Source: Paenibacillus sp. PK3_47
Lineage (GTDB): Bacteria > Bacillota > Bacilli > Paenibacillales > Paenibacillaceae
NCBI RefSeq assembly: GCF_023520895.1
Contig: NZ_CP026029.1
Span: 5,952,001 to 6,016,000, forward strand
Direction: 5' to 3'
Length of the DNA: 64,000 nucleotides
Position 1 is the stretch's first letter; every line of letters starts with the position of its first letter. The notes under the pieces were generated by a model, which saw nothing but the letters and a program-made list of their open reading frames with translations, was not told where the DNA came from and searched no databases. Positions 1 to 64,000 of this stretch are shown here, in pieces. The position numbers and the translations under genes were made by a program.

Positions 1-264
1 GTTCACCAGGATGTCAACCGTCCTGTAAGTATTAACAGCGGTATCGATCAGATTCTGGATATCTGCTTCATCAGCAACATTTGCCTTGACGGCAATGGCA
101 GTGCCGCCGCTGGCAGTGATCTCTTCAACCGTGGCATTGGCTGCCTCCAGATTAATATCTGACACAATGACCTTTGCGCCTTCTTTGGCGTATAAAGCGG
201 CAATGGCCTTGCCCATTCCAGAAGCTGCTCCCGTAACTACGGCTACTTTATCTTGAAGTCTCAT
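1..264 (-). CDS. SDR-family oxidoreductase, N-terminal part (runs off the window)
   Basis: Only the first 88 codons are present; the gene continues beyond base 1. The reverse strand starts at an ATG (264) preceded by GGAGGT at 271-276. The protein opens MRLQDKVAVVTGAASGMGKA, with the Rossmann glycine motif TGxxxGxG of classical short-chain dehydrogenases, and later has SDIN at the end of the second strand (cofactor choice) and N-V-A-D before the third helix. These SDRs are cytoplasmic NAD(P)-dependent alcohol or sugar dehydrogenases. The substrate cannot be told from this fragment. It is divergent from the TetR gene at 429, its likely regulator. Confidence 0.9.
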   Translation of the reverse strand, partial: MRLQDKVAVVTGAASGMGKAIAALYAKEGAKVIVSDINLEAANATVEEITASGGTAIAVKANVADEADIQNLIDTAVNTYRTVDILVN

Positions 265-316
265 GTAAATACCTCCGATTCAGCTTGTGTCTATCGCTTA
301 TTCATTCATAGTATAA

Positions 317-354
317 TTAATTTAAATTAAACTCTTCAATATGCAAATTTGAAG
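317..354. promoter_or_regulatory. Candidate TetR operator between divergent genes
   Basis: The 164-bp divergent gap between the SDR and TetR genes holds a perfect 14-bp palindrome, TTAATTTAAATTAA (317-330). Right after it is an inverted repeat, CTTCAA-N9-TTGAAG (334-354). Either could be the operator of the adjacent TetR protein. The symmetry is seen directly; the assignment is inference. Confidence 0.45.
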
Positions 355-428
355 CAAAATGGCTGTTATTCAACAGAAATCACAATAATGTTCATTAACT
401 TAAATTTTCCGCAAGAGGAGGGGCACTT

Positions 429-1070
429 TTGACTCTAACAACTCCAACCACAGACAGACGAATCAGCAAATCAAAAACCGCCCTTAAGGATGCTATGATC
501 CGTTTGCTGCATCAGAAGGATTTTAAAGAAATATCCGTAACCGATCTTGTGCAGCAGGCGGATTTGAACCGCGGAACCTTTTATAGACATTATCAGTACA
601 AAGAGGATCTGCTTGACGATATACTGGATGATGTAACAACAGATCTTATCCATTCCTACAGGGAGCCTTATCTGGGCAGCGAGACCTTTGATGTCAGTGC
701 AATGAACGCTTCAGCTGTAAAATTGTTTGACCACGTCTACAGGCACGCCTATTTTTACACGCTTATTCTGCATTCAAATTCGCTGTCCGGAATGTACAAT
801 CAAATCTGCAAAGTGCTGATAAAGCTTGCTCTGCAGGATCTCACAGACACACGCCGGGCAGAGCAAAAGGTCAACCTGGAGCTTCATGCCAGTTATCAGG
901 CTTATGCTATTTTTGGGATGATTGCAGAATGGGTCAACGGCGGCTTTAAGTACAGCTCACAGTATATGGCCGAGCAATTAGTGGAGTTCATTCACCTGAA
1001 TCAATCCGGAGTGGTTATCAGGCCCCGGATATCAGAGCTCCGTCTGGAAGATTACCTCCATTTTAACTAA
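429..1070 (+). CDS. TetR/AcrR-family transcriptional regulator
   Basis: 213 aa starting at TTG, with AAGAGGAGG at 412-420 as ribosome binding site. Residues about 12-60 form a TetR-type helix-turn-helix: KTALKDAMIRLL, then ISVTDLVQQADLNRGTFYRH and YKEDLLDDI. The rest is a helical ligand-binding domain. The regulator is divergent from an SDR gene and 32 nt upstream of a sugar kinase in the same direction, so it probably controls one or both in response to a small metabolite. The ligand is unknown. TetR regulators of this subtype usually repress, though some DhaS-like ones activate. Confidence 0.88.
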   Translation: MTLTTPTTDRRISKSKTALKDAMIRLLHQKDFKEISVTDLVQQADLNRGTFYRHYQYKEDLLDDILDDVTTDLIHSYREPYLGSETFDVSAMNASAVKLFDHVYRHAYFYTLILHSNSLSGMYNQICKVLIKLALQDLTDTRRAEQKVNLELHASYQAYAIFGMIAEWVNGGFKYSSQYMAEQLVEFIHLNQSGVVIRPRISELRLEDYLHFN

Positions 1071-1102
1071 AACCCTGTACAGAAAGGGCTGAAACTTAAG
1101 TT

Positions 1103-2491
1103 ATGAAATTTATCGGACTGGATATCGGGACAACCTCCATAACCGGACTTGTATATGATTTGGAATGCAGGGCTGTACTTCACGCGGTAACAGAGCAGAA
1201 CAGCAGCGGGCTCCAGGGCACAGGCATGGAATGGGAGATACTGCAGGATCCTGCAATCATTATCGATATTGTGGAAAAGATACTGCAGAAGCTACTCACG
1301 TTCCAGCCTGAAATTGCGGGCATCGGCCTGACGGGACAAATGCATGGCATCCTATACATCGGCCAGGACGGACAACATGTTAGTCCCCTGTACACCTGGC
1401 AGGATGGCCGGGCCGGACTTCATATCCGTAATTCCGTATCCTATGCGGAAGAGCTTAGTGAACGCAGCGGTTACCGGATAGCGCCGGGATACGGGCTCGC
1501 GACGCATTATTATAATTTGCAGTGTGGGCTTGTACCGGGGAGTACGGTCCATTTATGTACGATAGCTGATTATGCAGCTATGAAATTGACCGGAAGTCAC
1601 GTCCCGCAGATCGATGCTACACAGGCTGCTGCTATTGGCGGTTACAGTTTCTCTATTGGAAGATTTGACCCGGACGCCTTATCAAAGGCTGGTATAGACG
1701 CTGCAATCCTGCCGCAGGTGGTTCCTTCAGGAACAATGGTTGGGGGAAGTGAACAAGGCATTCCGGTATATGCATCGCTAGGAGATAATCAGGCCAGCTT
1801 TCTGGGCAGTGTTCCGCTGCCGGACGAGTCTGTACTGCTGAATATCGGAACGGGTAGCCAGCTGTCGCTGCTGATGGCAGATGATACTTGCCGTGCAGAA
1901 GGAATGGAAGCCCGGCCCTATCCCGGCGGAGGCGTTCTAATGGTTGGGGCAGCGCTCAGCGGGGGCAGGTCTTACGCCCTTCTGGAGAATTTCTTCCGTC
2001 AGCTCATTGGGGCATATAACGGCAAGGAGCCTGCAGAAGCTTATTCGTTAATAGCGGAGCTGATGACTGCAGAGTCTGAATGTGGCGGTAATAGCGGTCT
2101 TGCCGTAAACACGCAGTTTCTGGGAACTCGCAGTGATCCGCTGGCCCGCGGAAGTATAGAGGGAATCTCCCTGGACAATTTTACACCGGGCAAAATGGCG
2201 CATGCTTTTCTTCGAGGAATGATCGGCGAGCTGCATGGTTTTTACACAGAGGTTACCGGGAGCGGCATCCCTGCCTATAAAACACTGGTCGGTTCCGGCA
2301 ATGCTCTTCGTGCCAACCCGGTATTGTGCGCCAAGGCACAGGATACCTTTGGGCTTCCGCTTATGCTTAGTGCATCACAGGAGGAGGCGGCAGTGGGTGC
2401 GGCATTGTGCGCAGCAGTAGGGGCAGGACGGATTGGAAGTTTTCGGGAGGCGGGGCAGTATATAATCACAAAAGGGAGGTCAGACCAGTAA
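1103..2491 (+). CDS. FGGY-family carbohydrate kinase (sedoheptulokinase-like)
   Basis: 462 aa, close to the usual 450-500 of FGGY kinases. The N-terminal phosphate-binding motif GLDIGTTSITG, GLTGQMHG and the hinge/metal motif around TWQDGR are seen in the first 110 residues. The second actin-fold lobe carries ASLGDNQASFLGS and NIGTGSQLS, then the adenosine motif VGSGNALRANPVL. FGGY kinases phosphorylate a sugar or polyol with ATP in the cytoplasm. The GDNQASF and GTGSQ motifs resemble sedoheptulokinases more than xylulo- or glycerokinases, but the substrate is not proved. It lies 32 nt after the TetR gene and is probably cotranscribed with it. Confidence 0.85.
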   Translation: MKFIGLDIGTTSITGLVYDLECRAVLHAVTEQNSSGLQGTGMEWEILQDPAIIIDIVEKILQKLLTFQPEIAGIGLTGQMHGILYIGQDGQHVSPLYTWQDGRAGLHIRNSVSYAEELSERSGYRIAPGYGLATHYYNLQCGLVPGSTVHLCTIADYAAMKLTGSHVPQIDATQAAAIGGYSFSIGRFDPDALSKAGIDAAILPQVVPSGTMVGGSEQGIPVYASLGDNQASFLGSVPLPDESVLLNIGTGSQLSLLMADDTCRAEGMEARPYPGGGVLMVGAALSGGRSYALLENFFRQLIGAYNGKEPAEAYSLIAELMTAESECGGNSGLAVNTQFLGTRSDPLARGSIEGISLDNFTPGKMAHAFLRGMIGELHGFYTEVTGSGIPAYKTLVGSGNALRANPVLCAKAQDTFGLPLMLSASQEEAAVGAALCAAVGAGRIGSFREAGQYIITKGRSDQ

Positions 2492-2520
2492 GTGCTGGTG
2501 ACCTCCATTAAGAACCGTGA

Positions 2521-2886
2521 TATCCGGATGATTTTCACGGAGAAGTATTTCTGACGAATGAGAAGGGATGTCCTTACCGGTCCATGTTTGACCGTTCTTT
2601 CGAGAAAGAGGGCATCGACAGCATCACTTACCTGGAATTTCAAAGTGCCGAAGCGATCAAACAATGTGCCATTTCGGGCATCGGCATTGCTTTTCTTCCT
2701 GAAATTGTAGTGGAGACGGAGATCGAACGCGGAGAGCTTGTTGCCCTTCCATGGCTGATCCCGGACCTGAGGGTGTATACTCAGATGCTGTGGCATAAAG
2801 ACAAGTGGCTTTCACCCATCATACTGTCTTTCATTGAGGCATCCAGAGCGGGTTTTGCGGGACAGGTGAGGGATACAACCGTTTAA
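2521..2886 (+). pseudogene. LysR-family regulator remnant (C-terminal substrate-binding half)
   Basis: An open frame from 2521, just after an in-frame TGA at 2518, encodes about 121 residues matching the end of a LysR effector domain: GEVFLTNEKGCPYRSMFD, then ITYLEFQSAEAIKQCA, GIGIAFLPEIV and a last helix. No winged-helix DNA-binding part exists upstream, where the sugar kinase ends at 2491. An ATG at 2584 could give a 100-aa product but has no good ribosome binding site and would start inside the domain. I read it as a decayed gene. Confidence 0.75.
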
Positions 2887-2919
2887 CACAGGGTAGTAAA
2901 AATCTCCTGTTCTTTTATT

Positions 2920-4164
2920 CTATCCCCGCAATCCCCGCGCCCTCCAAAGCGGACTTGCCATACATCCAATAAAAATCAATAAATTTCCCGCTAAGGTTAT
3001 CAAAAATACAAGGCGCGGACTGATGAATTCTGAAATCCAGCCCGACGCCATGATGGCGAACGGCATCCCCAGCTTGAATATAGACCCCGTAATCCCGCTG
3101 ACCCGGCCGATAAGCTGGTAAGGTGTGGTCTCCTGGCGGAACGTCCAGATGCTTACGGTGCTGATCGTTTCAAAACAACCATACAGGAACAAGCCAAGCG
3201 CAAGTATATAAGCGGAATTTGTCAGATAAAAAATGATACTGGTTAATCCGACGCATAAGCTCGATAACGTGATTAGCTGCCCGACTGCCAAATACCGGCG
3301 TAATCTGCCGATCAGAATACTGCCTGCCAGGCCTCCGATCCCTGCTGCCGAGAAGACGATGCCGAGCTGGGCATTGTCAAGGTTCAGTACATCTTTGGCG
3401 AAGAAAATAATCGTAGTATCCACCATTCCGGACGTACTGTTCAGAAATACAACAGCAACCGTCATGCACCACAGCAGCCGGTTCGTGCGAAGCTCAGTCC
3501 AGCCTGCATGAAGCTCTTTCCAGAAGCCTGCGGGCATTGCAGTTCGGGGCTTAACCTCTTCATCCGTCTTTATAAACGCCAAGATAACAAAAGCGAACAC
3601 AAAAGCAATAGCGGTCAGCAGCAGCGCAACGTGAATATCGGGAAGCATCAGCAGGATTCCGCTTAGCAGCGGACCTGCAATTCCTACAAAGGTCGTCACA
3701 AAGTTATAAGAAGCATTGGCAGAGGTCAGCATGGAAGCGGGCAGCGAATGTTTGACCATGGCGACCCGTGCGTTGGAATAGGCATATCCAAAGGTCATCA
3801 GCAGAAATCCGGCGATATAGAACAGCACAACGGATTTACTGCCATTTTCAACCGAAATGTATAGACCGGTGAGAATAACAATTTGGACTGCAATCGCTGT
3901 TAATGACCACCGTTTTTTATGGACCCGGTCCACAAGAACGCCAATGAACATGGCCAACAAAAGATTAGGCAAAAATTCAATGCCCCGCATGGTAGACATA
4001 ACAATAGAAGACCGGGTGAGATCATAGAGAATCAGGGGCAGGGCAAGCTCATAAATTTTATTCCCGAGTGCCATAACGGCACCTGCAACCAGCAGGATCA
4101 TAAAAGCCGGACTGCGCCATACGGAAGGATGTCCGGGTACTTTCACAGTGTTGTCAGTCATCAT
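2920..4164 (-). CDS. MFS transporter (drug/metabolite exporter type)
   Basis: About 414 aa with 12 hydrophobic segments. I chose ATG at 4164 (MMTDNTVKV) because AGAGGAG lies 10-16 nt upstream; a longer reading to 4188 would start inside that site. The loop sequence GVLVDRVHKKRW is the MFS motif A between helices 2 and 3, and the family resembles macrolide/enterobactin-type exporters. It acts in the cytoplasmic membrane by proton antiport; substrate unknown. It is divergent from the SgrR-like regulator at 4278, a pairing that suggests the regulator senses the exported or a related compound. Confidence 0.87.
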   Translation of the reverse strand: MMTDNTVKVPGHPSVWRSPAFMILLVAGAVMALGNKIYELALPLILYDLTRSSIVMSTMRGIEFLPNLLLAMFIGVLVDRVHKKRWSLTAIAVQIVILTGLYISVENGSKSVVLFYIAGFLLMTFGYAYSNARVAMVKHSLPASMLTSANASYNFVTTFVGIAGPLLSGILLMLPDIHVALLLTAIAFVFAFVILAFIKTDEEVKPRTAMPAGFWKELHAGWTELRTNRLLWCMTVAVVFLNSTSGMVDTTIIFFAKDVLNLDNAQLGIVFSAAGIGGLAGSILIGRLRRYLAVGQLITLSSLCVGLTSIIFYLTNSAYILALGLFLYGCFETISTVSIWTFRQETTPYQLIGRVSGITGSIFKLGMPFAIMASGWISEFISPRLVFLITLAGNLLIFIGCMASPLWRARGLRG

Positions 4165-4277
4165 TTTATACACGCTCCTCTTTACCAATTGAACTGACCA
4201 AATTATACTTTTGTAAAAGAGGAAGTAAAAGTGAAAGGTTGAACTGGTTTTTTCGCCTTTTAGAGGAGTGCAGAGGT

Positions 4278-6071
4278 ATGGAGATGGGAGATTATTACCT
4301 GCGGTTAAAAAAAGAGTTTAGGCATCGTAAACACGGGGAATGGTTTCCAGTAACTATGGGCGAGCTGTCAGCTGCTATGGATTGTACACGCCGTAATGCC
4401 CAATTCCTTGTGCAAAAGCTCAAAAATAACCGGTATATTGACTGGAAGCCCGGGCTTGGGAGGGGAAATATATCTCAGCTTGCTTTTTTGCGGAATGCAG
4501 AAGAATTAATGCTGGATAGAGCGCGTAACCTTGCGGCCCGTGGACAAATCAGTGAAGCGTTGGCGCATCTTGCATCATGGGAAGACGAATCTGTGCATGC
4601 TGAATTCCGGTTATGGCTGGGAGAGCAGTTTGGTATACAGCAGAAGCGCAGCGGGGAGGAAGCGGATATTTTGCGGTTTCCCTTTTACCGTCCGGTACCT
4701 GATCTGGATCCGCTGCAAGTAATCCGCAGAACTGAAGCGCATTTCATCCGCCAGATTTTTGATACCCTGGTTCAGTATGAGCCGGCAGAGCAGTGCTTGA
4801 AGCCCGGACTGGCGCATCACTGGGAGTATGAGGAAGATTATAGGAAATGGACTTTTTATCTGCGTAAGGGCGTGAGATTTCACCACGGAAAAACGCTGAC
4901 GGCAGGTGATGTACAGTATACATTTCAAAGGATACAGCAGCAGCGTGGTGTACAGGATTGGCTGGCCGACAGTATACAGGAAATGGAGATTCTGAGCTCC
5001 ACCCGTATCTGCTTTTATCTGCGTGAGCCGAATGCGCTATTCGCCCATTTTATCGCTACAGAGAGATTTTCCATTGTACCCGATGATCTGGAGCAGCGCT
5101 CCTTAAGACGGGATTTTACAAGGCTTCCTGTAGGGACAGGCCCTTTTGCCATCAGCGCTAATAATGAATCCGTCCTTGTACTGGAAGCGAATGAGCGCTA
5201 TTATTCAGGACGCCCGTTTCTGGACCGCACAGAAATGTGGGTGTGGCCGAATTACGAAGAGGTTTTGCCTGAAGGGGTACAGACGGACAGTGAACTGCAA
5301 TTGCTTTATTTTGAGGCCAATAGCAAAGGCGCGGCGGATCAGACACTTTATCAGTTGGAGACGGGGAGTACAGTCCTCACGTTCAATTTGTCAAAAGAAG
5401 GGGTACTGCATGATGAACGCATCCGCCAGGCAGTACATCTGGTACTGGACCGTCAGCGGATGATCCTTGAACTGCAGGGGAAACGTCAGCAGACTGCCTC
5501 CGGTTTTGTTCCTGGCGATTATGACCCCATGTATACCGGCGGCTGTTCAACCAACGCAGCCAGAGAGCTGCTGAATGCTTCTTCCTATGCGGGTCAAGTG
5601 CTGGAATTGTACACCTACGAGTTTTTTAGCAATGAAGAAGACGTATTATGGATAAAGCGGGAGTGCGGCAAGATTGGGCTGAAGCTTAACATTACAGTGC
5701 TTCCCATCCGGGAGCTGCATTCGGCAGCCCATCTGGACGCTGCAGATATGATCTACGGCGGGGAAGTGTTAAGTGATGAACCCTCCATTACACTGATCGA
5801 AATGTACCGTACGCCGAATGGATATATCCGTAGCCATCTGGACCCGGAATTGCGTATAGCGGTGGATATTATGATCTCGGAGGCACTGAGGGAGGCAGAA
5901 CTGACGCAACGGATGCATATTCTCGGGAAAATCGAGCGTGAGCTGAAACACCGGAGTAATGTGCTGTTCATCTACCATAGCCTGCAGTCTGTTGGTCACG
6001 ACCAGTCCTTCCAGGGTATGTCGATGAATGCCTGGGGCAAAATCAATTATAAGGATGTGTGGGTAAAGTAA
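4278..6071 (+). CDS. SgrR-family regulator: winged helix plus extracellular-solute-binding-like domain
   Basis: About 597 aa from ATG 4278, chosen because GAGGAG (4263-4268) is 9 nt upstream; a TTG at 4239 would add 13 residues. Residues 1-110 match the SgrR DNA-binding domain (MGELSAAMDCTRRNAQFLV, then WKPGLGRGN). Residues about 150-590 match family-5 peptide-binding proteins (FHHGKTLTAGDVQYTFQR) but no signal peptide is present, so the binding domain is cytoplasmic and senses a ligand. E. coli SgrR controls a sugar-phosphate stress response. Here the divergent MFS exporter at 2920-4164 is the obvious target. Confidence 0.88.
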   Translation: MEMGDYYLRLKKEFRHRKHGEWFPVTMGELSAAMDCTRRNAQFLVQKLKNNRYIDWKPGLGRGNISQLAFLRNAEELMLDRARNLAARGQISEALAHLASWEDESVHAEFRLWLGEQFGIQQKRSGEEADILRFPFYRPVPDLDPLQVIRRTEAHFIRQIFDTLVQYEPAEQCLKPGLAHHWEYEEDYRKWTFYLRKGVRFHHGKTLTAGDVQYTFQRIQQQRGVQDWLADSIQEMEILSSTRICFYLREPNALFAHFIATERFSIVPDDLEQRSLRRDFTRLPVGTGPFAISANNESVLVLEANERYYSGRPFLDRTEMWVWPNYEEVLPEGVQTDSELQLLYFEANSKGAADQTLYQLETGSTVLTFNLSKEGVLHDERIRQAVHLVLDRQRMILELQGKRQQTASGFVPGDYDPMYTGGCSTNAARELLNASSYAGQVLELYTYEFFSNEEDVLWIKRECGKIGLKLNITVLPIRELHSAAHLDAADMIYGGEVLSDEPSITLIEMYRTPNGYIRSHLDPELRIAVDIMISEALREAELTQRMHILGKIERELKHRSNVLFIYHSLQSVGHDQSFQGMSMNAWGKINYKDVWVK

Positions 6072-6100
6072 AATCCCGGTAAATGCCGACTTTTCTCCTT

Positions 6101-6350
6101 ATGAACGGGAAAACTCCCGTTGAATTCGCAGGAACCTGGCTTATATGCGAAATGAACGGGAAAACTTCCGTTGAATTCTAGCAAAGCAGCCCCCTTTGCA
6201 AAATCAAAGGTATAAATACCTTTGAATCCGAGGCAATCAGCCACATTAGCAAAATTAAGGGTACAAATACCTTTGAATCCGATGAAATCAGCCACATTAG
6301 CAAAATCAGAGGTATAAGTACCTTTGAATTCACAGAAATCAGTCACCGCA
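6101..6350. repeat. Tandem array, 51-nt period, five hairpin units
   Basis: The hexamer TTGAAT recurs at 6120, 6171, 6222, 6273 and 6324, exactly 51 nt apart. Each unit places a short hairpin just before it. Two units have ACGGGA-AAAC-TCCCGT or a one-base variant; three have a form of AAAGGTATAAATACCTTT (8-bp arms, 2-nt loop). Between hairpins lie about 30 nt such as AATCAGCCACATTAGCAAAA. The design matches the 52-nt arrays at 20.5, 36.7, 54 and 63.9 kb but the sequence differs. Because 51 is a multiple of three, a 99-codon open frame on the minus strand arises by chance. Confidence 0.85.
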
Positions 6351-6757
6351 GCAGAGTTAGCCCAGGTTAGCGAAAAAGGGCCAGTATATTAACCTAATAT
6401 TAGTTTTTCTTAATCTACTTTTCCATTGTCAGATCAACTCCCACCGCTGCTCATAACAATTAAACGTAGGCGGTATGCTTCTTTACAAGTCACCTTTTAA
6501 ACGTTACTCAACCACGCTTCACTTCACCCGGCGTTGATACTCCTTACTGGTTCAGGCAAATCCAACTTTACTCATCTTACCTGCCTTACTGACTTAACCT
6601 TACTCACCTCACCTTACTCACCTCACCTAACTTCCTCGTCTACCCAACACAACTTGTCTACCCTATCTTAACCGCGTTGCACCTAGTCCCTCACTACCGA
6701 TCCACCCTCCAGTTAATGGATTAATATCCCATAAAACTTGCCCATGAGAAAAATAAT
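6351..6757. other. Gene-free intergenic stretch, pyrimidine-rich plus strand
   Basis: No convincing reading frame, RNA gene or terminator was found here. From about 6530 to 6720 the plus strand is strikingly poor in G and made of short recurrences of CTTACTCACC and CTCACCTAAC-like words, a low-complexity tract. Confidence 0.5.
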
Positions 6758-6786
6758 TTGACAATAGAAACATCACCCATTATTTT
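6758..6786 (+). promoter_or_regulatory. SigA-type promoter of the mnt operon
   Basis: A perfect -35 TTGACA (6758-6763), a 17-nt spacer and TATTTT (6781-6786) lie about 95 nt before the ATG of the binding-protein gene. No clear MntR, Zur or Fur box could be picked out by eye in the leader. Confidence 0.6.
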
Positions 6787-6880
6787 AGTATATATAAAAT
6801 GAGTTTCTGTAGGGAAACATTCTTTCGTTCGTGAATAATATTTAGATTACAACAATATTTAGTACGGGAGGAGAAACAAG

Positions 6881-7852
6881 ATGAGACAACAACGGATGGG
6901 GAGAACGAGGACACTCAAGGCCGCGGCACTGCTGGGACTCACATTGCTGGTTACAGCTTGCGGGACAAATACAAATGGCAATGGGGATGCAGCTGCAGGC
7001 TCGGGAGATAACAGAATTACAATAGTGACAACCATCTCACAGATTGCCGATCCCATTTCAGTCATCGGGGGTGATAAGGTGGATGTGCTGAGCCTGATGG
7101 GACCGGGAGTGGATCCGCATCTGTACAATGCCACACAGGGAGATATTGCGAAACTGGACCGGGCGGACCTGGTGCTGTACAGCGGACTGCATCTGGAGGG
7201 GCAGATGAACGAGGTGTTCGAGGAGATCGGTAAAACGAGACCGACACTGGCTATCTCTGAGAGTATTCCGGAGGAGGAATTGCTTAAGGACGAACAGGGG
7301 GACATCGACCCCCACGTATGGTTTGATATGGACCTGTGGAAACAGGCGCTGGACAACGCAACCGAGGAATTGAAACAGCTGTCCCCGGAGGACGCTCAAT
7401 ATTTTGATGACAACCGGTCAGCATATTTCGCCCAGCTGGATACCCTTAATGCGGAGTCGAAGGCGAAGCTCGCGGAAATTCCGGAAGGCAAGCGGACCCT
7501 GGTTACGGCACATGATGCATTCGGTTACTTCGGGCGGGCAAATGGTATCGATGTTGTCGGCCTGCAGGGGCTGAGCACGGAAGATGAGATTGGAGTCTCC
7601 GATATCAATGACACCATATCTTTGCTCACCCAGTACAATATACCGGCTGTTTTCGTAGAGAGCAGCATTAATCCGAAATCGATTGAAGCCGTCATTGAAG
7701 GCGCCAAAAGCAAAGGGCTGGAGGTTAAGGTCGGCGGAGAGCTCTTTTCCGATGCTATGGGTGAAGCTGGGACTCCGGAAGGCACTTACCTGGGCATGTA
7801 TAAACACAATGTAGAGACGATCTATGCTGCACTGAGTGGAGGAGGAGAATGA
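6881..7852 (+). CDS. mntA: Metal (manganese-type) ABC transporter, substrate-binding lipoprotein
   Basis: 323 aa, ATG with GGGAGGAG upstream. A signal peptide ends in the lipobox LLVTAC (Cys near residue 27), so the mature protein is a membrane-anchored lipoprotein outside the cell. Cluster A-I metal-binding motifs are visible: SLMGPGVDPHLY, GLHLEGQM, DPHVWFD, LVTAHDAFGYFG and VFVESSINPKSIE. Together they give the His/His/Glu/Asp metal site. The pattern, including GLQGLSTEDE, is close to B. subtilis MntA, so Mn(II) is favoured over Zn(II), but specificity cannot be settled by sequence. It is first in a four-gene importer operon. Confidence 0.9.
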   Translation: MRQQRMGRTRTLKAAALLGLTLLVTACGTNTNGNGDAAAGSGDNRITIVTTISQIADPISVIGGDKVDVLSLMGPGVDPHLYNATQGDIAKLDRADLVLYSGLHLEGQMNEVFEEIGKTRPTLAISESIPEEELLKDEQGDIDPHVWFDMDLWKQALDNATEELKQLSPEDAQYFDDNRSAYFAQLDTLNAESKAKLAEIPEGKRTLVTAHDAFGYFGRANGIDVVGLQGLSTEDEIGVSDINDTISLLTQYNIPAVFVESSINPKSIEAVIEGAKSKGLEVKVGGELFSDAMGEAGTPEGTYLGMYKHNVETIYAALSGGGE

Positions 7853-7853
7853 A

Positions 7854-8582
7854 ATGAGCGATGTCATTGTTGAGAACCTGAGCGCCTCTTACCGTCAAAA
7901 TAAAGTGCTGCACGATGTATCCTTTCAGGTTCATCCCGGCACGCTGACAGCCATTATCGGCCCGAACGGGGCCGGAAAATCCACACTGCTCAAAGTTATG
8001 CTGGGGCTTCATCCCAAGCTGTCAGGGACCGTATCCTTTTTCGGTACCCCTTTCTCCAAAGTAAAATCCCGTATCGGCTATGTGCCGCAGAGAGGTTCGG
8101 TAGACTGGGATTTTCCAACGGATGCGCTTGATGTAGTCATGATGGGACTGTACGGAAAGGTGGGCTGGCTGAAACGGCCGAAGGCTTCGCACCGGGAGCA
8201 GGCGATGACTGCACTGGAACAGATGGGAATGGCCGATTACGCACACCGTCAGATCAGCCAGCTGTCCGGGGGGCAGCAGCAGCGGGTGTTTTTGGCCCGG
8301 GCACTTGTCCAGAACTCGGATCTGTATTTCCTGGATGAGCCCTTGGCGGGTGTGGATGCAGCTACGGAAAAAGCGATTATGACAACACTCAACCAACTGA
8401 AGGAGCGGGGCAAAACGGTGATGGTCGTCCATCATGATCTGCATACGGTAGAAGAGTACTTCGACCATGTACTGCTGCTTAACCGGACGATTGTGGCGCA
8501 TGGAAGGACTCAGGAGGCTTTTACCAAAGACCAGGTCTACCGCGCTTATGGCGGAACGCTCCGCTGGATCGGAGGGGCGTAA
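7854..8582 (+). CDS. mntB: Metal ABC transporter ATP-binding protein
   Basis: 242 aa from ATG 7854; GGAGGAGGAG just upstream is the end of the previous gene and acts as the ribosome binding site. A GTG six codons earlier would overlap that gene by 17 nt and lacks a site. Walker A GPNGAGKST, the signature LSGGQQQR and Walker B LYFLDEPLAGVD are all present, then the switch His in VVHHDL. It powers import through the two permeases encoded next, on the inner face of the membrane. It is translationally coupled to both neighbours. Confidence 0.9.
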   Translation: MSDVIVENLSASYRQNKVLHDVSFQVHPGTLTAIIGPNGAGKSTLLKVMLGLHPKLSGTVSFFGTPFSKVKSRIGYVPQRGSVDWDFPTDALDVVMMGLYGKVGWLKRPKASHREQAMTALEQMGMADYAHRQISQLSGGQQQRVFLARALVQNSDLYFLDEPLAGVDAATEKAIMTTLNQLKERGKTVMVVHHDLHTVEEYFDHVLLLNRTIVAHGRTQEAFTKDQVYRAYGGTLRWIGGA

Positions 8583-9499
8583 TGGACTTCGCCGGACTTT
8601 CACCAAACACACTATGGGTATTGTTCAGCACTTTAATTCTTGGAGTCGCCTCGGGTCTGATCGGATGCCTGGCCTACTGGAAACGCCAAAGCCTGATGAG
8701 TGATGCCCTGTCCCATGCGGCGCTGCCGGGAATTATCATTGCGTTCTCGCTCACCGGAACCAAAAGCGTGCCCGTTCTGATGGCCGGAGCGGCGCTTAGC
8801 GCGTTTATCGGCTTTCTTTTTATCCAGTGGATCCAGTCTTCCACCAAAATTAAAGAAGATACCGCCATGGGCATCGTATTATCGATCTTTTTCGGACTCG
8901 GCATTATGCTGCTGTCTATCGTGAACCGGACGGCTGGCGGCGGGCAGAGCGGACTGGACCATTTTATCTTCGGGCAGGCTGCTTCCATGACGGGCAAGGA
9001 TGTCCGGACGATGTCTGTGCTGGCCTTCATAATCATTGCAATCATCTGGATCGGATTCAAAGAGTGGAAGCTCTACCTGTTCGATGCTGATTTTGCCAGA
9101 GGGCTGGGGATGTCCGGGCGGCTAATGAACGGAATTTATATGGCACTGCTGATTCTTGTCATTGTTATTGGTATCCAGGCGGTAGGTGTGATCCTGATGG
9201 CTGCCCTCCTGATTATCCCCCCGGTTAGCGCGAGATACTGGACGCATTCTTTTAAAACCATGCTGATTCTCTCGGCGGTATTTGGCGGAGGTGCGGGAGC
9301 TGCAGGCACTTGGGTAAGTACGCTTGGAAAAGGCTGGCCTACCGGTCCGTTCATCGTGCTGCTCTCGTCATCATTGTTCCTTGTATCGCTGATCTTCGGC
9401 TTTCAAAAGGGCTTGGTGGCCAAACGCCTTCAGCTGAGAGCACTTAAAAAGCAGTCCCTGCCGCCGCTGCCATCCCATATGCAAAAGGGGGAGATCTGA
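8582..9499 (+). CDS. mntC: Metal ABC transporter permease (first)
   Basis: 305 aa integral membrane protein of the ABC-3 family with about eight hydrophobic segments. The start ATG overlaps the previous stop by one base (TAATG), so translation is coupled. Conserved features are LMSDALSHAALPG near residue 40 and QAVGVILMAALLIIPPVSARYW near residue 200, typical of Mn/Zn permeases. It pairs with the second permease to form the translocation channel. Confidence 0.9.
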   Translation: MDFAGLSPNTLWVLFSTLILGVASGLIGCLAYWKRQSLMSDALSHAALPGIIIAFSLTGTKSVPVLMAGAALSAFIGFLFIQWIQSSTKIKEDTAMGIVLSIFFGLGIMLLSIVNRTAGGGQSGLDHFIFGQAASMTGKDVRTMSVLAFIIIAIIWIGFKEWKLYLFDADFARGLGMSGRLMNGIYMALLILVIVIGIQAVGVILMAALLIIPPVSARYWTHSFKTMLILSAVFGGGAGAAGTWVSTLGKGWPTGPFIVLLSSSLFLVSLIFGFQKGLVAKRLQLRALKKQSLPPLPSHMQKGEI

Positions 9500-9500
9500 G

Positions 9501-10382
9501 ATGATAAGCTACACCGGCTGGATTCTGCTGACGGCGTCACTTGTCGGATTAACCTGCGGGATTATCGGCACCTTCCTTATTCTGAGAAGAATGGCGATGA
9601 TGGCCGATGCCATCAGTCACAGCGTGCTGCTCGGAATCGTCGTCGCCTTCCTGATCACAAAACAGCTCAGCGGCGGTCATATGTTAATCGGCTCAATTAT
9701 TGCCGGCCTTGCAACAGCGGTGCTCGTCCAGTTTCTGCATTCCCGCGGTGTCGCACAGGAGGCTTCGATCGGGGTGGTTTTCACCACTCTTTTTGCGGCC
9801 GGCGTAGTGCTGATTGCCACCAAAGTGGGGAATGCGCATCTGGATGTGCAGCACGCCCTGATGGGGGAGATCACCTTTGTTCCCTGGAACAAAGTGAATG
9901 TTCCGTGGATTGGCGAGGTGCCGCAGGCTACATTGATGCTGTCCATCGTGCTGGTTATCGTGCTGGCCGTAATTCTCGCTTTTTATAAAGAATGGAAAAT
10001 CACCTCGTTCGATCCGGCGCTGGCTGCGAGCCTCGGCCTTCCGGTTGTGTTCATGCACTATCTGTTCATGACACTTGTATCTGTAACAACTGTTGCGTCG
10101 TTTGACGCTGTTGGCGCTATCATGGTCGTAGCCATGCTGATTACACCGGCGGCTTCAGCCTACCTGTGGACCGAAAAGCTGTCGGTCATGCTGCTGCTCA
10201 GCGCCGGGTTTGGAGTGCTGTCAGCTATTACTGGTTATTACATCGCCGTCTGGCTGGATACCTCAATCTCGGGGTCGATGGCTTTTGCCACCGGGATTGT
10301 GTTTCTGGCCAGCTTCATCGGTTCGCCAACCAATGGCGTATTCTCCAGATATTTGCGGGCAGCAGTGGTGGCGGAGGAATAG
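9501..10382 (+). CDS. mntD: Metal ABC transporter permease (second)
   Basis: 293 aa, ABC-3 family, about eight membrane segments. MMADAISHSVLLGIVVAF and DAVGAIMVVAMLITPAASAYLW correspond to the conserved helices of the partner permease. It starts one base after the previous stop. Two different permeases, one ATPase and one binding protein give the MntABCD layout of Bacillus-type manganese importers. A terminator follows at 10416. Confidence 0.9.
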   Translation: MISYTGWILLTASLVGLTCGIIGTFLILRRMAMMADAISHSVLLGIVVAFLITKQLSGGHMLIGSIIAGLATAVLVQFLHSRGVAQEASIGVVFTTLFAAGVVLIATKVGNAHLDVQHALMGEITFVPWNKVNVPWIGEVPQATLMLSIVLVIVLAVILAFYKEWKITSFDPALAASLGLPVVFMHYLFMTLVSVTTVASFDAVGAIMVVAMLITPAASAYLWTEKLSVMLLLSAGFGVLSAITGYYIAVWLDTSISGSMAFATGIVFLASFIGSPTNGVFSRYLRAAVVAEE

Positions 10383-10415
10383 GGGGAGACGGAACTGCAG
10401 GGGAACTAAAAAAAC

Positions 10416-10460
10416 GCCTCTGTTTTATTGCTCATATGCAATGGAAACAGGGGCTTTTTG
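10416..10460 (+). terminator. Rho-independent terminator of the mnt operon
   Basis: GCCTCTGTTT pairs with AAACAGGGGC (one G-U) across a 17-nt loop and is followed by TTTTTG. The A-run on the other side would also give a U-tract for the convergent gene. Confidence 0.8.
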
Positions 10461-10477
10461 CTATGCGTAAATTTGTA

Positions 10478-11083
10478 TTAATACTTCAGCGCATGCGGGA
10501 ATTGGAGCAATATGGCATTACGGATCATATCGGCCATCATCAGCGCTTGACGCTCGATCCGGTCATAGATCTGAATGCTGGCCTTGTAATCTTTATTGAG
10601 CATGGCAACCGCTTCTGCCTGGGTTAAGGCAAGGTGCTCATAGAACATCTTCTTGAATTCCTCTTTGGGCAAGTAAGAGAGGATGCTGCTCAGGAAGCTG
10701 ATAATTTCGTCTGCGTTGGCATACCATTTCTTTTCTGCAGCAGCAGCGCTACTTGTATCTCCTGCCTTGGCTGCTTTCACAAGATCGGCTGCAATGCTCA
10801 GATGTTCCGTGATTAAGCGGGTGTACGTGTTACCAATGTTTTCTCCAAAAAAGGGCTTGAACGCGTTCCCCATATCCGGAGCATTCTGCAGAAGACGGGC
10901 CAGTACGGCATCTGTGTCAGGCAGCCCGAATACCAGGCTCGTAATGGCCATGCGTGTCCATGCAACATGCTGCTCCCACAGCATCCGCATGTGGTTTTTA
11001 AACTCAATCTGGGCTTTGGTCAGGCAAATCAGTTGGGGTCTTGCGTAAACAGGGTGAAAACCGGGCGAGGCATAAGGATACAT
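10478..11083 (-). CDS. Conserved protein of unknown function (Bacillus/Paenibacillus type)
   Basis: 201 aa from ATG 11083, chosen because AGGGAGG precedes it by 8 nt; the open frame extends to 11296 but without a start signal. The protein is predicted all-helical, with no signal peptide: ICLTKAQIEFKNHMRMLWEQHVAWTRM, then TEHLSIAADLVKAAKAGDT and YEHLALTQAEAVAML. Spaced His residues (WEQH, TEH, YEH) may suggest a metal-binding helical bundle, which is speculation. I recall similar proteins labelled 'acetylglutamate kinase' automatically; nothing here resembles an amino-acid kinase fold, so I do not use that name. Confidence 0.72.
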   Translation of the reverse strand: MYPYASPGFHPVYARPQLICLTKAQIEFKNHMRMLWEQHVAWTRMAITSLVFGLPDTDAVLARLLQNAPDMGNAFKPFFGENIGNTYTRLITEHLSIAADLVKAAKAGDTSSAAAAEKKWYANADEIISFLSSILSYLPKEEFKKMFYEHLALTQAEAVAMLNKDYKASIQIYDRIERQALMMADMIRNAILLQFPHALKY

Positions 11084-11164
11084 ATCATTAATCCTCCCTT
11101 GAATATGGTTATAGTATTGTATGGGGAGTTCGCCCAGGTTGTTCTTGGTACAAGGAGGATGTTC

Positions 11165-11719
11165 ATGGAAATTAGTGTGAAAGACACAATCGTCCAATTG
11201 ATTCAGGGTGATATTACTAAAACTACTGTCGATGCCATAGTAAACGCAGCCAATACAAGTTTGATGGGTGGGGGCGGTGTAGATGGTGCCATCCATAGAG
11301 CTGGCGGAAAAGCAATATTAGAAGAGTGCATAAAGATCCGCAATCAACAGGAAGGCTGTGCAGTCGGAGAAGCGGTAGTAACAACCGGAGGGAACTTGAA
11401 TTGCCGCTTCGTCATTCATACCGTTGGTCCCGTCTGGAACGGCGGAATGAACAATGAGGAAGATAAGCTGAGAAACTGTTACAGGAATTCTTTAAAACAA
11501 GCTGATTTAAACGGAGCTGCAAGCATTGCTTTTCCAAATATAAGTACAGGCATATATAACTACCCGAAAGATTTAGCCTGCAATATAGCCATAGACGAAG
11601 TATTTAACTATTTCGTAAATAACGATTCAGAAATTAAGAGGCTCGTATTTGTATGTTTTGATGATGAAAGTTTTGCAATATATGAAAATGAACTAGTAAA
11701 GTATGATCATCATGATTGA
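11165..11719 (+). CDS. Macro-domain protein (O-acetyl-ADP-ribose deacetylase type)
   Basis: 184 aa from ATG 11165, nine nt after AAGGAGG; an ATG at 11159 is too close to that site. It is a single macro domain: IQGDITKTTVDAIVNAANTSL, GGGGVDGAIHRAGG and IHTVGPVW, then FPNISTGIYNYPKDLA. The NAAN, GGGVDGAI and STGIYNYP loops form the ADP-ribose pocket of MacroD-like hydrolases, which remove O-acetyl or ADP-ribose groups in the cytoplasm. It is divergent from the uncharacterised gene at 11083, with an 81-bp gap between the two start codons. Confidence 0.9.
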   Translation: MEISVKDTIVQLIQGDITKTTVDAIVNAANTSLMGGGGVDGAIHRAGGKAILEECIKIRNQQEGCAVGEAVVTTGGNLNCRFVIHTVGPVWNGGMNNEEDKLRNCYRNSLKQADLNGAASIAFPNISTGIYNYPKDLACNIAIDEVFNYFVNNDSEIKRLVFVCFDDESFAIYENELVKYDHHD

Positions 11720-12010
11720 CGCAACGATTGTCCGTGTCCAGCAGCATGGAGCGGGCGCGAAAGCAGGGCCTTCAACTAGCAATTGGGCATACCTATGGCG
11801 GATGAACGGCCAAAATTCATGCGGCTGTTGTTGCTTTGGGCATTCCTGTAGGCTTTGAGCAGACCGGTGGAAATTGCCGCGACTCGGTAACTGGACACGA
11901 GTTGCTTAGTCAGATGGAGTGAACAAAAAGGAAAGCCTCGACAGATCGTGCTTACGATACCGATCAGCCGTAAACGCTTAGAATAAGCATTCAAGGAATA
12001 TGCTGATTTA
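11713..12010 (+). pseudogene. IS5-type transposase remnant
   Basis: Frame one reads MIDATIVRVQQHGAGAKAG. After a shift near 11775 another frame reads QLAIGHTYGG, stop, TAKIHAAVVALGIPVGFEQ, TGGNCRDSVTGHELL and finally TDRAYDT. This order (D-TIVR-QHAAGAK, TKIHA, LADRAYD) is that of DDE transposases of the IS5/IS427 group. At least one frameshift and several stops break it, and neither end nor terminal repeats were found, so it is a dead fragment. It begins inside the last codons of the macro-domain gene. Confidence 0.75.
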
Positions 12011-12087
12011 TCCAGTTAACTTAAGACCACAAGCAGAGGGTGTTTTTAATCACTTTGAAGGGGATTATCAATCCTAATTTAATATGG

Positions 12088-12265
12088 TATAATACAGTAC
12101 AACGTGGTATATGATTATATAAAGATGTATACATTAAAAAAGAGCAAGGATGTTCGCGCATCCTCACTCTTACAACAGTCCGCTTTTAAGGGCGGCAGCT
12201 TAGAACTTAGGGCTACCAGAAAGAATAGACCGTTATCCTTTGGACAGGGCGGTCTATTTCTTTTT
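12088..12265 (+). ncRNA. Probable antisense RNA antitoxin for the small toxin gene
   Basis: An extended -10 TGGTATAAT (hexamer 12088-12093) should start a plus-strand RNA near 12100. It would end at a terminator made of AATAGACCG (12224-12232) and CGGTCTATT (12250-12258) followed by TCTTTTT. The RNA of about 165 nt overlaps the 3' end of the toxin gene and all of its 3' untranslated region. This is the arrangement known for txpA/ratA and bsrG/SR4 type I systems. Promoter and terminator are seen; the role is inferred. Confidence 0.6.
12135..12171 (-). terminator. Terminator of the toxin mRNA
   Basis: On the minus strand AAGAGTGAGGATG pairs with CATCCTTGCTCTT (internal mismatch) over a short CGCGAA loop and runs into TTTTTT. 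This closes a toxin transcript that starts near 12395, giving a 3' untranslated region of about 100 nt available for antisense pairing. Confidence 0.7.
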
Positions 12266-12343
12266 GTGGAAAGAGAGTATCAAAATCACCAACGTTGCAA
12301 ATTGAATCATCAACGTCAATGTATCTTTTACTTCCACAGGCAT
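12254..12343 (-). CDS. Small holin-like toxin (type I toxin-antitoxin)
   Basis: 29-residue peptide starting MPVEVKDTLTLMIQFATLV and ending in S-F-H-K-K-K. It has one hydrophobic helix (about residues 9-24) with a charged tail, matching the 'putative holin-like toxin' family, whose members insert in the membrane. GGGAGGTG abuts the ATG at 12343. A GTG at 12337 (27 aa) has the better spacing of 8 nt and may be the true start. An extended -10 promoter lies at 12401-12409. A convergent RNA overlaps its 3' end. Confidence 0.8.
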   Translation of the reverse strand: MPVEVKDTLTLMIQFATLVILILSFHKKK

Positions 12344-12400
12344 CACCTCCCTTCCGGGAGATTAGCCGACCGCCCATATTAGCCATACTGTTGATAATAT

Positions 12401-12409
12401 ATTATACCA
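12401..12409 (-). promoter_or_regulatory. Extended -10 promoter of the toxin gene
   Basis: The minus strand reads TGGTATAAT here, identical to the nine bases of the antisense promoter at 12085-12093. No good -35 is visible, as expected for extended -10 promoters. The predicted leader before the toxin start is about 50 nt. Confidence 0.6.
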
Positions 12410-12513
12410 TATTAATACAAGTCACACAGTTAAATAAGAGTTTTAACTTATCATTTAGATATTTACTCAGATCATTTAAACTGCTGCAGTTACAAATACA
12501 AAAAACGTATTTT

Positions 12514-12557
12514 AAAACCTGCTGTAAAGCAAAGAATGCTTTAGCAGCAGGTTTTAT
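12514..12557. terminator. Bidirectional terminator-like hairpin
   Basis: AAAACCTGCTG pairs with CAGCAGGTTTT, and inside it AAAGCA pairs with TGCTTT. Either strand ends in a U-rich run. No gene reads into it in either direction apart from possible readthrough, so its purpose is unclear. Confidence 0.5.
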
Positions 12558-12752
12558 TATGGTTATAAGCTCAAGAGGTGCTGGAACCGGCAACAACGGA
12601 TTCAATGTACGGCTTTTTTATTAAAGGCGTGTAGCGGGTAAAAGAGGCCCGTTCCCGGTGTTACTTTTTAAAGGAGCCGTGCTGGAACACGAATAGTTTT
12701 ACGGGCTTAGTAGAATGAACTTGAAAATATCCTATAAGGAATTAGTGACGGA

Positions 12753-12872
12753 GGAGAAGTTTGGAACTGTAGGAGCGATAGCGTCCGCCTTTGTCTGCGG
12801 ATTTTAACCGAGCAGTGGTATAAAAATGAGAAATCTGCAGACAACAGCGGCCGGAAGTCCAAACATTCTCTG
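12753..12872. repeat. Large imperfect hairpin element (about 120 nt)
   Basis: Outer arms GAGAA-GTTTGGA and TCCAAAC-ATTCTC enclose inner arms TTGTCTGCGGATTT (12791-12804) and AAATCTGCAGACAA (12831-12844), which pair fully with one G-U. The apical part is A/T-rich. From memory similar elements are scattered in Paenibacillus intergenic DNA, but only one copy is in this window, so the repeat status is not shown here. The rest of 12558-12947 shows no gene. Confidence 0.55.
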
Positions 12873-12947
12873 GAGTCGCGACCATTCCAAATAGAAGAAT
12901 CCCCAGTACTTTAATCGAACAACTCCTGATCAACTACCCTTATTCCG

Positions 12948-12981
12948 CAAAAAAAGCCCGGCCAGCTTCTGCTGACCGGAC
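12948..12981 (-). terminator. Terminator of the beta-galactosidase gene
   Basis: On the minus strand CCGGTCAGC pairs with GCTGGCCGG over AGAA, followed by GCTTTTTTT. It lies 25 nt past the stop codon of the beta-galactosidase gene. Confidence 0.8.
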
Positions 12982-13005
12982 CTGCTATACATACGATGAA
13001 TCCAA

Positions 13006-16188
<3,183 letters not shown>

Positions 16189-16227
16189 TTATTAAAATAT
16201 ATCAAAATATGAAACAGGTGAAGCGTG

Positions 16228-17049
16228 ATGGAGAGCAAGCTGGTTTTTTGTGAAAATGATGAAATGATGCTGCTGCCGCTGTATGCCACAACGATTGGCT
16301 TCTGGGAACATCAGGTACAGACTGCACGGGAGGCGGGTTTTCCGGATTATCAGATGCATCAGATTCTGGAAGGCAAAGGCGAGCTGATTGTCGGGGACAA
16401 ACGCTATATTGTCGGGCCGGGAGAGGTTTTTTTTCTGTACCCGGATATTCCGCACGAGTATACTCCGATCAGCCGGGAATGGAAGCTGGCCTGGATTTCT
16501 TTTAACGGGAGGGAAGCCGCCCAGATGCTGCTGTATGCAGGCATTCGTGAGTCCGGCCCCGGGAAATTGCGCTCGGAGGCTTTCCTAGAACCTCTGCGGG
16601 AGATGCTGCTGCTGCCGGATGACAATGAGCTGGGAGTTAATCTGGAGCGGAGCAAGCTGTTATTTGCGCTGCTGCTGGATTTGAAGCAAAGGCTGCTGCC
16701 TGCCACGAATCATGAGGATGAAATGGAACGGATCCGGCCTGTGCTGCGCTATATTGAGCTTCATCTGCACCAGCCGCTTGTGCTGAAGGACATGGCGGAG
16801 GTTATTAAGGTGTCACCGCAGTATTTATGCAGGCTGTTTCAGCGAACCGTACGCGAACGTCCGGTAACGTATATCAACAAGCAGCGGATCAACCGCAGCA
16901 AGCAGCTGATGTTCAGCATCCGCGGCAAAAAAATATATGAAATCGCCCAGGAGGCGGGCTTTGAGAATGTGAGTTATTTTTGTGCGGTGTTTAAAAAGGT
17001 TACCGGCATGAAGCCGGAGGAGTTTAAAAGATTGCATGGATTGGATTAA
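16228..17049 (+). CDS. AraC-family transcriptional regulator
   Basis: 273 aa. ATG 16228 is preceded by AGGTGA; a GTG at 16225 is also possible. Residues 1-150 form a cupin-like sensing domain (ILEGKGELIVGDKRYIVGPG, then FFLYPDIPHEYTP), and the last 100 residues are the paired helix-turn-helix domain (LKDMAEVIKVSPQYLCRLF; IYEIAQEAGFENVSYFCAVF; TGMKPEEFKR). AraC proteins with this layout sense sugars and activate carbohydrate genes. The divergent position to lacZ suggests control of that gene by a galactoside. Confidence 0.9.
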   Translation: MESKLVFCENDEMMLLPLYATTIGFWEHQVQTAREAGFPDYQMHQILEGKGELIVGDKRYIVGPGEVFFLYPDIPHEYTPISREWKLAWISFNGREAAQMLLYAGIRESGPGKLRSEAFLEPLREMLLLPDDNELGVNLERSKLLFALLLDLKQRLLPATNHEDEMERIRPVLRYIELHLHQPLVLKDMAEVIKVSPQYLCRLFQRTVRERPVTYINKQRINRSKQLMFSIRGKKIYEIAQEAGFENVSYFCAVFKKVTGMKPEEFKRLHGLD

Positions 17050-17154
17050 GCGAATACAGAAATGAACCTTTTTCCCGCCGGATTTGTCTAAAGTCTTGTT
17101 GGCACCCGACAGGTCCATCTGATTGTGATAAAAAATAAAAGCGGGGGATTCACT

Positions 17155-18084
17155 GTGTCTGTTATGCTGGCTATGCACGTCGGTACACATTTGCTTGCAG
17201 GATGTTTTATAGCTTCCTTTGTATTTATGCGTCAAGATATTTCTTTTAAAGATAAGCTGATGATTCTGGGACTTTCAGCCTTTTTCGGCATCTTTCCCGA
17301 TCTGTTGGGAACACGCGATACTTCGCCATGGTCTCATTCATTAATCGTAATGGGAATAGTCATGGTTCCAGTAGTGTACCTGTTAAGATTTTTTCTGCAG
17401 AAATATTCTTATCCAATGCTGTATGTATGCTTCGCGGGGAGCGTAATGGCGCACATTTTCGTTGATTATCTGGGACATGGGGTGCATTTAATTTATCCGT
17501 TTTCCAGGCAAGCCTATACTTTGCCGCTGATTTATCTCGGAGACCCTACGGTATGGGTGCCTATGCTGCTTGGTGTTGTTATTTTCATCCTGCCTGTAGT
17601 GTTCAAAAGAAAACTAATAATGAATACACTATTTGCTGTGTTCATTGTCATCTACCTTGGTCTAAAGCTTGCAACAGTTGCACAGATTGAGCAAAGTATC
17701 TCTCAGAAGCTCACACTAACGGAAGAGGCGGGTGTAAAGGTCTATCCTTTAAGCGAATATCAGGTAACCAGCATGACGGATTTTTGGAAAATGGGGTTTG
17801 ATGTCATTGATAAGCAACGTTCTGTTAGAGGTATCGTGCCGCTCCTGGGCGGAGATCCGCACCTGCATGTGAATGTCTTTTATTTGATGGAGGGTGACAT
17901 TGTCGTAAGTAACACTGGTAAGGATGGGATCGAAGAGGTGTATCGTGTGCCAGCTTCTAATCGTGAAACCTCACTGGAAGTAACAGAGGAGTCGAAAGTG
18001 GATTCTGCCGGAATAATTATGGCTCGGGACCGGAATGGGAATACCCGGGAGTTTATTTTCAGGAATGGGAAATGGGCGCCTTGA
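17155..18084 (+). CDS. YdjM/DUF457-family membrane protein (putative metal-dependent hydrolase)
   Basis: About 309 aa. GTG 17155 has GCGGGGG 7 nt upstream; ATGs at 17164 and 17173 are alternatives. The first 190 residues hold several membrane helices and the family's His/Asp pattern: MHVGTHLLAG, FGIFPDLLGTRDTSPWSHS and MAHIFVDYLGHGVHL. These residues may bind metal, and homologues are called inner-membrane hydrolases, though the activity is not well defined. The C-terminal 120 residues form a soluble beta-rich region (PLLGGDPHLHVNVFYL, FIFRNGKWAP) not typical of short family members. Confidence 0.75.
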   Translation: MSVMLAMHVGTHLLAGCFIASFVFMRQDISFKDKLMILGLSAFFGIFPDLLGTRDTSPWSHSLIVMGIVMVPVVYLLRFFLQKYSYPMLYVCFAGSVMAHIFVDYLGHGVHLIYPFSRQAYTLPLIYLGDPTVWVPMLLGVVIFILPVVFKRKLIMNTLFAVFIVIYLGLKLATVAQIEQSISQKLTLTEEAGVKVYPLSEYQVTSMTDFWKMGFDVIDKQRSVRGIVPLLGGDPHLHVNVFYLMEGDIVVSNTGKDGIEEVYRVPASNRETSLEVTEESKVDSAGIIMARDRNGNTREFIFRNGKWAP

Positions 18085-18208
18085 GCGTCGCAATCATTAT
18101 GTGTCCATCTATAACCCGGAGGTGCCTTATGAAGAAGATTATTGAGAATTACTAGCCGGTGATTATAATTAAATTGCATGAATATCCAACTGGGAAAGGG
18201 ATTAGACG

Positions 18209-18571
18209 ATGATATTTATTACCAAGAAAAACATACATAAACTGATTGAACCTTATAGAGAATCTGACATGCTTGTCTGCTATTCCACTCCACAAAGCTT
18301 CTCGGCCTACAGCAGCCGGGCGATATTATTAATCAATAATAGGAAGGTAATTATCCTTTTTCTCAATCTTTTTTCTACTAAAGTCATCCAAAAGGTTGAA
18401 TTTGAAGCCGCTGAATTAGAAGAACAGAATTATAATCCGGGCTATGCATCTTCCGCCATATGGTCGTTTAAAATAAAAGGAGAGAAATGGAAATTCAGAA
18501 TCATCAAAAAAATCCTTACGCTCGGCTCTATGCAAAGGGAGTTTCTTGATTTTTTGCAGCAAAATACATAA
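18209..18571 (+). CDS. Hypothetical protein, possibly PH-like
   Basis: 120 aa, not recognised. It alternates short predicted strands (MLVCYSTPQSF, AILLINNRKVIILFLN, IWSFKIKGEKWKFRI) and ends in a helix, a pattern reminiscent of bacterial pleckstrin-homology-like domains. It has no signal peptide and no long membrane helix. The upstream GGGAAAGGGATTAGACG is a modest ribosome binding site. It is isolated, between the YdjM-like gene and a flavoprotein gene. The gap before it (18085-18208) has no convincing gene. Confidence 0.5.
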   Translation: MIFITKKNIHKLIEPYRESDMLVCYSTPQSFSAYSSRAILLINNRKVIILFLNLFSTKVIQKVEFEAAELEEQNYNPGYASSAIWSFKIKGEKWKFRIIKKILTLGSMQREFLDFLQQNT

Positions 18572-18767
18572 ATTAGCGCTTGGGCAGTCCGCTGTTCTTC
18601 CTAGAAATTTTTCATGATTACTTGATTTGTATAAAAGAATGTTTTATTGTAGACATTAGAGATCCTTAATTGATCTTATTGAGCGTCACAGCAGTAAAGA
18701 TGTTTTTTTTAATATTATTATGGATATTATGTATCCGGGAAAGGCGGTTCACATGAAAGGACATACC

Positions 18768-19682
18768 ATGGAGCGCAAGCTGGACGCAGTAATTATCGGA
18801 GGCGGACCCGCAGGGTTAAATGCTGCACTGGTGCTGGGGCGGGCCAGAAAAAATGTAATTGTAATCGATGATATCCAGCCGCGCAACTGGGTAACCCGGG
18901 AGACTCATGGCTTTTTGACACGGGATGGTGTTAGTCCGGCAGAGTTTCGCCGCGCAGCCCAGGAGGAGATTGGAGCGTATCCTTCAGTACATTTTGTGAC
19001 AGATTCGGCGGTGTCGGTGTCGGGGGCAGACGGAGATTTTCAAATAACAACAGCACAGGGACAACTCTTTCAGAGTAAAAAGCTGCTTTTTGCAGTGGGG
19101 AAAAAAGATGCCCCGTTAACTATTAACGGGTTGGACGCCGTGTATGGTAAAAGCGCCTTTGTGTGCCCTTATTGTGACGGCTGGGAGCTGCGGGATCAAC
19201 CGCTGGCGTTAATTGTTAAAGGGGCTAATGCTGTGCATTTGGCTTCTGTGATCCCGGGATGGAGCAGCAACTATACTATCGTTACCAATGGTCCTGACGA
19301 AATGACGGAAGAGGAACGCAGCGAGCTGAAGAGACATAATATCCCTGTGTATGACTCCCCGATTGTACAGATCGAATCCGATGACGGTATTGTGCGGCAA
19401 ATTGTTCTGGAGGATGGTACGGAGATTTCGTGCAGGGGGATATTTTTTGCGCCTCAGCTTGTTGCGGGATCGGAGCTGCCGGCCGCTTTGGGCTGCAGGA
19501 TGACTGATACGGGATCGGTGTTTGTAGATGAATATGGCAAAACCAGCGTTCCCGGTGTCTACAGTGCCGGTGATGCGGCAAGTGAAAAGTATCAGGCGAT
19601 TGCTGCTGCCTCGTCCGGTGCGTTAGCCGCAATAGGGATGAACAGCGAGCTGCTTGCAGAGGCTTGGAAAGCAAAAGGATGA
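18768..19682 (+). CDS. NAD(P)/FAD-dependent oxidoreductase, thioredoxin-reductase-like
   Basis: About 304 aa from ATG 18768 (AAAGGA 6 nt upstream); an ATG at 18753 is possible. FAD-binding AVIIGGGPAGLNAALVLGRA is at the N terminus, CPYCDG in the middle is the redox CxxC placed as in thioredoxin reductases, and GVYSAGDAAS near the end binds FAD. The second Rossmann motif is degenerate (IVKGANAVHLAS), unlike true TrxB, so the reductant may differ. Such proteins are cytoplasmic; the partner is unknown. A strong terminator follows. Confidence 0.85.
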   Translation: MERKLDAVIIGGGPAGLNAALVLGRARKNVIVIDDIQPRNWVTRETHGFLTRDGVSPAEFRRAAQEEIGAYPSVHFVTDSAVSVSGADGDFQITTAQGQLFQSKKLLFAVGKKDAPLTINGLDAVYGKSAFVCPYCDGWELRDQPLALIVKGANAVHLASVIPGWSSNYTIVTNGPDEMTEEERSELKRHNIPVYDSPIVQIESDDGIVRQIVLEDGTEISCRGIFFAPQLVAGSELPAALGCRMTDTGSVFVDEYGKTSVPGVYSAGDAASEKYQAIAAASSGALAAIGMNSELLAEAWKAKG

Positions 19683-19717
19683 TTTTTACAAAGTGTACGG
19701 CAACCTGTATAAAAAAT

Positions 19718-19769
19718 AAAAGCAAAACAGCGTCTCCTCAGCTTCATTGGATTCGCTGTTTTGCTTTTT
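19718..19769. terminator. Bidirectional terminator between convergent genes
   Basis: AAAGCAAAACAGCG pairs with CGCTGTTTTGCTTT over about 21 nt, with A/U runs on both sides, serving the flavoprotein gene (+) and the P-loop gene (-). Confidence 0.85.
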
Positions 19770-19803
19770 GTCAGGGTTTGCTGAAGCAGATGACTTCTTA
19801 TTT

Positions 19804-20394
19804 TCACATTGATGAATAAATAAACATTTCCACTTCCGCCGCAGTCACTGCCCTATCCGGATTGGAATTGTCGATTGTTACCACATGGGAAGATGGCAGG
19901 GGCCAAGCTACAGTGCGGCTTTTAAAAGCAGAGCGGAAGATGTCCCAGTTCTGAAATTTCCAATCATCGAGCGGGGAGTGTCTGCCCTCTATGCGTTCCC
20001 TGAATAATCCTTCATTAGCCAGAGTGACAAGGACAACTTTGACCTCTACATCCTGGAGCGTAAGCCCGATCCGTGCCAGTTCATTGTCTATCCAATGCGG
20101 GTCTGCGGCTTCCTTGGTGAACGGACCGACCACAAATATATCACTGCAAAGACCGAGATTATCCAGCGCAGCGTCCATCGTAATCCGGTAGCCGAGGTCC
20201 CGGCAGAGCTTTTTGTATTGGTCTGAGTCCCTGTCGGACGGGTCCAGTCCATGCATCGTCATTATAGCATCGGCTGCAGGGCGCAAAAGAATGTCCATGT
20301 CGAGCACAGCTGCGGTGCGCCTGGAGGCGACGGCTTTGGCCAGGGTAGTTTTGCCTGCTCCGGCAGGTCCGAGGAAAAAGATAAGTTTGTTCAT
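19804..20394 (-). CDS. P-loop ATP-binding protein (kinase-like)
   Basis: 196 aa, ATG at 20394 with AAGGAG 9 nt upstream. Walker A is at the very start (FLGPAGAGKTTLAKAVA), followed by VLDMDILLRP, the position of the substrate Asp in small-molecule kinases of the AAA_33 type. IEGRHSPLDDWKF could form the lid. It is likely a cytoplasmic phosphotransferase with an unknown small substrate. It is not linked to an operon. Confidence 0.75.
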   Translation of the reverse strand: MNKLIFFLGPAGAGKTTLAKAVASRRTAAVLDMDILLRPAADAIMTMHGLDPSDRDSDQYKKLCRDLGYRITMDAALDNLGLCSDIFVVGPFTKEAADPHWIDNELARIGLTLQDVEVKVVLVTLANEGLFRERIEGRHSPLDDWKFQNWDIFRSAFKSRTVAWPLPSSHVVTIDNSNPDRAVTAAEVEMFIYSSM

Positions 20395-20463
20395 TGCAGA
20401 ACGCTCCTTAAATAGAGATACGTGTGATGCAGACCCGTCTATCGTATCATTTTTGGATCTGTT

Positions 20464-20723
20464 TGGCCCGTTTACCTCTGAAGTAATGCATTATACTCGG
20501 TTTTTCGAGTACAATTGGCCCGTTTACCTCTGAAGTGACGCTATATACTCGGTTTTTCGAGTACAATGGGTTCGTTTACCTCTGAAGTGACGCAATATAC
20601 TCGGTTTTTCGAGTACAATGGGTTCGTTTACCTCTGAAGTGAAGCAATATACTCGATTTTTCGAGTACAATGGGTTCGTTTACCTCCATAGTGTTGTATT
20701 ATACTCGGTTTTTCGAGTACATT
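20464..20723. repeat. 52-nt hairpin array, five units
   Basis: TACTCGGTTTTTCGAGTA or its one-base variant with A in the loop starts at 20494, 20546, 20598, 20650 and 20702, exactly 52 nt apart. The 6-bp stem TACTCG/CGAGTA closes a six-base loop. Between hairpins lie words such as GTTCGTTTACCTCTGAAGTG. The array fills about half of the gap between divergent genes at 20394 (-) and 20946 (+). The rest (20724-20945) holds only the Fur-like site. Confidence 0.9.
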
Positions 20724-20912
20724 TGCCGCTCCAGCCGATAGAGAGTGTAAGCATTATAAAATTCCCCTGCTACGCTCTCCCCAAAGTGACCACACGCATA
20801 ACCCCTTTCCAGAAAAGCTGTATATTCAAATTATAAGAATCTGCCGCTATAACTTTCAGAATTTGATTCAAATCCTCCTTTTGAATTGGTGCCCATTATA
20901 GAATGAGGTTGC

Positions 20913-20927
20913 TGATAAACATTATCA
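20913..20927. promoter_or_regulatory. Fur-like box before the flavodiiron gene
   Basis: TGATAAACATTATCA matches the 7-1-7 Fur consensus TGATAATnATTATCA at 13 of 14 defined positions. It lies 19 nt before the ATG, so a bound repressor would block initiation or early elongation. This would fit control of a di-iron enzyme by iron, but PerR-like readers are also possible. Confidence 0.5.
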
Positions 20928-20945
20928 ATTAGGAGGACATGAGAG

Positions 20946-22184
20946 ATGAACAATACAGAAATCAGGATCGCCAGGGATACGTACTGGGTAGGCAAAATTG
21001 ACAACCGTGAGGTGCCGTTCCACCGCCTTATCCTTGCAAAAGGAACGACATATAACTCTTATTTACTCAAAACAGGCAAGCCGACTGTGATCGATACCGT
21101 AGATATGGAATTTGGCCGGGAATTTGCGGAACGGATGGAGCAGCTGATGGATCCGCTGGATATTGCCTACATTGTCATTAACCATACTGAACCTGACCAC
21201 TCCGGGGGTCTTGCGGCTCTTGCATCACGGGCGGCGAATGCGACGATTGTCTGCACAGAGATTGCCGTACCCGAGCTGCAGGAAATGTACAAGCTGCATG
21301 CCCGTAATTTTCTGGTGGTGAAGGATGGGGATACGCTGGATATCGGCGGAAAAACGCTGCTGTTCAAAGAAACGCCGTACCTTCATACCGCAGAAACGAT
21401 GATTACCTATTGTGTGGAGGACAAAATACTGTTCCCTTGCGATATATTCAGCACTCATGTGGCGGTGGAGAAGCTGTTCAGCGATGAGGCCGGATTCGAT
21501 ATTACTGACGACTTCAAAGGCTACTATAACGCCATTATCCATCCGCACAGAAGATATGTCAGAACACTGATTGAAGCTGTAAAAGATCTGGACATTCAGA
21601 TGATTGCCCCTTCGCACGGGTTCCTGATCCGGAAAGATGTCCGCAAGTATATTGATTTGTACGCTGAATTGAGCCGTGAAACGACGCAGGGCAAAAAGGC
21701 AGCCGTCGTGTACACGACACTCAAAAACAACACCAAAAAAATGGCCGGTATTCTTCAGAATACGCTGCAGGCGAACGGAATCGATACCGAAGTATGGGAT
21801 GCAGATAAAAGTGATATGGCAGCCATTCTCGACAGCGTCAGCGCGGCGGATGCCGTTTTCATTGGAAGCTCGACCCGCTACGCAGATATGATCGGCAACC
21901 TGGAGCCCCTGCTGAAGGAGCTGCAAAATATGAATCTGGAAGGCAAGCTCGCGGCAGCGTTCGGCTCTTACGGCTGGAGCGGTGAAGCCATCGAAGTCAT
22001 TCAAGACTACCTGAACGGTACGAATATGACCGTGCAGAGCACTTCTGATGTGATCAAATCCACCGGCATGACGCATGTCGAATTTCCGATCCGGGTCCGT
22101 TTTTCTCCCAAAGAAGCAGAGAAGACGCAGAAGATTAAGAATGCCGCTGATTTTGTCTCCGATTTGCTGCTGAGCTCGTTCTAA
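20946..22184 (+). CDS. Flavodiiron protein (NO/O2 reductase)
   Basis: 412 aa with AGGAGG upstream. Residues 1-250 form the metallo-beta-lactamase domain with the full di-iron ligand set: His80, Glu82 and Asp84 in NHTEPDHSG, His147 in YLHTAE, Asp166 in PCDIFS and His224 in PSHGF. Residues about 258-405 form a flavodoxin domain (VVYTTLKNNTKKMA; GSSTRYADMI; FGSYGWSGEA) that binds FMN. FprA-type enzymes reduce NO to N2O or O2 to water in the cytoplasm, using electrons from rubredoxin. The reductase and rubredoxin genes follow directly. Confidence 0.93.
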   Translation: MNNTEIRIARDTYWVGKIDNREVPFHRLILAKGTTYNSYLLKTGKPTVIDTVDMEFGREFAERMEQLMDPLDIAYIVINHTEPDHSGGLAALASRAANATIVCTEIAVPELQEMYKLHARNFLVVKDGDTLDIGGKTLLFKETPYLHTAETMITYCVEDKILFPCDIFSTHVAVEKLFSDEAGFDITDDFKGYYNAIIHPHRRYVRTLIEAVKDLDIQMIAPSHGFLIRKDVRKYIDLYAELSRETTQGKKAAVVYTTLKNNTKKMAGILQNTLQANGIDTEVWDADKSDMAAILDSVSAADAVFIGSSTRYADMIGNLEPLLKELQNMNLEGKLAAAFGSYGWSGEAIEVIQDYLNGTNMTVQSTSDVIKSTGMTHVEFPIRVRFSPKEAEKTQKIKNAADFVSDLLLSSF

Positions 22185-22198
22185 GGGGGAGCCGAGAA

Positions 22199-23413
22199 AT
22201 GCACAGACATTATGTAATTGTCGGCAGCGGAGTTGCTGCAGTTCATGCGGCCAAGGCAATCCGCGATCAGGATGCGGAATCGGAAATCACTATTTTTGGC
22301 GAGGAAAAGCACCTGCCGTACAACCGGATCAAGCTGACCAAAGGCTTGTTCAGTGATCTGCACAGCGAAAAAGTGCTCATCAAGAAAGAGAAATGGTACC
22401 GGGATAACCGGATCGCACTCCAAACCGCAAGCCGCGTTATATCTATTCATCCGGAACGCCAGCAGGTGGAGACAGCGGACGGCAGGCTGACAACCTACCA
22501 TAAGCTGCTGCTCTGCATGGGGGCGCGGAACCGGGCGCTGGCTGTAGAAGGGGCAGGCCTTAAAAATGTCCATACGATCCGGGATCTGGGCGATGCCGAC
22601 CTGCTGAAAGCGAACCTGGCTGCAGGACAGCGTGTCGTTGTCATCGGCGGCGGCGTTCAAGGCCTCGAGACAGCCTGGGCATTACATGAGGGCGGTTATC
22701 AGGTGTCGGTTGTGGAAGCTGCCCCGCGCCTCATGGCAAGACAGCTGGACGAAGCTTCATCACAGCAGCTGCGGGTCGTTCTGGAACAGTCTGGTGTGCA
22801 GGTCAGAACACATGCTGGAGTAGATTCTATTACGGGAACGGAAGCCGTCTCCGGCGTAATCCTGGATGACCAGACCTCAATCCCCTGTGAGCATGTGGTG
22901 TATTCGATTGGGATCGTTCCAAATACAGCGCTTGTCAAAGAAACCGGAATCCAGACTCGCGCCGGCGTCATTGTGAACAGTCATCTGGAGACAAGTGCAC
23001 CAAATATATATGCTGCTGGCGATCTTGCCGAACTGGATGGTCTTGTGGAAGGATTATGGGGCGGAGCGATGGAACAGGGAAAGATTGCCGGCGGCAATAT
23101 GGCTGCCGAACAGCCTGCTGCTTACCGCAGAGCAACACCGGTTACTTTGTTCAACGTCTTTGGCGTCTCGCTGTTCTCGATCGGAAATACGGATGAAAGC
23201 CAATGTGACCAGTCCGTTTCGTCCAATGTTAACGGCGTGTATACCCGTATTTTTATTCGGGACAGCAAGCTGGCCGGTGCAATCTCCTGGGAAGGTGCAG
23301 CAGCTTCATTAATCTATAAATCCGCAATCGAGCAGGGGATAAGCCTTGAGGGTATGGATTTGCTTAACAGCAGCCTTGAAGAGATCATGACACTGGTTGA
23401 GGCGAGATTGTAA
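22199..23413 (+). CDS. NADH:rubredoxin reductase-like flavoprotein
   Basis: 404 aa, 14 nt after the flavodiiron gene, ATG with GGGGGAG upstream. FAD motif VIVGSGVAAVHAAKAI at the start, NADH motif VVVIGGGVQGLETAWAL near residue 145, and IYAAGDLAEL near residue 268 mark a pyridine nucleotide-disulfide-type oxidoreductase without redox cysteines. It resembles NorW, rubredoxin reductases and the NirB N-terminal module. Given the rubredoxin encoded next, it should pass electrons from NADH through rubredoxin to the flavodiiron protein. Confidence 0.88.
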   Translation: MHRHYVIVGSGVAAVHAAKAIRDQDAESEITIFGEEKHLPYNRIKLTKGLFSDLHSEKVLIKKEKWYRDNRIALQTASRVISIHPERQQVETADGRLTTYHKLLLCMGARNRALAVEGAGLKNVHTIRDLGDADLLKANLAAGQRVVVIGGGVQGLETAWALHEGGYQVSVVEAAPRLMARQLDEASSQQLRVVLEQSGVQVRTHAGVDSITGTEAVSGVILDDQTSIPCEHVVYSIGIVPNTALVKETGIQTRAGVIVNSHLETSAPNIYAAGDLAELDGLVEGLWGGAMEQGKIAGGNMAAEQPAAYRRATPVTLFNVFGVSLFSIGNTDESQCDQSVSSNVNGVYTRIFIRDSKLAGAISWEGAAASLIYKSAIEQGISLEGMDLLNSSLEEIMTLVEARL

Positions 23414-23446
23414 TACAAAATTATATATAATAGGAGGAAAAATATA

Positions 23447-23626
23447 ATGAAAAAACACATTTGTCTGCCTTGCGGTTATATATACGATCCGGCCATCGGT
23501 GATCCGGATGAGGATGTTGCTCCAGGTACGGCGTTTGAAGATTTGCCGGAGGATTGGGTGTGTCCGGTTTGCGGTGAGGATACAACCCATTTTGCACCGG
23601 TAGCAGAAAAAGGGGCCGCTTCTTAG
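23447..23626 (+). CDS. Rubredoxin
   Basis: 59 aa, too short for many gene finders. ATG with AGGAGGAAAAATATA upstream. It has both iron-ligand knuckles, Cys6-x2-Cys9-Gly ([11 protein letters not shown]) and Cys39-x2-Cys42-Gly (WVCPVCGE), plus the conserved [19 protein letters not shown] core. Rubredoxin is a one-electron carrier in the cytoplasm. Its place after the reductase and flavodiiron genes gives a complete three-part NADH-driven NO/O2 reductase, the equivalent of E. coli NorVW with the rubredoxin as a separate protein. Confidence 0.95.
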
Positions 23627-23674
23627 GAAGCCTGCCTTCCACAGCACTGACGAATCAACAAAGGAGGGATCATA

Positions 23675-24382
23675 ATGCCTGAACATTCCTGCCAGAATGC
23701 CGCGGAGCCCTGTACCCGCAAAGTACCGATCTTTGCCTCGTTAAGTGACGGGGAGCTGTCGCGGATCAGCGCCATGATCAGACACCGGAAATTTGCCAAA
23801 GGCCAGGCGTTAATGATAGAAGAACAGCCGACAGATACCCTGTATATCATCCAGCAGGGGCAGGTCAAATTGTCGAAGATGACGCCTCAGGGCAAGGAGC
23901 AGATTCTGCATGTGCTGAGCAACGGAGAGTTTTTTGGCGAGTTGAATATTTTTAACAGCGAAGAGCTGAGCAATTTCAGTGCGTATGCACTGACAGATAC
24001 AAGCATTTGTATGCTGACCAAAAATGATATGGAGCAGCTGATCCGGGAGAATCCGGATATTACGATCAAGCTGCTGAAGACCGTCTCCAAAAGACTGGCC
24101 CACACTGAAAATCTTGCGCAGAGCCTGGCGACCAAGGACCCGGAAATCCGCATTGCCTATATGATTCTGGAGCTGAGTGACAAGTATGGAAAACCGCGTA
24201 GTGGTGGGATTCATGTCAAACTTCCGCTTTCGCGCGAGGAGCTGGCGAGTTATGTCGGTGTCACCCGGGAGACGATCAGCCGTAAATTCGCCATCTTTGA
24301 GGATTTGGGCATCATTGAGCTGGTAGGCAATAAACAGCTGATTGTCAAGAACCGCCCTTCACTGGAGAAGTACATTGATTAG
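23675..24382 (+). CDS. Crp/Fnr-family transcriptional regulator
   Basis: 235 aa with AAGGAGGGATCATA before the ATG. The cyclic-nucleotide-like beta roll (about 20-130: IFASLSDGEL, YIIQQGQVKL, GEFFGELNIF) is followed by a winged helix (SREELASYVGVTRETISRKF). The recognition helix VTRETISR is of the Crp/Fnr type. Two N-terminal cysteines (6 and 13) could sense redox, but the four-cysteine Fe-S pattern of FNR is absent. It follows the NO-reductase genes and overlaps the DUF488 gene, so it probably controls this cluster under low oxygen or nitrosative stress. Confidence 0.88.
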   Translation: MPEHSCQNAAEPCTRKVPIFASLSDGELSRISAMIRHRKFAKGQALMIEEQPTDTLYIIQQGQVKLSKMTPQGKEQILHVLSNGEFFGELNIFNSEELSNFSAYALTDTSICMLTKNDMEQLIRENPDITIKLLKTVSKRLAHTENLAQSLATKDPEIRIAYMILELSDKYGKPRSGGIHVKLPLSREELASYVGVTRETISRKFAIFEDLGIIELVGNKQLIVKNRPSLEKYID

Positions 24383-24758
24383 GCCGTCAGGAGATGCTCA
24401 GACTCCATTAACAGTGAAAAGGATCTATGAGCCTGCTGTGCCGAAGGACGGGTACCGGATACTAGTAGACAGACTGTGGCCGCGGGGAGTTTCTAAACAG
24501 GAGGCTGCAATTGACGAGTGGATGAAGGAAATTGCTCCAAGCCCTGAGCTGCGCAAATGGTTCAGTCACATACCGGAGCGGTTTCCCGCTTTCAGTGACA
24601 GCTATACCCGGGAACTGGAGGAAGACCCGTCACGCGGAGAGCTTGCTGCAAAGATCACTGAACTGGCGCTGCAGCAACAAGTGACGTTAGTCTATGCCGC
24701 GAAAGATCCCGTACACAACCACGCTAATGTTTTATATAAATGGCTGCTCACCCGGTAA
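24375..24758 (+). CDS. DUF488-family protein
   Basis: 127 aa. TTG 24375 is chosen because GGAGAAG sits 7 nt upstream, inside the previous gene; the two genes overlap by 8 nt. The family core is clear: VKRIYEPAVPKDGYRILVDRLWPRG, then EWMKEIAPSPELRKWF and TLVYAAKDPVHNHA. YeaO-like DUF488 proteins are cytoplasmic with an unproved function. The translational overlap with a Crp/Fnr gene suggests a shared role in the same stress response. A terminator follows. Confidence 0.87.
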   Translation: MIRPSGDAQTPLTVKRIYEPAVPKDGYRILVDRLWPRGVSKQEAAIDEWMKEIAPSPELRKWFSHIPERFPAFSDSYTRELEEDPSRGELAAKITELALQQQVTLVYAAKDPVHNHANVLYKWLLTR

Positions 24759-24764
24759 AAGAAC

Positions 24765-24817
24765 ACGGGCCGCTTCCGGATCTCAAATAATCCTGGAAGC
24801 GGCCCGTTTATTTTTTA
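24765..24817 (+). terminator. Terminator after the DUF488 gene
   Basis: ACGGGCCGCTTCC pairs perfectly with GGAAGCGGCCCGT and is followed by TTATTTTTT, ending the flavodiiron-to-DUF488 operon. It may also serve the convergent hmp gene less well. Confidence 0.9.
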
Positions 24818-24868
24818 TAACAGAACCCACTGATTTCTAACGCAACTCCCGATGGGACTTGCAATGAA

Positions 24869-26059
24869 TTAGTTGCTCTCCAGCTGCAGAGCCGGACCAA
24901 AGAACTCATAATGGATTTGCTCTTCTTTCACACCAAGACCCCGCAGCTCGCGGATCATCGCTTCCATGAACGGCACAGGACCGCATACATAAGCATCCCC
25001 GGTTACATCTACATAAGACTTAAGGATTTCTCCTGTAATAATGCCGTCCGGACCTCCGGAGAAGAAGGTCTTGAATTTGACGTTGCTCAGACTGGCTGCA
25101 TGCTTCTCGACATCCTTGCGGAATGCGGCAAGCGCTTCATTCCGTGCAGAGTGCAGGAAGACAGTAGGCCGGTCCGGCGTTACATTCGCTACGGTCTCTA
25201 ACATACTCATCATCGGCGTAATTCCTACACCTCCGGAGATAAAAGCAACAGGTGTACTTTTTGTGGCATCGAGCATAAATTCGCCGGCAGGCGCACTTAC
25301 CTCGACAGTGTCTCCTTCATTAACCTGGTTGTGAAGATAGACAGACACGACACCATTCGGGTCATTGGTTTCTTCACGTTTTACGGAGATACGGAATTCA
25401 TCACGTTTTGGCGCCTGGGACAGGCTGTATTGGCGGATCATGGTATATTTTTCGCCTGGAATTAAAACACGGACTGAAATATACTGGCCTGGCTTGTAGT
25501 CCGGTACATTGGAGCCGTCTGCAGGTTTCAGATAGAATGAGGTAATATTGCCGCTTTCCTGAACTTTGCGTGCCACGGTGAAAGGTTTGAAGAAGTTCCA
25601 GCCGTTGTCCTGTTCACGGGCTTCTTTATACATGTTGTCTTCGACACCAATAAATGCGTCTGCAATAACACCGTACGCTTCTTCCCAGGCTGTCAGGATT
25701 TCATCTGTGGCGGCATCGCCGAGCACTTCTTTGATGGCTTTCAGCAGAAACTCGCCGACGATCGGGTAGTGCTCCGGCTTAATGCCGAGACTGACATGCT
25801 TGTGGGCAATCTGGACAACCGCTGGCAGAATGTTCTCCAAATTATCGATATGGACTGCGGCGGCGTACACGGCATTGGCAAGTGCTGCCTGCTGGCGGCC
25901 CTGAGCCTGATTGGCATGATTAAATACATTGAGTAATTCCGGGTGGGCTTCGAACAAATTCCGGTAAAAGACTGTTGTAATGGTTGTTCCATGTTCTGCC
26001 AATACAGGCGCTGTGGACTTTACAATGTCACGAGTGTGTTGTGATAAAATAACGTTCAT
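24869..26059 (-). CDS. hmp: Flavohemoglobin, nitric oxide dioxygenase
   Basis: 396 aa, the normal length. The globin domain (1-140) has TVFYRNLFEAHPELLNVFN and the proximal His in QIAHKHVSLG (about residue 88). The reductase domain follows, with FAD motif IRQYSLS and NAD motifs FISGGVGITPMMSML and YVCGPVPFM. Hmp oxidises NO to nitrate with O2 and NADH in the cytoplasm. GAGAGGGG almost touches the ATG, an unusually short spacing. An NsrR-type box lies upstream and nsrR is divergent, so it is very likely derepressed by NO. Confidence 0.95.
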   Translation of the reverse strand: MNVILSQHTRDIVKSTAPVLAEHGTTITTVFYRNLFEAHPELLNVFNHANQAQGRQQAALANAVYAAAVHIDNLENILPAVVQIAHKHVSLGIKPEHYPIVGEFLLKAIKEVLGDAATDEILTAWEEAYGVIADAFIGVEDNMYKEAREQDNGWNFFKPFTVARKVQESGNITSFYLKPADGSNVPDYKPGQYISVRVLIPGEKYTMIRQYSLSQAPKRDEFRISVKREETNDPNGVVSVYLHNQVNEGDTVEVSAPAGEFMLDATKSTPVAFISGGVGITPMMSMLETVANVTPDRPTVFLHSARNEALAAFRKDVEKHAASLSNVKFKTFFSGGPDGIITGEILKSYVDVTGDAYVCGPVPFMEAMIRELRGLGVKEEQIHYEFFGPALQLESN

Positions 26060-26105
26060 CCCCTCTCAATTATTACGAATTTAATATATACTGTTTTTAA
26101 TCTAA

Positions 26106-26128
26106 AAGATATATTTAAAATACCACTT
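26106..26128. promoter_or_regulatory. NsrR-type operator between hmp and nsrR
   Basis: AAGATATATTT followed directly by AAAATACCACTT forms an imperfect inverted repeat resembling the NsrR consensus (AAGATGYATTT and its mirror). It lies 47 nt from the hmp start and 74 nt from the nsrR start, where it could control both. Confidence 0.65.
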
Positions 26129-26201
26129 TAACAAAATGGACATTATTTATGATATCATTTGTAATAAATATCACTTACTATACACCTGATTGGAGATAAG
26201 T

Positions 26202-26738
26202 ATGAGACTGACGTTATATACCGATTTTTCATTGCGTATACTCATCTACCTTGGAGCGAAAAAGCATGATGAGCTGTCAACGATACAGGATATTTCGAAC
26301 GCTTATGGAATCTCCAAAAATCACCTGATGAAGGTATCGCATGAATTAGGCAAGGCAGGTTACATTGAAACCGTAAGAGGAAGGGGAGGGGGGATACGCC
26401 TGGCTCTTCCGCCTGAGAAGATTAACATCGGGGAGGTCGTCCGGCGGATGGAAGATGACTTTTATCTGGTCGAATGCTTCAATCCTGCGGGCGGCAGCTG
26501 TCCGATCTCCCCGGTGTGCGGACTTAAAGGCGTGCTGGGCAGAGCGCTCCAGGCGTATCTGCAGGTGCTGCATGAATATACTCTGCAGGATCTATTGATT
26601 AACAAAGATGACTTGCGTGCCATTCTGCAGCAGCAGAACGGATTCAGGACTCCGCAAACAGAAGACGTTCCTCATCCCGGCTGTGAATCGCATTTACCAC
26701 CAGCAGGGCGTGGAACTGGTGAAGTACTTCAGGAGTAA
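26202..26738 (+). CDS. nsrR: Rrf2-family NO-sensing repressor
   Basis: 178 aa from ATG 26202, with GGAGATAAG upstream. Residues 1-80 are the Rrf2 winged helix (ISNAYGISKNHLMKV, then the wing VRGRGGGIRLA). The three Fe-S ligands Cys92, Cys100 and Cys106 (ECFNPAGGSCPISPVCG) and Asp8, the fourth ligand in studied NsrR proteins, are all present. NO destroys the 4Fe-4S cluster and releases DNA. The usual length is about 145-150; here some 30 extra residues after LLINKDDLRAILQQ come from DNA that also encodes the opposite-strand hemerythrin gene. Confidence 0.92.
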   Translation: MRLTLYTDFSLRILIYLGAKKHDELSTIQDISNAYGISKNHLMKVSHELGKAGYIETVRGRGGGIRLALPPEKINIGEVVRRMEDDFYLVECFNPAGGSCPISPVCGLKGVLGRALQAYLQVLHEYTLQDLLINKDDLRAILQQQNGFRTPQTEDVPHPGCESHLPPAGRGTGEVLQE

Positions 26739-27063
26739 GGCCTTCTTCGGCAAGCAGAACTTTTACATCCTCAACGATGATCCGCAGCAGGTCATGGTCC
26801 CGGGTAAGCTTAGCAATAGCGTCCAGCAGTCCGGGGTTCTTTTCTGCCATTTCATGGTAGAATCCGTCTTCCTCCGCATCGGCGTGGCTTAGAATCCGTG
26901 TCTCCCAATATTCAATTAAATGCTCGGCGGCCTGGCGTGCGACTTCAAATTCCCGGGCTTCGAGCAGCTCTTCTACTTCCTCGGTTTTACTGACAGCTCC
27001 GGACAGTCCGCCCTGATGAATAGCATGATGGGCGTGCAGCTGGCGTAATGAAGGTCCTGGCAT
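26644..27063 (-). CDS. Hemerythrin-domain protein
   Basis: 139 aa, ATG 27063 with GAGAGGATGA upstream. His and acidic di-iron ligands are spread as in the hemerythrin four-helix bundle: LHAHHAIHQGG, WETRILSHADAEEDGFYHEM, TRDHDLL, QFHALLV and HSRDEERLL. Such proteins bind O2 or repair NO-damaged iron centres (RIC/YtfE-like). Its 3' end overlaps nsrR by 95 bp on the opposite strand, so the two transcripts are antisense to one another at their ends. Confidence 0.88.
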   Translation of the reverse strand: MPGPSLRQLHAHHAIHQGGLSGAVSKTEEVEELLEAREFEVARQAAEHLIEYWETRILSHADAEEDGFYHEMAEKNPGLLDAIAKLTRDHDLLRIIVEDVKVLLAEEGLTPEVLHQFHALLVVNAIHSRDEERLLFAES

Positions 27064-27147
27064 GATGGTTCATCCTCTCATTTTTTGACCAGTATAGCAT
27101 ATAACCCAGTAGTGAATTTCCCGGTAAGGAGATCCCCGGACAAGAAA

Positions 27148-27161
27148 GAGGGAACTCCCTA
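27148..27161. promoter_or_regulatory. Upstream NreC-like palindrome
   Basis: GAGGGAACTCCCTA is a 4-bp-spaced palindrome of the same type as the two nearer narG. It is 195 nt from the narG start and 85 nt from the hemerythrin start, so it might serve either gene. Confidence 0.45.
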
Positions 27162-27200
27162 ATGGGCGCCCCTGCTTTTCAAATATACACGGCTTTACCC

Positions 27201-27234
27201 AAGCTTTTCTCTGTGATGAGAAAGGCTTTTTTGC
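27201..27234 (+). terminator. Terminator-like hairpin upstream of narG
   Basis: AAGCTTTTCTC pairs with GAGAAAGGCTT (one G-U) over TGTGAT, followed by TTTTTGC. It would stop plus-strand readthrough from nsrR before the narG promoter. Confidence 0.65.
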
Positions 27235-27248
27235 ATTTTGGCCAGATC

Positions 27249-27313
27249 AAGGGAATTCCCGAGGCGCAATAGGCGTTTCCCTAATGGGAAGTCAGGGCCG
27301 GGAGATCCATAAT
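27249..27313 (+). promoter_or_regulatory. narG promoter with tandem NreC-like boxes
   Basis: Two palindromes, AAGGGAATTCCCGA (27249-27262) and TAGGCGTTTCCCTA (27270-27283), lie 21 nt apart centre to centre. The -10-like hexamer CATAAT (27308-27313) is 31 nt past the second centre, which places that box near -43. They resemble the GC-rich palindrome bound by staphylococcal NreC, and nreC is encoded 8 kb downstream. Confidence 0.6.
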
Positions 27314-27355
27314 GATATTAATTGAATGATTGCTGTAAAGGAGTGTACGTAACCG

Positions 27356-30300
27356 ATGAAGAAGAAATTCGGCCTTAACTTTTTTAAACCGGTAGAGAGT
27401 TATTCGAAAAACTGGTCCATTCTTGAAGAGAAAAATAGAGATTGGGAAAATATGTACCGCCAGCGCTGGTCACACGATAAAGTAGTACGCACTACCCATG
27501 GTGTCAACTGTACAGGCTCCTGCAGCTGGAAGGTATTCGTGAAGAACGGAATCATCACCTGGGAGAACCAGCAGATTGACTATCCTTCCTGCGGACCGGA
27601 TATGCCGGAATTTGAACCGCGGGGCTGTCCGCGCGGGGCGACATTTTCGTGGTATGAATACAGCCCGCTGCGCGTCAAATACCCTTATGTAAGAGGTAAG
27701 CTGTGGCGGCTGTGGCAAACGGCGCTTAAAGAGCATGACAATTATGTCGATGCCTGGGCCAGTATTGTGGAGAACCCCGAGAAGGCAAGCGAGTATAAGA
27801 AGGCGCGCGGTAAGGGCGGCCATGTCCGCGCAGCCTGGGACGACGTGCTGCGTCTGATCTCGGCACAGCTGATCTATACCATCCGTAAATACGGCCCGGA
27901 CCGGATCGCTGGCTTTACGCCCATTCCGGCCATGTCGATGGTCAGCTACGCTTCCGGAGCACGGTTTATTTCACTCCTCGGCGGTCAAATGCTGAGCTTC
28001 TATGACTGGTATGCGGATCTTCCGCCGGCCTCCCCGCAAATCTGGGGCGAGCAGACGGATGTTCCGGAATCCTCGGACTGGTACAACGCTGGTTACCTGA
28101 TGATGTGGGGCTCCAATGTGCCGCTGACCCGGACGCCGGATGCCCACTTTATGACAGAAGTCCGCTATAAAGGAACCAAAGTCGTATCCGTAGCACCGGA
28201 TCTGGCGGAGAACGTCAAATTCGCCGACAACTGGCTGGCACCGAATCCGGGCACGGATGCGGCACTGGCCCAGGCCATGACCCATGTTATTCTGAACGAA
28301 TTTTATCAGGAACGGCAGGAGCCGATGTTCCTGAATTACGCCAAGCAGTATACAGATATGCCGTTCCTGATCCTGCTTGACCCACATGAAGATGCGCTTA
28401 AAGGCGGACGTTTCCTCCGGGCAAGCGATCTCGGTGATGATTCCCAGCACTCTGACTGGAAGCCGGTCATCTTCGACGAAGCAGCCGGTAAAATGATCGT
28501 ACCTAACGGCACGATGGGGCAGCGCTGGGAAGAGGGCAAGAAGTGGAACCTGATTCTGGAGAATGAAGACGGCAGCAAAGTGGAACCGGCGCTTAGTATT
28601 GAGGGCCATGGAGAACAGTGGACGGAAATTGTTTTCCCTTACTTTGATAATGCCGGCAACGGAACGTTCCGGCGGATGATTCCGGTCCGCACAGTGCAGC
28701 TGGCTGACGGTACAGAACGTTATGTTGCCACGGTATATGATCTGATGATGAGCCAGTACGGTGTTGCCCGTACAGAAAGCCCGCTGAATGCCAAAAGTTA
28801 TGAGGATGCATCCTCCCATTACACGCCGGCATGGCAGGAGAAGATTACAAGTGTGAAGGCAAGTGTCGTGGTGCAGATTGCCCGCGAATTTGCCCAGAAC
28901 GCGATTGATACGGGCGGACGCTCGATGATCATCATGGGGGCAGGGATCAACCACTGGTTCAACAGTGATACGATTTACCGTTCAATTCTGAATCTGGTCG
29001 TTCTTACAGCATCCCAAGGTGTGAACGGGGGCGGCTGGGCGCATTATGTCGGCCAGGAGAAATGCCGTCCGATTGAAGGGTGGTCAACCGTTGCTTTCGC
29101 CAAAGACTGGCAGGGCCCGGCCCGGCAGCAGAATGCAACTTCATTCTTCTATTTTGCAACAGAGCAGTGGCGTTATGAGGAGAGCGGTACAGATTCACTG
29201 AAATCGCCGACCGGCGGAGATGTGGCGTACCAGCATCCTGCTGATTATAATGTGCTGGCTGCACGACTTGGCTGGCTGCCGTCCTTCCCGCAATTTAACA
29301 AGAACAGTCTATTGTTTGCAGAGGAAGCCGCGCAGCAGGGCAAGAAATCAAATGCCGAAATCATCAGCCATACGCTGGAAGAGATTAAATCACGGAATAC
29401 CCGCTTTGCTGTGGAAGATCCCGGCGCTCCGGAGAATTTCCCGCGTTCCCTGTTCATTTGGCGCTCGAACCTGATTTCCAGCTCCGCCAAGGGCCAGGAA
29501 TATTTCATGAAGCATTTGCTCGGAGCTTCCGACGGCCTGCTGGCTGAGCCGAATGAGGAACAGAAGCCGGAAGAGATTATCTGGCGCGAAGATGTGGAAG
29601 GCAAGCTGGATCTGATGGTCGCCATGGATTTCCGGATGACAACCACACCGCTGTATGCAGATGTCGTACTGCCGGCGGCCACATGGTATGAGAAAACCGA
29701 TCTGTCGTCGACAGACATGCATCCGTTCGTGCATCCGTTCAATCCGGCGGTGAATCCGCTCTGGGAATCCCGGTCCGACTGGGATATTTACCGCCAGCTG
29801 GCAGAGGTATTCTCCGATATGGCGAAAAGTCATCTGCCCGGCGTCTATAAAGACCTTGTGGCTACGCCGCTTAACCATGACTCCATCAATGAGATTTCAC
29901 AGCCGATGGGACTTGTCAAAGACTGGGCCAAAGGCGAAGTGGAAGCTGTTCCGGGCAAAACCATGCCGAACCTGACGATTGTCGAGCGGGATTATACCAA
30001 AATTCATGATAAATATATTTCACTCGGACCAAACCTTATGGTCGGAAAAGCAGGCGCACACGGTATCAGCTTCTCAGTCGCTGAAGAATACGAAGAGCTC
30101 AAGAAGCTTAGCGGAGTGTATTTCGACGAATCGATCAAAAACGGACTGCCGAAGCTGCAGACGGCACGCCAGGCGGCCGACACGATTCTTCATTTGTCTT
30201 CGGCCACCAACGGCTGCGTATCCCAGAAGGCCTACGCTTCTGCAGAAAAGGATTCAGGCGTAGAGCTGCGTGATATCTCGGCAGACCGTGCGGCGGAGAA

Positions 30301-31030
30301 AATTACGTTCCAGAGCATCACCGCCCAGCCGCGTGAAGTGATTCCGACACCGGTGTTCAGCGGTTCGAACAAGCAGGGCCGGCGTTATTCACCGTTCACT
30401 ACGAACATCGAACGTCTGGTGCCCTTCCGTACACTGACGGGAAGACAGCATTTCTATATTGATCATGAAATCTTTCAGCAGTTCGGTGAAGCACTGCCGG
30501 TGTACAAACCGACGCTGCCGCCGATGGTCTTCGGGCCGCGCGACAAGGAAGTGAAGGGCGGCCAGGATTCACTGGTCCTGAGATATTTGACGCCGCACGG
30601 CAAGTGGAATATCCACTCGACCTACCAGGATAACCAGCATATGCTGACCCTGTTCCGCGGCGGTCCGACCGTATGGATTAACAATGAAGATGCAGAGGCA
30701 CACGGCATTGCCGATAATGACTGGCTGGAAGTGTACAACCGCAACGGTGTCGTCACTGCACGTGCGGTAGTCAGCCACCGGATGCCGAGAGGCACCATGT
30801 TCATGTACCACGCCCAGGACAAGCACATTCAAGTACCGGGTTCTGAAATTACGGATACCCGCGGCGGAAGCCATAATGCGCCTACCCGAATTCATCTGAA
30901 GCCTACCCAGATGGTCGGCGGATACGCACAGCTCAGCTACGGTTTTAACTACTATGGTCCAATCGGCAACCAGCGGGATGTCTATGTAGCCGTACGCAAA
31001 ATGAAGGAGGTTAACTGGCTTGAAAATTAA
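27356..31030 (+). CDS. narG: Respiratory nitrate reductase, alpha subunit
   Basis: 1224 aa, full length. The N-terminal 4Fe-4S ligands are His48, Cys52, Cys56 and Cys91 (HGVNCTGSCSWKV ... RGCPRG). The molybdopterin-binding core follows, and the C terminus shows the cofactor-binding barrel (NRNGVVTARAVVSHRMPRG; HAQDKHIQVPG). NarG reduces nitrate to nitrite on the cytoplasmic face of the membrane with a Mo-bis-MGD cofactor. It opens a tightly overlapping narGHJI operon. Cofactor genes moeA and moaA lie 8-10 kb downstream. Confidence 0.97.
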   Translation: MKKKFGLNFFKPVESYSKNWSILEEKNRDWENMYRQRWSHDKVVRTTHGVNCTGSCSWKVFVKNGIITWENQQIDYPSCGPDMPEFEPRGCPRGATFSWYEYSPLRVKYPYVRGKLWRLWQTALKEHDNYVDAWASIVENPEKASEYKKARGKGGHVRAAWDDVLRLISAQLIYTIRKYGPDRIAGFTPIPAMSMVSYASGARFISLLGGQMLSFYDWYADLPPASPQIWGEQTDVPESSDWYNAGYLMMWGSNVPLTRTPDAHFMTEVRYKGTKVVSVAPDLAENVKFADNWLAPNPGTDAALAQAMTHVILNEFYQERQEPMFLNYAKQYTDMPFLILLDPHEDALKGGRFLRASDLGDDSQHSDWKPVIFDEAAGKMIVPNGTMGQRWEEGKKWNLILENEDGSKVEPALSIEGHGEQWTEIVFPYFDNAGNGTFRRMIPVRTVQLADGTERYVATVYDLMMSQYGVARTESPLNAKSYEDASSHYTPAWQEKITSVKASVVVQIAREFAQNAIDTGGRSMIIMGAGINHWFNSDTIYRSILNLVVLTASQGVNGGGWAHYVGQEKCRPIEGWSTVAFAKDWQGPARQQNATSFFYFATEQWRYEESGTDSLKSPTGGDVAYQHPADYNVLAARLGWLPSFPQFNKNSLLFAEEAAQQGKKSNAEIISHTLEEIKSRNTRFAVEDPGAPENFPRSLFIWRSNLISSSAKGQEYFMKHLLGASDGLLAEPNEEQKPEEIIWREDVEGKLDLMVAMDFRMTTTPLYADVVLPAATWYEKTDLSSTDMHPFVHPFNPAVNPLWESRSDWDIYRQLAEVFSDMAKSHLPGVYKDLVATPLNHDSINEISQPMGLVKDWAKGEVEAVPGKTMPNLTIVERDYTKIHDKYISLGPNLMVGKAGAHGISFSVAEEYEELKKLSGVYFDESIKNGLPKLQTARQAADTILHLSSATNGCVSQKAYASAEKDSGVELRDISADRAAEKITFQSITAQPREVIPTPVFSGSNKQGRRYSPFTTNIERLVPFRTLTGRQHFYIDHEIFQQFGEALPVYKPTLPPMVFGPRDKEVKGGQDSLVLRYLTPHGKWNIHSTYQDNQHMLTLFRGGPTVWINNEDAEAHGIADNDWLEVYNRNGVVTARAVVSHRMPRGTMFMYHAQDKHIQVPGSEITDTRGGSHNAPTRIHLKPTQMVGGYAQLSYGFNYYGPIGNQRDVYVAVRKMKEVNWLEN

Positions 31031-32591
31031 AGCGCAAGTTGCAATGGTAATGAATCTGGATAAGTGTATCGGCTGCCACACCTGCAGTGTGACCTGTAAA
31101 ACAACCTGGACCAACCGTAAAGGTGCAGAATATATGTGGTTCAACAACGTGGAGACCAAGCCGGGAATCGGCTATCCGAAACGCTGGGAAGACCAGGAGC
31201 TCTACAAAGGCGGCTGGCAGCTGCGCAAAGGGAAGCTTGAGCTGAAATCGGGCAACAAGCTGTCCAAGATCGCACTCGGCAAAATCTTCTATAACCCTGA
31301 TATGCCGGAAATGAAGGATTACTATGAGCCGTGGACTTACAACTATGAACAGCTGACCAATGCCGGCGAGCAGGAGCATTCACCGGTAGCCCGCGCCCAT
31401 TCCGCCGTAACCGGTGAGAAGATGGATCTGGAATGGGGCCCGAACTGGGAGGATGATCTGGCTGGAGCGCATGTAACCGGTCCGCTGGATCCGAATATCC
31501 AGAAAATTGAGGAAGAAATCAAATTCAACTTTGAAAAATCCTTCATGGTATATCTGCCGCGTCTCTGTGAGCACTGCCTGAATCCGAGCTGCGTCGCTTC
31601 CTGTCCTTCAGGAGCGATGTACAAACGGGATGAGGACGGGATTGTCCTTGTCGATCAGGAAGCTTGCCGCGGCTGGAGATATTGCATGACAGGCTGCCCA
31701 TACAAAAAAGTGTACTTCAACTGGCAGACCAACAAAGCGGAGAAATGCACCTTCTGCTTCCCGCGTGTTGAAGCAGGCCTTCCGACGGTATGCTCGGAGA
31801 CCTGTACCGGCCGGATCCGTTATCTGGGTGTTCTGCTGTATGACGCCGACAAGGTGCTTGATGCCGCATCAACGCCGGATGTGCAGGACCTCTACAAGGC
31901 GCAATGTGATTTGTTCTTGAATCCGCATGATCCGGAAATCATCGCCCAAGCGAGAAAAGACGGCATCTCCGAGGATTGGCTGGAAGCTGCCCAGAATTCA
32001 CCGGTCTACAAGCTGGCGATCGAGCACAAGCTGGCATTCCCGCTTCACCCGGAATACCGTACACTGCCTATGGTGTGGTATGTACCGCCGCTTAGCCCGA
32101 TCATGAATTACTTTGAAGGCAAGGATTCGCTGAAAAATCCGGATATGATTTTCCCGGCGATCGAGGAGATGCGGACACCGATCCAGTACCTGGCTAACAT
32201 GCTGACTGCCGGCGATACCGAAACGGTCAAAGAAGCCCTGCAGCGGATGGCGATGATGCGTTCCTACATGCGTGCCAAGTCTTCCGGACAGGAATTTGAC
32301 CTCAGCCGGCTGGATCGTGTCGGCATGACTGCCCAGCAGACCGAGGAAATGTACCGCCTGCTGGCCATTGCCAAATACGAAGACCGGTTTGTGATCCCGA
32401 CCTCGCATAAGGAGCAGCACATGAATCCATATCGTGCCCAAGGTTCCGCAGGCTACGGCAACGTTATGGGTGACATGGGCTCCGGCTCCGGCTGTGACGG
32501 ATGCGGTGCAGCAAGCTCCATCGGTGAGTCCATGAAGACCGGCAAGGATTTGTACGAAGAGAACTTCTACGGAGGGATTTGGCGTGATTAA
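31020..32591 (+). CDS. narH: Respiratory nitrate reductase, beta subunit
   Basis: 523 aa from a TTG that overlaps narG by 11 nt; AAGGAGG lies 9 nt upstream inside narG. Four cysteine clusters are seen: CIGCHTCSVTCK, CEHCLNPSCVASCP, CRGWRYCMTGCPYKK and CTFC ... CSETC. The Trp in the third replaces a Cys, as usual for the 3Fe-4S centre of NarH. It carries electrons from the NarI hemes to NarG. Confidence 0.97.
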   Translation: MKIKAQVAMVMNLDKCIGCHTCSVTCKTTWTNRKGAEYMWFNNVETKPGIGYPKRWEDQELYKGGWQLRKGKLELKSGNKLSKIALGKIFYNPDMPEMKDYYEPWTYNYEQLTNAGEQEHSPVARAHSAVTGEKMDLEWGPNWEDDLAGAHVTGPLDPNIQKIEEEIKFNFEKSFMVYLPRLCEHCLNPSCVASCPSGAMYKRDEDGIVLVDQEACRGWRYCMTGCPYKKVYFNWQTNKAEKCTFCFPRVEAGLPTVCSETCTGRIRYLGVLLYDADKVLDAASTPDVQDLYKAQCDLFLNPHDPEIIAQARKDGISEDWLEAAQNSPVYKLAIEHKLAFPLHPEYRTLPMVWYVPPLSPIMNYFEGKDSLKNPDMIFPAIEEMRTPIQYLANMLTAGDTETVKEALQRMAMMRSYMRAKSSGQEFDLSRLDRVGMTAQQTEEMYRLLAIAKYEDRFVIPTSHKEQHMNPYRAQGSAGYGNVMGDMGSGSGCDGCGAASSIGESMKTGKDLYEENFYGGIWRD

Positions 32592-33147
32592 TCTGACCAG
32601 ACTGTACGATTACAAACCATCCTTCGGATATTTTGCCCTGCAGCTCATGTATCCGGAAAAGCTGGATTTTCATCCGGCTTTTCTGGAAGAGACGTTCAGC
32701 AGCGATGGACCGGCTTACAGCCATGTGCATACCTATTGGACATTGATGCAGAAGCTCAGTCTGGATGAAATACAGGAGAATTATGCGGCCACTTTTGACT
32801 TCCAGAAGGACTGCGCCCTGTATATGACCTACTTCAAGTTCGAGGATGCCAAAGAACGGGGGCAAATGCTTGCCAAGCTGAAGCTCCTGTATGAAATGTA
32901 CGGGCTGGAAATGCCGGAAGGCGAGCTGCCGGATTTTTTACCGCTGATGTGTGAATTTCTGTACGCCGCCGAGTGGCTCGGGGATCCGAAAGCAACGGAA
33001 AATTTTCGGATGCTGATGGCGATTCTTGAGGATGGCACCTACCACCTGGTCAAGGCGCTTGAACGGCTGGAAAGTCCTTATTACCACCTGGTGAAGGGAT
33101 TGCGTGAAACATTTAAAGCTTGTGCTGAACAGGAGGCCCTAAGTTAA
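32584..33147 (+). CDS. narJ: Nitrate reductase molybdenum cofactor assembly chaperone
   Basis: 187 aa, GTG start after GGAGGGATTTGGC, overlapping narH by 8 nt. It belongs to the helical TorD/NarJ chaperones: CEFLYAAEWLGDP, ALERLESPYYHLVKGL and an acidic profile. NarJ is cytoplasmic and binds the NarG N terminus while cofactors are inserted; it is not part of the final enzyme. Confidence 0.93.
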   Translation: MINLTRLYDYKPSFGYFALQLMYPEKLDFHPAFLEETFSSDGPAYSHVHTYWTLMQKLSLDEIQENYAATFDFQKDCALYMTYFKFEDAKERGQMLAKLKLLYEMYGLEMPEGELPDFLPLMCEFLYAAEWLGDPKATENFRMLMAILEDGTYHLVKALERLESPYYHLVKGLRETFKACAEQEALS

Positions 33148-33833
33148 TGAATATGCTAGATCAATTTTTATGGGTCATTTTCCCTTATATGTGCATGGTG
33201 GTCTTCATCGGCGGACATATTGTCCGCTACCGCAAGGACCAGTTCAACTGGACGGCCAAATCCAGTGAATTTATCGAAAAGAAACAGCTGAAATTCGGCA
33301 GCATCCTGTTCCATCTGGGCATTATTCCGGTTATTTTTGGCCATATTGGCGGGCTCGCTATTCCAAAATCCTGGCTTGAGGCCGTTGGTGTCAGTGATCA
33401 TCTTTACCACATCGGCGCGGTATATATTGGCGGGATTTTCGGGGCTGCTACCCTGCTGGGGATGCTGATCCTTACTTCACGGCGCTTCACCCTGAAGAAT
33501 GTCCGCCGGCTGAGCAGCGCATCGGATCTGATCGTCAACTCCCTGCTGCTGTTCATCGTGTTCATGGGGATGTATTCCACGATTGTAACCAATGCCGTAC
33601 AGCCTGAATTTGATTACCGGGATACCATTTCCGTCTGGTTCCGCGGCTTGTTTATGTTCCGTCCGGACCCGGCGCTTATGGTGGATGTGCCGTTTTCCTT
33701 TAAGCTGCATATTCTGTCCGGCTTTGCTATTTTTGCCTTCTGGCCGTTTACGCGTCTGGTCCATGTGTGGAGTGTTCCGTTGAATTATATAGGCAGAAGT
33801 TATATCCTATACAGAAGAAATAAATCGAATTAA
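33147..33833 (+). CDS. narI: Respiratory nitrate reductase, gamma subunit
   Basis: 228 aa, start overlapping the narJ stop by one base. Five membrane helices with four heme-ligand His: FIGGHIVRYRKD, FHLGIIPVIFGHIGG, and KLHILSGFAIFAFWPFTRLVHVWS near the C terminus. NarI is the diheme cytochrome b that oxidises menaquinol at the outer face and feeds NarH. Confidence 0.95.
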   Translation: MNMLDQFLWVIFPYMCMVVFIGGHIVRYRKDQFNWTAKSSEFIEKKQLKFGSILFHLGIIPVIFGHIGGLAIPKSWLEAVGVSDHLYHIGAVYIGGIFGAATLLGMLILTSRRFTLKNVRRLSSASDLIVNSLLLFIVFMGMYSTIVTNAVQPEFDYRDTISVWFRGLFMFRPDPALMVDVPFSFKLHILSGFAIFAFWPFTRLVHVWSVPLNYIGRSYILYRRNKSN

Positions 33834-33885
33834 CGGAAAGAGAGCGGTACACTTCTTTCCCTGTTCAATTTAGGAGAGAAAAACG

Positions 33886-34344
33886 ATGACAAATAAGGTG
33901 GATTACCAAATGAAGCTGGACCAGATCCGCAGGGAGCTGGGGTATGATTTCATGTCACTGGCTTTTGCCGAACCGGCGGAATATGACTATGTAATCCGAT
34001 GGAAATATGTCTCAGGGAACACGAATGACCGTTACAAACGGATCGTGCTTCAATCGGGAAGAGGGATTGCGGGAATCGTATTCAAGACCGGCAAACCGTT
34101 TTTACTCCCTTCTGTGCAGAAAGATGTTAAGCCTGATGCATTATTTAATTATCCCATCACGAAGATGGAGAATTTGAACAGCATCGGTGCTGTCCCGATG
34201 TGGAATGATGCCCGCGTCGCAGGCGTGCTTCTTGGCGGATTCAGGGGCGAACGGCAGGTAACCCCCGAGATGCTGAGAGCTCTGGAAGCTACGGCGCGCA
34301 AGGGCATTGGAGAACTGAACGGGAAGGAATTGTTGCTCAGTTGA
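33886..34344 (+). CDS. nreA: GAF-domain nitrate receptor
   Basis: 152 aa. It is a single GAF fold: RIVLQSGRGIAGIVFKTGKPFLLP followed by IGAVPMWNDARVAGVLLGGFRGE. In staphylococci NreA binds nitrate and inhibits NreB kinase activity when nitrate is absent. It is followed by nreB and nreC in the standard order with overlapping or close starts, so the name is well supported. It is 52 nt after narI and has its own strong site, AGGAGAGAAAAACG. Confidence 0.9.
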   Translation: MTNKVDYQMKLDQIRRELGYDFMSLAFAEPAEYDYVIRWKYVSGNTNDRYKRIVLQSGRGIAGIVFKTGKPFLLPSVQKDVKPDALFNYPITKMENLNSIGAVPMWNDARVAGVLLGGFRGERQVTPEMLRALEATARKGIGELNGKELLLS

Positions 34345-35408
34345 TGACATCCGGACACAATCTGCCGCACCAGCTCATGACGAAGCTGTTTGAGAACAGC
34401 ATGGAAGCGATGTTCTTTTTTGACCGTGAAGGGAAAGCCCTGGCGATGAATCCCGCTGCCGAGAACATTGTGGATAAGGATATTCTGAAGCAGCTGTATC
34501 AGGGAAATCCCCAGGCGCTGTGTGGTACCTGCCGCGGGTATACCAGTGAGACGGAGCTGCGCACCTGCCTGAACTGTTATTTTAACACACCCGATTCCGA
34601 GGAATTCACCTCTTACCAGGTCTATCTGGAGACAAGGGATAAAGGGATTGTCCCTTATGCCGCTTCTTTTCACACCATAGATTATGAGAATAACATCAGG
34701 GTATTTATGCTGAGGGATCTTACCAGGCAGTTCAAGACCCAGGAGAAATTTTATCAGAACAAAATGATGAAGCACGTCATTGAAGCACAGGAGAACGAAC
34801 GCAAGCGGATTTCACGCGAACTGCATGACAGTGTGGCTCAAGAGCTGATGAGCGCCGTGATTGACCTGCGCGTGCTCAAGTATATGACAGCAGATGAACA
34901 GTTGTTGAAAAAAGTGAAGCAGACCGAAGTGTCCATGACACGGCTGCTGAATGATATCCGGAGTCTGTCCGTGGAGCTGCGGCCGGCGGCGCTGGATGAT
35001 TTTGGACTGGAGGCTGCCTTCCGGTCTTATTTCAAACGGATGGAACAAAGCTATGGCCTTGTGATAGAATATCAGTCCCAGCTGTCAGAGAAACGGTATG
35101 AGAGTGAAATTGAAACCGTAATGTACCGTGTGTGCCAGGAAGCTGTTCTGAACGCCCTGAAATATGCCGAGGTAGATACCGTTTCCGTATCGCTGACCGA
35201 GAAGGACGGCGTGCTGCGGCTCCTTGTTGAAGATCAGGGCATAGGCTTTAACAAGGGTGACGAGCCCAGCGGAACCGGACTTGGCCTGTTTGGCATGCAG
35301 GAACGGGCAGAGCTGGTGGGCGGAACCTGCACCATAGACTCGGGGATCGGCAAGGGGACCCGGATTATGCTGCAGGTTCCGGTAGGATTTGCACAAGGAA
35401 AGGAATGA
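34344..35408 (+). CDS. nreB: Oxygen-sensing histidine kinase
   Basis: 354 aa from the ATG in TGATG, which overlaps the nreA stop; a TTG one codon earlier is possible. The N-terminal PAS domain has Cys60, Cys63, Cys75 and Cys78 (C-x2-C-x11-C-x2-C), the same spacing as the O2-labile 4Fe-4S cluster of NreB. The HisKA_3 motif [15 protein letters not shown] contains His161. The ATPase domain follows with [18 protein letters not shown]. No membrane segment is seen, so it is cytoplasmic. Without oxygen it phosphorylates NreC. Confidence 0.93.
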
Positions 35409-35415
35409 GTTTCTG

Positions 35416-36063
35416 ATGAAAATCGTCATTGCAGACGACCATGCGATCGTGCGCAGCGGCTTCTCTATGATTCTGAATTTTCAGGATGACATTGAGGTTA
35501 TCGGGGCTGCGGCAGACGGTATTGAAGCTTATGCCCTGGTGGCAAAGTTCCGGCCGGACATACTGATTATGGACTTAAGCATGCCGCCGGGCGAGAGCGG
35601 ACTGATTGCGACAGGCAAGATTAAAGAGGATTATCCTGACACCAAAATCCTGATTCTGACGATGCACGATGACGAGGAATATCTGTTCCATGTGCTGAAG
35701 AACGGGGCATCCGGATATGTGCTCAAAAGTGCGCCCGACGAAGAGCTGCTGCTGGCCATCCGGACTATCCATGAAGGCGGCACCTATATTCAGCCCAAGA
35801 TGGCAACCTCTCTTGTCCGTGAATTCATCAAGCAGGATAAGAATGTTACCACAGAAGACCTGTTCGAGCTGTTATCCAAGCGGGAGCTGGAGATTCTGCC
35901 GCTGATCGCCAAGGGGTACGGGAACAAGGAAATCGCTGAGAAACTGTTCATTTCAGTGAAAACGGTGGAAGCCCATAAGGCCAAGATTATGGAAAAGCTG
36001 AATTTGAAAAGCCGGCCGGAGCTGGTGGAATATGCGTTACGCAAAAAAATGCTGGATTTCTAA
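35416..36063 (+). CDS. nreC: LuxR-type response regulator
   Basis: 215 aa from ATG 35416 (AAAGGA upstream); the frame opens nine codons earlier. The receiver domain (1-120) has acidic DD at 7-8 and phosphoacceptor Asp53 in LIMDLSMP; the C-terminal LuxR helix-turn-helix is [20 protein letters not shown] and [16 protein letters not shown]. NreC activates nitrate respiration genes. Palindromes before narG and narK in this window are plausible binding sites. Confidence 0.93.
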
Positions 36064-36085
36064 CTGGCGAATGGAGGAGAGCACC

Positions 36086-36613
36086 ATGCCGGATTTTGCT
36101 GAGCTGCAGTTTACTACGCCTGCCATGCGCATTCTTGAGAATGAACACCGCTATTTATCTTTTTTAATGGAAGAATGGCATGCTATTGTGCTTTGGTTTG
36201 AACAGGAGAATATCCGTCTGGATGAAGCGAGGGTGCGGATACAGGAGCTGCGGCAGGCGGTCATTGATTTCATGGAACCGCTGAGGAAGCATACCGCGAA
36301 GGAAGAGGGCCATTTTTTCCCGCTGCTGGGGTCATACATAGGTTTTGAGCAGGGGCCGCTGATCGGGATCCAGGAGGAGCACCGCGAAATTGAAGGTTAT
36401 CTCGGGCATTTTCTGCATCATACGGAAGAGGGCTTCGATGGGTTATCTTTATCGGATATCCGGGCTGCCGTCAAGGATGCAGGGGAAGCCTTTGAAGTAC
36501 TGACGGTACACTTTGTCAAAGAAGAAGCCGTTATTTTCCCGATGGCCGAAAGCCGGCTGCATGCCAAGGACAAAGAGCGGCTTAGCCAACAACTGAATAC
36601 ACTGATTACTTAA
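36086..36613 (+). CDS. Hemerythrin-domain protein
   Basis: 175 aa from ATG 36086 with GGAGGAGAGCACC upstream. It has the hemerythrin ligand pattern: ILENEHRYLSFLMEEWHAI, LRKHTAKEEGHFFPLL, EEHREIEGYLGHFLHH and VHFVKEEAVIFPM. It lies 22 nt after nreC and is probably cotranscribed with it, so it is likely an oxygen- or NO-handling partner of nitrate respiration. It is not a close duplicate of the protein at 26644. Confidence 0.87.
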   Translation: MPDFAELQFTTPAMRILENEHRYLSFLMEEWHAIVLWFEQENIRLDEARVRIQELRQAVIDFMEPLRKHTAKEEGHFFPLLGSYIGFEQGPLIGIQEEHREIEGYLGHFLHHTEEGFDGLSLSDIRAAVKDAGEAFEVLTVHFVKEEAVIFPMAESRLHAKDKERLSQQLNTLIT

Positions 36614-36616
36614 CAG

Positions 36617-36650
36617 AAAGGGCTGCCTCAATGGAAGCAGCTTTTTTCTT
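36617..36650 (+). terminator. Terminator after the hemerythrin gene
   Basis: GCTGCCTC and GAAGCAGC form a short stem around AATG, followed by TTTTTTC, just past the stop codon. Confidence 0.75.
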
Positions 36651-36680
36651 TGTGGATGTATGGAGAGTGTCAGCGTTCGC

Positions 36681-36945
36681 GAGGGTAAACGAGCCCAATG
36701 TACACGAAAAACCGAGTATAATGTGCCACTGCGAGGGATAGCAAGCCTGATGTACACGAAAAACCGAGTACATTGTGCCACTGCGAGGGCGAACGAGCCC
36801 GATGTACTCGAAAAACCGGGTACATTGGGCCACTGCGAGGGCGAACGAGCCCGATGTACTCGAAAAACCGGGTACATTAGGCCACTGCGAGGGTAAACGA
36901 GCCCAATGTACACGAAAAACCGAGTACATTGTGCCACTGCGAGGC
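36681..36945. repeat. 52-nt hairpin array, five units (inverted orientation)
   Basis: The core TACACGAAAAACCGAGTA or a close variant starts at 36701, 36753, 36805, 36857 and 36909, again every 52 nt. Flanks read GAGGGCGAACGAGCCC and GGCCACTGC. On the minus strand this is the same consensus as the arrays at 20.5 and 63.9 kb. It fills the gap between convergent genes. Confidence 0.9.
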
Positions 36946-36948
36946 TAG

Positions 36949-37391
36949 CTATTCCTTATCCTGATCCTCAAAGGGAGTTACCCAGATCTTATAGATCATG
37001 ATTCCATTAATTAACTCCTTTGAAGTATTAACATTGATCCTGACATTGTTGTAGTCTGCCCATTGGGGAAGATGCTCGGCCAGGTAGGTGTGAACATTGG
37101 CATCCGGTGATGCGTAACCAACATGAACCCTTAGTCCGCCTGCGAAGTCAGGATAAAGAGAATCCGCCCATTCATTGACTTCCCTAATGGAGTCGAATAT
37201 TTTCCCCGCTTCCTTGTAATCCTCATTAATCCATTTAATATCCAATAGGGAACCCTCCATCTGCCCTCTATATATCCATAAGCTTTTTGTCTAAAAATAT
37301 ACTCCGTATCGCTCCTTGACCCATTCTGGGAATTATAAACAATCACCTTACTGGATTCAAGTGTGAAGTGCTTCTCCCCCAAAACCGGCAA
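36949..37391 (-). pseudogene. Unknown protein gene broken by a frameshift
   Basis: Two overlapping minus frames look like one gene. The first part (TTG 37391, GGAG upstream) reads MPVLGEKHFTLESSKVIVYN to RQKAYGYIEG; the second reads EGSLLDIKWINEDYKEAG to the stop at 36949. The joint contains GAGGGCAGATGGAGGG, where GAGGG is repeated 11 nt apart. Removing 11 nt restores one frame of about 143 codons (YIEG-SLLD). The protein family is not recognised. An ATG at 37260 could still give the 103-residue second half. Confidence 0.6.
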
Positions 37392-37444
37392 TCATTCTCC
37401 ATTGCTATGCTATCTTTAATCCGGAAGCCGCCTGCCTTTATTTT

Positions 37445-37510
37445 CAGGGTTTACCCTGTCAGGGAAAGGGGACTCCCCTATATCTGAACAGGGGGATCGG
37501 CGGATACAAT
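37445..37510 (+). promoter_or_regulatory. narK promoter with tandem NreC-like boxes
   Basis: CAGGGTTTACCCTG (37445-37458) and AGGGGACTCCCCTA (37467-37480) lie 22 nt apart. TACAAT (37505-37510), a -10-like hexamer, is 31-32 nt past the second centre, the same geometry as at narG. Confidence 0.65.
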
Positions 37511-37569
37511 GGGTACAGGAAATATTCACATAGACAATCAGGAGAATAAATGATGAAAAGGTGAGTTGA

Positions 37570-39060
37570 ATGATTAAAAAAATGCAGTTGCCGCTGCAAA
37601 CACTGAACTTGATTACCGGTTTTATGGTGTGGGTGATTATTTCATCCCTGATGCCATTCATATCCGAGGATATCAGCATTCCTCAGGGTAAACTGGCGAT
37701 GGTGACAGCCATTCCGGTGGTGCTCGGTTCGGTTCTAAGAATTCCGCTGGGCTATTATGCGAACATTTTGGGTGCACGGATCATTTTTATGGCCAGTTTT
37801 ATCCTGCTCTTGTTCCCGGTTTACTTTATCAGCGAAGCTACTACGGTAACGCATCTGATTATCGGCGGACTGTTTCTGGGCATCGGCGGGGCCGTATTCT
37901 CGGTCGGCGTTACTTCGCTGCCAAAGTACTACCCCAAGAACAAGCATGGTCTGGTCAACGGGATTTACGGGATCGGAAATATCGGAACGGCCGTCACTAC
38001 CTTCTCGGCACCGATTGTGGCTGCACAGCTCGGCTGGTCCGTTGCCGTTAAGCTGTATCTGGTCCTGCTGCTCGTGTTCATTGTGCTTAACTTCTTCTTC
38101 GGGGACCGTCAAGAGCCCAAGATGAAAGCTCCAATTATCGAACAGATCAAGGGAGTCGCCAAGAATGAGAAGCTGTGGCTGTTCTCGCTGTTCTATTTCA
38201 TTACCTTTGGTTCTTTTGTGGCTTTTACGATCTATCTGCCGAACTTCCTGGTCTCTAACTTTGGGCTTGAAAAAGTAGATGCAGGCATGCGCACCGCGGG
38301 CTTCATCGCCGTTGCAACCTTTTTCCGCCCGGTAGGCGGCTGGTTAGCGGATAAATTTCAGCCGTTGTTCCTGCTGATCGGCACCTTCAGCATTTACACT
38401 GTGGCAGCCATTGTATTGGCATTTATGCCGGACATGGGACTGTATACGGTCGGCTGTCTCGCCATCGCGGTAAGCGCAGGGATTGGTAACGGGGTTATTT
38501 TCAAATTGGTACCGCTGTACTTCAACAAGCAGGCAGGGATTGCCAACGGGATCGTGTCGATGATGGGCGGCCTGGGCGGATTTTTCCCGCCGATTATGCT
38601 GTCCGTTATTTACACGGCTACAGGCCAATACTCCATCGGATTTATGCTGCTGTCGCAAGTGGCACTGGCCAGTCTGGTGCTCGTGGTCTGGTTGTATTTT
38701 CAGGATAAGCTGGTGCTTACCTCAGAGGTATTCAATTCCACAGGACAAGGCATTCTGGTCACAGATGTAACAGGACTTATAAAGTCTGTAAATCCGGCGT
38801 TTACGAAGCTGACAGGATACACCGAAGAGGAAGTGGCCGGCAAGCAGCCGAGCATCCTGAAGTCGGGCCGCCAGTCCAAGGAGTTTTACAGTAAAATGTG
38901 GAGCGAAATCCGGGCAAAAGGCATGTGGCAGGGAGAAATCTGGAACAAACGCAAGAACGGTGAAGAATATCTGCAGTGGCTGAACATCAGCGCGGTAAAA
39001 GACGAAACAGGCGAAGATGTCCGCTATGTCGGCACATTCAGTGATATTACCAATAAATAA
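37570..39060 (+). CDS. narK: NarK-type nitrate/nitrite transporter fused to a PAS domain
   Basis: 496 aa. Residues 1-380 are an MFS transporter with twelve helices and nitrate signature regions: FLGIGGAVFSVGVTSLPKYY with GLVNGIYGIGNIGTAV, and later KQAGIANGIVSMMGGLGGFFPP. Residues 385-496 form a PAS/PAC domain (GILVTDVTGLIKSVNPAFTK, TGYTEEEVAGKQPSIL, ISAVKDETGEDVRYVGTFSD). Single-domain NarK proteins are about 400 aa. The cytoplasmic PAS domain could sense redox or ligand and gate transport, or act as a signalling partner. The frame is continuous with no internal stop, so it is a true fusion. Confidence 0.9.
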   Translation: MIKKMQLPLQTLNLITGFMVWVIISSLMPFISEDISIPQGKLAMVTAIPVVLGSVLRIPLGYYANILGARIIFMASFILLLFPVYFISEATTVTHLIIGGLFLGIGGAVFSVGVTSLPKYYPKNKHGLVNGIYGIGNIGTAVTTFSAPIVAAQLGWSVAVKLYLVLLLVFIVLNFFFGDRQEPKMKAPIIEQIKGVAKNEKLWLFSLFYFITFGSFVAFTIYLPNFLVSNFGLEKVDAGMRTAGFIAVATFFRPVGGWLADKFQPLFLLIGTFSIYTVAAIVLAFMPDMGLYTVGCLAIAVSAGIGNGVIFKLVPLYFNKQAGIANGIVSMMGGLGGFFPPIMLSVIYTATGQYSIGFMLLSQVALASLVLVVWLYFQDKLVLTSEVFNSTGQGILVTDVTGLIKSVNPAFTKLTGYTEEEVAGKQPSILKSGRQSKEFYSKMWSEIRAKGMWQGEIWNKRKNGEEYLQWLNISAVKDETGEDVRYVGTFSDITNK

Positions 39061-39111
39061 TGGCATGTTCAAAATCAGCTTAGGATCAGTCCGGCATGAA
39101 GTTAGGAGCAA

Positions 39112-40362
39112 ATGAAGGTGGATAAAGCCAGAAGTCCGGTTAGTGTAGCAGAAGCCGTATTCCGGGTCGTTGAAAAAGCATGCTTCACAGGCAAAGAAAG
39201 CGTCACGCTTGCCGAGAGCTATGGACGTATTCTCGCCGAGCCGCTGACAGCAGCACATGATGTGCCGCATTTCACGCGTTCGCCATATGACGGGTTTGCC
39301 ATCCGCTCGGCAGATTCAGCGGGAGCCTCCGGCCAGCAGCGCATCTCATTTACAGTAGTGGATCATATAGGGGCAGGGGAAGTATCCGCTGTAAAAATCG
39401 GCGCTTTTCAAGCAGTCCGTTTGATGACAGGCGCAGCACTCCCGGAAGGTGCGGATGCGGTAGTGATGTTCGAGCAGGCTGTGGAGGGAGACGGGACTTT
39501 TACAATCCGTAAAGCTTTTGAACCTCTGGAAAACCTCTCCTTACAGGGGGAGGATATGAAAGCAGGGGAGACGGTTATTCCTTCCGGCAGCTATATTAAT
39601 CCGGGAACTGTGGCACTTCTGGCTACCTTTGGCTATAGCTCAGTTCAAGTGGCCAAGCGTCCGGTTGTAGGGATATTATCAACGGGAACCGAGCTGCTGG
39701 ACGTCGCTTCTCCGCTGGAACCCGGCAAAATCCGCAACAGCAACGGTCCGATGATCGCTGCACAGCTGGCAAGAATGGGCATTCCTTATAAAATATATGA
39801 CTCTGCTGCTGATCGGCTGGAGGAAAGCCTGCTGACCGTGCAGAAGGCGCTCTCTGAAACAGACTGCCTGATTACAACAGGAGGCGTGTCCGTCGGTGAC
39901 TACGATTATTTGCCGGAAATCTATAAGCGGCTTCAGGCAGATGTGCTGTTCAATAAAGTTGCGATGCGTCCGGGGAGTGTGACGACAGTTGCAGTTGCCG
40001 GAGATTCTTACCTGTTCGGGCTGTCGGGTAATCCCTCTGCCTGCTTCACAGGATTCGAGCTGTTTGTAAGGCCGGCGCTGCTCAAAATGATGGGCGCAGA
40101 AAAAATCTATCTTCCGCGTACGGCAGCAGTGCTGGCTGAGGATTTTGCGAAGGCCAACCCGTTCACCCGGTTCATCCGGGCAGTTCATAACCGGACAACG
40201 GTCCGGCCTGCAGGCTTCAATAAATCCAATGCAGTATCCTCGATTGCTAAGGGGAATTCCCTGCTGGTACTGCCTGGAGGGACAAGGGGCTTCACCGCCG
40301 GTGATAAGGTGGACGTACTGCTGCTCGGCGTTGAAGAAGGCAGCGAAGAATGGGTGCTGTAG
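39112..40362 (+). CDS. moeA: Molybdopterin molybdotransferase
   Basis: 416 aa, ATG with AGGAG upstream. Typical MoeA features: [67 protein letters not shown] and [16 protein letters not shown]. MoeA inserts molybdate into adenylylated molybdopterin in the cytoplasm. It is 51 nt after narK and overlaps the leader of moaA, linking Moco synthesis to nitrate reductase. Confidence 0.95.
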
Positions 40363-40388
40363 TTTACAGAAAGGAGGAGGGGGCAGGA

Positions 40389-41405
40389 ATGAAAATGAAT
40401 CCAATACAAGATCAGCTGCGGCGGCCGATCCGCGATTTGCGGATTTCAGTCACAGACCGGTGCAATTTCCGCTGTTCCTACTGCATGCCCAAAGAGCTGT
40501 TCGGGGATGATTATGCGTTCCTGCCCTCCAGTGAGCTGCTGACCTTTGATGAAATGCTGCGGCTTACCGGGCTGTTCGTCTCCCTGGGCGTGAGCAAAAT
40601 CAGGCTGACAGGCGGCGAACCGCTGATGCGGCGGGGCCTTCCTGAGCTTGTGGAGGGAATTCATGCCATCGACGGGGTAGAAGATATGGGGCTGACGACC
40701 AACGGAGTGTTTCTGAAACAGCATGCTGAGGCACTGTACGGCGCAGGCCTTCGCAGGCTGAATGTCAGTCTGGATGCACTGGACCCGGAGTTGTTCGGAA
40801 GAATGAACGGGCGCGGAATTAGACCTGACGTTATTCTGAGAAATATAGATCATGCCATAGATAACGGTTTTGAAGTCAAAGTGAACATGGTTGTGCAGAG
40901 AGGTGTCAACGAATCGGAGATCGTACCGATGGCGGATTATTTCCGGCAAAAGAATATCACACTGCGGTTCATAGAGTTTATGGATGTCGGTAACGACAAC
41001 GGCTGGAGTTATGCGAAGGTTGTAACCAAGGCGGAAATACTTGAGCGGCTCCAAAGCTCGTTTGAACTGGAAGCACAGGATTACAATTATTTCGGTGAGG
41101 TAGCCAAAAGGTACCGGTACAAGGGAAGCAGCACGGAAGTCGGATTTATCACTTCTGTATCCGAATCGTTCTGCTCCTCCTGTACACGGGCACGCCTGTC
41201 TTCAGATGGCAAATTCTATACCTGCCTGTTCGCTTCCGGCGGATTTGATCTCAAGAAGCTGATCCGCAGCGGTGCGGATGATCAGAGTCTGCTGGCAGCG
41301 ATCCGCAGCGTATGGGAGCAGAGGATGGACCGCTATTCCGATGAGCGGTCGGAGCAGACACTGAGAAGCAGGACGAAGATAGGCATGTCATATATCGGAG
41401 GCTAG
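40389..41405 (+). CDS. moaA: GTP 3',8-cyclase (molybdenum cofactor step 1)
   Basis: 338 aa from ATG 40389, after AAGGAGGAGGGGGCAGGA. Radical-SAM cysteines Cys25, Cys29 and Cys32 ([12 protein letters not shown]) and the C-terminal cluster cysteines in [19 protein letters not shown] are present. The usual C-terminal GG is kept (SYIGG). It converts GTP to cyclic dehydro-GTP. A GCAGCA/TGCTGC hairpin follows at about 41411-41436 and may end the operon. No moaC, moaD or moaE is in the window. Confidence 0.95.
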
Positions 41406-41418
41406 GCTAAGGGCAGCA

Positions 41419-41658
41419 TTAACTATTAGTGCTGCTTTGCTGTGTATCATTTTTGGCGGCTTCAAAGTTGCCTGTACCTACCCGGCGGCGGATTTCCTCT
41501 TCAGTCAGCGCCTCACCGATAGCTCCGGTAGGAATATCTGCCGAGCCTTCCGCAACCTCCATCCGTTCCACGCGGGCAAAGCCGGCATTCGTCTGCCGTC
41601 CGATCTGCTCGCGTTCTTCCCGGGTTAAAGATGATGTTTGATTAGATTCATTAGTCAC
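41419..41658 (-). CDS. Small hydrophilic hypothetical protein
   Basis: 79 aa from a GTG with AAAGGGG 10 nt upstream. The sequence is charged and without hydrophobic segments: LTREEREQIGRQTNAGFARV, then EALTEEEIRRRVGTGNFEAA. No family is recognised. The helix-rich, Gln/Asn/Ser-rich ends resemble small spore-related proteins, which is only an impression. It converges with moaA. Confidence 0.6.
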   Translation of the reverse strand: MTNESNQTSSLTREEREQIGRQTNAGFARVERMEVAEGSADIPTGAIGEALTEEEIRRRVGTGNFEAAKNDTQQSSTNS

Positions 41659-41762
41659 TACTTAACATCCCCTTTCGTGTACATTATCCATAAATAATAC
41701 CCATATTCTGTAACCTGGAAACACGTATTATACATCAAAAGGACGGGAGACGAACTGTACTT

Positions 41763-43439
41763 ATGAACGGAGCCCAATTGTTAATTCAGATGCTGATTGA
41801 TAAGAATATAAAGACGATATTCGGGTACCCCGGAGGTGCCGTATTGCCTTTGTATGATGCTTTGTATGATTGTGACAGCATAGAGCATGTGCTGGTCCGG
41901 CATGAGCAGGCTGCTGTTCATGCCGCAGACGGATATGCAAGGGCAACAGGAAGCCCGGGCGTGGCGCTCGTGACCAGCGGACCCGGAGCAACAAATGCTG
42001 TTACTGGAATTGCTACGGCGTTTATGGATTCGGTACCGCTGGTTGTGCTGACCGGCCAGGTGTCCACCGACCTGATCGGTCTGGACAGCTTTCAGGAAGT
42101 GGATATATACGGGATGACGATGCCTATCACCAAACATAATTATATCGTACGGGATATCGCAGATCTTCCCAAAATCGTGAACGAGGCCTTCTATGTAGCT
42201 GTAACAGGACGGCCGGGTCCCGTGCTTATTGATCTGCCGAAAAATGTGATGAATGCGGAATACAGCGACCTGACTACGCCACTTGAACCTAATTCTTTAC
42301 CGCTAATCCGTGGTTATCAGCCGGAGCATGACATTGACCCTGCGGATATCCGGCAGACGGCAGAGCGGCTGAACCAGGCGGAGCGCCCGCTAGTACTGGT
42401 TGGAGGGGGCTGCATGCCGGGCGATACACCGGGGTTATTACGGAAATTCGCAGAACGGAGTAATCTGCCGGTTGCCAGCACACTCATGGGCCTCGGGGCT
42501 TTCCCTTCAGGACATCCCCTGCATCTGGGGATGGTTGGAATGCACGGATCAGTAGCAGCCAACCGTGCACTGCAGAAGGCGGATGTGGTGCTGTGCCTCG
42601 GCGTCCGTTTCAGCGACCGGGTCACCGGGAACAGGAAGGCGTTCTCACCAGGCTCATACAAGATCCAGGTGGATCTCGATACTTCGGAGCTGAACAAGAA
42701 CATCGCCGTCGATCTAGCGATAGCAGGCTCTTGTGCAGTTCTGCTCGAAGGGCTCCTGGAACAAGTACATACGGATGATATTACGGACTGGGAACAGCAG
42801 ATCAAAACTTGGTCCATTCGGGCAGTGAAATCCCGTACCGTGGAAGAAGATAAGCTGACGCCCCATGAAGTTATCAAATGCATCCAGAATGCCACAGCCG
42901 GAGATGCCATTATTGCTACGGATGTGGGCCAGCATCAGATATGGACCGCTACCCATTACGAATTTTCGGAAGCACGGTCCTTTCTGACCTCCGGAGGACT
43001 GGGAACCATGGGGTATGGCCTGCCGGCAGCCATCGGTGCGGCAGCAGCTTTTCCGGACCGCCAGGTGGTATGCATTACAGGGGACGGCAGCTTCCAGATG
43101 AATATGCAGGAGATTATGACCGCTGTCGATCTTGGACTGAATGTCAAAGTCGCCATATTCAAAAACGGCTACCTCGGCATGGTAAGACAGTGGCAGCAGC
43201 TGTTCCTCGGCCGGAGGTATTCATCGGTGCGGATCAACTCGCCGGACTTCGTCGCCTTGGCCAAATCTTTCGGTGCTCATGCCTTCCGGGCCCGGACACT
43301 TGCTGAGGCGGAAGATATTATTCATCAAGGGCTTCACACGGACGGTCTTGCCGTTATGGAGTTTGATATTACCGAGGAGACAAATGTTTATCCTATCGTG
43401 CCGCCTGGAGCAAGCAATCAGGATATGATCACAGAATAG
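41763..43439 (+). CDS. ilvB: Acetolactate synthase, large (catalytic) subunit
   Basis: 558 aa ThDP enzyme. GYPGGAVLPLYDAL, the catalytic Glu in VRHEQAAVHAADGYAR, the FAD signature RFSDRVTG and the ThDP/Mg motif GDGSFQMNMQEIMTAVDLGLNVKVAIFKN are seen. The RFxDRVTG motif favours the FAD-dependent anabolic type over catabolic AlsS. It condenses two pyruvates to acetolactate in branched-chain amino acid synthesis. There is no regulatory subunit gene beside it, and its place next to nitrate genes is unusual. Confidence 0.9.
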   Translation: MNGAQLLIQMLIDKNIKTIFGYPGGAVLPLYDALYDCDSIEHVLVRHEQAAVHAADGYARATGSPGVALVTSGPGATNAVTGIATAFMDSVPLVVLTGQVSTDLIGLDSFQEVDIYGMTMPITKHNYIVRDIADLPKIVNEAFYVAVTGRPGPVLIDLPKNVMNAEYSDLTTPLEPNSLPLIRGYQPEHDIDPADIRQTAERLNQAERPLVLVGGGCMPGDTPGLLRKFAERSNLPVASTLMGLGAFPSGHPLHLGMVGMHGSVAANRALQKADVVLCLGVRFSDRVTGNRKAFSPGSYKIQVDLDTSELNKNIAVDLAIAGSCAVLLEGLLEQVHTDDITDWEQQIKTWSIRAVKSRTVEEDKLTPHEVIKCIQNATAGDAIIATDVGQHQIWTATHYEFSEARSFLTSGGLGTMGYGLPAAIGAAAAFPDRQVVCITGDGSFQMNMQEIMTAVDLGLNVKVAIFKNGYLGMVRQWQQLFLGRRYSSVRINSPDFVALAKSFGAHAFRARTLAEAEDIIHQGLHTDGLAVMEFDITEETNVYPIVPPGASNQDMITE

Positions 43440-43460
43440 GATTACAGGAGTGCCCATATA

Positions 43461-43510
43461 AAAAAGGATGATCCTATACCATAGCGGTAACAGGAACATC
43501 CTTTTGTTTT
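43461..43510. terminator. Terminator between convergent genes
   Basis: AAAAGGATG pairs with CATCCTTTT across about 26 nt of partly paired sequence, with a T-rich tail on the plus strand and an A-run on the other side. Confidence 0.75.
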
Positions 43511-43518
43511 ACCCGGAA

Positions 43519-44232
43519 CTAGAAATACAATACCAGCACAGCTATGTACAGCATAAGCGAAAAGCCGATTTCAATCATCCCGGTGCGTTTGGCCGTAATT
43601 CCGGTCTTGGGAAGGATAGCAGCCCGCAGCAGCAGAATAATCAGCGGGACGATGAGAGACGGGAACAGAATCATTCCGGCCACTGCAGCGAGAAGGTGAT
43701 ACAGCACAGATCCGTAATAGAACCGGATGTTGTTGCGTTCACGGATCACCGTTTTGACATACAGGGCCGTTCCGATAAAATACATGGCCGACAGCAGGAA
43801 GAGCTCAGTAACCGTTCGCCAGCTTTCACCCTCCCCGACATAGAACACCGGATAGATAATCAGGCAGAACGCGAGTATAGCCGAGATATCGTTGATCAGG
43901 GCGCGTTCATTTTTGGTTTTGGCATAATAAAGATTTACTGCAAACAAGGGGACCAGCGGAAGCACAAACCATAGCAGCACAGGCTCGGCAATGATCAGGT
44001 AAACGACAAAAGGCAGCAGCAGCAGTCCGTATACCTTCATCGGCTGGGCATAACGCCGGAATTTCCCCGTCTTGACCCCTTGCAGCAGCGGAAAGCTGAA
44101 TAAATAGATCAACAGCCAGCAAAGAAACAGCGGAATATGCAGATACTGTCCCTGAGAGGAAGCCACCCCGAATAAGAATGGAAGGACGAGCATGGCCCAG
44201 GCCCCGTGTTGGTTGGGAATATATTTCTTCAT
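43519..44232 (-). CDS. YwiC-like membrane protein
   Basis: 237 aa with AGGAGG upstream of the ATG. It begins KKYIPNQHGAWAMLVLPFLFG, the YwiC-family N terminus, and has about seven or eight membrane helices with short loops. The function is unknown. In B. subtilis ywiC sits next to narK, fnr and narGHJI, and the same neighbourhood here supports a link to nitrate or anaerobic metabolism. Confidence 0.85.
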   Translation of the reverse strand: MKKYIPNQHGAWAMLVLPFLFGVASSQGQYLHIPLFLCWLLIYLFSFPLLQGVKTGKFRRYAQPMKVYGLLLLPFVVYLIIAEPVLLWFVLPLVPLFAVNLYYAKTKNERALINDISAILAFCLIIYPVFYVGEGESWRTVTELFLLSAMYFIGTALYVKTVIRERNNIRFYYGSVLYHLLAAVAGMILFPSLIVPLIILLLRAAILPKTGITAKRTGMIEIGFSLMLYIAVLVLYF

Positions 44233-44360
44233 TATATATAGACCTCCTGCGTTCAGATATCATGGCATGAAGATCACCAGACTCTTTAACTATAAGGTCT
44301 TTTTATCCTGCACCCGGGTGACTATAAGCACAACGGATTTGAAGACAATGTAACAGCTTC

Positions 44361-45137
44361 TTAAACGCGCAGACCGTTCCATTTCTTGAGCTGCAAAATC
44401 CTGCGGAACATCCTTTTGTCTTTCAGCTGGTTAAAAATATAGGCATCCGGCCGGGTGTTGACTTCAATAATCCACGGCTTCAGCGCAGCATCCAGTCCGA
44501 TGTCCAGCCCGATTTCCTTATAGCCCGGATTTCTTTTCTCAAATTCCTTCGTAACCTCATACCCAAGATTCGTCAGTGCATGGATGTAATTCTTTTTCTT
44601 ATCTCCCTGCAAATAAGCTTCCAATAAGGTCTCCAGCGGGAGAGGTGTTCCGTTGCTGTGGAAATTCGTGACGATTTTCCGCGGGTGGGCAATCCGGCCG
44701 ATATAACCGCTGCATTCCCATTTGTTGTTCTCGTTTTTTTGGATCATGATCCGGAGGTCGAATATACGCTTCCGGTAAGTGAGCAAATGGATGCCCTGCT
44801 GCACAATATATTCACGCTTCAGCTTGCATTTGGCCAGCGCCTTATACAAATCAGCATAACTGCTGTAGTAATAAGGGGTTGTACCGGCATGGTACCCGTA
44901 TTTGTGGTCATTAACTTTCATCACCCGGATCACACCGTTTCCGCCAGTGCCTTTAACCGGCTTGACGTAGACCATTTTGTGTCTGTCCAGCATCCTCCGC
45001 AAATTATCATAGGAATATAAAAGAGTAGGCGGCACAAACTGGCGAAGCCGGGAATGCTTAAGCAGCAGCTGGGTTTTGGACCATTTGCTGCCTAGTGTTC
45101 TGGAACTCTTCGGGAGGCTGACGATCTTGGACGGCAT
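44361..45137 (-). CDS. YheC/YheD-family ATP-grasp protein
   Basis: 258 aa. ATP-grasp features: MVYVKPVKGTGGNGVIRV (nucleotide loop), FDLRIMIQKN and IGLDIGLDAALKPWIIEVNTRPD (metal-binding Glu/Asn). In Bacillus these proteins are linked to the endospore coat, and their ligase reaction is not established. The start has GGGGTGATC upstream. It stands alone. Confidence 0.85.
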   Translation of the reverse strand: MPSKIVSLPKSSRTLGSKWSKTQLLLKHSRLRQFVPPTLLYSYDNLRRMLDRHKMVYVKPVKGTGGNGVIRVMKVNDHKYGYHAGTTPYYYSSYADLYKALAKCKLKREYIVQQGIHLLTYRKRIFDLRIMIQKNENNKWECSGYIGRIAHPRKIVTNFHSNGTPLPLETLLEAYLQGDKKKNYIHALTNLGYEVTKEFEKRNPGYKEIGLDIGLDAALKPWIIEVNTRPDAYIFNQLKDKRMFRRILQLKKWNGLRV

Positions 45138-45272
45138 GAGCCGATCACCCCGTTCTCATTGATAACGATAGAACATCGTATGTTGAGCGGTCATTTTGCG
45201 GAACCGGGAGATTGAATTCTCATGTATAATAGGTAAGTTGATACTACTTGAAGGCTTGGAGGCAGCATAGAG

Positions 45273-45755
45273 ATGAACATTCGTCCGCTACAATTTGCAG
45301 ATAACGCAGTGATTGAAGGAATTATCAGAGAGAGTCTGATGGAGTTCGGGGGAAACAGAGAGGGACTGGCCTGGGCAGATCCGAACATGAGCGATCTGTA
45401 CCATTATTACAACAGCGAAGCAGGCAGAGCTTACTGGGTGGCTGAAGAAGACGGGAGAGTGCTGGGGGGATGCGGGATTGCACCTTTTGGCGGGCCGGAG
45501 TCAGGCAGCATCTGCGAACTGCAGAAAATGTACCTGTCCCCGGCCAGCAGAGGTACCGGAGTAGCTAAGGCGCTGCTGCAGACTGCGCTTGATTATGCAA
45601 GGCAGCACTACAGCAAGTGTTATCTGGAAACGCTCCAGAACATGCATGCCGCCAACCGCTTTTATATAAAAAACGGGTTTGAGCTGCTGGAAGCCCCGCT
45701 TGCAGGCTCGGAGCATTTCGCCTGTGATGCCTGGTATATTAAAGATCTGGCTTAA
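45273..45755 (+). CDS. GNAT-family N-acetyltransferase
   Basis: 160 aa, ATG with GGAGGCAGC upstream. The acetyl-CoA motif is in LQKMYLSPASRGTGVAKALLQTAL (R-G-T-G-V-A) with YLETLQNMHAANRFYIKNGF near the end. It transfers acetyl from acetyl-CoA to an unknown amine. Its 3' end overlaps the convergent PPOX gene by 4 nt. Confidence 0.87.
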   Translation: MNIRPLQFADNAVIEGIIRESLMEFGGNREGLAWADPNMSDLYHYYNSEAGRAYWVAEEDGRVLGGCGIAPFGGPESGSICELQKMYLSPASRGTGVAKALLQTALDYARQHYSKCYLETLQNMHAANRFYIKNGFELLEAPLAGSEHFACDAWYIKDLA

Positions 45756-46387
45756 TACAAGCGGTTCTTGTAACCATCCTCAAGACTTAGGGCAACTGCT
45801 TCGGGAGTCAGGCCTTCCATTCGGATATGCTCGGAGAGCATTCTGGCTGCAGACGGCAAATCCGCAGTGTCCAGCCAGGAGCCGGGCTCCCACAGCTGTG
45901 AACGTCTGAAGGCTTTGGCACAGTGCAGGAAGCATTCTACCGCCTCGACAATAATGCCCATAACCGGAACGCTGTCCCGTACAGCCGCCGGCGCAAGCAG
46001 CTTAGGGTCGGTTGTTATGTAAGCACGCCCATTGATTCTCAGCGTTTCGCCAAGTCCCGGAATGAGGAACAGCAGTCCCGCTTCCGGATTGCCGATGATG
46101 TTGCGCAGCGAGTCATATCTTTTGTTGCCTGGCCGTTCCGGAATCAGCAGATGCTGCTCATCTATAATATGTACGAACCCCGGATGATCGCCGCGTGGTG
46201 AGACGTCGCACTGACCGGATGCATTCGAAGTAGATAGCAGCATAAAAGGTGACTTTGCAATAAATTCTTTGCAGTTCTCATCCAGTGTGGTAATCATTTT
46301 TTTCTCCGCGATCTCTTTCGGATAACCCATCAGGGACCGAAGCCCGTCTTCGGTCCTGATTATAAATTTCTCCTCAATAACCCCCAT
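45752..46387 (-). CDS. Pyridoxamine 5'-phosphate oxidase-family FMN protein
   Basis: 211 aa. Split-barrel FMN fold: FMLLSTSNASGQCDVSPRGDHPGFV and LLIPERPGNKRYDSLRNIIGNP, then GLLFLIPGLGETLRINGRA. It matches the MSMEG_1061-like branch of PPOX proteins. These bind FMN (or F420 in actinobacteria) and reduce unknown substrates. It is unlikely to be true PdxH. Confidence 0.85.
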   Translation of the reverse strand: MGVIEEKFIIRTEDGLRSLMGYPKEIAEKKMITTLDENCKEFIAKSPFMLLSTSNASGQCDVSPRGDHPGFVHIIDEQHLLIPERPGNKRYDSLRNIIGNPEAGLLFLIPGLGETLRINGRAYITTDPKLLAPAAVRDSVPVMGIIVEAVECFLHCAKAFRRSQLWEPGSWLDTADLPSAARMLSEHIRMEGLTPEAVALSLEDGYKNRLY

Positions 46388-46435
46388 AAATAATCATCCT
46401 CTCCGGAAAAATATTTCCTTACATATTATACTGCG

Positions 46436-47674
46436 TCAGATCAATTCCTTGCGAACCTTTAAATACCGGTACAGGAAGCATCCCGACAAAGCACAGATAA
46501 TTGCGCACAGTCCGATGAAACCATAACCTGCCTGAAGACCGCGCAGCAGCCCTGTGGACGTCTCTGCACCATAGAGATGCTTCACACCGTCTATAATGGC
46601 TCCAATGGCGTAGTTCCCGATAACACTGCCGAGACCCATCAGAGTGACGGTGAACGTAATGGCGGTGTCGCTGCCGGTCGGATATCTTTTGGCGATGAAG
46701 GCCATAACGGTCGGGTAGATCATGGCAATACCAATCCCGGCTGCGGCGAACAGGAAGGCGAACTTCTCTCCGCCAAGCAAGGCGGCAAAGGTACATAATC
46801 CGGAGAATCCGGAGAAAATGATTAAGGACAGGTTAAAGCCGATTTTATCGGTCACAGGACCCAGCAAGAGTCTGGCGAGCGAGAAGAAGAGGAAGAAGAC
46901 TGACAGCATGCCGGAGGCTTTTACCGTATCCCAGGCATAAGCTTTTTCCAGGAAATTAACCAGCCAGCCGCCCACCGCAAGCTCCGAGACTACGCCGAAC
47001 GACAGAATTAGGACCAGAAGCCAGAGCGCCGGATCACGGATCAGCACTTTGAGGGAAATCCGGTCTTCATTTGGCAGATCATCTCCCGGAAACGTACTGC
47101 GCAGCGCCGACAGAATCGGAAGAATCGATAAGGACAGCATCACGAGATACATTCCGCGCCAGTCCAGCGTCCAGCCAAACAGAGTGACCGACATCAGTCC
47201 GGTTGCAATGAGAGGGGCAAGTGTGGAACTGAACCCATAGAAGAAATGGGACAGGTTCATCATCGTTCCGGTATTCTTGACGAAGATCCGGGCACCGAGT
47301 ATGGCCAGGCCAATCTCCAGCATGCCGTTCCCGATGTACATCAGGAAGTAGGAAGAAGCGAAGAGCGGATAAGTATGCGAGACGTAAATGAACACCCCGG
47401 AAATGATCATGGAGGCAAAAGAGATAATGGTGACAGCCTTAATGCCCCATTTGCGCACCAGAACAGCAGTGAATGAACAGGCAATCAGATAGCCCAGCGC
47501 GTTAAGGGATAAGAGTGTGCCTAACTGTCCTTCATCCAGCTTAAAATCAAACTGAATACGCGGAATAGCGGGACCTTTAATATTTTCCGAAATCCCGAAG
47601 ATGATAAAGCCTAAAAATATGGTGGCCAGCTGCATGGCATACACCTTGTTGATTGTACCTAAACGCTGTTTCAA
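46436..47674 (-). CDS. MFS transporter (sugar/fucose-permease-like)
   Basis: 412 aa from TTG 47674 with AGGAGG 8 nt upstream. Twelve membrane helices; LNALGYLIACSFTAVLVRKWG near the start is motif A-like, and GIGIAMIYPTVMAFIAKRYP is typical of the FucP/GlcP branch. The ROK regulator gene upstream in the same direction suggests a sugar substrate. Confidence 0.87.
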   Translation of the reverse strand: MKQRLGTINKVYAMQLATIFLGFIIFGISENIKGPAIPRIQFDFKLDEGQLGTLLSLNALGYLIACSFTAVLVRKWGIKAVTIISFASMIISGVFIYVSHTYPLFASSYFLMYIGNGMLEIGLAILGARIFVKNTGTMMNLSHFFYGFSSTLAPLIATGLMSVTLFGWTLDWRGMYLVMLSLSILPILSALRSTFPGDDLPNEDRISLKVLIRDPALWLLVLILSFGVVSELAVGGWLVNFLEKAYAWDTVKASGMLSVFFLFFSLARLLLGPVTDKIGFNLSLIIFSGFSGLCTFAALLGGEKFAFLFAAAGIGIAMIYPTVMAFIAKRYPTGSDTAITFTVTLMGLGSVIGNYAIGAIIDGVKHLYGAETSTGLLRGLQAGYGFIGLCAIICALSGCFLYRYLKVRKELI

Positions 47675-47732
47675 AAGAAGAACCTCCTGGAATGTAAAAT
47701 ATAAATGTGGCTATCAGGGTTACGGGGTTCTG

Positions 47733-48761
47733 CTACCTTTTCTCAACCACTTGAAGATGATAGGCCAGACTCTCCAGAGTCGCTGCGGTTAACCCGGCCA
47801 GGTATTCCTGGTGTGTATTGTTCCTGATCTGCAGCCTGGGCATATGCTCCTCAGGAATCACCTGCAGACAGCCTGCATTCAGTGTCTCCAGCAGATCGGT
47901 GGAAGGAAGCTCGCCGGTCAGGACAATCGCAATCGGATTAATAACGGCGATGATAGAGATTAGTGTAGAGACCGCCAGCGGAACGAACCCGTCCGGACTG
48001 TGCAGTGCGGCCATCTGTGCTTCGCGCGTCATCCCGAAGGGCAGATAAGAAACTTCTCCGCCGAAATTCGTGTTCCCGCTTAAGATCCGCCCATCGACAA
48101 TAAAGCCTGCACCGGGAAACTGGTTTTTGGGAAATGTGACTACGGCAAAGGTCTTTTCGCCTTCAAAATTTTGCAGATTATAGAATCCGTAGACCGTCAT
48201 ATTCATGTCGTTCTCAATAGTGACCTTCAGTTTGTATTTCTGCTCCAGTCTGGGACCCAGCGGCTTGCCGGCCAGATCCGGGACGTCGCAGATTCCGATG
48301 ATTCCTTCATGGACAACACCGGGAATTCCAATGCCAACCGCCTGAATGTTGTCGTGCTCTGCTGTAACCTCACCAATTAAATTGTCTATGGTGTCTTCAT
48401 TAATGTGATCCTTGATCAGCGTAGTTTCCTGGATGAGCTCTCCGAGGAGGTTCGCCAGCGCATAAGTAATGGAATGGATGCCGCCTTCCGTCTTGACAAG
48501 CAGGCAGAGCACATAAGCAAAATCGGCATTGTACTTGTATTGTCTGGCCGGCCGTCCGCCTTTGGATTCATCGGGTCCAGTTTCCATTACTTCACCGCTC
48601 TGGACAAGCTCATTGAGGATAGTTCCGCAAGTGGCAACACTTAATCTGGTGGCCTCGGCGATGGAGGCTTTGGTGGCGGTGCCCAGAAGTTTGATGCTGT
48701 TTTTGACCAGTTCAACATTGATTTGCTTCAATTGATACGTATTGTGGGAAACTTGGGACAA
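47733..48761 (-). CDS. ROK-family transcriptional regulator
   Basis: 342 aa from TTG 48761, because AAGGAG lies 9 nt upstream; the frame itself is open 39 codons further. An N-terminal winged helix (NSIKLLGTATKASIAEATRL, SVATCGTILNELVQSG) is followed by a ROK sugar-kinase-like domain (VGIGIPGVV, ENDMNMTVYG, GGEVSYLPFG). The zinc motif of catalytic ROK kinases is absent, so it should act as a sugar-sensing repressor of itself and the MFS gene 58 nt downstream. Confidence 0.87.
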   Translation of the reverse strand: MSQVSHNTYQLKQINVELVKNSIKLLGTATKASIAEATRLSVATCGTILNELVQSGEVMETGPDESKGGRPARQYKYNADFAYVLCLLVKTEGGIHSITYALANLLGELIQETTLIKDHINEDTIDNLIGEVTAEHDNIQAVGIGIPGVVHEGIIGICDVPDLAGKPLGPRLEQKYKLKVTIENDMNMTVYGFYNLQNFEGEKTFAVVTFPKNQFPGAGFIVDGRILSGNTNFGGEVSYLPFGMTREAQMAALHSPDGFVPLAVSTLISIIAVINPIAIVLTGELPSTDLLETLNAGCLQVIPEEHMPRLQIRNNTHQEYLAGLTAATLESLAYHLQVVEKR

Positions 48762-48785
48762 GGCAGCGCGCTCCTTTGCAATGAC

Positions 48786-48806
48786 TTTTAATAACTCTTT
48801 TAATAA
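48786..48806. promoter_or_regulatory. Direct repeats upstream of the ROK gene
   Basis: TTTTAATAA occurs at 48786-48794 and 48798-48806, 12 nt apart, just before the ROK start codon. It could be an operator for autoregulation. Confidence 0.35.
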
Positions 48807-48947
48807 ATGAAATATAGTGGCATTCCGGATGAAAGTCAACCCCTGATTCCTATATCGTACTGCACGCTGGCTTGACAAGCCTTAAAGGTGTTATTTAAAC
48901 TTACGGGGCATGAATAAATTCATAGAGATGATAAGGGGGGAACCTGG

Positions 48948-49511
48948 ATGAACAAGCCGATAATCGCAGTAGATATGGACGACACCATCTGCCATCTCGT
49001 CAAGCGGGCAATCTACCATAACAACAATGAATTTCCGACCCATGTGCTTCGTTACGAAGACATGATTGACTGGAACACGGACCACTTGCGCCACCCTGAC
49101 AGTACCCAGGATATTTTCTTCGGGAGACCCGGTCTTTATGAAGAGCTTGAGGTGTTCGATGAGCATGTTATTGCAGAAATGGAAAAGCTTCATAATGCCT
49201 ACGATGTAATTATTGTTACAGCAGCTGTACCGAAGACGGTCGCCGAGAAGTGGAACTGGCTGCAAAAGCACATGCCTTATATTCCCGGAGAGAACTTCTT
49301 CACCTGTAAAAGAAAGCATCTGATCAACTTCGATCTGCTCATTGATGACGGTCCGCATAACCTGCTGCCTGCGGTGGAAGCGGGGAAGAAGGTGCTCTGT
49401 ATTCCGCATCCTTGGAATCTGAAAGCAAGAGAGCAGTATGCATTCCCGCTGATGGATACCTGGAAAGGCGCAAAAGAACGCGTAGATGAAATTCTGCAAT
49501 CCGGCAGATGA
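48948..49511 (+). CDS. 5'(3')-deoxyribonucleotidase
   Basis: 187 aa HAD-family phosphatase. The nucleophile motif IAVDMDDTICHL is at the N terminus, the Thr/Ser motif is IIVTAAV, and LLIDDGPHNL binds Mg. It removes phosphate from deoxynucleotides in the cytoplasm. GGGGGGAACCTGG precedes the ATG. A terminator follows. Confidence 0.85.
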   Translation: MNKPIIAVDMDDTICHLVKRAIYHNNNEFPTHVLRYEDMIDWNTDHLRHPDSTQDIFFGRPGLYEELEVFDEHVIAEMEKLHNAYDVIIVTAAVPKTVAEKWNWLQKHMPYIPGENFFTCKRKHLINFDLLIDDGPHNLLPAVEAGKKVLCIPHPWNLKAREQYAFPLMDTWKGAKERVDEILQSGR

Positions 49512-49533
49512 CCGGGATACATAGTGGTGCAAT

Positions 49534-49571
49534 AAAGACAGGGCCTCGTTAAGCAGGCACCTGTCTTTTGC
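49534..49571 (+). terminator. Terminator after the nucleotidase gene
   Basis: AAAGACAGG pairs with CCTGTCTTT over a 17-nt loop, with TTTTG at the end. It also faces the convergent ABC gene. Confidence 0.8.
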
Positions 49572-49584
49572 ATGTTCTGCCTAT

Positions 49585-51297
49585 TCAAGCCCCGGCTGAT
49601 TCCTCTTTGTTCAGTGTATAAAAGCTTCTGAATCCGCTGCTGGCTTCCAGCAGCTCTTCCAAAGATCCTATGCCCGCAATTTCCCCGTTCTCCATATAAA
49701 TGATCTCATCATATAAACTTAGCAGGTCCTCATTCATATTATGGGTGATTGTAATCAAGGTGAGCCCTTCATGCTTCAGCAGCCGGCTCTCGATTTCATA
49801 GGCCGTTTGCATATCGATAGCCGAGGTCCCTTCATCGAGTATCAGCAGCGGCTTGTTCCGGATCAAGGCTCTGGCAACGGCAATCCGCTGGCGCTGGCCT
49901 CCGGAGAGCCGTGAACCATTCTCACCGACCGGAGAGAGGAGGCCCTGCGGAGCTGCGGTAATAAATTTATGCATACCGCTCATTCGTACGGCCCGCTCCA
50001 GCTCCTCTTCCGTATAATCTTCATCTAACGTAATGTTTTGCCTGATGTCATTATCAAACATATATACGTTCTGATGAATCGTGGAGGCCATTTGCAGCAG
50101 CTTATCCCCGTCCAGCCTCCGGGTATCCGTACCATCGACAGCGATAGTACCCTCGTAACGTTCATAATAACCGCTTAACAGCTTCACCAATGTTGATTTA
50201 CCGCAGCCGCTTTGGCCGACCAGCGCGTATTTTTTACCTTTTCGCAGCGTAAGGTCAATGCCTTTGAGTACCGGTTTTCCGGATGGATAAGCAAACTGCA
50301 GCTGGCGGACTTCAAGACTATCATTGAATACGGGGTCAAGTATAGCCGTGTGAGTCTCTTGACGATCCTCCGCGCTGCCAGCCAAAGCATCGATGCGGTC
50401 CAGAACAGGCTTCACCCCTTGAATTTTGGGCAAGTTCTCCATAATAATCAGAACCGGACCGACAATTCCGCCGCTTAGCTGAACAAGGGCAACAAGGCTG
50501 CCGGCTGATAAATCACCGGAAATGATAAGCCAGGCGGCAATGAAGACTACAGCAAACTGGCTGAGAACCGCCAGCGTCTGGGATATGCCTTCATTGGCTG
50601 CGAACAGACGGTCTGCGGCGAACCGGGTGTTAGCAGCCATCTCATTTTTCTGCTTGAATTTGCGGGCGGCATGTCTGCCTATGGCGTAGGATTTGATGAC
50701 TTCATAGCCGGACAGTAAGTCCTTCAGTCTTGCAGTGAACACCGACATTTGAGCGGAGACAGCATTTTGCCGGTTCTGCAGCGCTTTGCCAAACAGGGAA
50801 GGGACGGCAAACATCAGGACCATGCTTAAGATAAGGATCAATGTAACCAAGGGGCTGACATAAAAGAGGACGATCAGGGATACGGCAAAAATTACAGTGT
50901 TTTGCAGAGTGAGCAGCATGGGGTGGATGTAATTGTCTTCGGCCAGCTTGATATCATTAGTAAGTGCAGACAGATAATCAGCGGTATTCGCGGACGTGAA
51001 TTCTTCAACTTTACGCTGAAAAATCCCCCGGAATACCATCTCCCGCAGGGATACCGTCAGATTGCGGATGAGCGCTTTGCTGCAAAGGGAATAGACAAAT
51101 CCCAATACGGCGAGCAGCAGCAGATAAATAACAGACAGGATTAGAATTTGCCGGAAAAGTTCACGGTCACCCTGCATCGCGGCATCGATTACCTTTTGCA
51201 GGATCAGGGCAATGAATACTGTGGCTGCAGACGTGGTAATGCTCAATAGCAGGGTGAGTGCGAGTAGTGTTTTGCTCTGGCTGAGAGATTGTTTCAA
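49585..51297 (-). CDS. ABC exporter, fused permease and ATPase
   Basis: About 570 aa from TTG 51297 (GGAG 9 nt upstream); the TTG at 51306 touches the ribosome binding site. Six membrane helices (1-300) precede an ATPase with Walker A GQSGCGKST, signature LSGGQRQR, Walker B LLILDEGTS and switch TITHNM. It is a type IV exporter half-transporter that likely works as a homodimer; substrate unknown. An ArsR-like regulator gene lies upstream in the same direction, with a 24-bp palindrome between them. Confidence 0.88.
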   Translation of the reverse strand: MKQSLSQSKTLLALTLLLSITTSAATVFIALILQKVIDAAMQGDRELFRQILILSVIYLLLLAVLGFVYSLCSKALIRNLTVSLREMVFRGIFQRKVEEFTSANTADYLSALTNDIKLAEDNYIHPMLLTLQNTVIFAVSLIVLFYVSPLVTLILILSMVLMFAVPSLFGKALQNRQNAVSAQMSVFTARLKDLLSGYEVIKSYAIGRHAARKFKQKNEMAANTRFAADRLFAANEGISQTLAVLSQFAVVFIAAWLIISGDLSAGSLVALVQLSGGIVGPVLIIMENLPKIQGVKPVLDRIDALAGSAEDRQETHTAILDPVFNDSLEVRQLQFAYPSGKPVLKGIDLTLRKGKKYALVGQSGCGKSTLVKLLSGYYERYEGTIAVDGTDTRRLDGDKLLQMASTIHQNVYMFDNDIRQNITLDEDYTEEELERAVRMSGMHKFITAAPQGLLSPVGENGSRLSGGQRQRIAVARALIRNKPLLILDEGTSAIDMQTAYEIESRLLKHEGLTLITITHNMNEDLLSLYDEIIYMENGEIAGIGSLEELLEASSGFRSFYTLNKEESAGA

Positions 51298-51374
51298 ATG
51301 AATCAACTCCTTTTTGTTAGATGATTATTAAATTCGTAAGGCGATAATAACATTATAATTAGAATAAGGTCAAC

Positions 51375-51398
51375 AATATTAGATTATAATCTAATATT
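51375..51398. promoter_or_regulatory. Perfect 24-bp palindrome, probable operator
   Basis: AATATTAGATTA is followed directly by its exact reverse complement. It lies 77 nt before the ABC exporter start and 59 nt past the regulator stop. A related half, ATCTAATAT, lies at 52541-52549 before the regulator's own start. This fits a winged-helix dimer controlling both genes. Confidence 0.6.
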
Positions 51399-51403
51399 GG
51401 TGA

Positions 51404-51436
51404 ATAAAAAGCTTCCCATGATTAATCATGGGAAGC
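51404..51436 (-). terminator. Terminator of the ArsR-like regulator gene
   Basis: GCTTCCCATGATT is followed by its exact mirror (26-bp palindrome, 51411-51436), and on the minus strand by TTTTTATT. Confidence 0.85.
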
Positions 51437-51457
51437 CTAATGTAAAGCCGGATTTTG

Positions 51458-52507
51458 TTATAACAAAAACTGCTCCATATCAGAGATTAATTGGCGCAGG
51501 TTATCCTGATTCAGATGGTAATACACCTTGCCGTTTTTTTTCTCAATACCGACCAGACCGCAGGCCAGCAGGACATTCATATGATGCGACATCGTAGCGG
51601 CAGTCAGGCCCAGCTGCTCTGCAATCTCTAGATTATATTTGGGGCTAACCTTGAGCGAAGCCAGGATCTGCAGCTTGCTGTTATCCCCGAGCGCCTTCAG
51701 CCTCAGCAGCAGGAAATCTCTGGAGTCAGCCAGTGTCTTGCCGGAAATCGGCAGCACATCTACATAAAGGCCATAGTAACATTGCGTAGTGAAAAGCTGC
51801 TGTCCCAGCGGCATAATCAGGCTCGGATACACTACAGGCTCTTCAGCAAACATTCCCACCAGCTTCAGAAACTGTTCATCCTCCTGTTTTTGAACGGATT
51901 GTATGTAAGCCCTGATTAGCTTATGAAGCGGTTTCGCCACTTCCGCAGATGCTTTTTCAAAGGCAGGGAGATTGGTATTTACGGTATCGATCAGCAGCTT
52001 CAGCTGTTTGCGCGGCGTTTGCAGGATGCCCATCAGCTTCCACTTCGTTTTTTCATCAACCGGACAGTGTGCCAGAAAGGCGACGATATCATCCAGTGAA
52101 CGGATGTTTTCAGCAGAGGCAGCCTGTGCCGGCCGGTCATCCAGCTCTTCCAGGCGCAGCAGCACTCTGATCAGTGCACTCTGCATTTCATCTTCAGTTA
52201 CCTGATCAAAAGCAGCCAGCCAGCCTGTATTCTCACTAAGCAGTGCAAGCAGCACAGAAAACAAACCTTCATTGTCTTCGCTGAAAAAAGTAATTGTGTT
52301 GTCATCGATGACCCGGTGTTTCATGAAAGCTGCTATATACTTGTCGAGTATTTTGAGATGCCTGTTATAAAAGAACTCTCCGTCCACACCGAATTCGTTC
52401 AGCTCTTCAATCATATCTGACTTGAACTTCTCCGCATGGCTGCTGACGTACAATAGCCCCATCGTTTCAAAGACCGGCTCCAAACGTTCCTGAATAATAA
52501 GATTCAT
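51458..52507 (-). CDS. ArsR-like winged-helix regulator with long N-terminal domain
   Basis: 349 aa. The C-terminal 80 residues are an ArsR-type winged helix: LKALGDNSKLQILASLKVS, YNLEIAEQLGLTAATMSHHM and a wing GKVYYHLN. The first 260 residues are helical, without metal-binding cysteines, and match no family I can name firmly (similar to DUF5937-like sensor regions). It probably controls the exporter at 49585. GGAGGCCTA precedes the ATG. Confidence 0.82.
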   Translation of the reverse strand: MNLIIQERLEPVFETMGLLYVSSHAEKFKSDMIEELNEFGVDGEFFYNRHLKILDKYIAAFMKHRVIDDNTITFFSEDNEGLFSVLLALLSENTGWLAAFDQVTEDEMQSALIRVLLRLEELDDRPAQAASAENIRSLDDIVAFLAHCPVDEKTKWKLMGILQTPRKQLKLLIDTVNTNLPAFEKASAEVAKPLHKLIRAYIQSVQKQEDEQFLKLVGMFAEEPVVYPSLIMPLGQQLFTTQCYYGLYVDVLPISGKTLADSRDFLLLRLKALGDNSKLQILASLKVSPKYNLEIAEQLGLTAATMSHHMNVLLACGLVGIEKKNGKVYYHLNQDNLRQLISDMEQFLL

Positions 52508-52664
52508 TAGGCCTCCGCTATATCAATGAATTTGGTGTTTATCTAATATATTATATTTATGTAAAACACCATTATCAAGCAGGGCGAAACAAAACGGTCG
52601 TTCTTACGTCTAAAGGTAGATGAGTACCTAACAAATATTACCTCAAGAAATGGGGGCTTACATT

Positions 52665-53825
52665 TTGCATTTCTGTAAACTGACAAAAACCCGACGGACA
52701 TTCATTGTTCTAGCTGCCATCCTGTCTATGTCAACGAATCTTCCGGCTTCTGCGGCAGACACTGCCTATGCGGAAGGACAAGCCGCTCTACCAGCGGTTG
52801 GAGTTACAGGCATTTCCCTCGCTGCGTCAGCGGTGCCTTACGGATTTGAGGCAACGACTTTAAGCATCGACGGCAAAAAGCTGAATATACTGGCATACCA
52901 TGCTGATCACACCCTTATGGTCCAACTGGTGCCTGTTGCCAAAGCCATGGGTTACACGGTTGATTATAATGCGAAGACCGGTGATCTCACACTAAAGAAG
53001 CCGAGGCGTGTAATCAAGATGGTTCTTAATTACAGCGAATACAACCTGAACGGTATTACCTCATCCGCCAAAACCCCGTTTATCCGCGGCAATTCAACCT
53101 ATCTGCCGCTGCGCCAGCTTGCTGATCTGTCCGGATACACGATTGTCCAGCAGGGCAGATCTGAGTTCAAGCTGACTGAACGTTCCGAAAATGATGTAAC
53201 CATTTCTGCCTCTGAGGAATTGGCGGTTGATACGGAGCCGTATTCTTTTTCATTCCATTATCCGGTTCTCTCCGCATACGCGAACAAGGAAGCTATGGAC
53301 AAAATCAACCTGTTTCTGAAAGAGACTGCGGAGAAGTGGAAAACAGATGCGGAACAGGAGCTGTCTGAGGCCTGGGCGGCTCATCCTAATAAAGACCGGA
53401 TTATAGATTACGCCCATATGTATCCTTATGGTTTTCAGGCGCAGTGGAAGGTTGCCTACAATGAGGAAGGCATGCTCAGTCTTTATGCCGATACCTATCA
53501 ATATATGGGGGGCACAGAACCTGACCGGCTGCTCCGCCACAGCTGGACCTTTGATCTGAACAGCGGACAAGCGCTGACGCTGCTTGAGGCCTCCGGCAAT
53601 TCACCGGATTATGCTGTGAAGATTAATCAGTATGTAAATCTGAAAATTGCTTCCGGAGAGGTGAACAGCACCCCGCCGGCACAGTTTCCGGGGATAGAAA
53701 CGGCTGGGACAGGCTGGTATGTCAAAGACGGAAAGATCATGGTGTATGTCCAGCCGGAGCCGGGTGCTTTTTTGAAAAATGAGGTGTTTGAAGTTTCTGT
53801 TCCGATTTCCCGGATTGCAGAGTGA
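52665..53825 (+). CDS. Secreted protein: copper-amine-oxidase-N stalk plus DUF3298/RsiV-like domain
   Basis: About 386 aa from TTG 52665, which has GGGGG 8 nt upstream; an ATG at 52650 has no site. A signal peptide (TFIVLAAILSMSTNLPASAA) directs export. Residues about 65-165 form the beta-rich stalk domain found in many Paenibacillus cell-surface proteins (VPVAKAMGYTVDYN, GNSTYLPLRQLADLSGY). The last 190 residues resemble DUF4163/DUF3298 (ADTYQYMGGTEPDRLLRHSWTF), known from anti-sigma factor RsiV. The role is unknown, probably at the cell wall. Confidence 0.82.
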   Translation: MHFCKLTKTRRTFIVLAAILSMSTNLPASAADTAYAEGQAALPAVGVTGISLAASAVPYGFEATTLSIDGKKLNILAYHADHTLMVQLVPVAKAMGYTVDYNAKTGDLTLKKPRRVIKMVLNYSEYNLNGITSSAKTPFIRGNSTYLPLRQLADLSGYTIVQQGRSEFKLTERSENDVTISASEELAVDTEPYSFSFHYPVLSAYANKEAMDKINLFLKETAEKWKTDAEQELSEAWAAHPNKDRIIDYAHMYPYGFQAQWKVAYNEEGMLSLYADTYQYMGGTEPDRLLRHSWTFDLNSGQALTLLEASGNSPDYAVKINQYVNLKIASGEVNSTPPAQFPGIETAGTGWYVKDGKIMVYVQPEPGAFLKNEVFEVSVPISRIAE

Positions 53826-53865
53826 AGCAATAAGCTCCCGATTATTAAAAGTTGCTGCTACATGT

Positions 53866-53906
53866 AAAAAAGCTGTCTTGGTCCCCGGACTTTAGACGGC
53901 TTTTTG
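53866..53906 (+). terminator. Terminator after the secreted protein gene
   Basis: AAAAAGCTGTCT pairs with AGACGGCTTTTT (one G-U) over 15 nt, ending in TTTTTG. Confidence 0.8.
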
Positions 53907-53982
53907 TTGTACCGAACCAGGCCAGTATTGCCCGCCAAGTTGGAGCAGTTCGTTAATACGGCGGACAATGTGTTTAAGAGCG

Positions 53983-55022
53983 AGCGATCCCGTTGTAGGT
54001 GAAAAACCGAGTACATTGGGCTAACATGACGGTATGAGGACCGAATGTACACGAAAAACCGAGTACAATGCGCTACTTTGAGGGTAAACGGACCAAATGA
54101 ACACGAAAAATCGAGTCCAATGCGCCACTTTGATGGGAGACGGACCGAATGAACACGAAAAACTGAGTACAATGCGCCACTTTGATGGTAATCGGACCGA
54201 ATGTACACGAAAAACCGAGTCCAATGCGCCACTTTGATGGTAAACGGACCGAATGTACATGAAAAACTGAGTATAATAGGCCACTTTGATGGTAAACGGA
54301 ACAAATGTACACGAAAAACCGAGTACAATGCGTCACTTTGAGGGGAGACGGACCAAATGAACACGAAAAATCGAGTCCAATGCGCCACTTTGATGGGAGA
54401 CGGACCGAATGTACATGAAAAATCGAGTCCAATGTGCCACTTTGAGGGGAGAAGGACCAAATGTACATGAAAAACCGAGTCCAATGCGCCACTTTGAGGG
54501 TAAACGGACCAAATGAACACGAAAAACTGAGTCCAATGCGCCACTTTGCTGGTAAACGGACCAAATGAACACGAAAAACCGAGTCCAATGTGCCACTTTG
54601 AGGGGAGACGGACCAAATGAACGCGAAAAACCGAGTCCAATGAGTCACTTAGAGGGGAGACGGACCGAACGTACACGAAAAACCGAGTCCAATACGCCAC
54701 TTTGAGGGTGGACGGACCGAATGTACACGAAAAAGCGAGTACAATGCGTCACGTTGATGCTATACGAACCAAATGTACACGAAAAACTGAGTCCAATGCG
54801 TCACTTTGAGGGGAGACGGACCAAATGAACACGAAAAACCGAGTCCAATACGCCTCTTTGAGGGTAAACGGACCGAATGTACATGAAAAACCGAGTCCAA
54901 TGCGCCACTTTGATGGTAATCGGACCAAATGAACACGAAAAACCGAGTCCAATGCGCCACTTTGAGGGTAGATGGACCGAATGTATATGAAAAATCGAGT
55001 ACAATAAACCTCCGTGATGGTA
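53983..55022. repeat. 52-nt hairpin array, 20 units
   Basis: GAAAAACC or a one-base variant starts at 54001 and then every 52 nt up to 54989: 20 units and no insertion or deletion. A typical unit is ACACGAAAAACCGAGT, then CCAATGCGCCACTTTGA, GGGTAAACGGACC and AAATGA or AAATGT. Units differ at a few positions. All three minus frames stay open only because the unit lacks stop codons in any phase. It is followed by four CCCAA copies (55046-55070). The remainder to 55324 has no gene. Confidence 0.92.
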
Positions 55023-55324
55023 AAAGGCCCTGCGAAGATAAGCACCCCCCAACCCAACCCAACCCAACCCACTATCTACTTTAATCCACCCTTAAGTAAA
55101 CCGGCAGTTCCTATACAGCCAGGTGACTCAACAGAGCAGTCTATTCCTCTTAAGGTTTTATTATCCAATTACTTGCATTTAAAGTATGTACTCTTGTTGA
55201 GTACCAAAAAATAGCAATAAAAAATCAATCAAAAATGTAATGTATATGTCAACTATGTAGAAAAACACAAATAATATGGCAAATAATTCGTAATAAAAAC
55301 GAAGACTTTGCAGTTTTATTGTAA

Positions 55325-55376
55325 TATAATCTAACTCATAGAAAGGCAAGAGAGACAAATGTTATATAAACTAACA
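55325..55376 (+). promoter_or_regulatory. Promoter region with TnrA/GlnR box
   Basis: TATAAT (55325-55330) is a likely -10, with no strong -35. TGTTATATAAACTAACA (55360-55376) fits the TnrA/GlnR consensus TGTNA-N7-TNACA exactly. It lies after the -10, where bound GlnR or TnrA would block transcription, and 39 nt before the biuret hydrolase start. This matches control by nitrogen supply. Confidence 0.65.
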
Positions 55377-55415
55377 TTATTGGATGCAGTGAAACTCAGG
55401 AGGGGAGCATGAACC

Positions 55416-56099
55416 ATGCAAATAACAGCAGCACCTTACACTTGGCCTTATGACGGAGCCATTGATCCGGCGAAGACGGCACTGATGATTATCGACATGC
55501 AGACCGATTTTTGCGGCAAAGGCGGTTACGTGGAGAGAATGGGATATGACCTCTCTTTAACAGCAAGAGCCATCCAGCCGATTCAGCGGCTGCTGGCACG
55601 CATCCGTGAGATTGAGGGATTTACCGTCATTCACACCCGTGAAGGACACAAACCTGATCTTTCCGATCTGCCGGCGAATAAACGGTGGCGCAGCAAGCAA
55701 ATCGGTGCCGAAATCGGCTCGGAAGGACCGGCGGGACGTATTCTTGTCCGGGGCGAGCGCGGCTGGCAGATTATTGATGAACTGGCCCCTATACCGGGAG
55801 AGTATATTATCGACAAGCCGGGCAAAGGCAGCTTTTATGCTACAGACCTGGATTTGGTTCTTAAAAATAAAGGCATTACCCATTTGATTCTTACCGGAAT
55901 CACAACCGATGTCTGTGTACACACAACGATGAGGGAAGCCAATGACCGAGGGTATGAATGCCTGATTCTGGAGGATTGCACGGGAGCTACCGATCCTGCC
56001 AATCACCTGGCGGCGCTGAATATGGTCAAAATGCAGGGCGGCGTTTTCGGCAGTGTAAGCAATTCGGAATCAGTGCTGGCGGCACTTGCACAACTCTAA
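55416..56099 (+). CDS. biuH: Biuret amidohydrolase (cysteine hydrolase)
   Basis: 227 aa, AGGAGGGG upstream of the ATG. Isochorismatase-like fold with the triad Asp27 ([11 protein letters not shown]), Lys134 ([10 protein letters not shown]) and Cys167 ([10 protein letters not shown]). The segment [12 protein letters not shown] and the loop [16 protein letters not shown] match what I recall of Rhizobium BiuH. It hydrolyses biuret to allophanate and ammonia in the cytoplasm. Enzymes for the steps before and after are in the same operon (58716 and 61928), which makes the assignment firm. Confidence 0.9.
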
Positions 56100-56124
56100 A
56101 ATCATTCATAACGGGGGAATCACT

Positions 56125-57144
56125 ATGTGGAACAAATCGAGATCTAAAGCACTTATTCTTCTCACTTCACTGATGCTGCTCCTAACTGCCTGCGGCAACA
56201 ATTCGGAAGCCGGTACGGCAGAGGGCCAAGGGGCAGAGGGTACGGGCTCCGGCGAACTTAAAAAGGTTGTACTGAGATTAAAGTGGATTCACCAGGCGCA
56301 GTTTGCCGGTTTTTATACCGCCGTTGAGAAAGGATTTTACAAGGATGCGGGGCTGGATGTGGAGATTCGTCCGGGAGGCTCGGATTTTCCGGCAGTACAG
56401 ATGGTTGCTTCAGGCAGTGAAGAGTTCGGGGTAACCGGTGCTGACCAAATTATTATCGGAAGAGAAAAAGGTGTACCGGTCAAAGCATTGTCCGCGATTT
56501 ACCGCAAAACACCGTTTGTGATGTTCGCCCTTAAAGAATCAGGCATTACATCGATGGAAGACCTGGTCGGCGAAAAGGTAGGCATCAAGCTTGGCGGCAA
56601 CGAAGAGCTTACCTTCCGGGCGATGGAGAGAAGTGCGGGCATCGAAACTTCGCAAATCGAAGAGATGCCGATCAAATATGACCTTAGCCCGCTGTTGACG
56701 GGTCAAGTCAAAGCCTGGCCGGGATATGTTATCAATGAAGTGCTGGCTGTGCAAGAGCAAGGCAAGGAAGTCAATATTATCGATCCGAATGACTATGGCA
56801 TCAATTTTTATGCTGATACCCTGTTCACAACAGAATCAGTGATTGAGAAAGACCCGGAGATGGTCCGCAATTTCGTACAGGCATCCATGAAGGGCTGGGA
56901 TTATGCAATCAACAATCCTGAGGAAGCGGCTGAATTCGGTCTGAAATATGGCGAAAAGCTTGATCTGGAGCATGAAGTTAACATGATGAAAGCCAGTATC
57001 CCGCTGCTGGAGCCGGCGAAGCTTCCGCTGGGTTCCATGGAAGAGTCTGCCTGGGCAACACTGCAGCAGAATCTGATCGACCTTGACTTTGTAAAAAAAG
57101 AGCAGGATCTGGGATCCCTCTTCACCAATGAATATCTGGAATAG
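56125..57144 (+). CDS. ABC transporter substrate-binding lipoprotein (NMT1/THI5-like)
   Basis: 339 aa from ATG 56125, after CGGGGGAATCACT. A lipoprotein signal ends at LLLTAC (Cys about 23). The periplasmic-binding fold of the SsuA/THI5 type starts VVLRLKWIHQAQFAGFYTAV and has GADQIIIGREKGVPVKALSA. Relatives bind pyrimidine precursors, riboflavin or s-triazines. Because cyanuric acid enzymes surround it, it most likely captures cyanuric acid, biuret or a related ureide outside the cell. Confidence 0.85.
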   Translation: MWNKSRSKALILLTSLMLLLTACGNNSEAGTAEGQGAEGTGSGELKKVVLRLKWIHQAQFAGFYTAVEKGFYKDAGLDVEIRPGGSDFPAVQMVASGSEEFGVTGADQIIIGREKGVPVKALSAIYRKTPFVMFALKESGITSMEDLVGEKVGIKLGGNEELTFRAMERSAGIETSQIEEMPIKYDLSPLLTGQVKAWPGYVINEVLAVQEQGKEVNIIDPNDYGINFYADTLFTTESVIEKDPEMVRNFVQASMKGWDYAINNPEEAAEFGLKYGEKLDLEHEVNMMKASIPLLEPAKLPLGSMEESAWATLQQNLIDLDFVKKEQDLGSLFTNEYLE

Positions 57145-57157
57145 GGAGTGAATGGGT

Positions 57158-57967
57158 ATGACAACAGCGATCAAAAAACAGATGGATTCCACCCCTGTGC
57201 GGAATCCCGGTACCCGGGAAGTTATGCTGTCCTTGCGTAATTGCTCCCTTTCATTCGGCAATGTGCCTGTCCTTAACGATGTCAGCCTTGATGTATACCG
57301 CAATGAGTTCATTTCCATTCTTGGACCGAGCGGCTGCGGCAAATCAACGACACTGCGGCTGATGCTGCGCCTGCTGAACCCGGAAGGAGGCGGGGAAGTG
57401 CAGTATTCCTCTCCTGACCTTTCACTCGGCATGGTATTCCAGAAGCCTGTCCTTATGCCTTGGCTTAGTGCACTGCAGAATGTAATGCTTCCTCTGGAAC
57501 TCGGAGAGAACAAGAAATTCAGCAAGCAGGAAGCACGGGAGAAGGCGGAGAGTGCGCTGCGGCTGGTTGGACTCCAGGATTTCCTGAACCATTTCCCGCA
57601 TCAGCTAAGCGGAGGGATGCAGCAGCGGGCAGCAATTGCCAGGGCACTGGCCGCTGATCCGACGGTGCTGCTGATGGATGAGCCGTTCGGCGCACTGGAT
57701 GAGCTGACCCGTGAGAAGCTGAATTTTGAATTATTGCGGTTGTGGGAGAGTCCGGAAACGAGCCTCAGCAGCATCGTGATGGTTACCCATTCCCTGCAGG
57801 AATCCGTGCTGTTGTCTGACCGGGTAGTGATGATGTCACCCCGCCCTGCCGGAGTAACCGATATTATTCCGGTGCCGCTGCCTTCGCCGCGTGAAGCAGG
57901 AATGGAAGAGCTGCCGGAATTCCATCAGACCGTGAAGGAACTGAGAAAGCGGGTGAAGCACCTATGA
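57158..57967 (+). CDS. ABC transporter ATP-binding protein (nitrate/taurine type)
   Basis: 269 aa. ATG 57158 has GGGAG 9 nt upstream; ATG 57152 is too close to it. Walker A GPSGCGKST, signature LSGGMQQR, Walker B LLMDEPFGALDELTR and VTHSLQES are present. It powers import by the permease at 57964, whose start overlaps it by 4 nt. A gap after the Walker A region (NPEGGGEVQYSSPD) is shorter than usual, but the ATPase appears complete. Confidence 0.88.
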   Translation: MTTAIKKQMDSTPVRNPGTREVMLSLRNCSLSFGNVPVLNDVSLDVYRNEFISILGPSGCGKSTTLRLMLRLLNPEGGGEVQYSSPDLSLGMVFQKPVLMPWLSALQNVMLPLELGENKKFSKQEAREKAESALRLVGLQDFLNHFPHQLSGGMQQRAAIARALAADPTVLLMDEPFGALDELTREKLNFELLRLWESPETSLSSIVMVTHSLQESVLLSDRVVMMSPRPAGVTDIIPVPLPSPREAGMEELPEFHQTVKELRKRVKHL

Positions 57968-58716
57968 CAGCCAAAATCAAAGATGGCATGTATCCGGTCA
58001 CGTTTACGCTCGGCTTCCTGATTTTGTGGGAACTGGCCGTGCGGCTCCTGTCGATTCCAATGTATTTGCTGCCTTCACCGACCCAGGTCATTTCGGCAAT
58101 CGACGGTTCACTGTGGTCACATACGCTGGTTACGCTCGGTGAATCGCTGGCCGGATTTATCCTGGCCAACATTCTGGGTCTTGTCACCGCCATTATTTTT
58201 GTACATTCCAAGCCGATTGAGAAAGGGATGTTCCCGCTCGCGATAGCTCTGAAGACTACACCGCTGGTTGCGCTGGCTCCTCTTCTCGTAGTCTGGCTGG
58301 GCACCGGTTATTCGTCGAAAGTGATCGCCTCCATGCTGATCTGCTTCTTCCCGATTCTGGTGAACAGTGTCAAAGGCCTCAAGGCCATTGAATATGAAGC
58401 ATGGGAATTGTTCTCCACTTATAAAGGGACCAAAAGTGAAATCTTCTGGAAGCTGCGGCTGCCGACCAGCCTGCCTTATATCTTCTCCGCTTTGAAAATT
58501 TCCACCTCGCTTGCCATTGTCGGAGCGATCGTCGGAGAATTTGTCGGAGCGAACAAAGGCCTAGGCTATGTGGTGCTCGTTTCTTCCTATCATATGGACA
58601 CTCCGGTGATGTTCTCGGCCATTATTGCTTCGGCGCTGTGCGGTCTGCTGCTGTTCTGGTGTATCGGGCTGCTGGAGAAAAAGGTTATTTTCTGGACAAG
58701 GAGCGATGATCTGTGA
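57964..58716 (+). CDS. ABC transporter permease (SsuC/TauC type)
   Basis: 250 aa with six membrane helices. The EAA loop that contacts the ATPase is EAWELFSTYKGTKSEIFWKLRLPTS near residue 145. ATG overlaps the previous stop (ATGA). With its neighbours it forms a full importer, probably for cyanuric acid or a degradation product. Confidence 0.88.
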   Translation: MTAKIKDGMYPVTFTLGFLILWELAVRLLSIPMYLLPSPTQVISAIDGSLWSHTLVTLGESLAGFILANILGLVTAIIFVHSKPIEKGMFPLAIALKTTPLVALAPLLVVWLGTGYSSKVIASMLICFFPILVNSVKGLKAIEYEAWELFSTYKGTKSEIFWKLRLPTSLPYIFSALKISTSLAIVGAIVGEFVGANKGLGYVVLVSSYHMDTPVMFSAIIASALCGLLLFWCIGLLEKKVIFWTRSDDL

Positions 58717-59783
58717 TGAAATGCTCGGTGATCAAAATCCCTGCTGGTGCTCCGCATGACATGTCGGGCCTGCAGGCGTCGATAAAAGAGGGGCTCTTCC
58801 GGCCGGAAGAGGTTGTTGCTGTGCTGGGCAAGACAGAAGGAAACGGCTGTGTTAACGATTTTACAAGGGGCTACGCTGTAATGGCGTTGAAGAATTTCTT
58901 TGCCGAGTCGTTGAACGGGCAGGCTGCAGATATTTCGTATGTGATGTCCGGCGGAACGGAAGGTGTGCTCAGTCCGCATTTCACAGTCATCAGCCGCAGC
59001 GGCGGTCCCGAAAAGGGTGTTGAAGGTGCTGGCCTAAAGTCACTCGCCATCGGCGTTGCCAGAACCCGCGCGTTCCTTCCGGAGGAGCTGGGCCGGCTCA
59101 GTCAGGTGGATGAAGTGGCGGATGCTGTAGCCCAGGCTGTGCTGGATGCCGGAATTACCTCGGCTGAGGATGTACACTTTGTGCAGATCAAATGCCCGCT
59201 GCTTACCGCAGAGCAAATATATGAGGCTCACGGCCGTCAGGCATCGCTCGTTACGGAAGATACATATAAATCCATGGGGTATTCCCGCGGTGCTTCCGCA
59301 TTGGGAGCAGCCGTTGCGCTGGGCGAAGTGGAGCGGTCTGCACTTGGCGAAGAAGATATATGTGTGAACTGGGATAAATTCAGTGCGGTGGCTTCCACTT
59401 CCGCCGGCAGCGAGCTGTCCTGCTGTGAGGTCATTGTTTTTGGCAACTCGTTATCTGCGGAAGGACCTTATCATATCGATCACGCGGTCATGAAAGATGC
59501 GATCGACGGCGCGGCGCTTCAGGGACTGCTGGAACGCTATCCCGGAGATGAGCTGGTGCAGGTTCTGGCCAAAGCCGAAGCGGATCCGGATGGAGTCATC
59601 CGCGGACGTCGTCATATCATGCTGGATGATTCCGATATCAACCATACCCGGCATGCACGGGCTGTTGTCGGCGGCGTGCTGGCTTATGTCGGAGGTGATC
59701 CGATGATTTACGTATCCGGCGGCGGCGAGCATCAGGGTCCAAAAGGCGGAGGGCCGGTAGCGGCTGTGTTCAGACGTAGATAG
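58716..59783 (+). CDS. atzD: Cyanuric acid amidohydrolase (ring-opening)
   Basis: 355 aa. ATG 58716 overlaps the permease stop; a GTG at 58713 has better spacing from AAGGAG. The three-domain AtzD/barbiturase fold shows its Lys-Ser dyads: Lys39 (LGKTEGNGC) with Ser78 (VMSGGTEG), QIKCPLLTAE with ASTSAGSELS, and AKAEADPDGV with VSGGGEHQGP. Near the end is the metal-site motif MLDDSDINHTRHARAV. It opens cyanuric acid to carboxybiuret, which loses CO2 to give biuret. The alternative, barbiturase, is less likely given the downstream enzymes. Confidence 0.93.
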   Translation: MKCSVIKIPAGAPHDMSGLQASIKEGLFRPEEVVAVLGKTEGNGCVNDFTRGYAVMALKNFFAESLNGQAADISYVMSGGTEGVLSPHFTVISRSGGPEKGVEGAGLKSLAIGVARTRAFLPEELGRLSQVDEVADAVAQAVLDAGITSAEDVHFVQIKCPLLTAEQIYEAHGRQASLVTEDTYKSMGYSRGASALGAAVALGEVERSALGEEDICVNWDKFSAVASTSAGSELSCCEVIVFGNSLSAEGPYHIDHAVMKDAIDGAALQGLLERYPGDELVQVLAKAEADPDGVIRGRRHIMLDDSDINHTRHARAVVGGVLAYVGGDPMIYVSGGGEHQGPKGGGPVAAVFRRR

Positions 59784-59838
59784 AGCATTTTTTATCCAAA
59801 AGAAAACCTATAACCTATACATCATGGAGGAATCAATT

Positions 59839-60270
59839 ATGCATACAAAGGAAACGGAAGTGCTGACAGCGGCGGAAATGACATGGGAGTTAATGCCGAA
59901 TCATATTGAGCTGTATCACCGTGAGATTGTATCAGCGGAGCAGGCGGACCGCCTGGGCATCCGGATGAGCTCGATTCTGTGGGAGAAGCTGGGGGTCGGC
60001 GGCCAGGTCGTTCCGCATTATCATGATGTGGTGGAAATTATTCATATTACTGTAGGTCAGGTCAAGCTCCTGTGTGACGGTGAATGGTACAGCTACCGTG
60101 CCGGGGACACCTTCCATGTGCCTGCCAATGTAGTCCATTCTGTGGCAAACGTAGGCGATACGCCGTCTGAGCAGATCAGTATTTTTGTCCCGGCTGAGGC
60201 GGATGTGCCGGTAAACAGCTTTTTTGGCACAACTCTGATCGAGGATATTTATTCTTCCAAGCTAAAGTAA
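59839..60270 (+). CDS. Small cupin-domain protein
   Basis: 143 aa from ATG 59839, 8 nt after GGAGG. A single cupin barrel is seen with metal-binding His: VVPHYHDVVEIIHITVGQVK, then YRAGDTFHVPANVVHSVANVG. Its reaction is unknown. The place between cyanuric acid amidohydrolase and the PucR regulator suggests a role in this pathway, perhaps as a sensor, decarboxylase helper or ureidoglycolate-type enzyme. That is inference only. Confidence 0.8.
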   Translation: MHTKETEVLTAAEMTWELMPNHIELYHREIVSAEQADRLGIRMSSILWEKLGVGGQVVPHYHDVVEIIHITVGQVKLLCDGEWYSYRAGDTFHVPANVVHSVANVGDTPSEQISIFVPAEADVPVNSFFGTTLIEDIYSSKLK

Positions 60271-60283
60271 AGGCGGCGGAGCC

Positions 60284-61921
60284 ATGGGCAGCAATGTAAT
60301 CACAGGATTGACCTGCAGCGATATACTGCTGATTCCCGATCTTAAGGAAGCGGTTGTTCTGGCCGGAGCAACTGGTCTGGGACGTTACATTAACCGTGTA
60401 AATGTCATGGAAGTTCCCGATGTCATTGACTGGGTCCGCCCGGGAGAGTTTCTGATCACCAGCGGCTTTCCTTTTCACGGACAGCCGGAGCTGATTGCAG
60501 AGATTATTCCCCAGCTGAACCAGAAAGGGGTCTCCGCACTGGGGATCAAAACCAAGCGCTATATCGATGAGGTTCCGGCGCGGGCACTGGAGCTTGCAGA
60601 CCAGCTGGGCTTTCCAATCTTTGAGCTCCCGGCTGCCGCTTCGTTCTCTGATGTCGTGAGGGATATTATGGAACGGGTACTGGTGCAGGAGGCGAGAGAG
60701 CTCTCCCAGCTGCAGAGCCGCTTTCAAAAGCTGTCCAAACAGCTTCTCCATGGAGACGGTATTGAGGATTTCCTGCAGTCGCTGGATGCCATGCTGCACA
60801 ATCCGATCGTACTGCTGGATGATACAGATCAGGTCTTTTGCTCTCCGCAGGCGGAGGAGCTGCAGCTGTCTGAGCAGCTTCCGGCATGGATGCAGCTGCG
60901 ACAGGAAGGGAGCCTCGGGATCACTTTCCTGACCGTCGGGGACCGGCGTATCCGAGCTTATGTCTCGGCGGTCAATGACAAGGGAGTAGATCAGTGCCTG
61001 CTGGTGCTGCTGGAGTGGAACCGTGAACTTTCGGTAGTCGATCAGCTGACGGTTGATAGGGTAGGCGTGCTGGTCGGCCTGGAGATGATCAATGCCGGAG
61101 CCCGCCGGGAAGTTGAACTCAAGTATGTCGACCAGTTTCTGCAGGACTGGATCAGCGGCCGGATTGCGGCTGCGGAGGACCTGAAGCTGCGCGCTGAAGC
61201 CTGCGGCTGTCCCCTTGCCGAACGTCCTCTGCGTGCGGTGACGGTCGGCTGGCTGGAAGAAAAGCCGGAGCTTAAACATCTGCAGCAAGCGGTAAAGCGG
61301 GTGCGGGCCAGAGCTGATCTGCAGCATGTGAAGCTGACCATCCTCGAGGGAGAGCTGGTTCTGACTGTTCCGGAACAGCCGGATCTCACGCTCGAGGATA
61401 CACTTGGGCGCCTGCTCGCGGAGCTGAACCGGACGTTTGCCAAGGAAAACTGTGCCTTCTGTATCGGGGATCTGGCGGATGGTCCGGATCAGGTCCGTTT
61501 CAGCTATGAATCTGCCCGGAAAATTGCCCGGATCCGCGAAATCAGCGGTTATGCCGGCCCTTATGTGGATTACCGGAAGCTGGGCGTCTTCCGGCTGCTG
61601 TACCATTTACCCGAGCTTGCCGAGGTCGGCGAGTACAGGGACCAGTATATAGTTCCGCTGCTGGAGTATGACAGCAGACATAACGCCTCATTACTGCAGA
61701 CTCTGCAGCTGTATTTCAAGTGTAACCGTAATATCAAACGGACCTCTGCCGAGCTGTTCACCCACTACAATACAGTCAACTACAGAATAGACCGGGCCTG
61801 CGAGCTGCTGGGGTTAAGCCAGGACGACGGTGACGACATGCTGGAGCTGCAGCTGGCGCTTAAGCTGCATGAGATGGGAAGAGGAAGCATGCTGCGTATG
61901 GAACCGCAGAGAAGGAGATGA
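60284..61921 (+). CDS. PucR-family transcriptional regulator
   Basis: 545 aa, 13 nt after the cupin gene. The N-terminal purine-catabolism domain (LTCSDILLIPDLKEAVVLAG, VNVMEVPDVIDWVRPGEFLI) is followed by a middle GGDEF-like region and a C-terminal PucR helix-turn-helix (LLQTLQLYFKCNRNIKRTSA, LFTHYNTVNYRIDRACELL). PucR proteins activate purine or ureide breakdown when substrate is present. It probably activates this operon in response to cyanuric acid or allophanate. An antisense open frame of 476 codons over it is a shadow. Confidence 0.9.
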   Translation: MGSNVITGLTCSDILLIPDLKEAVVLAGATGLGRYINRVNVMEVPDVIDWVRPGEFLITSGFPFHGQPELIAEIIPQLNQKGVSALGIKTKRYIDEVPARALELADQLGFPIFELPAAASFSDVVRDIMERVLVQEARELSQLQSRFQKLSKQLLHGDGIEDFLQSLDAMLHNPIVLLDDTDQVFCSPQAEELQLSEQLPAWMQLRQEGSLGITFLTVGDRRIRAYVSAVNDKGVDQCLLVLLEWNRELSVVDQLTVDRVGVLVGLEMINAGARREVELKYVDQFLQDWISGRIAAAEDLKLRAEACGCPLAERPLRAVTVGWLEEKPELKHLQQAVKRVRARADLQHVKLTILEGELVLTVPEQPDLTLEDTLGRLLAELNRTFAKENCAFCIGDLADGPDQVRFSYESARKIARIREISGYAGPYVDYRKLGVFRLLYHLPELAEVGEYRDQYIVPLLEYDSRHNASLLQTLQLYFKCNRNIKRTSAELFTHYNTVNYRIDRACELLGLSQDDGDDMLELQLALKLHEMGRGSMLRMEPQRRR

Positions 61922-61927
61922 AGCATT

Positions 61928-63715
61928 ATGCCAACGAGAACAAAGTTTCCCGCCAAGCTGACCGCCGGCTGGCTGCGCGGACAATATTTAAGCGGTGCGC
62001 TTGAACCGGAGGCAGTCATCCGGGAAATCATCAGCCGTGCCGGACGTGACGCGGAAATGAACATCTGGATTGAAGCTCCCGCTGAGGTTCATATCCGTCC
62101 TTATCTGGAGGCATTGAAAGAGCTGGATCCACAGAGCCATCCGCTGTGGGGGATTCCATTCGCGGTTAAGGATAACATCGATGTTAAGGGACTGCCGACA
62201 ACGGCAGCTTGTCCCGACTATGCTTATCAGCCGGATGAAGATGCGTCAGTTGTTGCAAGGTTAATTGCTGCCGGAGCTATTCCTGTCGGCAAAAGCAATC
62301 TTGACCAGTTCGCCACCGGACTTGTCGGAGTGCGCAGCCCGTACGGCGAGGCGCATAACGCCCTGCGGCCGGAATATATCAGCGGCGGCTCCAGCGCCGG
62401 TTCGGCTGTGGCTGTAGCGAGAGGCCAGGCGGTGTTCAGCCTGGGCACGGATACCGCCGGCTCGGGCCGTGTGCCGGCGGCGCTGAACGGGCTGGTCGGC
62501 TATAAGCCCAGCCTTGGCGCCTGGCCGGTGCGGGGTGTCGTACCGGCTTGTGCCAGCCTCGATTGTGTGACTGTATTTGCACACAATCTGGAGGATGCCC
62601 TCGAGGTGGACCGTGCAGCGCGAGGTCTCGATGAGGCGGATCCGTGGTCGCGTGCTGTGGAGCGAATGCCCGCCGGTCTTCCTGCGAAGGTTCTGCTTCC
62701 GGAGTCCCCGCTCTACTTCTATGGCCCTCATGCCGCTGAGTACCGCCTGGCCTGGGATCAGGCGGAAGCAGCAGTTCAGGCATTAGGACTGCCGGTGGAA
62801 CGGGTGGACTGCACGTTGTTTTTTGAAGCGGCATCCATCCTGTACGATGGTCCCTGGGTAGCCGAACGCTGGGCCGGTCTGGGTGAGTTCGTAGAGAATC
62901 ACCGGGAGGCTGTACTGCCGGTGACAGAGGCAATTCTGTCCTCCGGAGCGGCGGAACGTCACACTGCAGCCAGCCTGTTCCAGGTGATGCACCGGCTGCA
63001 GCGTTATAAGCGGGAAGCGGAGCTGCTGCTGCAGGATGCGGTGCTGGTGCTTCCAACCTGCGGCGGAACATGGACCCGGGAGCAGGTTGCTGCGAATCCG
63101 GTTGGTGCCAATTCCGATATGGGACGGTATACCAATCACTGCAACCTGCTCGATCTCTCGGCAGTAGCTGTGCCGGCTGGAGAAGCGGATAGGGATCTGC
63201 CGTTCGGCATTACAATGTTCGCGCTTGCGGACAGCGAACATCTGCTGGCAGGAGCAGCTGCACGGTTTCTTGCAGAGGGCGATTTGCGGGAAGTCACTGA
63301 TGCTGATGCTGCTGATGCTGAGACAGCTTCTTCGGGCATGATTACGCTGGCAGTCTGCGGACTCCACATGCGCGGGTTCCCGCTGGAGAAGCAGATGCTA
63401 GAGCATGGCGCCCGTTTCTGGCAGGAAGCGCGGACGGCCCCGTGCTACGAGCTTGTTAAGCTTCAGACGGAGCCGGCCAAGCCAGGACTGCTCAGACAAG
63501 ACAGCGGAGGCAGCTCGGTCGAGCTTGAACTGTGGCGGATGCCGGCGGAGTCGCTGGGATCATTCGCGTCGCTCATTCCTGCCCCGCTGGGGCTTGGCCG
63601 GGTAGCGCTGGAAGACGGCCGGGAAGTGACCGGCTTCATCTGCGAAGGTTACGCCGCAGCCGCAGCCGAGAATATTACGGCTTACGGCGGCTGGAGATAT
63701 TTGCCCGCTAATTGA
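61928..63715 (+). CDS. atzF: Allophanate hydrolase (amidase)
   Basis: 595 aa, ATG after AGAAGGAGATGAAGC. The N-terminal amidase domain has the Ser-cisSer-Lys triad: Lys81 (FAVKDNID), Ser155 (ISGGSSAGSA) and Ser179 (GTDTAGSGRVPA). A C-terminal domain of about 130 residues (LAVCGLHMRGFPLEKQML; GRVALEDGREVTGFICEGY) matches the AtzF C-domain. It turns allophanate into two ammonia and two CO2, ending the pathway. There is no biotin-dependent urea carboxylase beside it, so it serves biuret rather than urea. Confidence 0.93.
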   Translation: MPTRTKFPAKLTAGWLRGQYLSGALEPEAVIREIISRAGRDAEMNIWIEAPAEVHIRPYLEALKELDPQSHPLWGIPFAVKDNIDVKGLPTTAACPDYAYQPDEDASVVARLIAAGAIPVGKSNLDQFATGLVGVRSPYGEAHNALRPEYISGGSSAGSAVAVARGQAVFSLGTDTAGSGRVPAALNGLVGYKPSLGAWPVRGVVPACASLDCVTVFAHNLEDALEVDRAARGLDEADPWSRAVERMPAGLPAKVLLPESPLYFYGPHAAEYRLAWDQAEAAVQALGLPVERVDCTLFFEAASILYDGPWVAERWAGLGEFVENHREAVLPVTEAILSSGAAERHTAASLFQVMHRLQRYKREAELLLQDAVLVLPTCGGTWTREQVAANPVGANSDMGRYTNHCNLLDLSAVAVPAGEADRDLPFGITMFALADSEHLLAGAAARFLAEGDLREVTDADAADAETASSGMITLAVCGLHMRGFPLEKQMLEHGARFWQEARTAPCYELVKLQTEPAKPGLLRQDSGGSSVELELWRMPAESLGSFASLIPAPLGLGRVALEDGREVTGFICEGYAAAAAENITAYGGWRYLPAN

Positions 63716-63732
63716 ACTGATGGAGCGTATAA

Positions 63733-63769
63733 CACCCCGCAAGCAGAATGCTGCTTGTGGGGTGCTTTT
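63733..63769 (+). terminator. Terminator of the cyanuric acid operon
   Basis: CACCCCGCAAGCAG pairs with CTGCTTGTGGGGTG over AATG (one G-U), followed by CTTTTC. Confidence 0.9.
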
Positions 63770-63794
63770 CGTGGCAGAGGGGCAGACAGAATGC

Positions 63795-64000
63795 CTCCTT
63801 TACCCTCGTGGCAGCACAATGTACTCGATTTTTCGTGTACAAATGGCCCGTTTACCCTCGTGGCGGATCAATGTACTCGATTTTTCGTGTACAATTGGCC
63901 CGGTTGCCCTCGTGGCGGATCAATGTACTCGATTTTTCGTGTACAATTGGCCCGGTTGCCCTCGTGACGGATCAATGTACTCGATTTTTCGCGTACAATC
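63795..64000. repeat. 52-nt hairpin array, four units, runs off the window
   Basis: GTACTCGATTTTTCGTGTAC or a one-base variant starts at 63821, 63873, 63925 and 63977, 52 nt apart. Flanks read GGCCCGTTTACCCTCGTGGC. It follows the operon terminator and continues past base 64000. Confidence 0.9.

Follow-up and report, generated by a model that had tools for sequence, protein, structure and literature searches.

The window analysed here is a 64,000-bp stretch of the Paenibacillus sp. PK3_47 genome, corresponding to positions 5952001–6016000 of one 6,806,831-base contig. Within it, a forward-strand gene encoding copper amine oxidase N-terminal and PdaC domains (52728..53825) is followed by a terminator-like hairpin with a T-run (53868..53910, forward strand, read by eye) and by a forward-strand array of 20 units of 52 bp (53981..55020), which begins approximately 160–170 bp past the stop codon of that gene. 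The next gene, a member of the isochorismatase family (55416..56099, forward strand), is located 412 bp from the last hairpin of the array. As described earlier, the two flanking genes run in the same direction. A CAACC-type run of short direct repeats was observed at about 55047–55070, near the end of the array, and comparable short repeats follow some other PK3_47 arrays (by eye). Direct repeats with a 14-bp unit are also present at 6584–6632 of the window, near the end of the 51-bp arrays described below.

The preliminary description reported a strict 52-nt period with substitutions and no indels, and this was confirmed: all 19 spacings measure exactly 52 bp, no indel was found, and the units vary by substitution. 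TRF returned a period of 52, 19.3 copies, 85% matches, 0% indels and a score of 1315 for 54001–55005. The recurring core held in part. The motif GAAAAA occurs at 54001 + 52n in 20/20 units, but the full octamer GAAAAACC is found in just 11 of the 20, the rest carrying TC, CT or GC after the A-run (by-eye count). Likewise, a hairpin is present in each unit as claimed, but in a degraded form. Of the 18 inner units, 8 carry A for T in the left arm and 13 carry C for A in the right arm, and the consensus core hairpin folds at −0.2 kcal/mol, whereas the best family arrays reach −10.3 kcal/mol. The hairpins of this array are among the weakest of the dozens of family arrays.

Several identities were rejected. 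A coding repeat seems poorly compatible with a 52-bp period, which is not a multiple of three, despite the long open frames on the reverse strand of the array in all three frames. A phage or plasmid origin was discarded because the array has no match in phage and plasmid collections (BLAST, low-complexity filter); a pattern scan of viral contigs for the array gave four single-site matches. CRISPR loci share with the array a regular succession of short repeats, and TIGR arrays are also regular arrays of short repeats. However, the linkers between hairpins are conserved from unit to unit rather than unique, for which reason a CRISPR identity was rejected, in agreement with the earlier view. The partner protein described below, which has no Cas or Nop match in Pfam, is a further difference from CRISPR and TIGR systems.

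A dispersed family of intergenic arrays

A search for the consensus in this genome and its relatives, proposed in the preliminary description, located 470 family cores with at most three mismatches in the 6.8 Mb PK3_47 genome (228 on the forward and 242 on the reverse strand), and the family was also found in other Paenibacillus genomes. A reversed-pattern control yielded 1 match against these 470, so the family is not a product of chance. The reported array is one locus of a chromosome-wide dispersed family, and related arrays are present in other, separately assembled genomes, which speaks against the assembly artefact named earlier as a refutation. Each unit reads roughly C..A[A/T]TGTAC[T/A/G]CG-AAAAA-N-CGAGTACA[A/T]TG.G plus a linker, and its outer bases often lengthen the stem; the counterpart in genome G007 is TGTATGCG...CGAATACA. 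Column frequencies of the units revealed no conserved GTAG or CGTC tetranucleotide beside the stem.

The period was analysed in 80 tiles and 14 array regions fetched from the PK3_47 genome. Among 255 family spacings below 60 bp in the fetched arrays, 226 measure 52 bp, 23 measure 51, five measure 50 and one measures 53. Tandem arrays of period 18–120 in the tiles and the window (n = 115) include 19 of period 51, 13 of period 52 (one of them counted twice through an overlap), one of period 50 and none of period 53. The 52-bp units resemble each other more within than between arrays, as a neutral minisatellite (VNTR) growing by slippage and spreading by recombination would predict. Mycobacterial MIRU/VNTR loci are likewise dispersed intergenic tandem units of about 50–100 bp. 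Unlike these, the arrays here combine a palindrome, a fork polarity and a partner protein; together with the two-base switch and the constancy of the period in diverged clades, these features make a neutral minisatellite highly improbable.

Array placement was examined in four genomes with a simple purpose-made gene caller instead of the annotation. The arrays are intergenic: 0/92 overlap a predicted gene, and among the 89 with both neighbours called, 35 lie in convergent gaps and 4 in divergent gaps, against 94 convergent and 173 divergent among 744 background gaps above 100 bp in PK3_47. Most of the compared array positions are not common to different genomes. One position beside the partner gene is kept in four genomes, and one further array pair has both neighbours alike in G000 (PK3_47) and G063. 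As to common element ends of the MITE kind, blastn found no array-flanking sequence common to the arrays within PK3_47, and in G007 flanking modules are common to most arrays. In the G007 loci L143–L160 and in G109, many arrays are embedded in a larger dispersed repeat whose 5′ and 3′ modules are conserved; the consensus of the 3′ module has a terminator-like hairpin at its end (by eye).

The hairpins, and the location of many arrays downstream of genes, would suit a transcribed structured RNA array, such as a 3′ UTR element or a sponge. Nevertheless, G-T and A-C mismatches in the stem are about equal in number, and compensatory change in 87 sampled units is slight, with 22 cells versus 13.5 in shuffles (3/500 shuffles as high), and comes mostly from one C-G to T-A event; both observations favour a DNA feature over an RNA feature. 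In addition, the arrays have no Rfam match (whole window and one related locus), and six arrays in relatives are antisense to both neighbours. The structured RNA listed among the earlier options, and the covariation proposed as its check, thus fare poorly, and we regard this explanation as very unlikely.

Orientation relative to the replication fork

The dnaA gene was located in 14 genomes. In PK3_47, GC skew is consistent with the dnaA position (2.69 Mb) and places the terminus near 6.43 Mb. The arrays are aligned with the replication fork. Among fetched arrays, the AAAAA strand is the leading one (lead orientation) in 20/20 of G063, 21/22 of G087 and 18/19 of G007, the last count falling to 17/19 through the array at 4102667, which swaps side if the terminus, set at 4.1 Mb by eye, is placed exactly opposite dnaA. 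By listed positions, the same holds for 27/27 in G063 and 31/32 in G087, and for 13/14 G095 loci among the matches listed; the listed positions end before G109, G110 and G113. Gene direction was considered as the source of this polarity and rejected. All 36 arrays between same-strand genes in G007, G063 and G087 are lead-oriented, and since these include the six arrays between two lagging-strand genes (6/6, in two genomes), gene direction is not the cause.

In PK3_47, no fork bias is seen from loop orientation by itself, with 16 lead and 15 lag among 31 fetched arrays. Fork direction is instead reflected in two switch bases, one before TGTAC and one after GTACA. Lead arrays carry A/A at these positions in 108/147 units and lag arrays T/T in 100/144 units; the total variation between lead and lag is 0.71 and 0.61 at the two switch columns and at most 0.37 at every other column. 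Across the genome, A/A loci are 18 lead and 5 lag (from 93/93 places), and T/T loci among the matches listed are 2 lead and 21 lag (p = 3e-6), the latter drawn from 100 of 121 places, all of them up to 5.94 Mb. The loci outside the earlier fetched set gave 6 lead and 3 lag for A/A, and 1 and 11 for T/T (p = 0.016). As the units are A/A when lead and T/T when lag, the fork-running strand reads A and A. This stem mismatch is found on the fork-running strand, in either loop direction, in 39/46 loci, and the rule is broken by 7/46. The A/A and T/T lists share one array (2155168), and of the five A/A exceptions, those at 6288454 and 6319730 lie near the terminus.

The reported array is of the A/A type with AAAAA on the leading strand; with its weak hairpins, it is perhaps an ageing copy. 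Other arrays of the same 52-bp family in the window, absent from the preliminary description, are a five-unit array at 20469..20721 (reverse strand, mostly T/T, lag-oriented), a five-unit array at 36679..36944 (forward strand, A/T and A/A, lead-oriented) and an array at 63800..63999 (reverse strand, T/T, lag-oriented), which has eight units in all and runs past the window end. Sites of the T/T type are uncommon elsewhere, being present in 6/23 other genomes. Relative to dnaA (by eye), a single lag locus is present in each of G110 and G093, a lag locus, a lead locus and one close to the terminus in G111, and one lead unit in G063; the two others, G064 and G116, are drafts and fall outside the orientation call. 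In G007, the single fetched lag array is of the A/A type.

The partner protein and its association with arrays

One gene recurs beside the arrays in all four genomes whose array flanks were compared. In PK3_47 it is located at genome positions 5741836–5742516, about 210 kb before the window and directly beside another array, and it encodes a 227-aa protein with a Vsr/DUF559-like fold and a C-terminal winged helix. The best DUF559 score, obtained for one paralogue, is 19.4 bits, just below the cut-off of 20.6, and the VIA-align rows cover residues 148–227 far more than the nuclease domain. The catalytic-domain fold is common to I-Bth0305I, a Vsr-like homing endonuclease, and to DUF559-type proteins. 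Unlike in these, the fold is joined in the partner protein to a winged helix and is associated with tandem arrays, and a lysine is replaced in its group A members. Homologues were grouped by identity as A (at least 60%), B (43–50%) and C (35–40%). In group A, D69 is kept in 42/42 rows with a residue there and E82 and H89 in 43/43, although the lysine of the PD-(D/E)XK motif is replaced in 43/43 (by M in 41), which makes nuclease activity uncertain in this group; the same position is K in 32/32 members of groups B and C. The partner protein has no phage match, and its one plasmid match is a 2.7 Mb replicon. A defence system was rejected, as two partner-family members have no PADLOC match.

Gene and array co-occur. 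Among 100 Paenibacillus genomes, the family model has at least five array matches in 24, a single match in two and no match in 74; scoring covered up to 58 candidates per genome, and the array counts are lower bounds. Close orthologues (at least 71% identity, or a fragment at 74% or more) are present in 23/24 array-rich genomes versus 3/76 others among the matches listed (p = 2e-18, uncorrected for phylogeny), a cut below which weak fragments may have escaped notice. More distant homologues are widespread, occurring in 82/100 genus genomes at E 0.001 and in 106/149 genomes of the order at E 1e-10 (profile). G101 has arrays and no close orthologue among the matches listed, and G062, G023 and a fragment in G067 represent the gene without family-model array matches. 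G062 carries its own 51-bp array, and the gene locus of G023 is truncated by a contig end.

The gene and the array are also adjacent. A tandem array lies within 300 bp of the homologue in 29/43 group A, 18/21 group B and 0/11 group C loci (75 loci; 47/64 for A and B). By comparison, 26/1216 tile genes have a 49–54 bp array within 150 bp of their stop side, nearly all of them from these families. Periods of 48–56 were searched at the 75 loci and just 51 and 52 were found; downstream arrays within 300 bp start −1 to 87 bp past the stop codon. Unit sequences are clade-specific and co-vary with the protein, with a Mantel correlation between unit similarity and protein identity of 0.69 (0/999 permutations), 0.67 within group A (0/999) and 0.31 within group B (1/999), all uncorrected for phylogeny. 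The period of 51–52 bp is maintained across clades whose unit sequences are no longer similar, which supports the selection on spacing suggested earlier.

Among the 14/43 group A loci without an array within 300 bp, 13 were searched (L240 excluded); at six of them (L258, L265, L267–L269 and L271), between one and three similarly designed hairpins lie within 250 bp, and two others have hairpins of a different design. The same search was positive in 2/11 group C loci and 0/3 array-less group B loci. At L257, a second tandem array, of 41 bp, was observed at 1017–1422 on the other side of the group A homologue, and at L223 of G087 a transposase-like frame (556–1836, IS256 type, by eye) is found amid the arrays that surround the partner gene.

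Orientation-dependent stability offers another account of the polarity, in which T.T hairpins on the lagging-strand template would be deleted more often, A.A hairpins would survive and the gene would be a passenger. It accommodates the switching of exactly two stem-flanking bases with fork direction and the persistence of arrays in one orientation. However, it leaves unexplained both the pairing of gene and array in 47/64 group A and B loci and their co-occurrence among genomes, and we consider it rather improbable.

A sister family with a 51-bp period (group B) is represented in the window by two units with a CGGGA core and three with a GGTA core (6104..6346, forward strand). Its likely partner gene is located at genome positions 4564950–4565618, with its own 51-bp array downstream. 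The 51-bp consensus units are hairpins of different sequence (by eye), and core searches placed most 51-bp units in two types. Clusters with the GGTA core are 9 lead and 4 lag (single-match clusters dropped), a result counted neither for nor against polarity since the near-perfect palindrome makes their strand unsure. Of the 15 CGGGA clusters, two are at one locus and some overlap GGTA-core loci.

Interpretation and comparison with known systems

On balance, the array appears to be a colony of a replication-polarised repeat family with a dedicated Vsr/DUF559-like winged-helix protein. We read this as a REP/RAYT-like selfish system that would be built on an unrelated protein. The protein may bind its cognate hairpin on one strand while that strand is single-stranded, most likely the lagging-strand template, and in PK3_47 the A.A mismatch next to the core would tell the strands apart. 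Nicking or holding of the hairpin by the protein, followed by repair via slippage or recombination, could then duplicate units and seed new sites. The period of about five helical turns would place neighbouring proteins on the same face of the DNA. Selection would purge copies in genes and promoters, so that arrays would persist at gene ends. At a broader scale, we see about an even chance that these families form a novel class of protein–repeat systems across the order, with a clade-specific hairpin for each protein, 51/52-bp arrays and a fork-locked polarity, so that the arrays would be read and propagated (or used) by the fork itself.

The main rival is a host role, with the arrays serving as fork-polar sites in the organisation of the nucleoid, in fork pausing or in replication–transcription conflict, and with a resident DNA-binding protein that perhaps lacks nuclease activity in group A. 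The polarity along both chromosome arms, the period fixed across clades, the replaced lysine of group A, and the partner-gene array position kept in four genomes with the further G000/G063 pair would all fit such a role. Against it stand the patchy distribution, with 74/100 genus genomes lacking a family-model match, the difference of most compared array positions between genomes, and the selfish appearance of a gene beside its own array with clade-specific repeats. A host role therefore seems unlikely to us, and the selfish system described above is preferred; the selfish repeat and the protein-binding array named earlier are both live options.

Among known systems, REP together with RAYT is the nearest working analogy. 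REP/BIME/REPIN elements with TnpA_REP (RAYT) are palindromes scattered over extragenic DNA; their stem is imperfect, and they have a DNA-processing enzyme of their own, a role that the partner protein may play here; similarly, the present family is a many-copy short extragenic palindrome (470 cores; none of the 92 arrays overlapping genes). For E. coli REP, strand-specific recognition of the hairpin, with stem mismatches required, is documented in PMC8266576. Unlike REP/RAYT, the arrays here are long direct tandems with a fixed 51–52 bp period, and the fold of the partner protein is unrelated to TnpA_REP. Membership was rejected because PK3_47 has no Y1 gene and no GTAG foot was seen. The Y1 (HUH) transposase PF01797 is absent from 11/24 array-rich genomes, including PK3_47, and present in 13/24 array-rich genomes and 43/76 others. 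IS200/IS605 transposons recognise hairpins and target the lagging-strand template, as described in PMC6006769; unlike them, the arrays here are abundant even where no Y1 gene was found, and PK3_47 arrays have no element ends in common (blastn). Given the failed REP/RAYT membership, and as open-access titles and abstracts yielded no description of the repeat family or its protein pairing, the system may represent a new class; a specialist could also regard it as a variant of the REP kind.

If this interpretation is correct, bacteria would have evolved a counterpart of REP/RAYT a second time and independently, with a Vsr-like nuclease fold in place of the HUH transposase. It would also imply that replication can lock the strand of a dispersed repeat family down to two bases per unit, and would provide dozens of natural fork-direction markers per chromosome. 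Replication-coupled repeat propagation would become directly testable, and cognate protein–hairpin pairs could be compared between clades for specificity.

Outside Paenibacillaceae, L031, L033, L035, L036 and L044 contain one core each and no array. In L031 and L044 (Aquimarina and Saprospiraceae MAGs), the same 20-bp core lies in a lone, very long, near-perfect hairpin, possibly a chance occurrence or another element. Elsewhere in the window, a BsrG-type RNA (RF01412) was detected at 12145–12394 on the reverse strand with 62.8 bits (gathering threshold 55); this RNA family belongs to type I toxin–antitoxin pairs.
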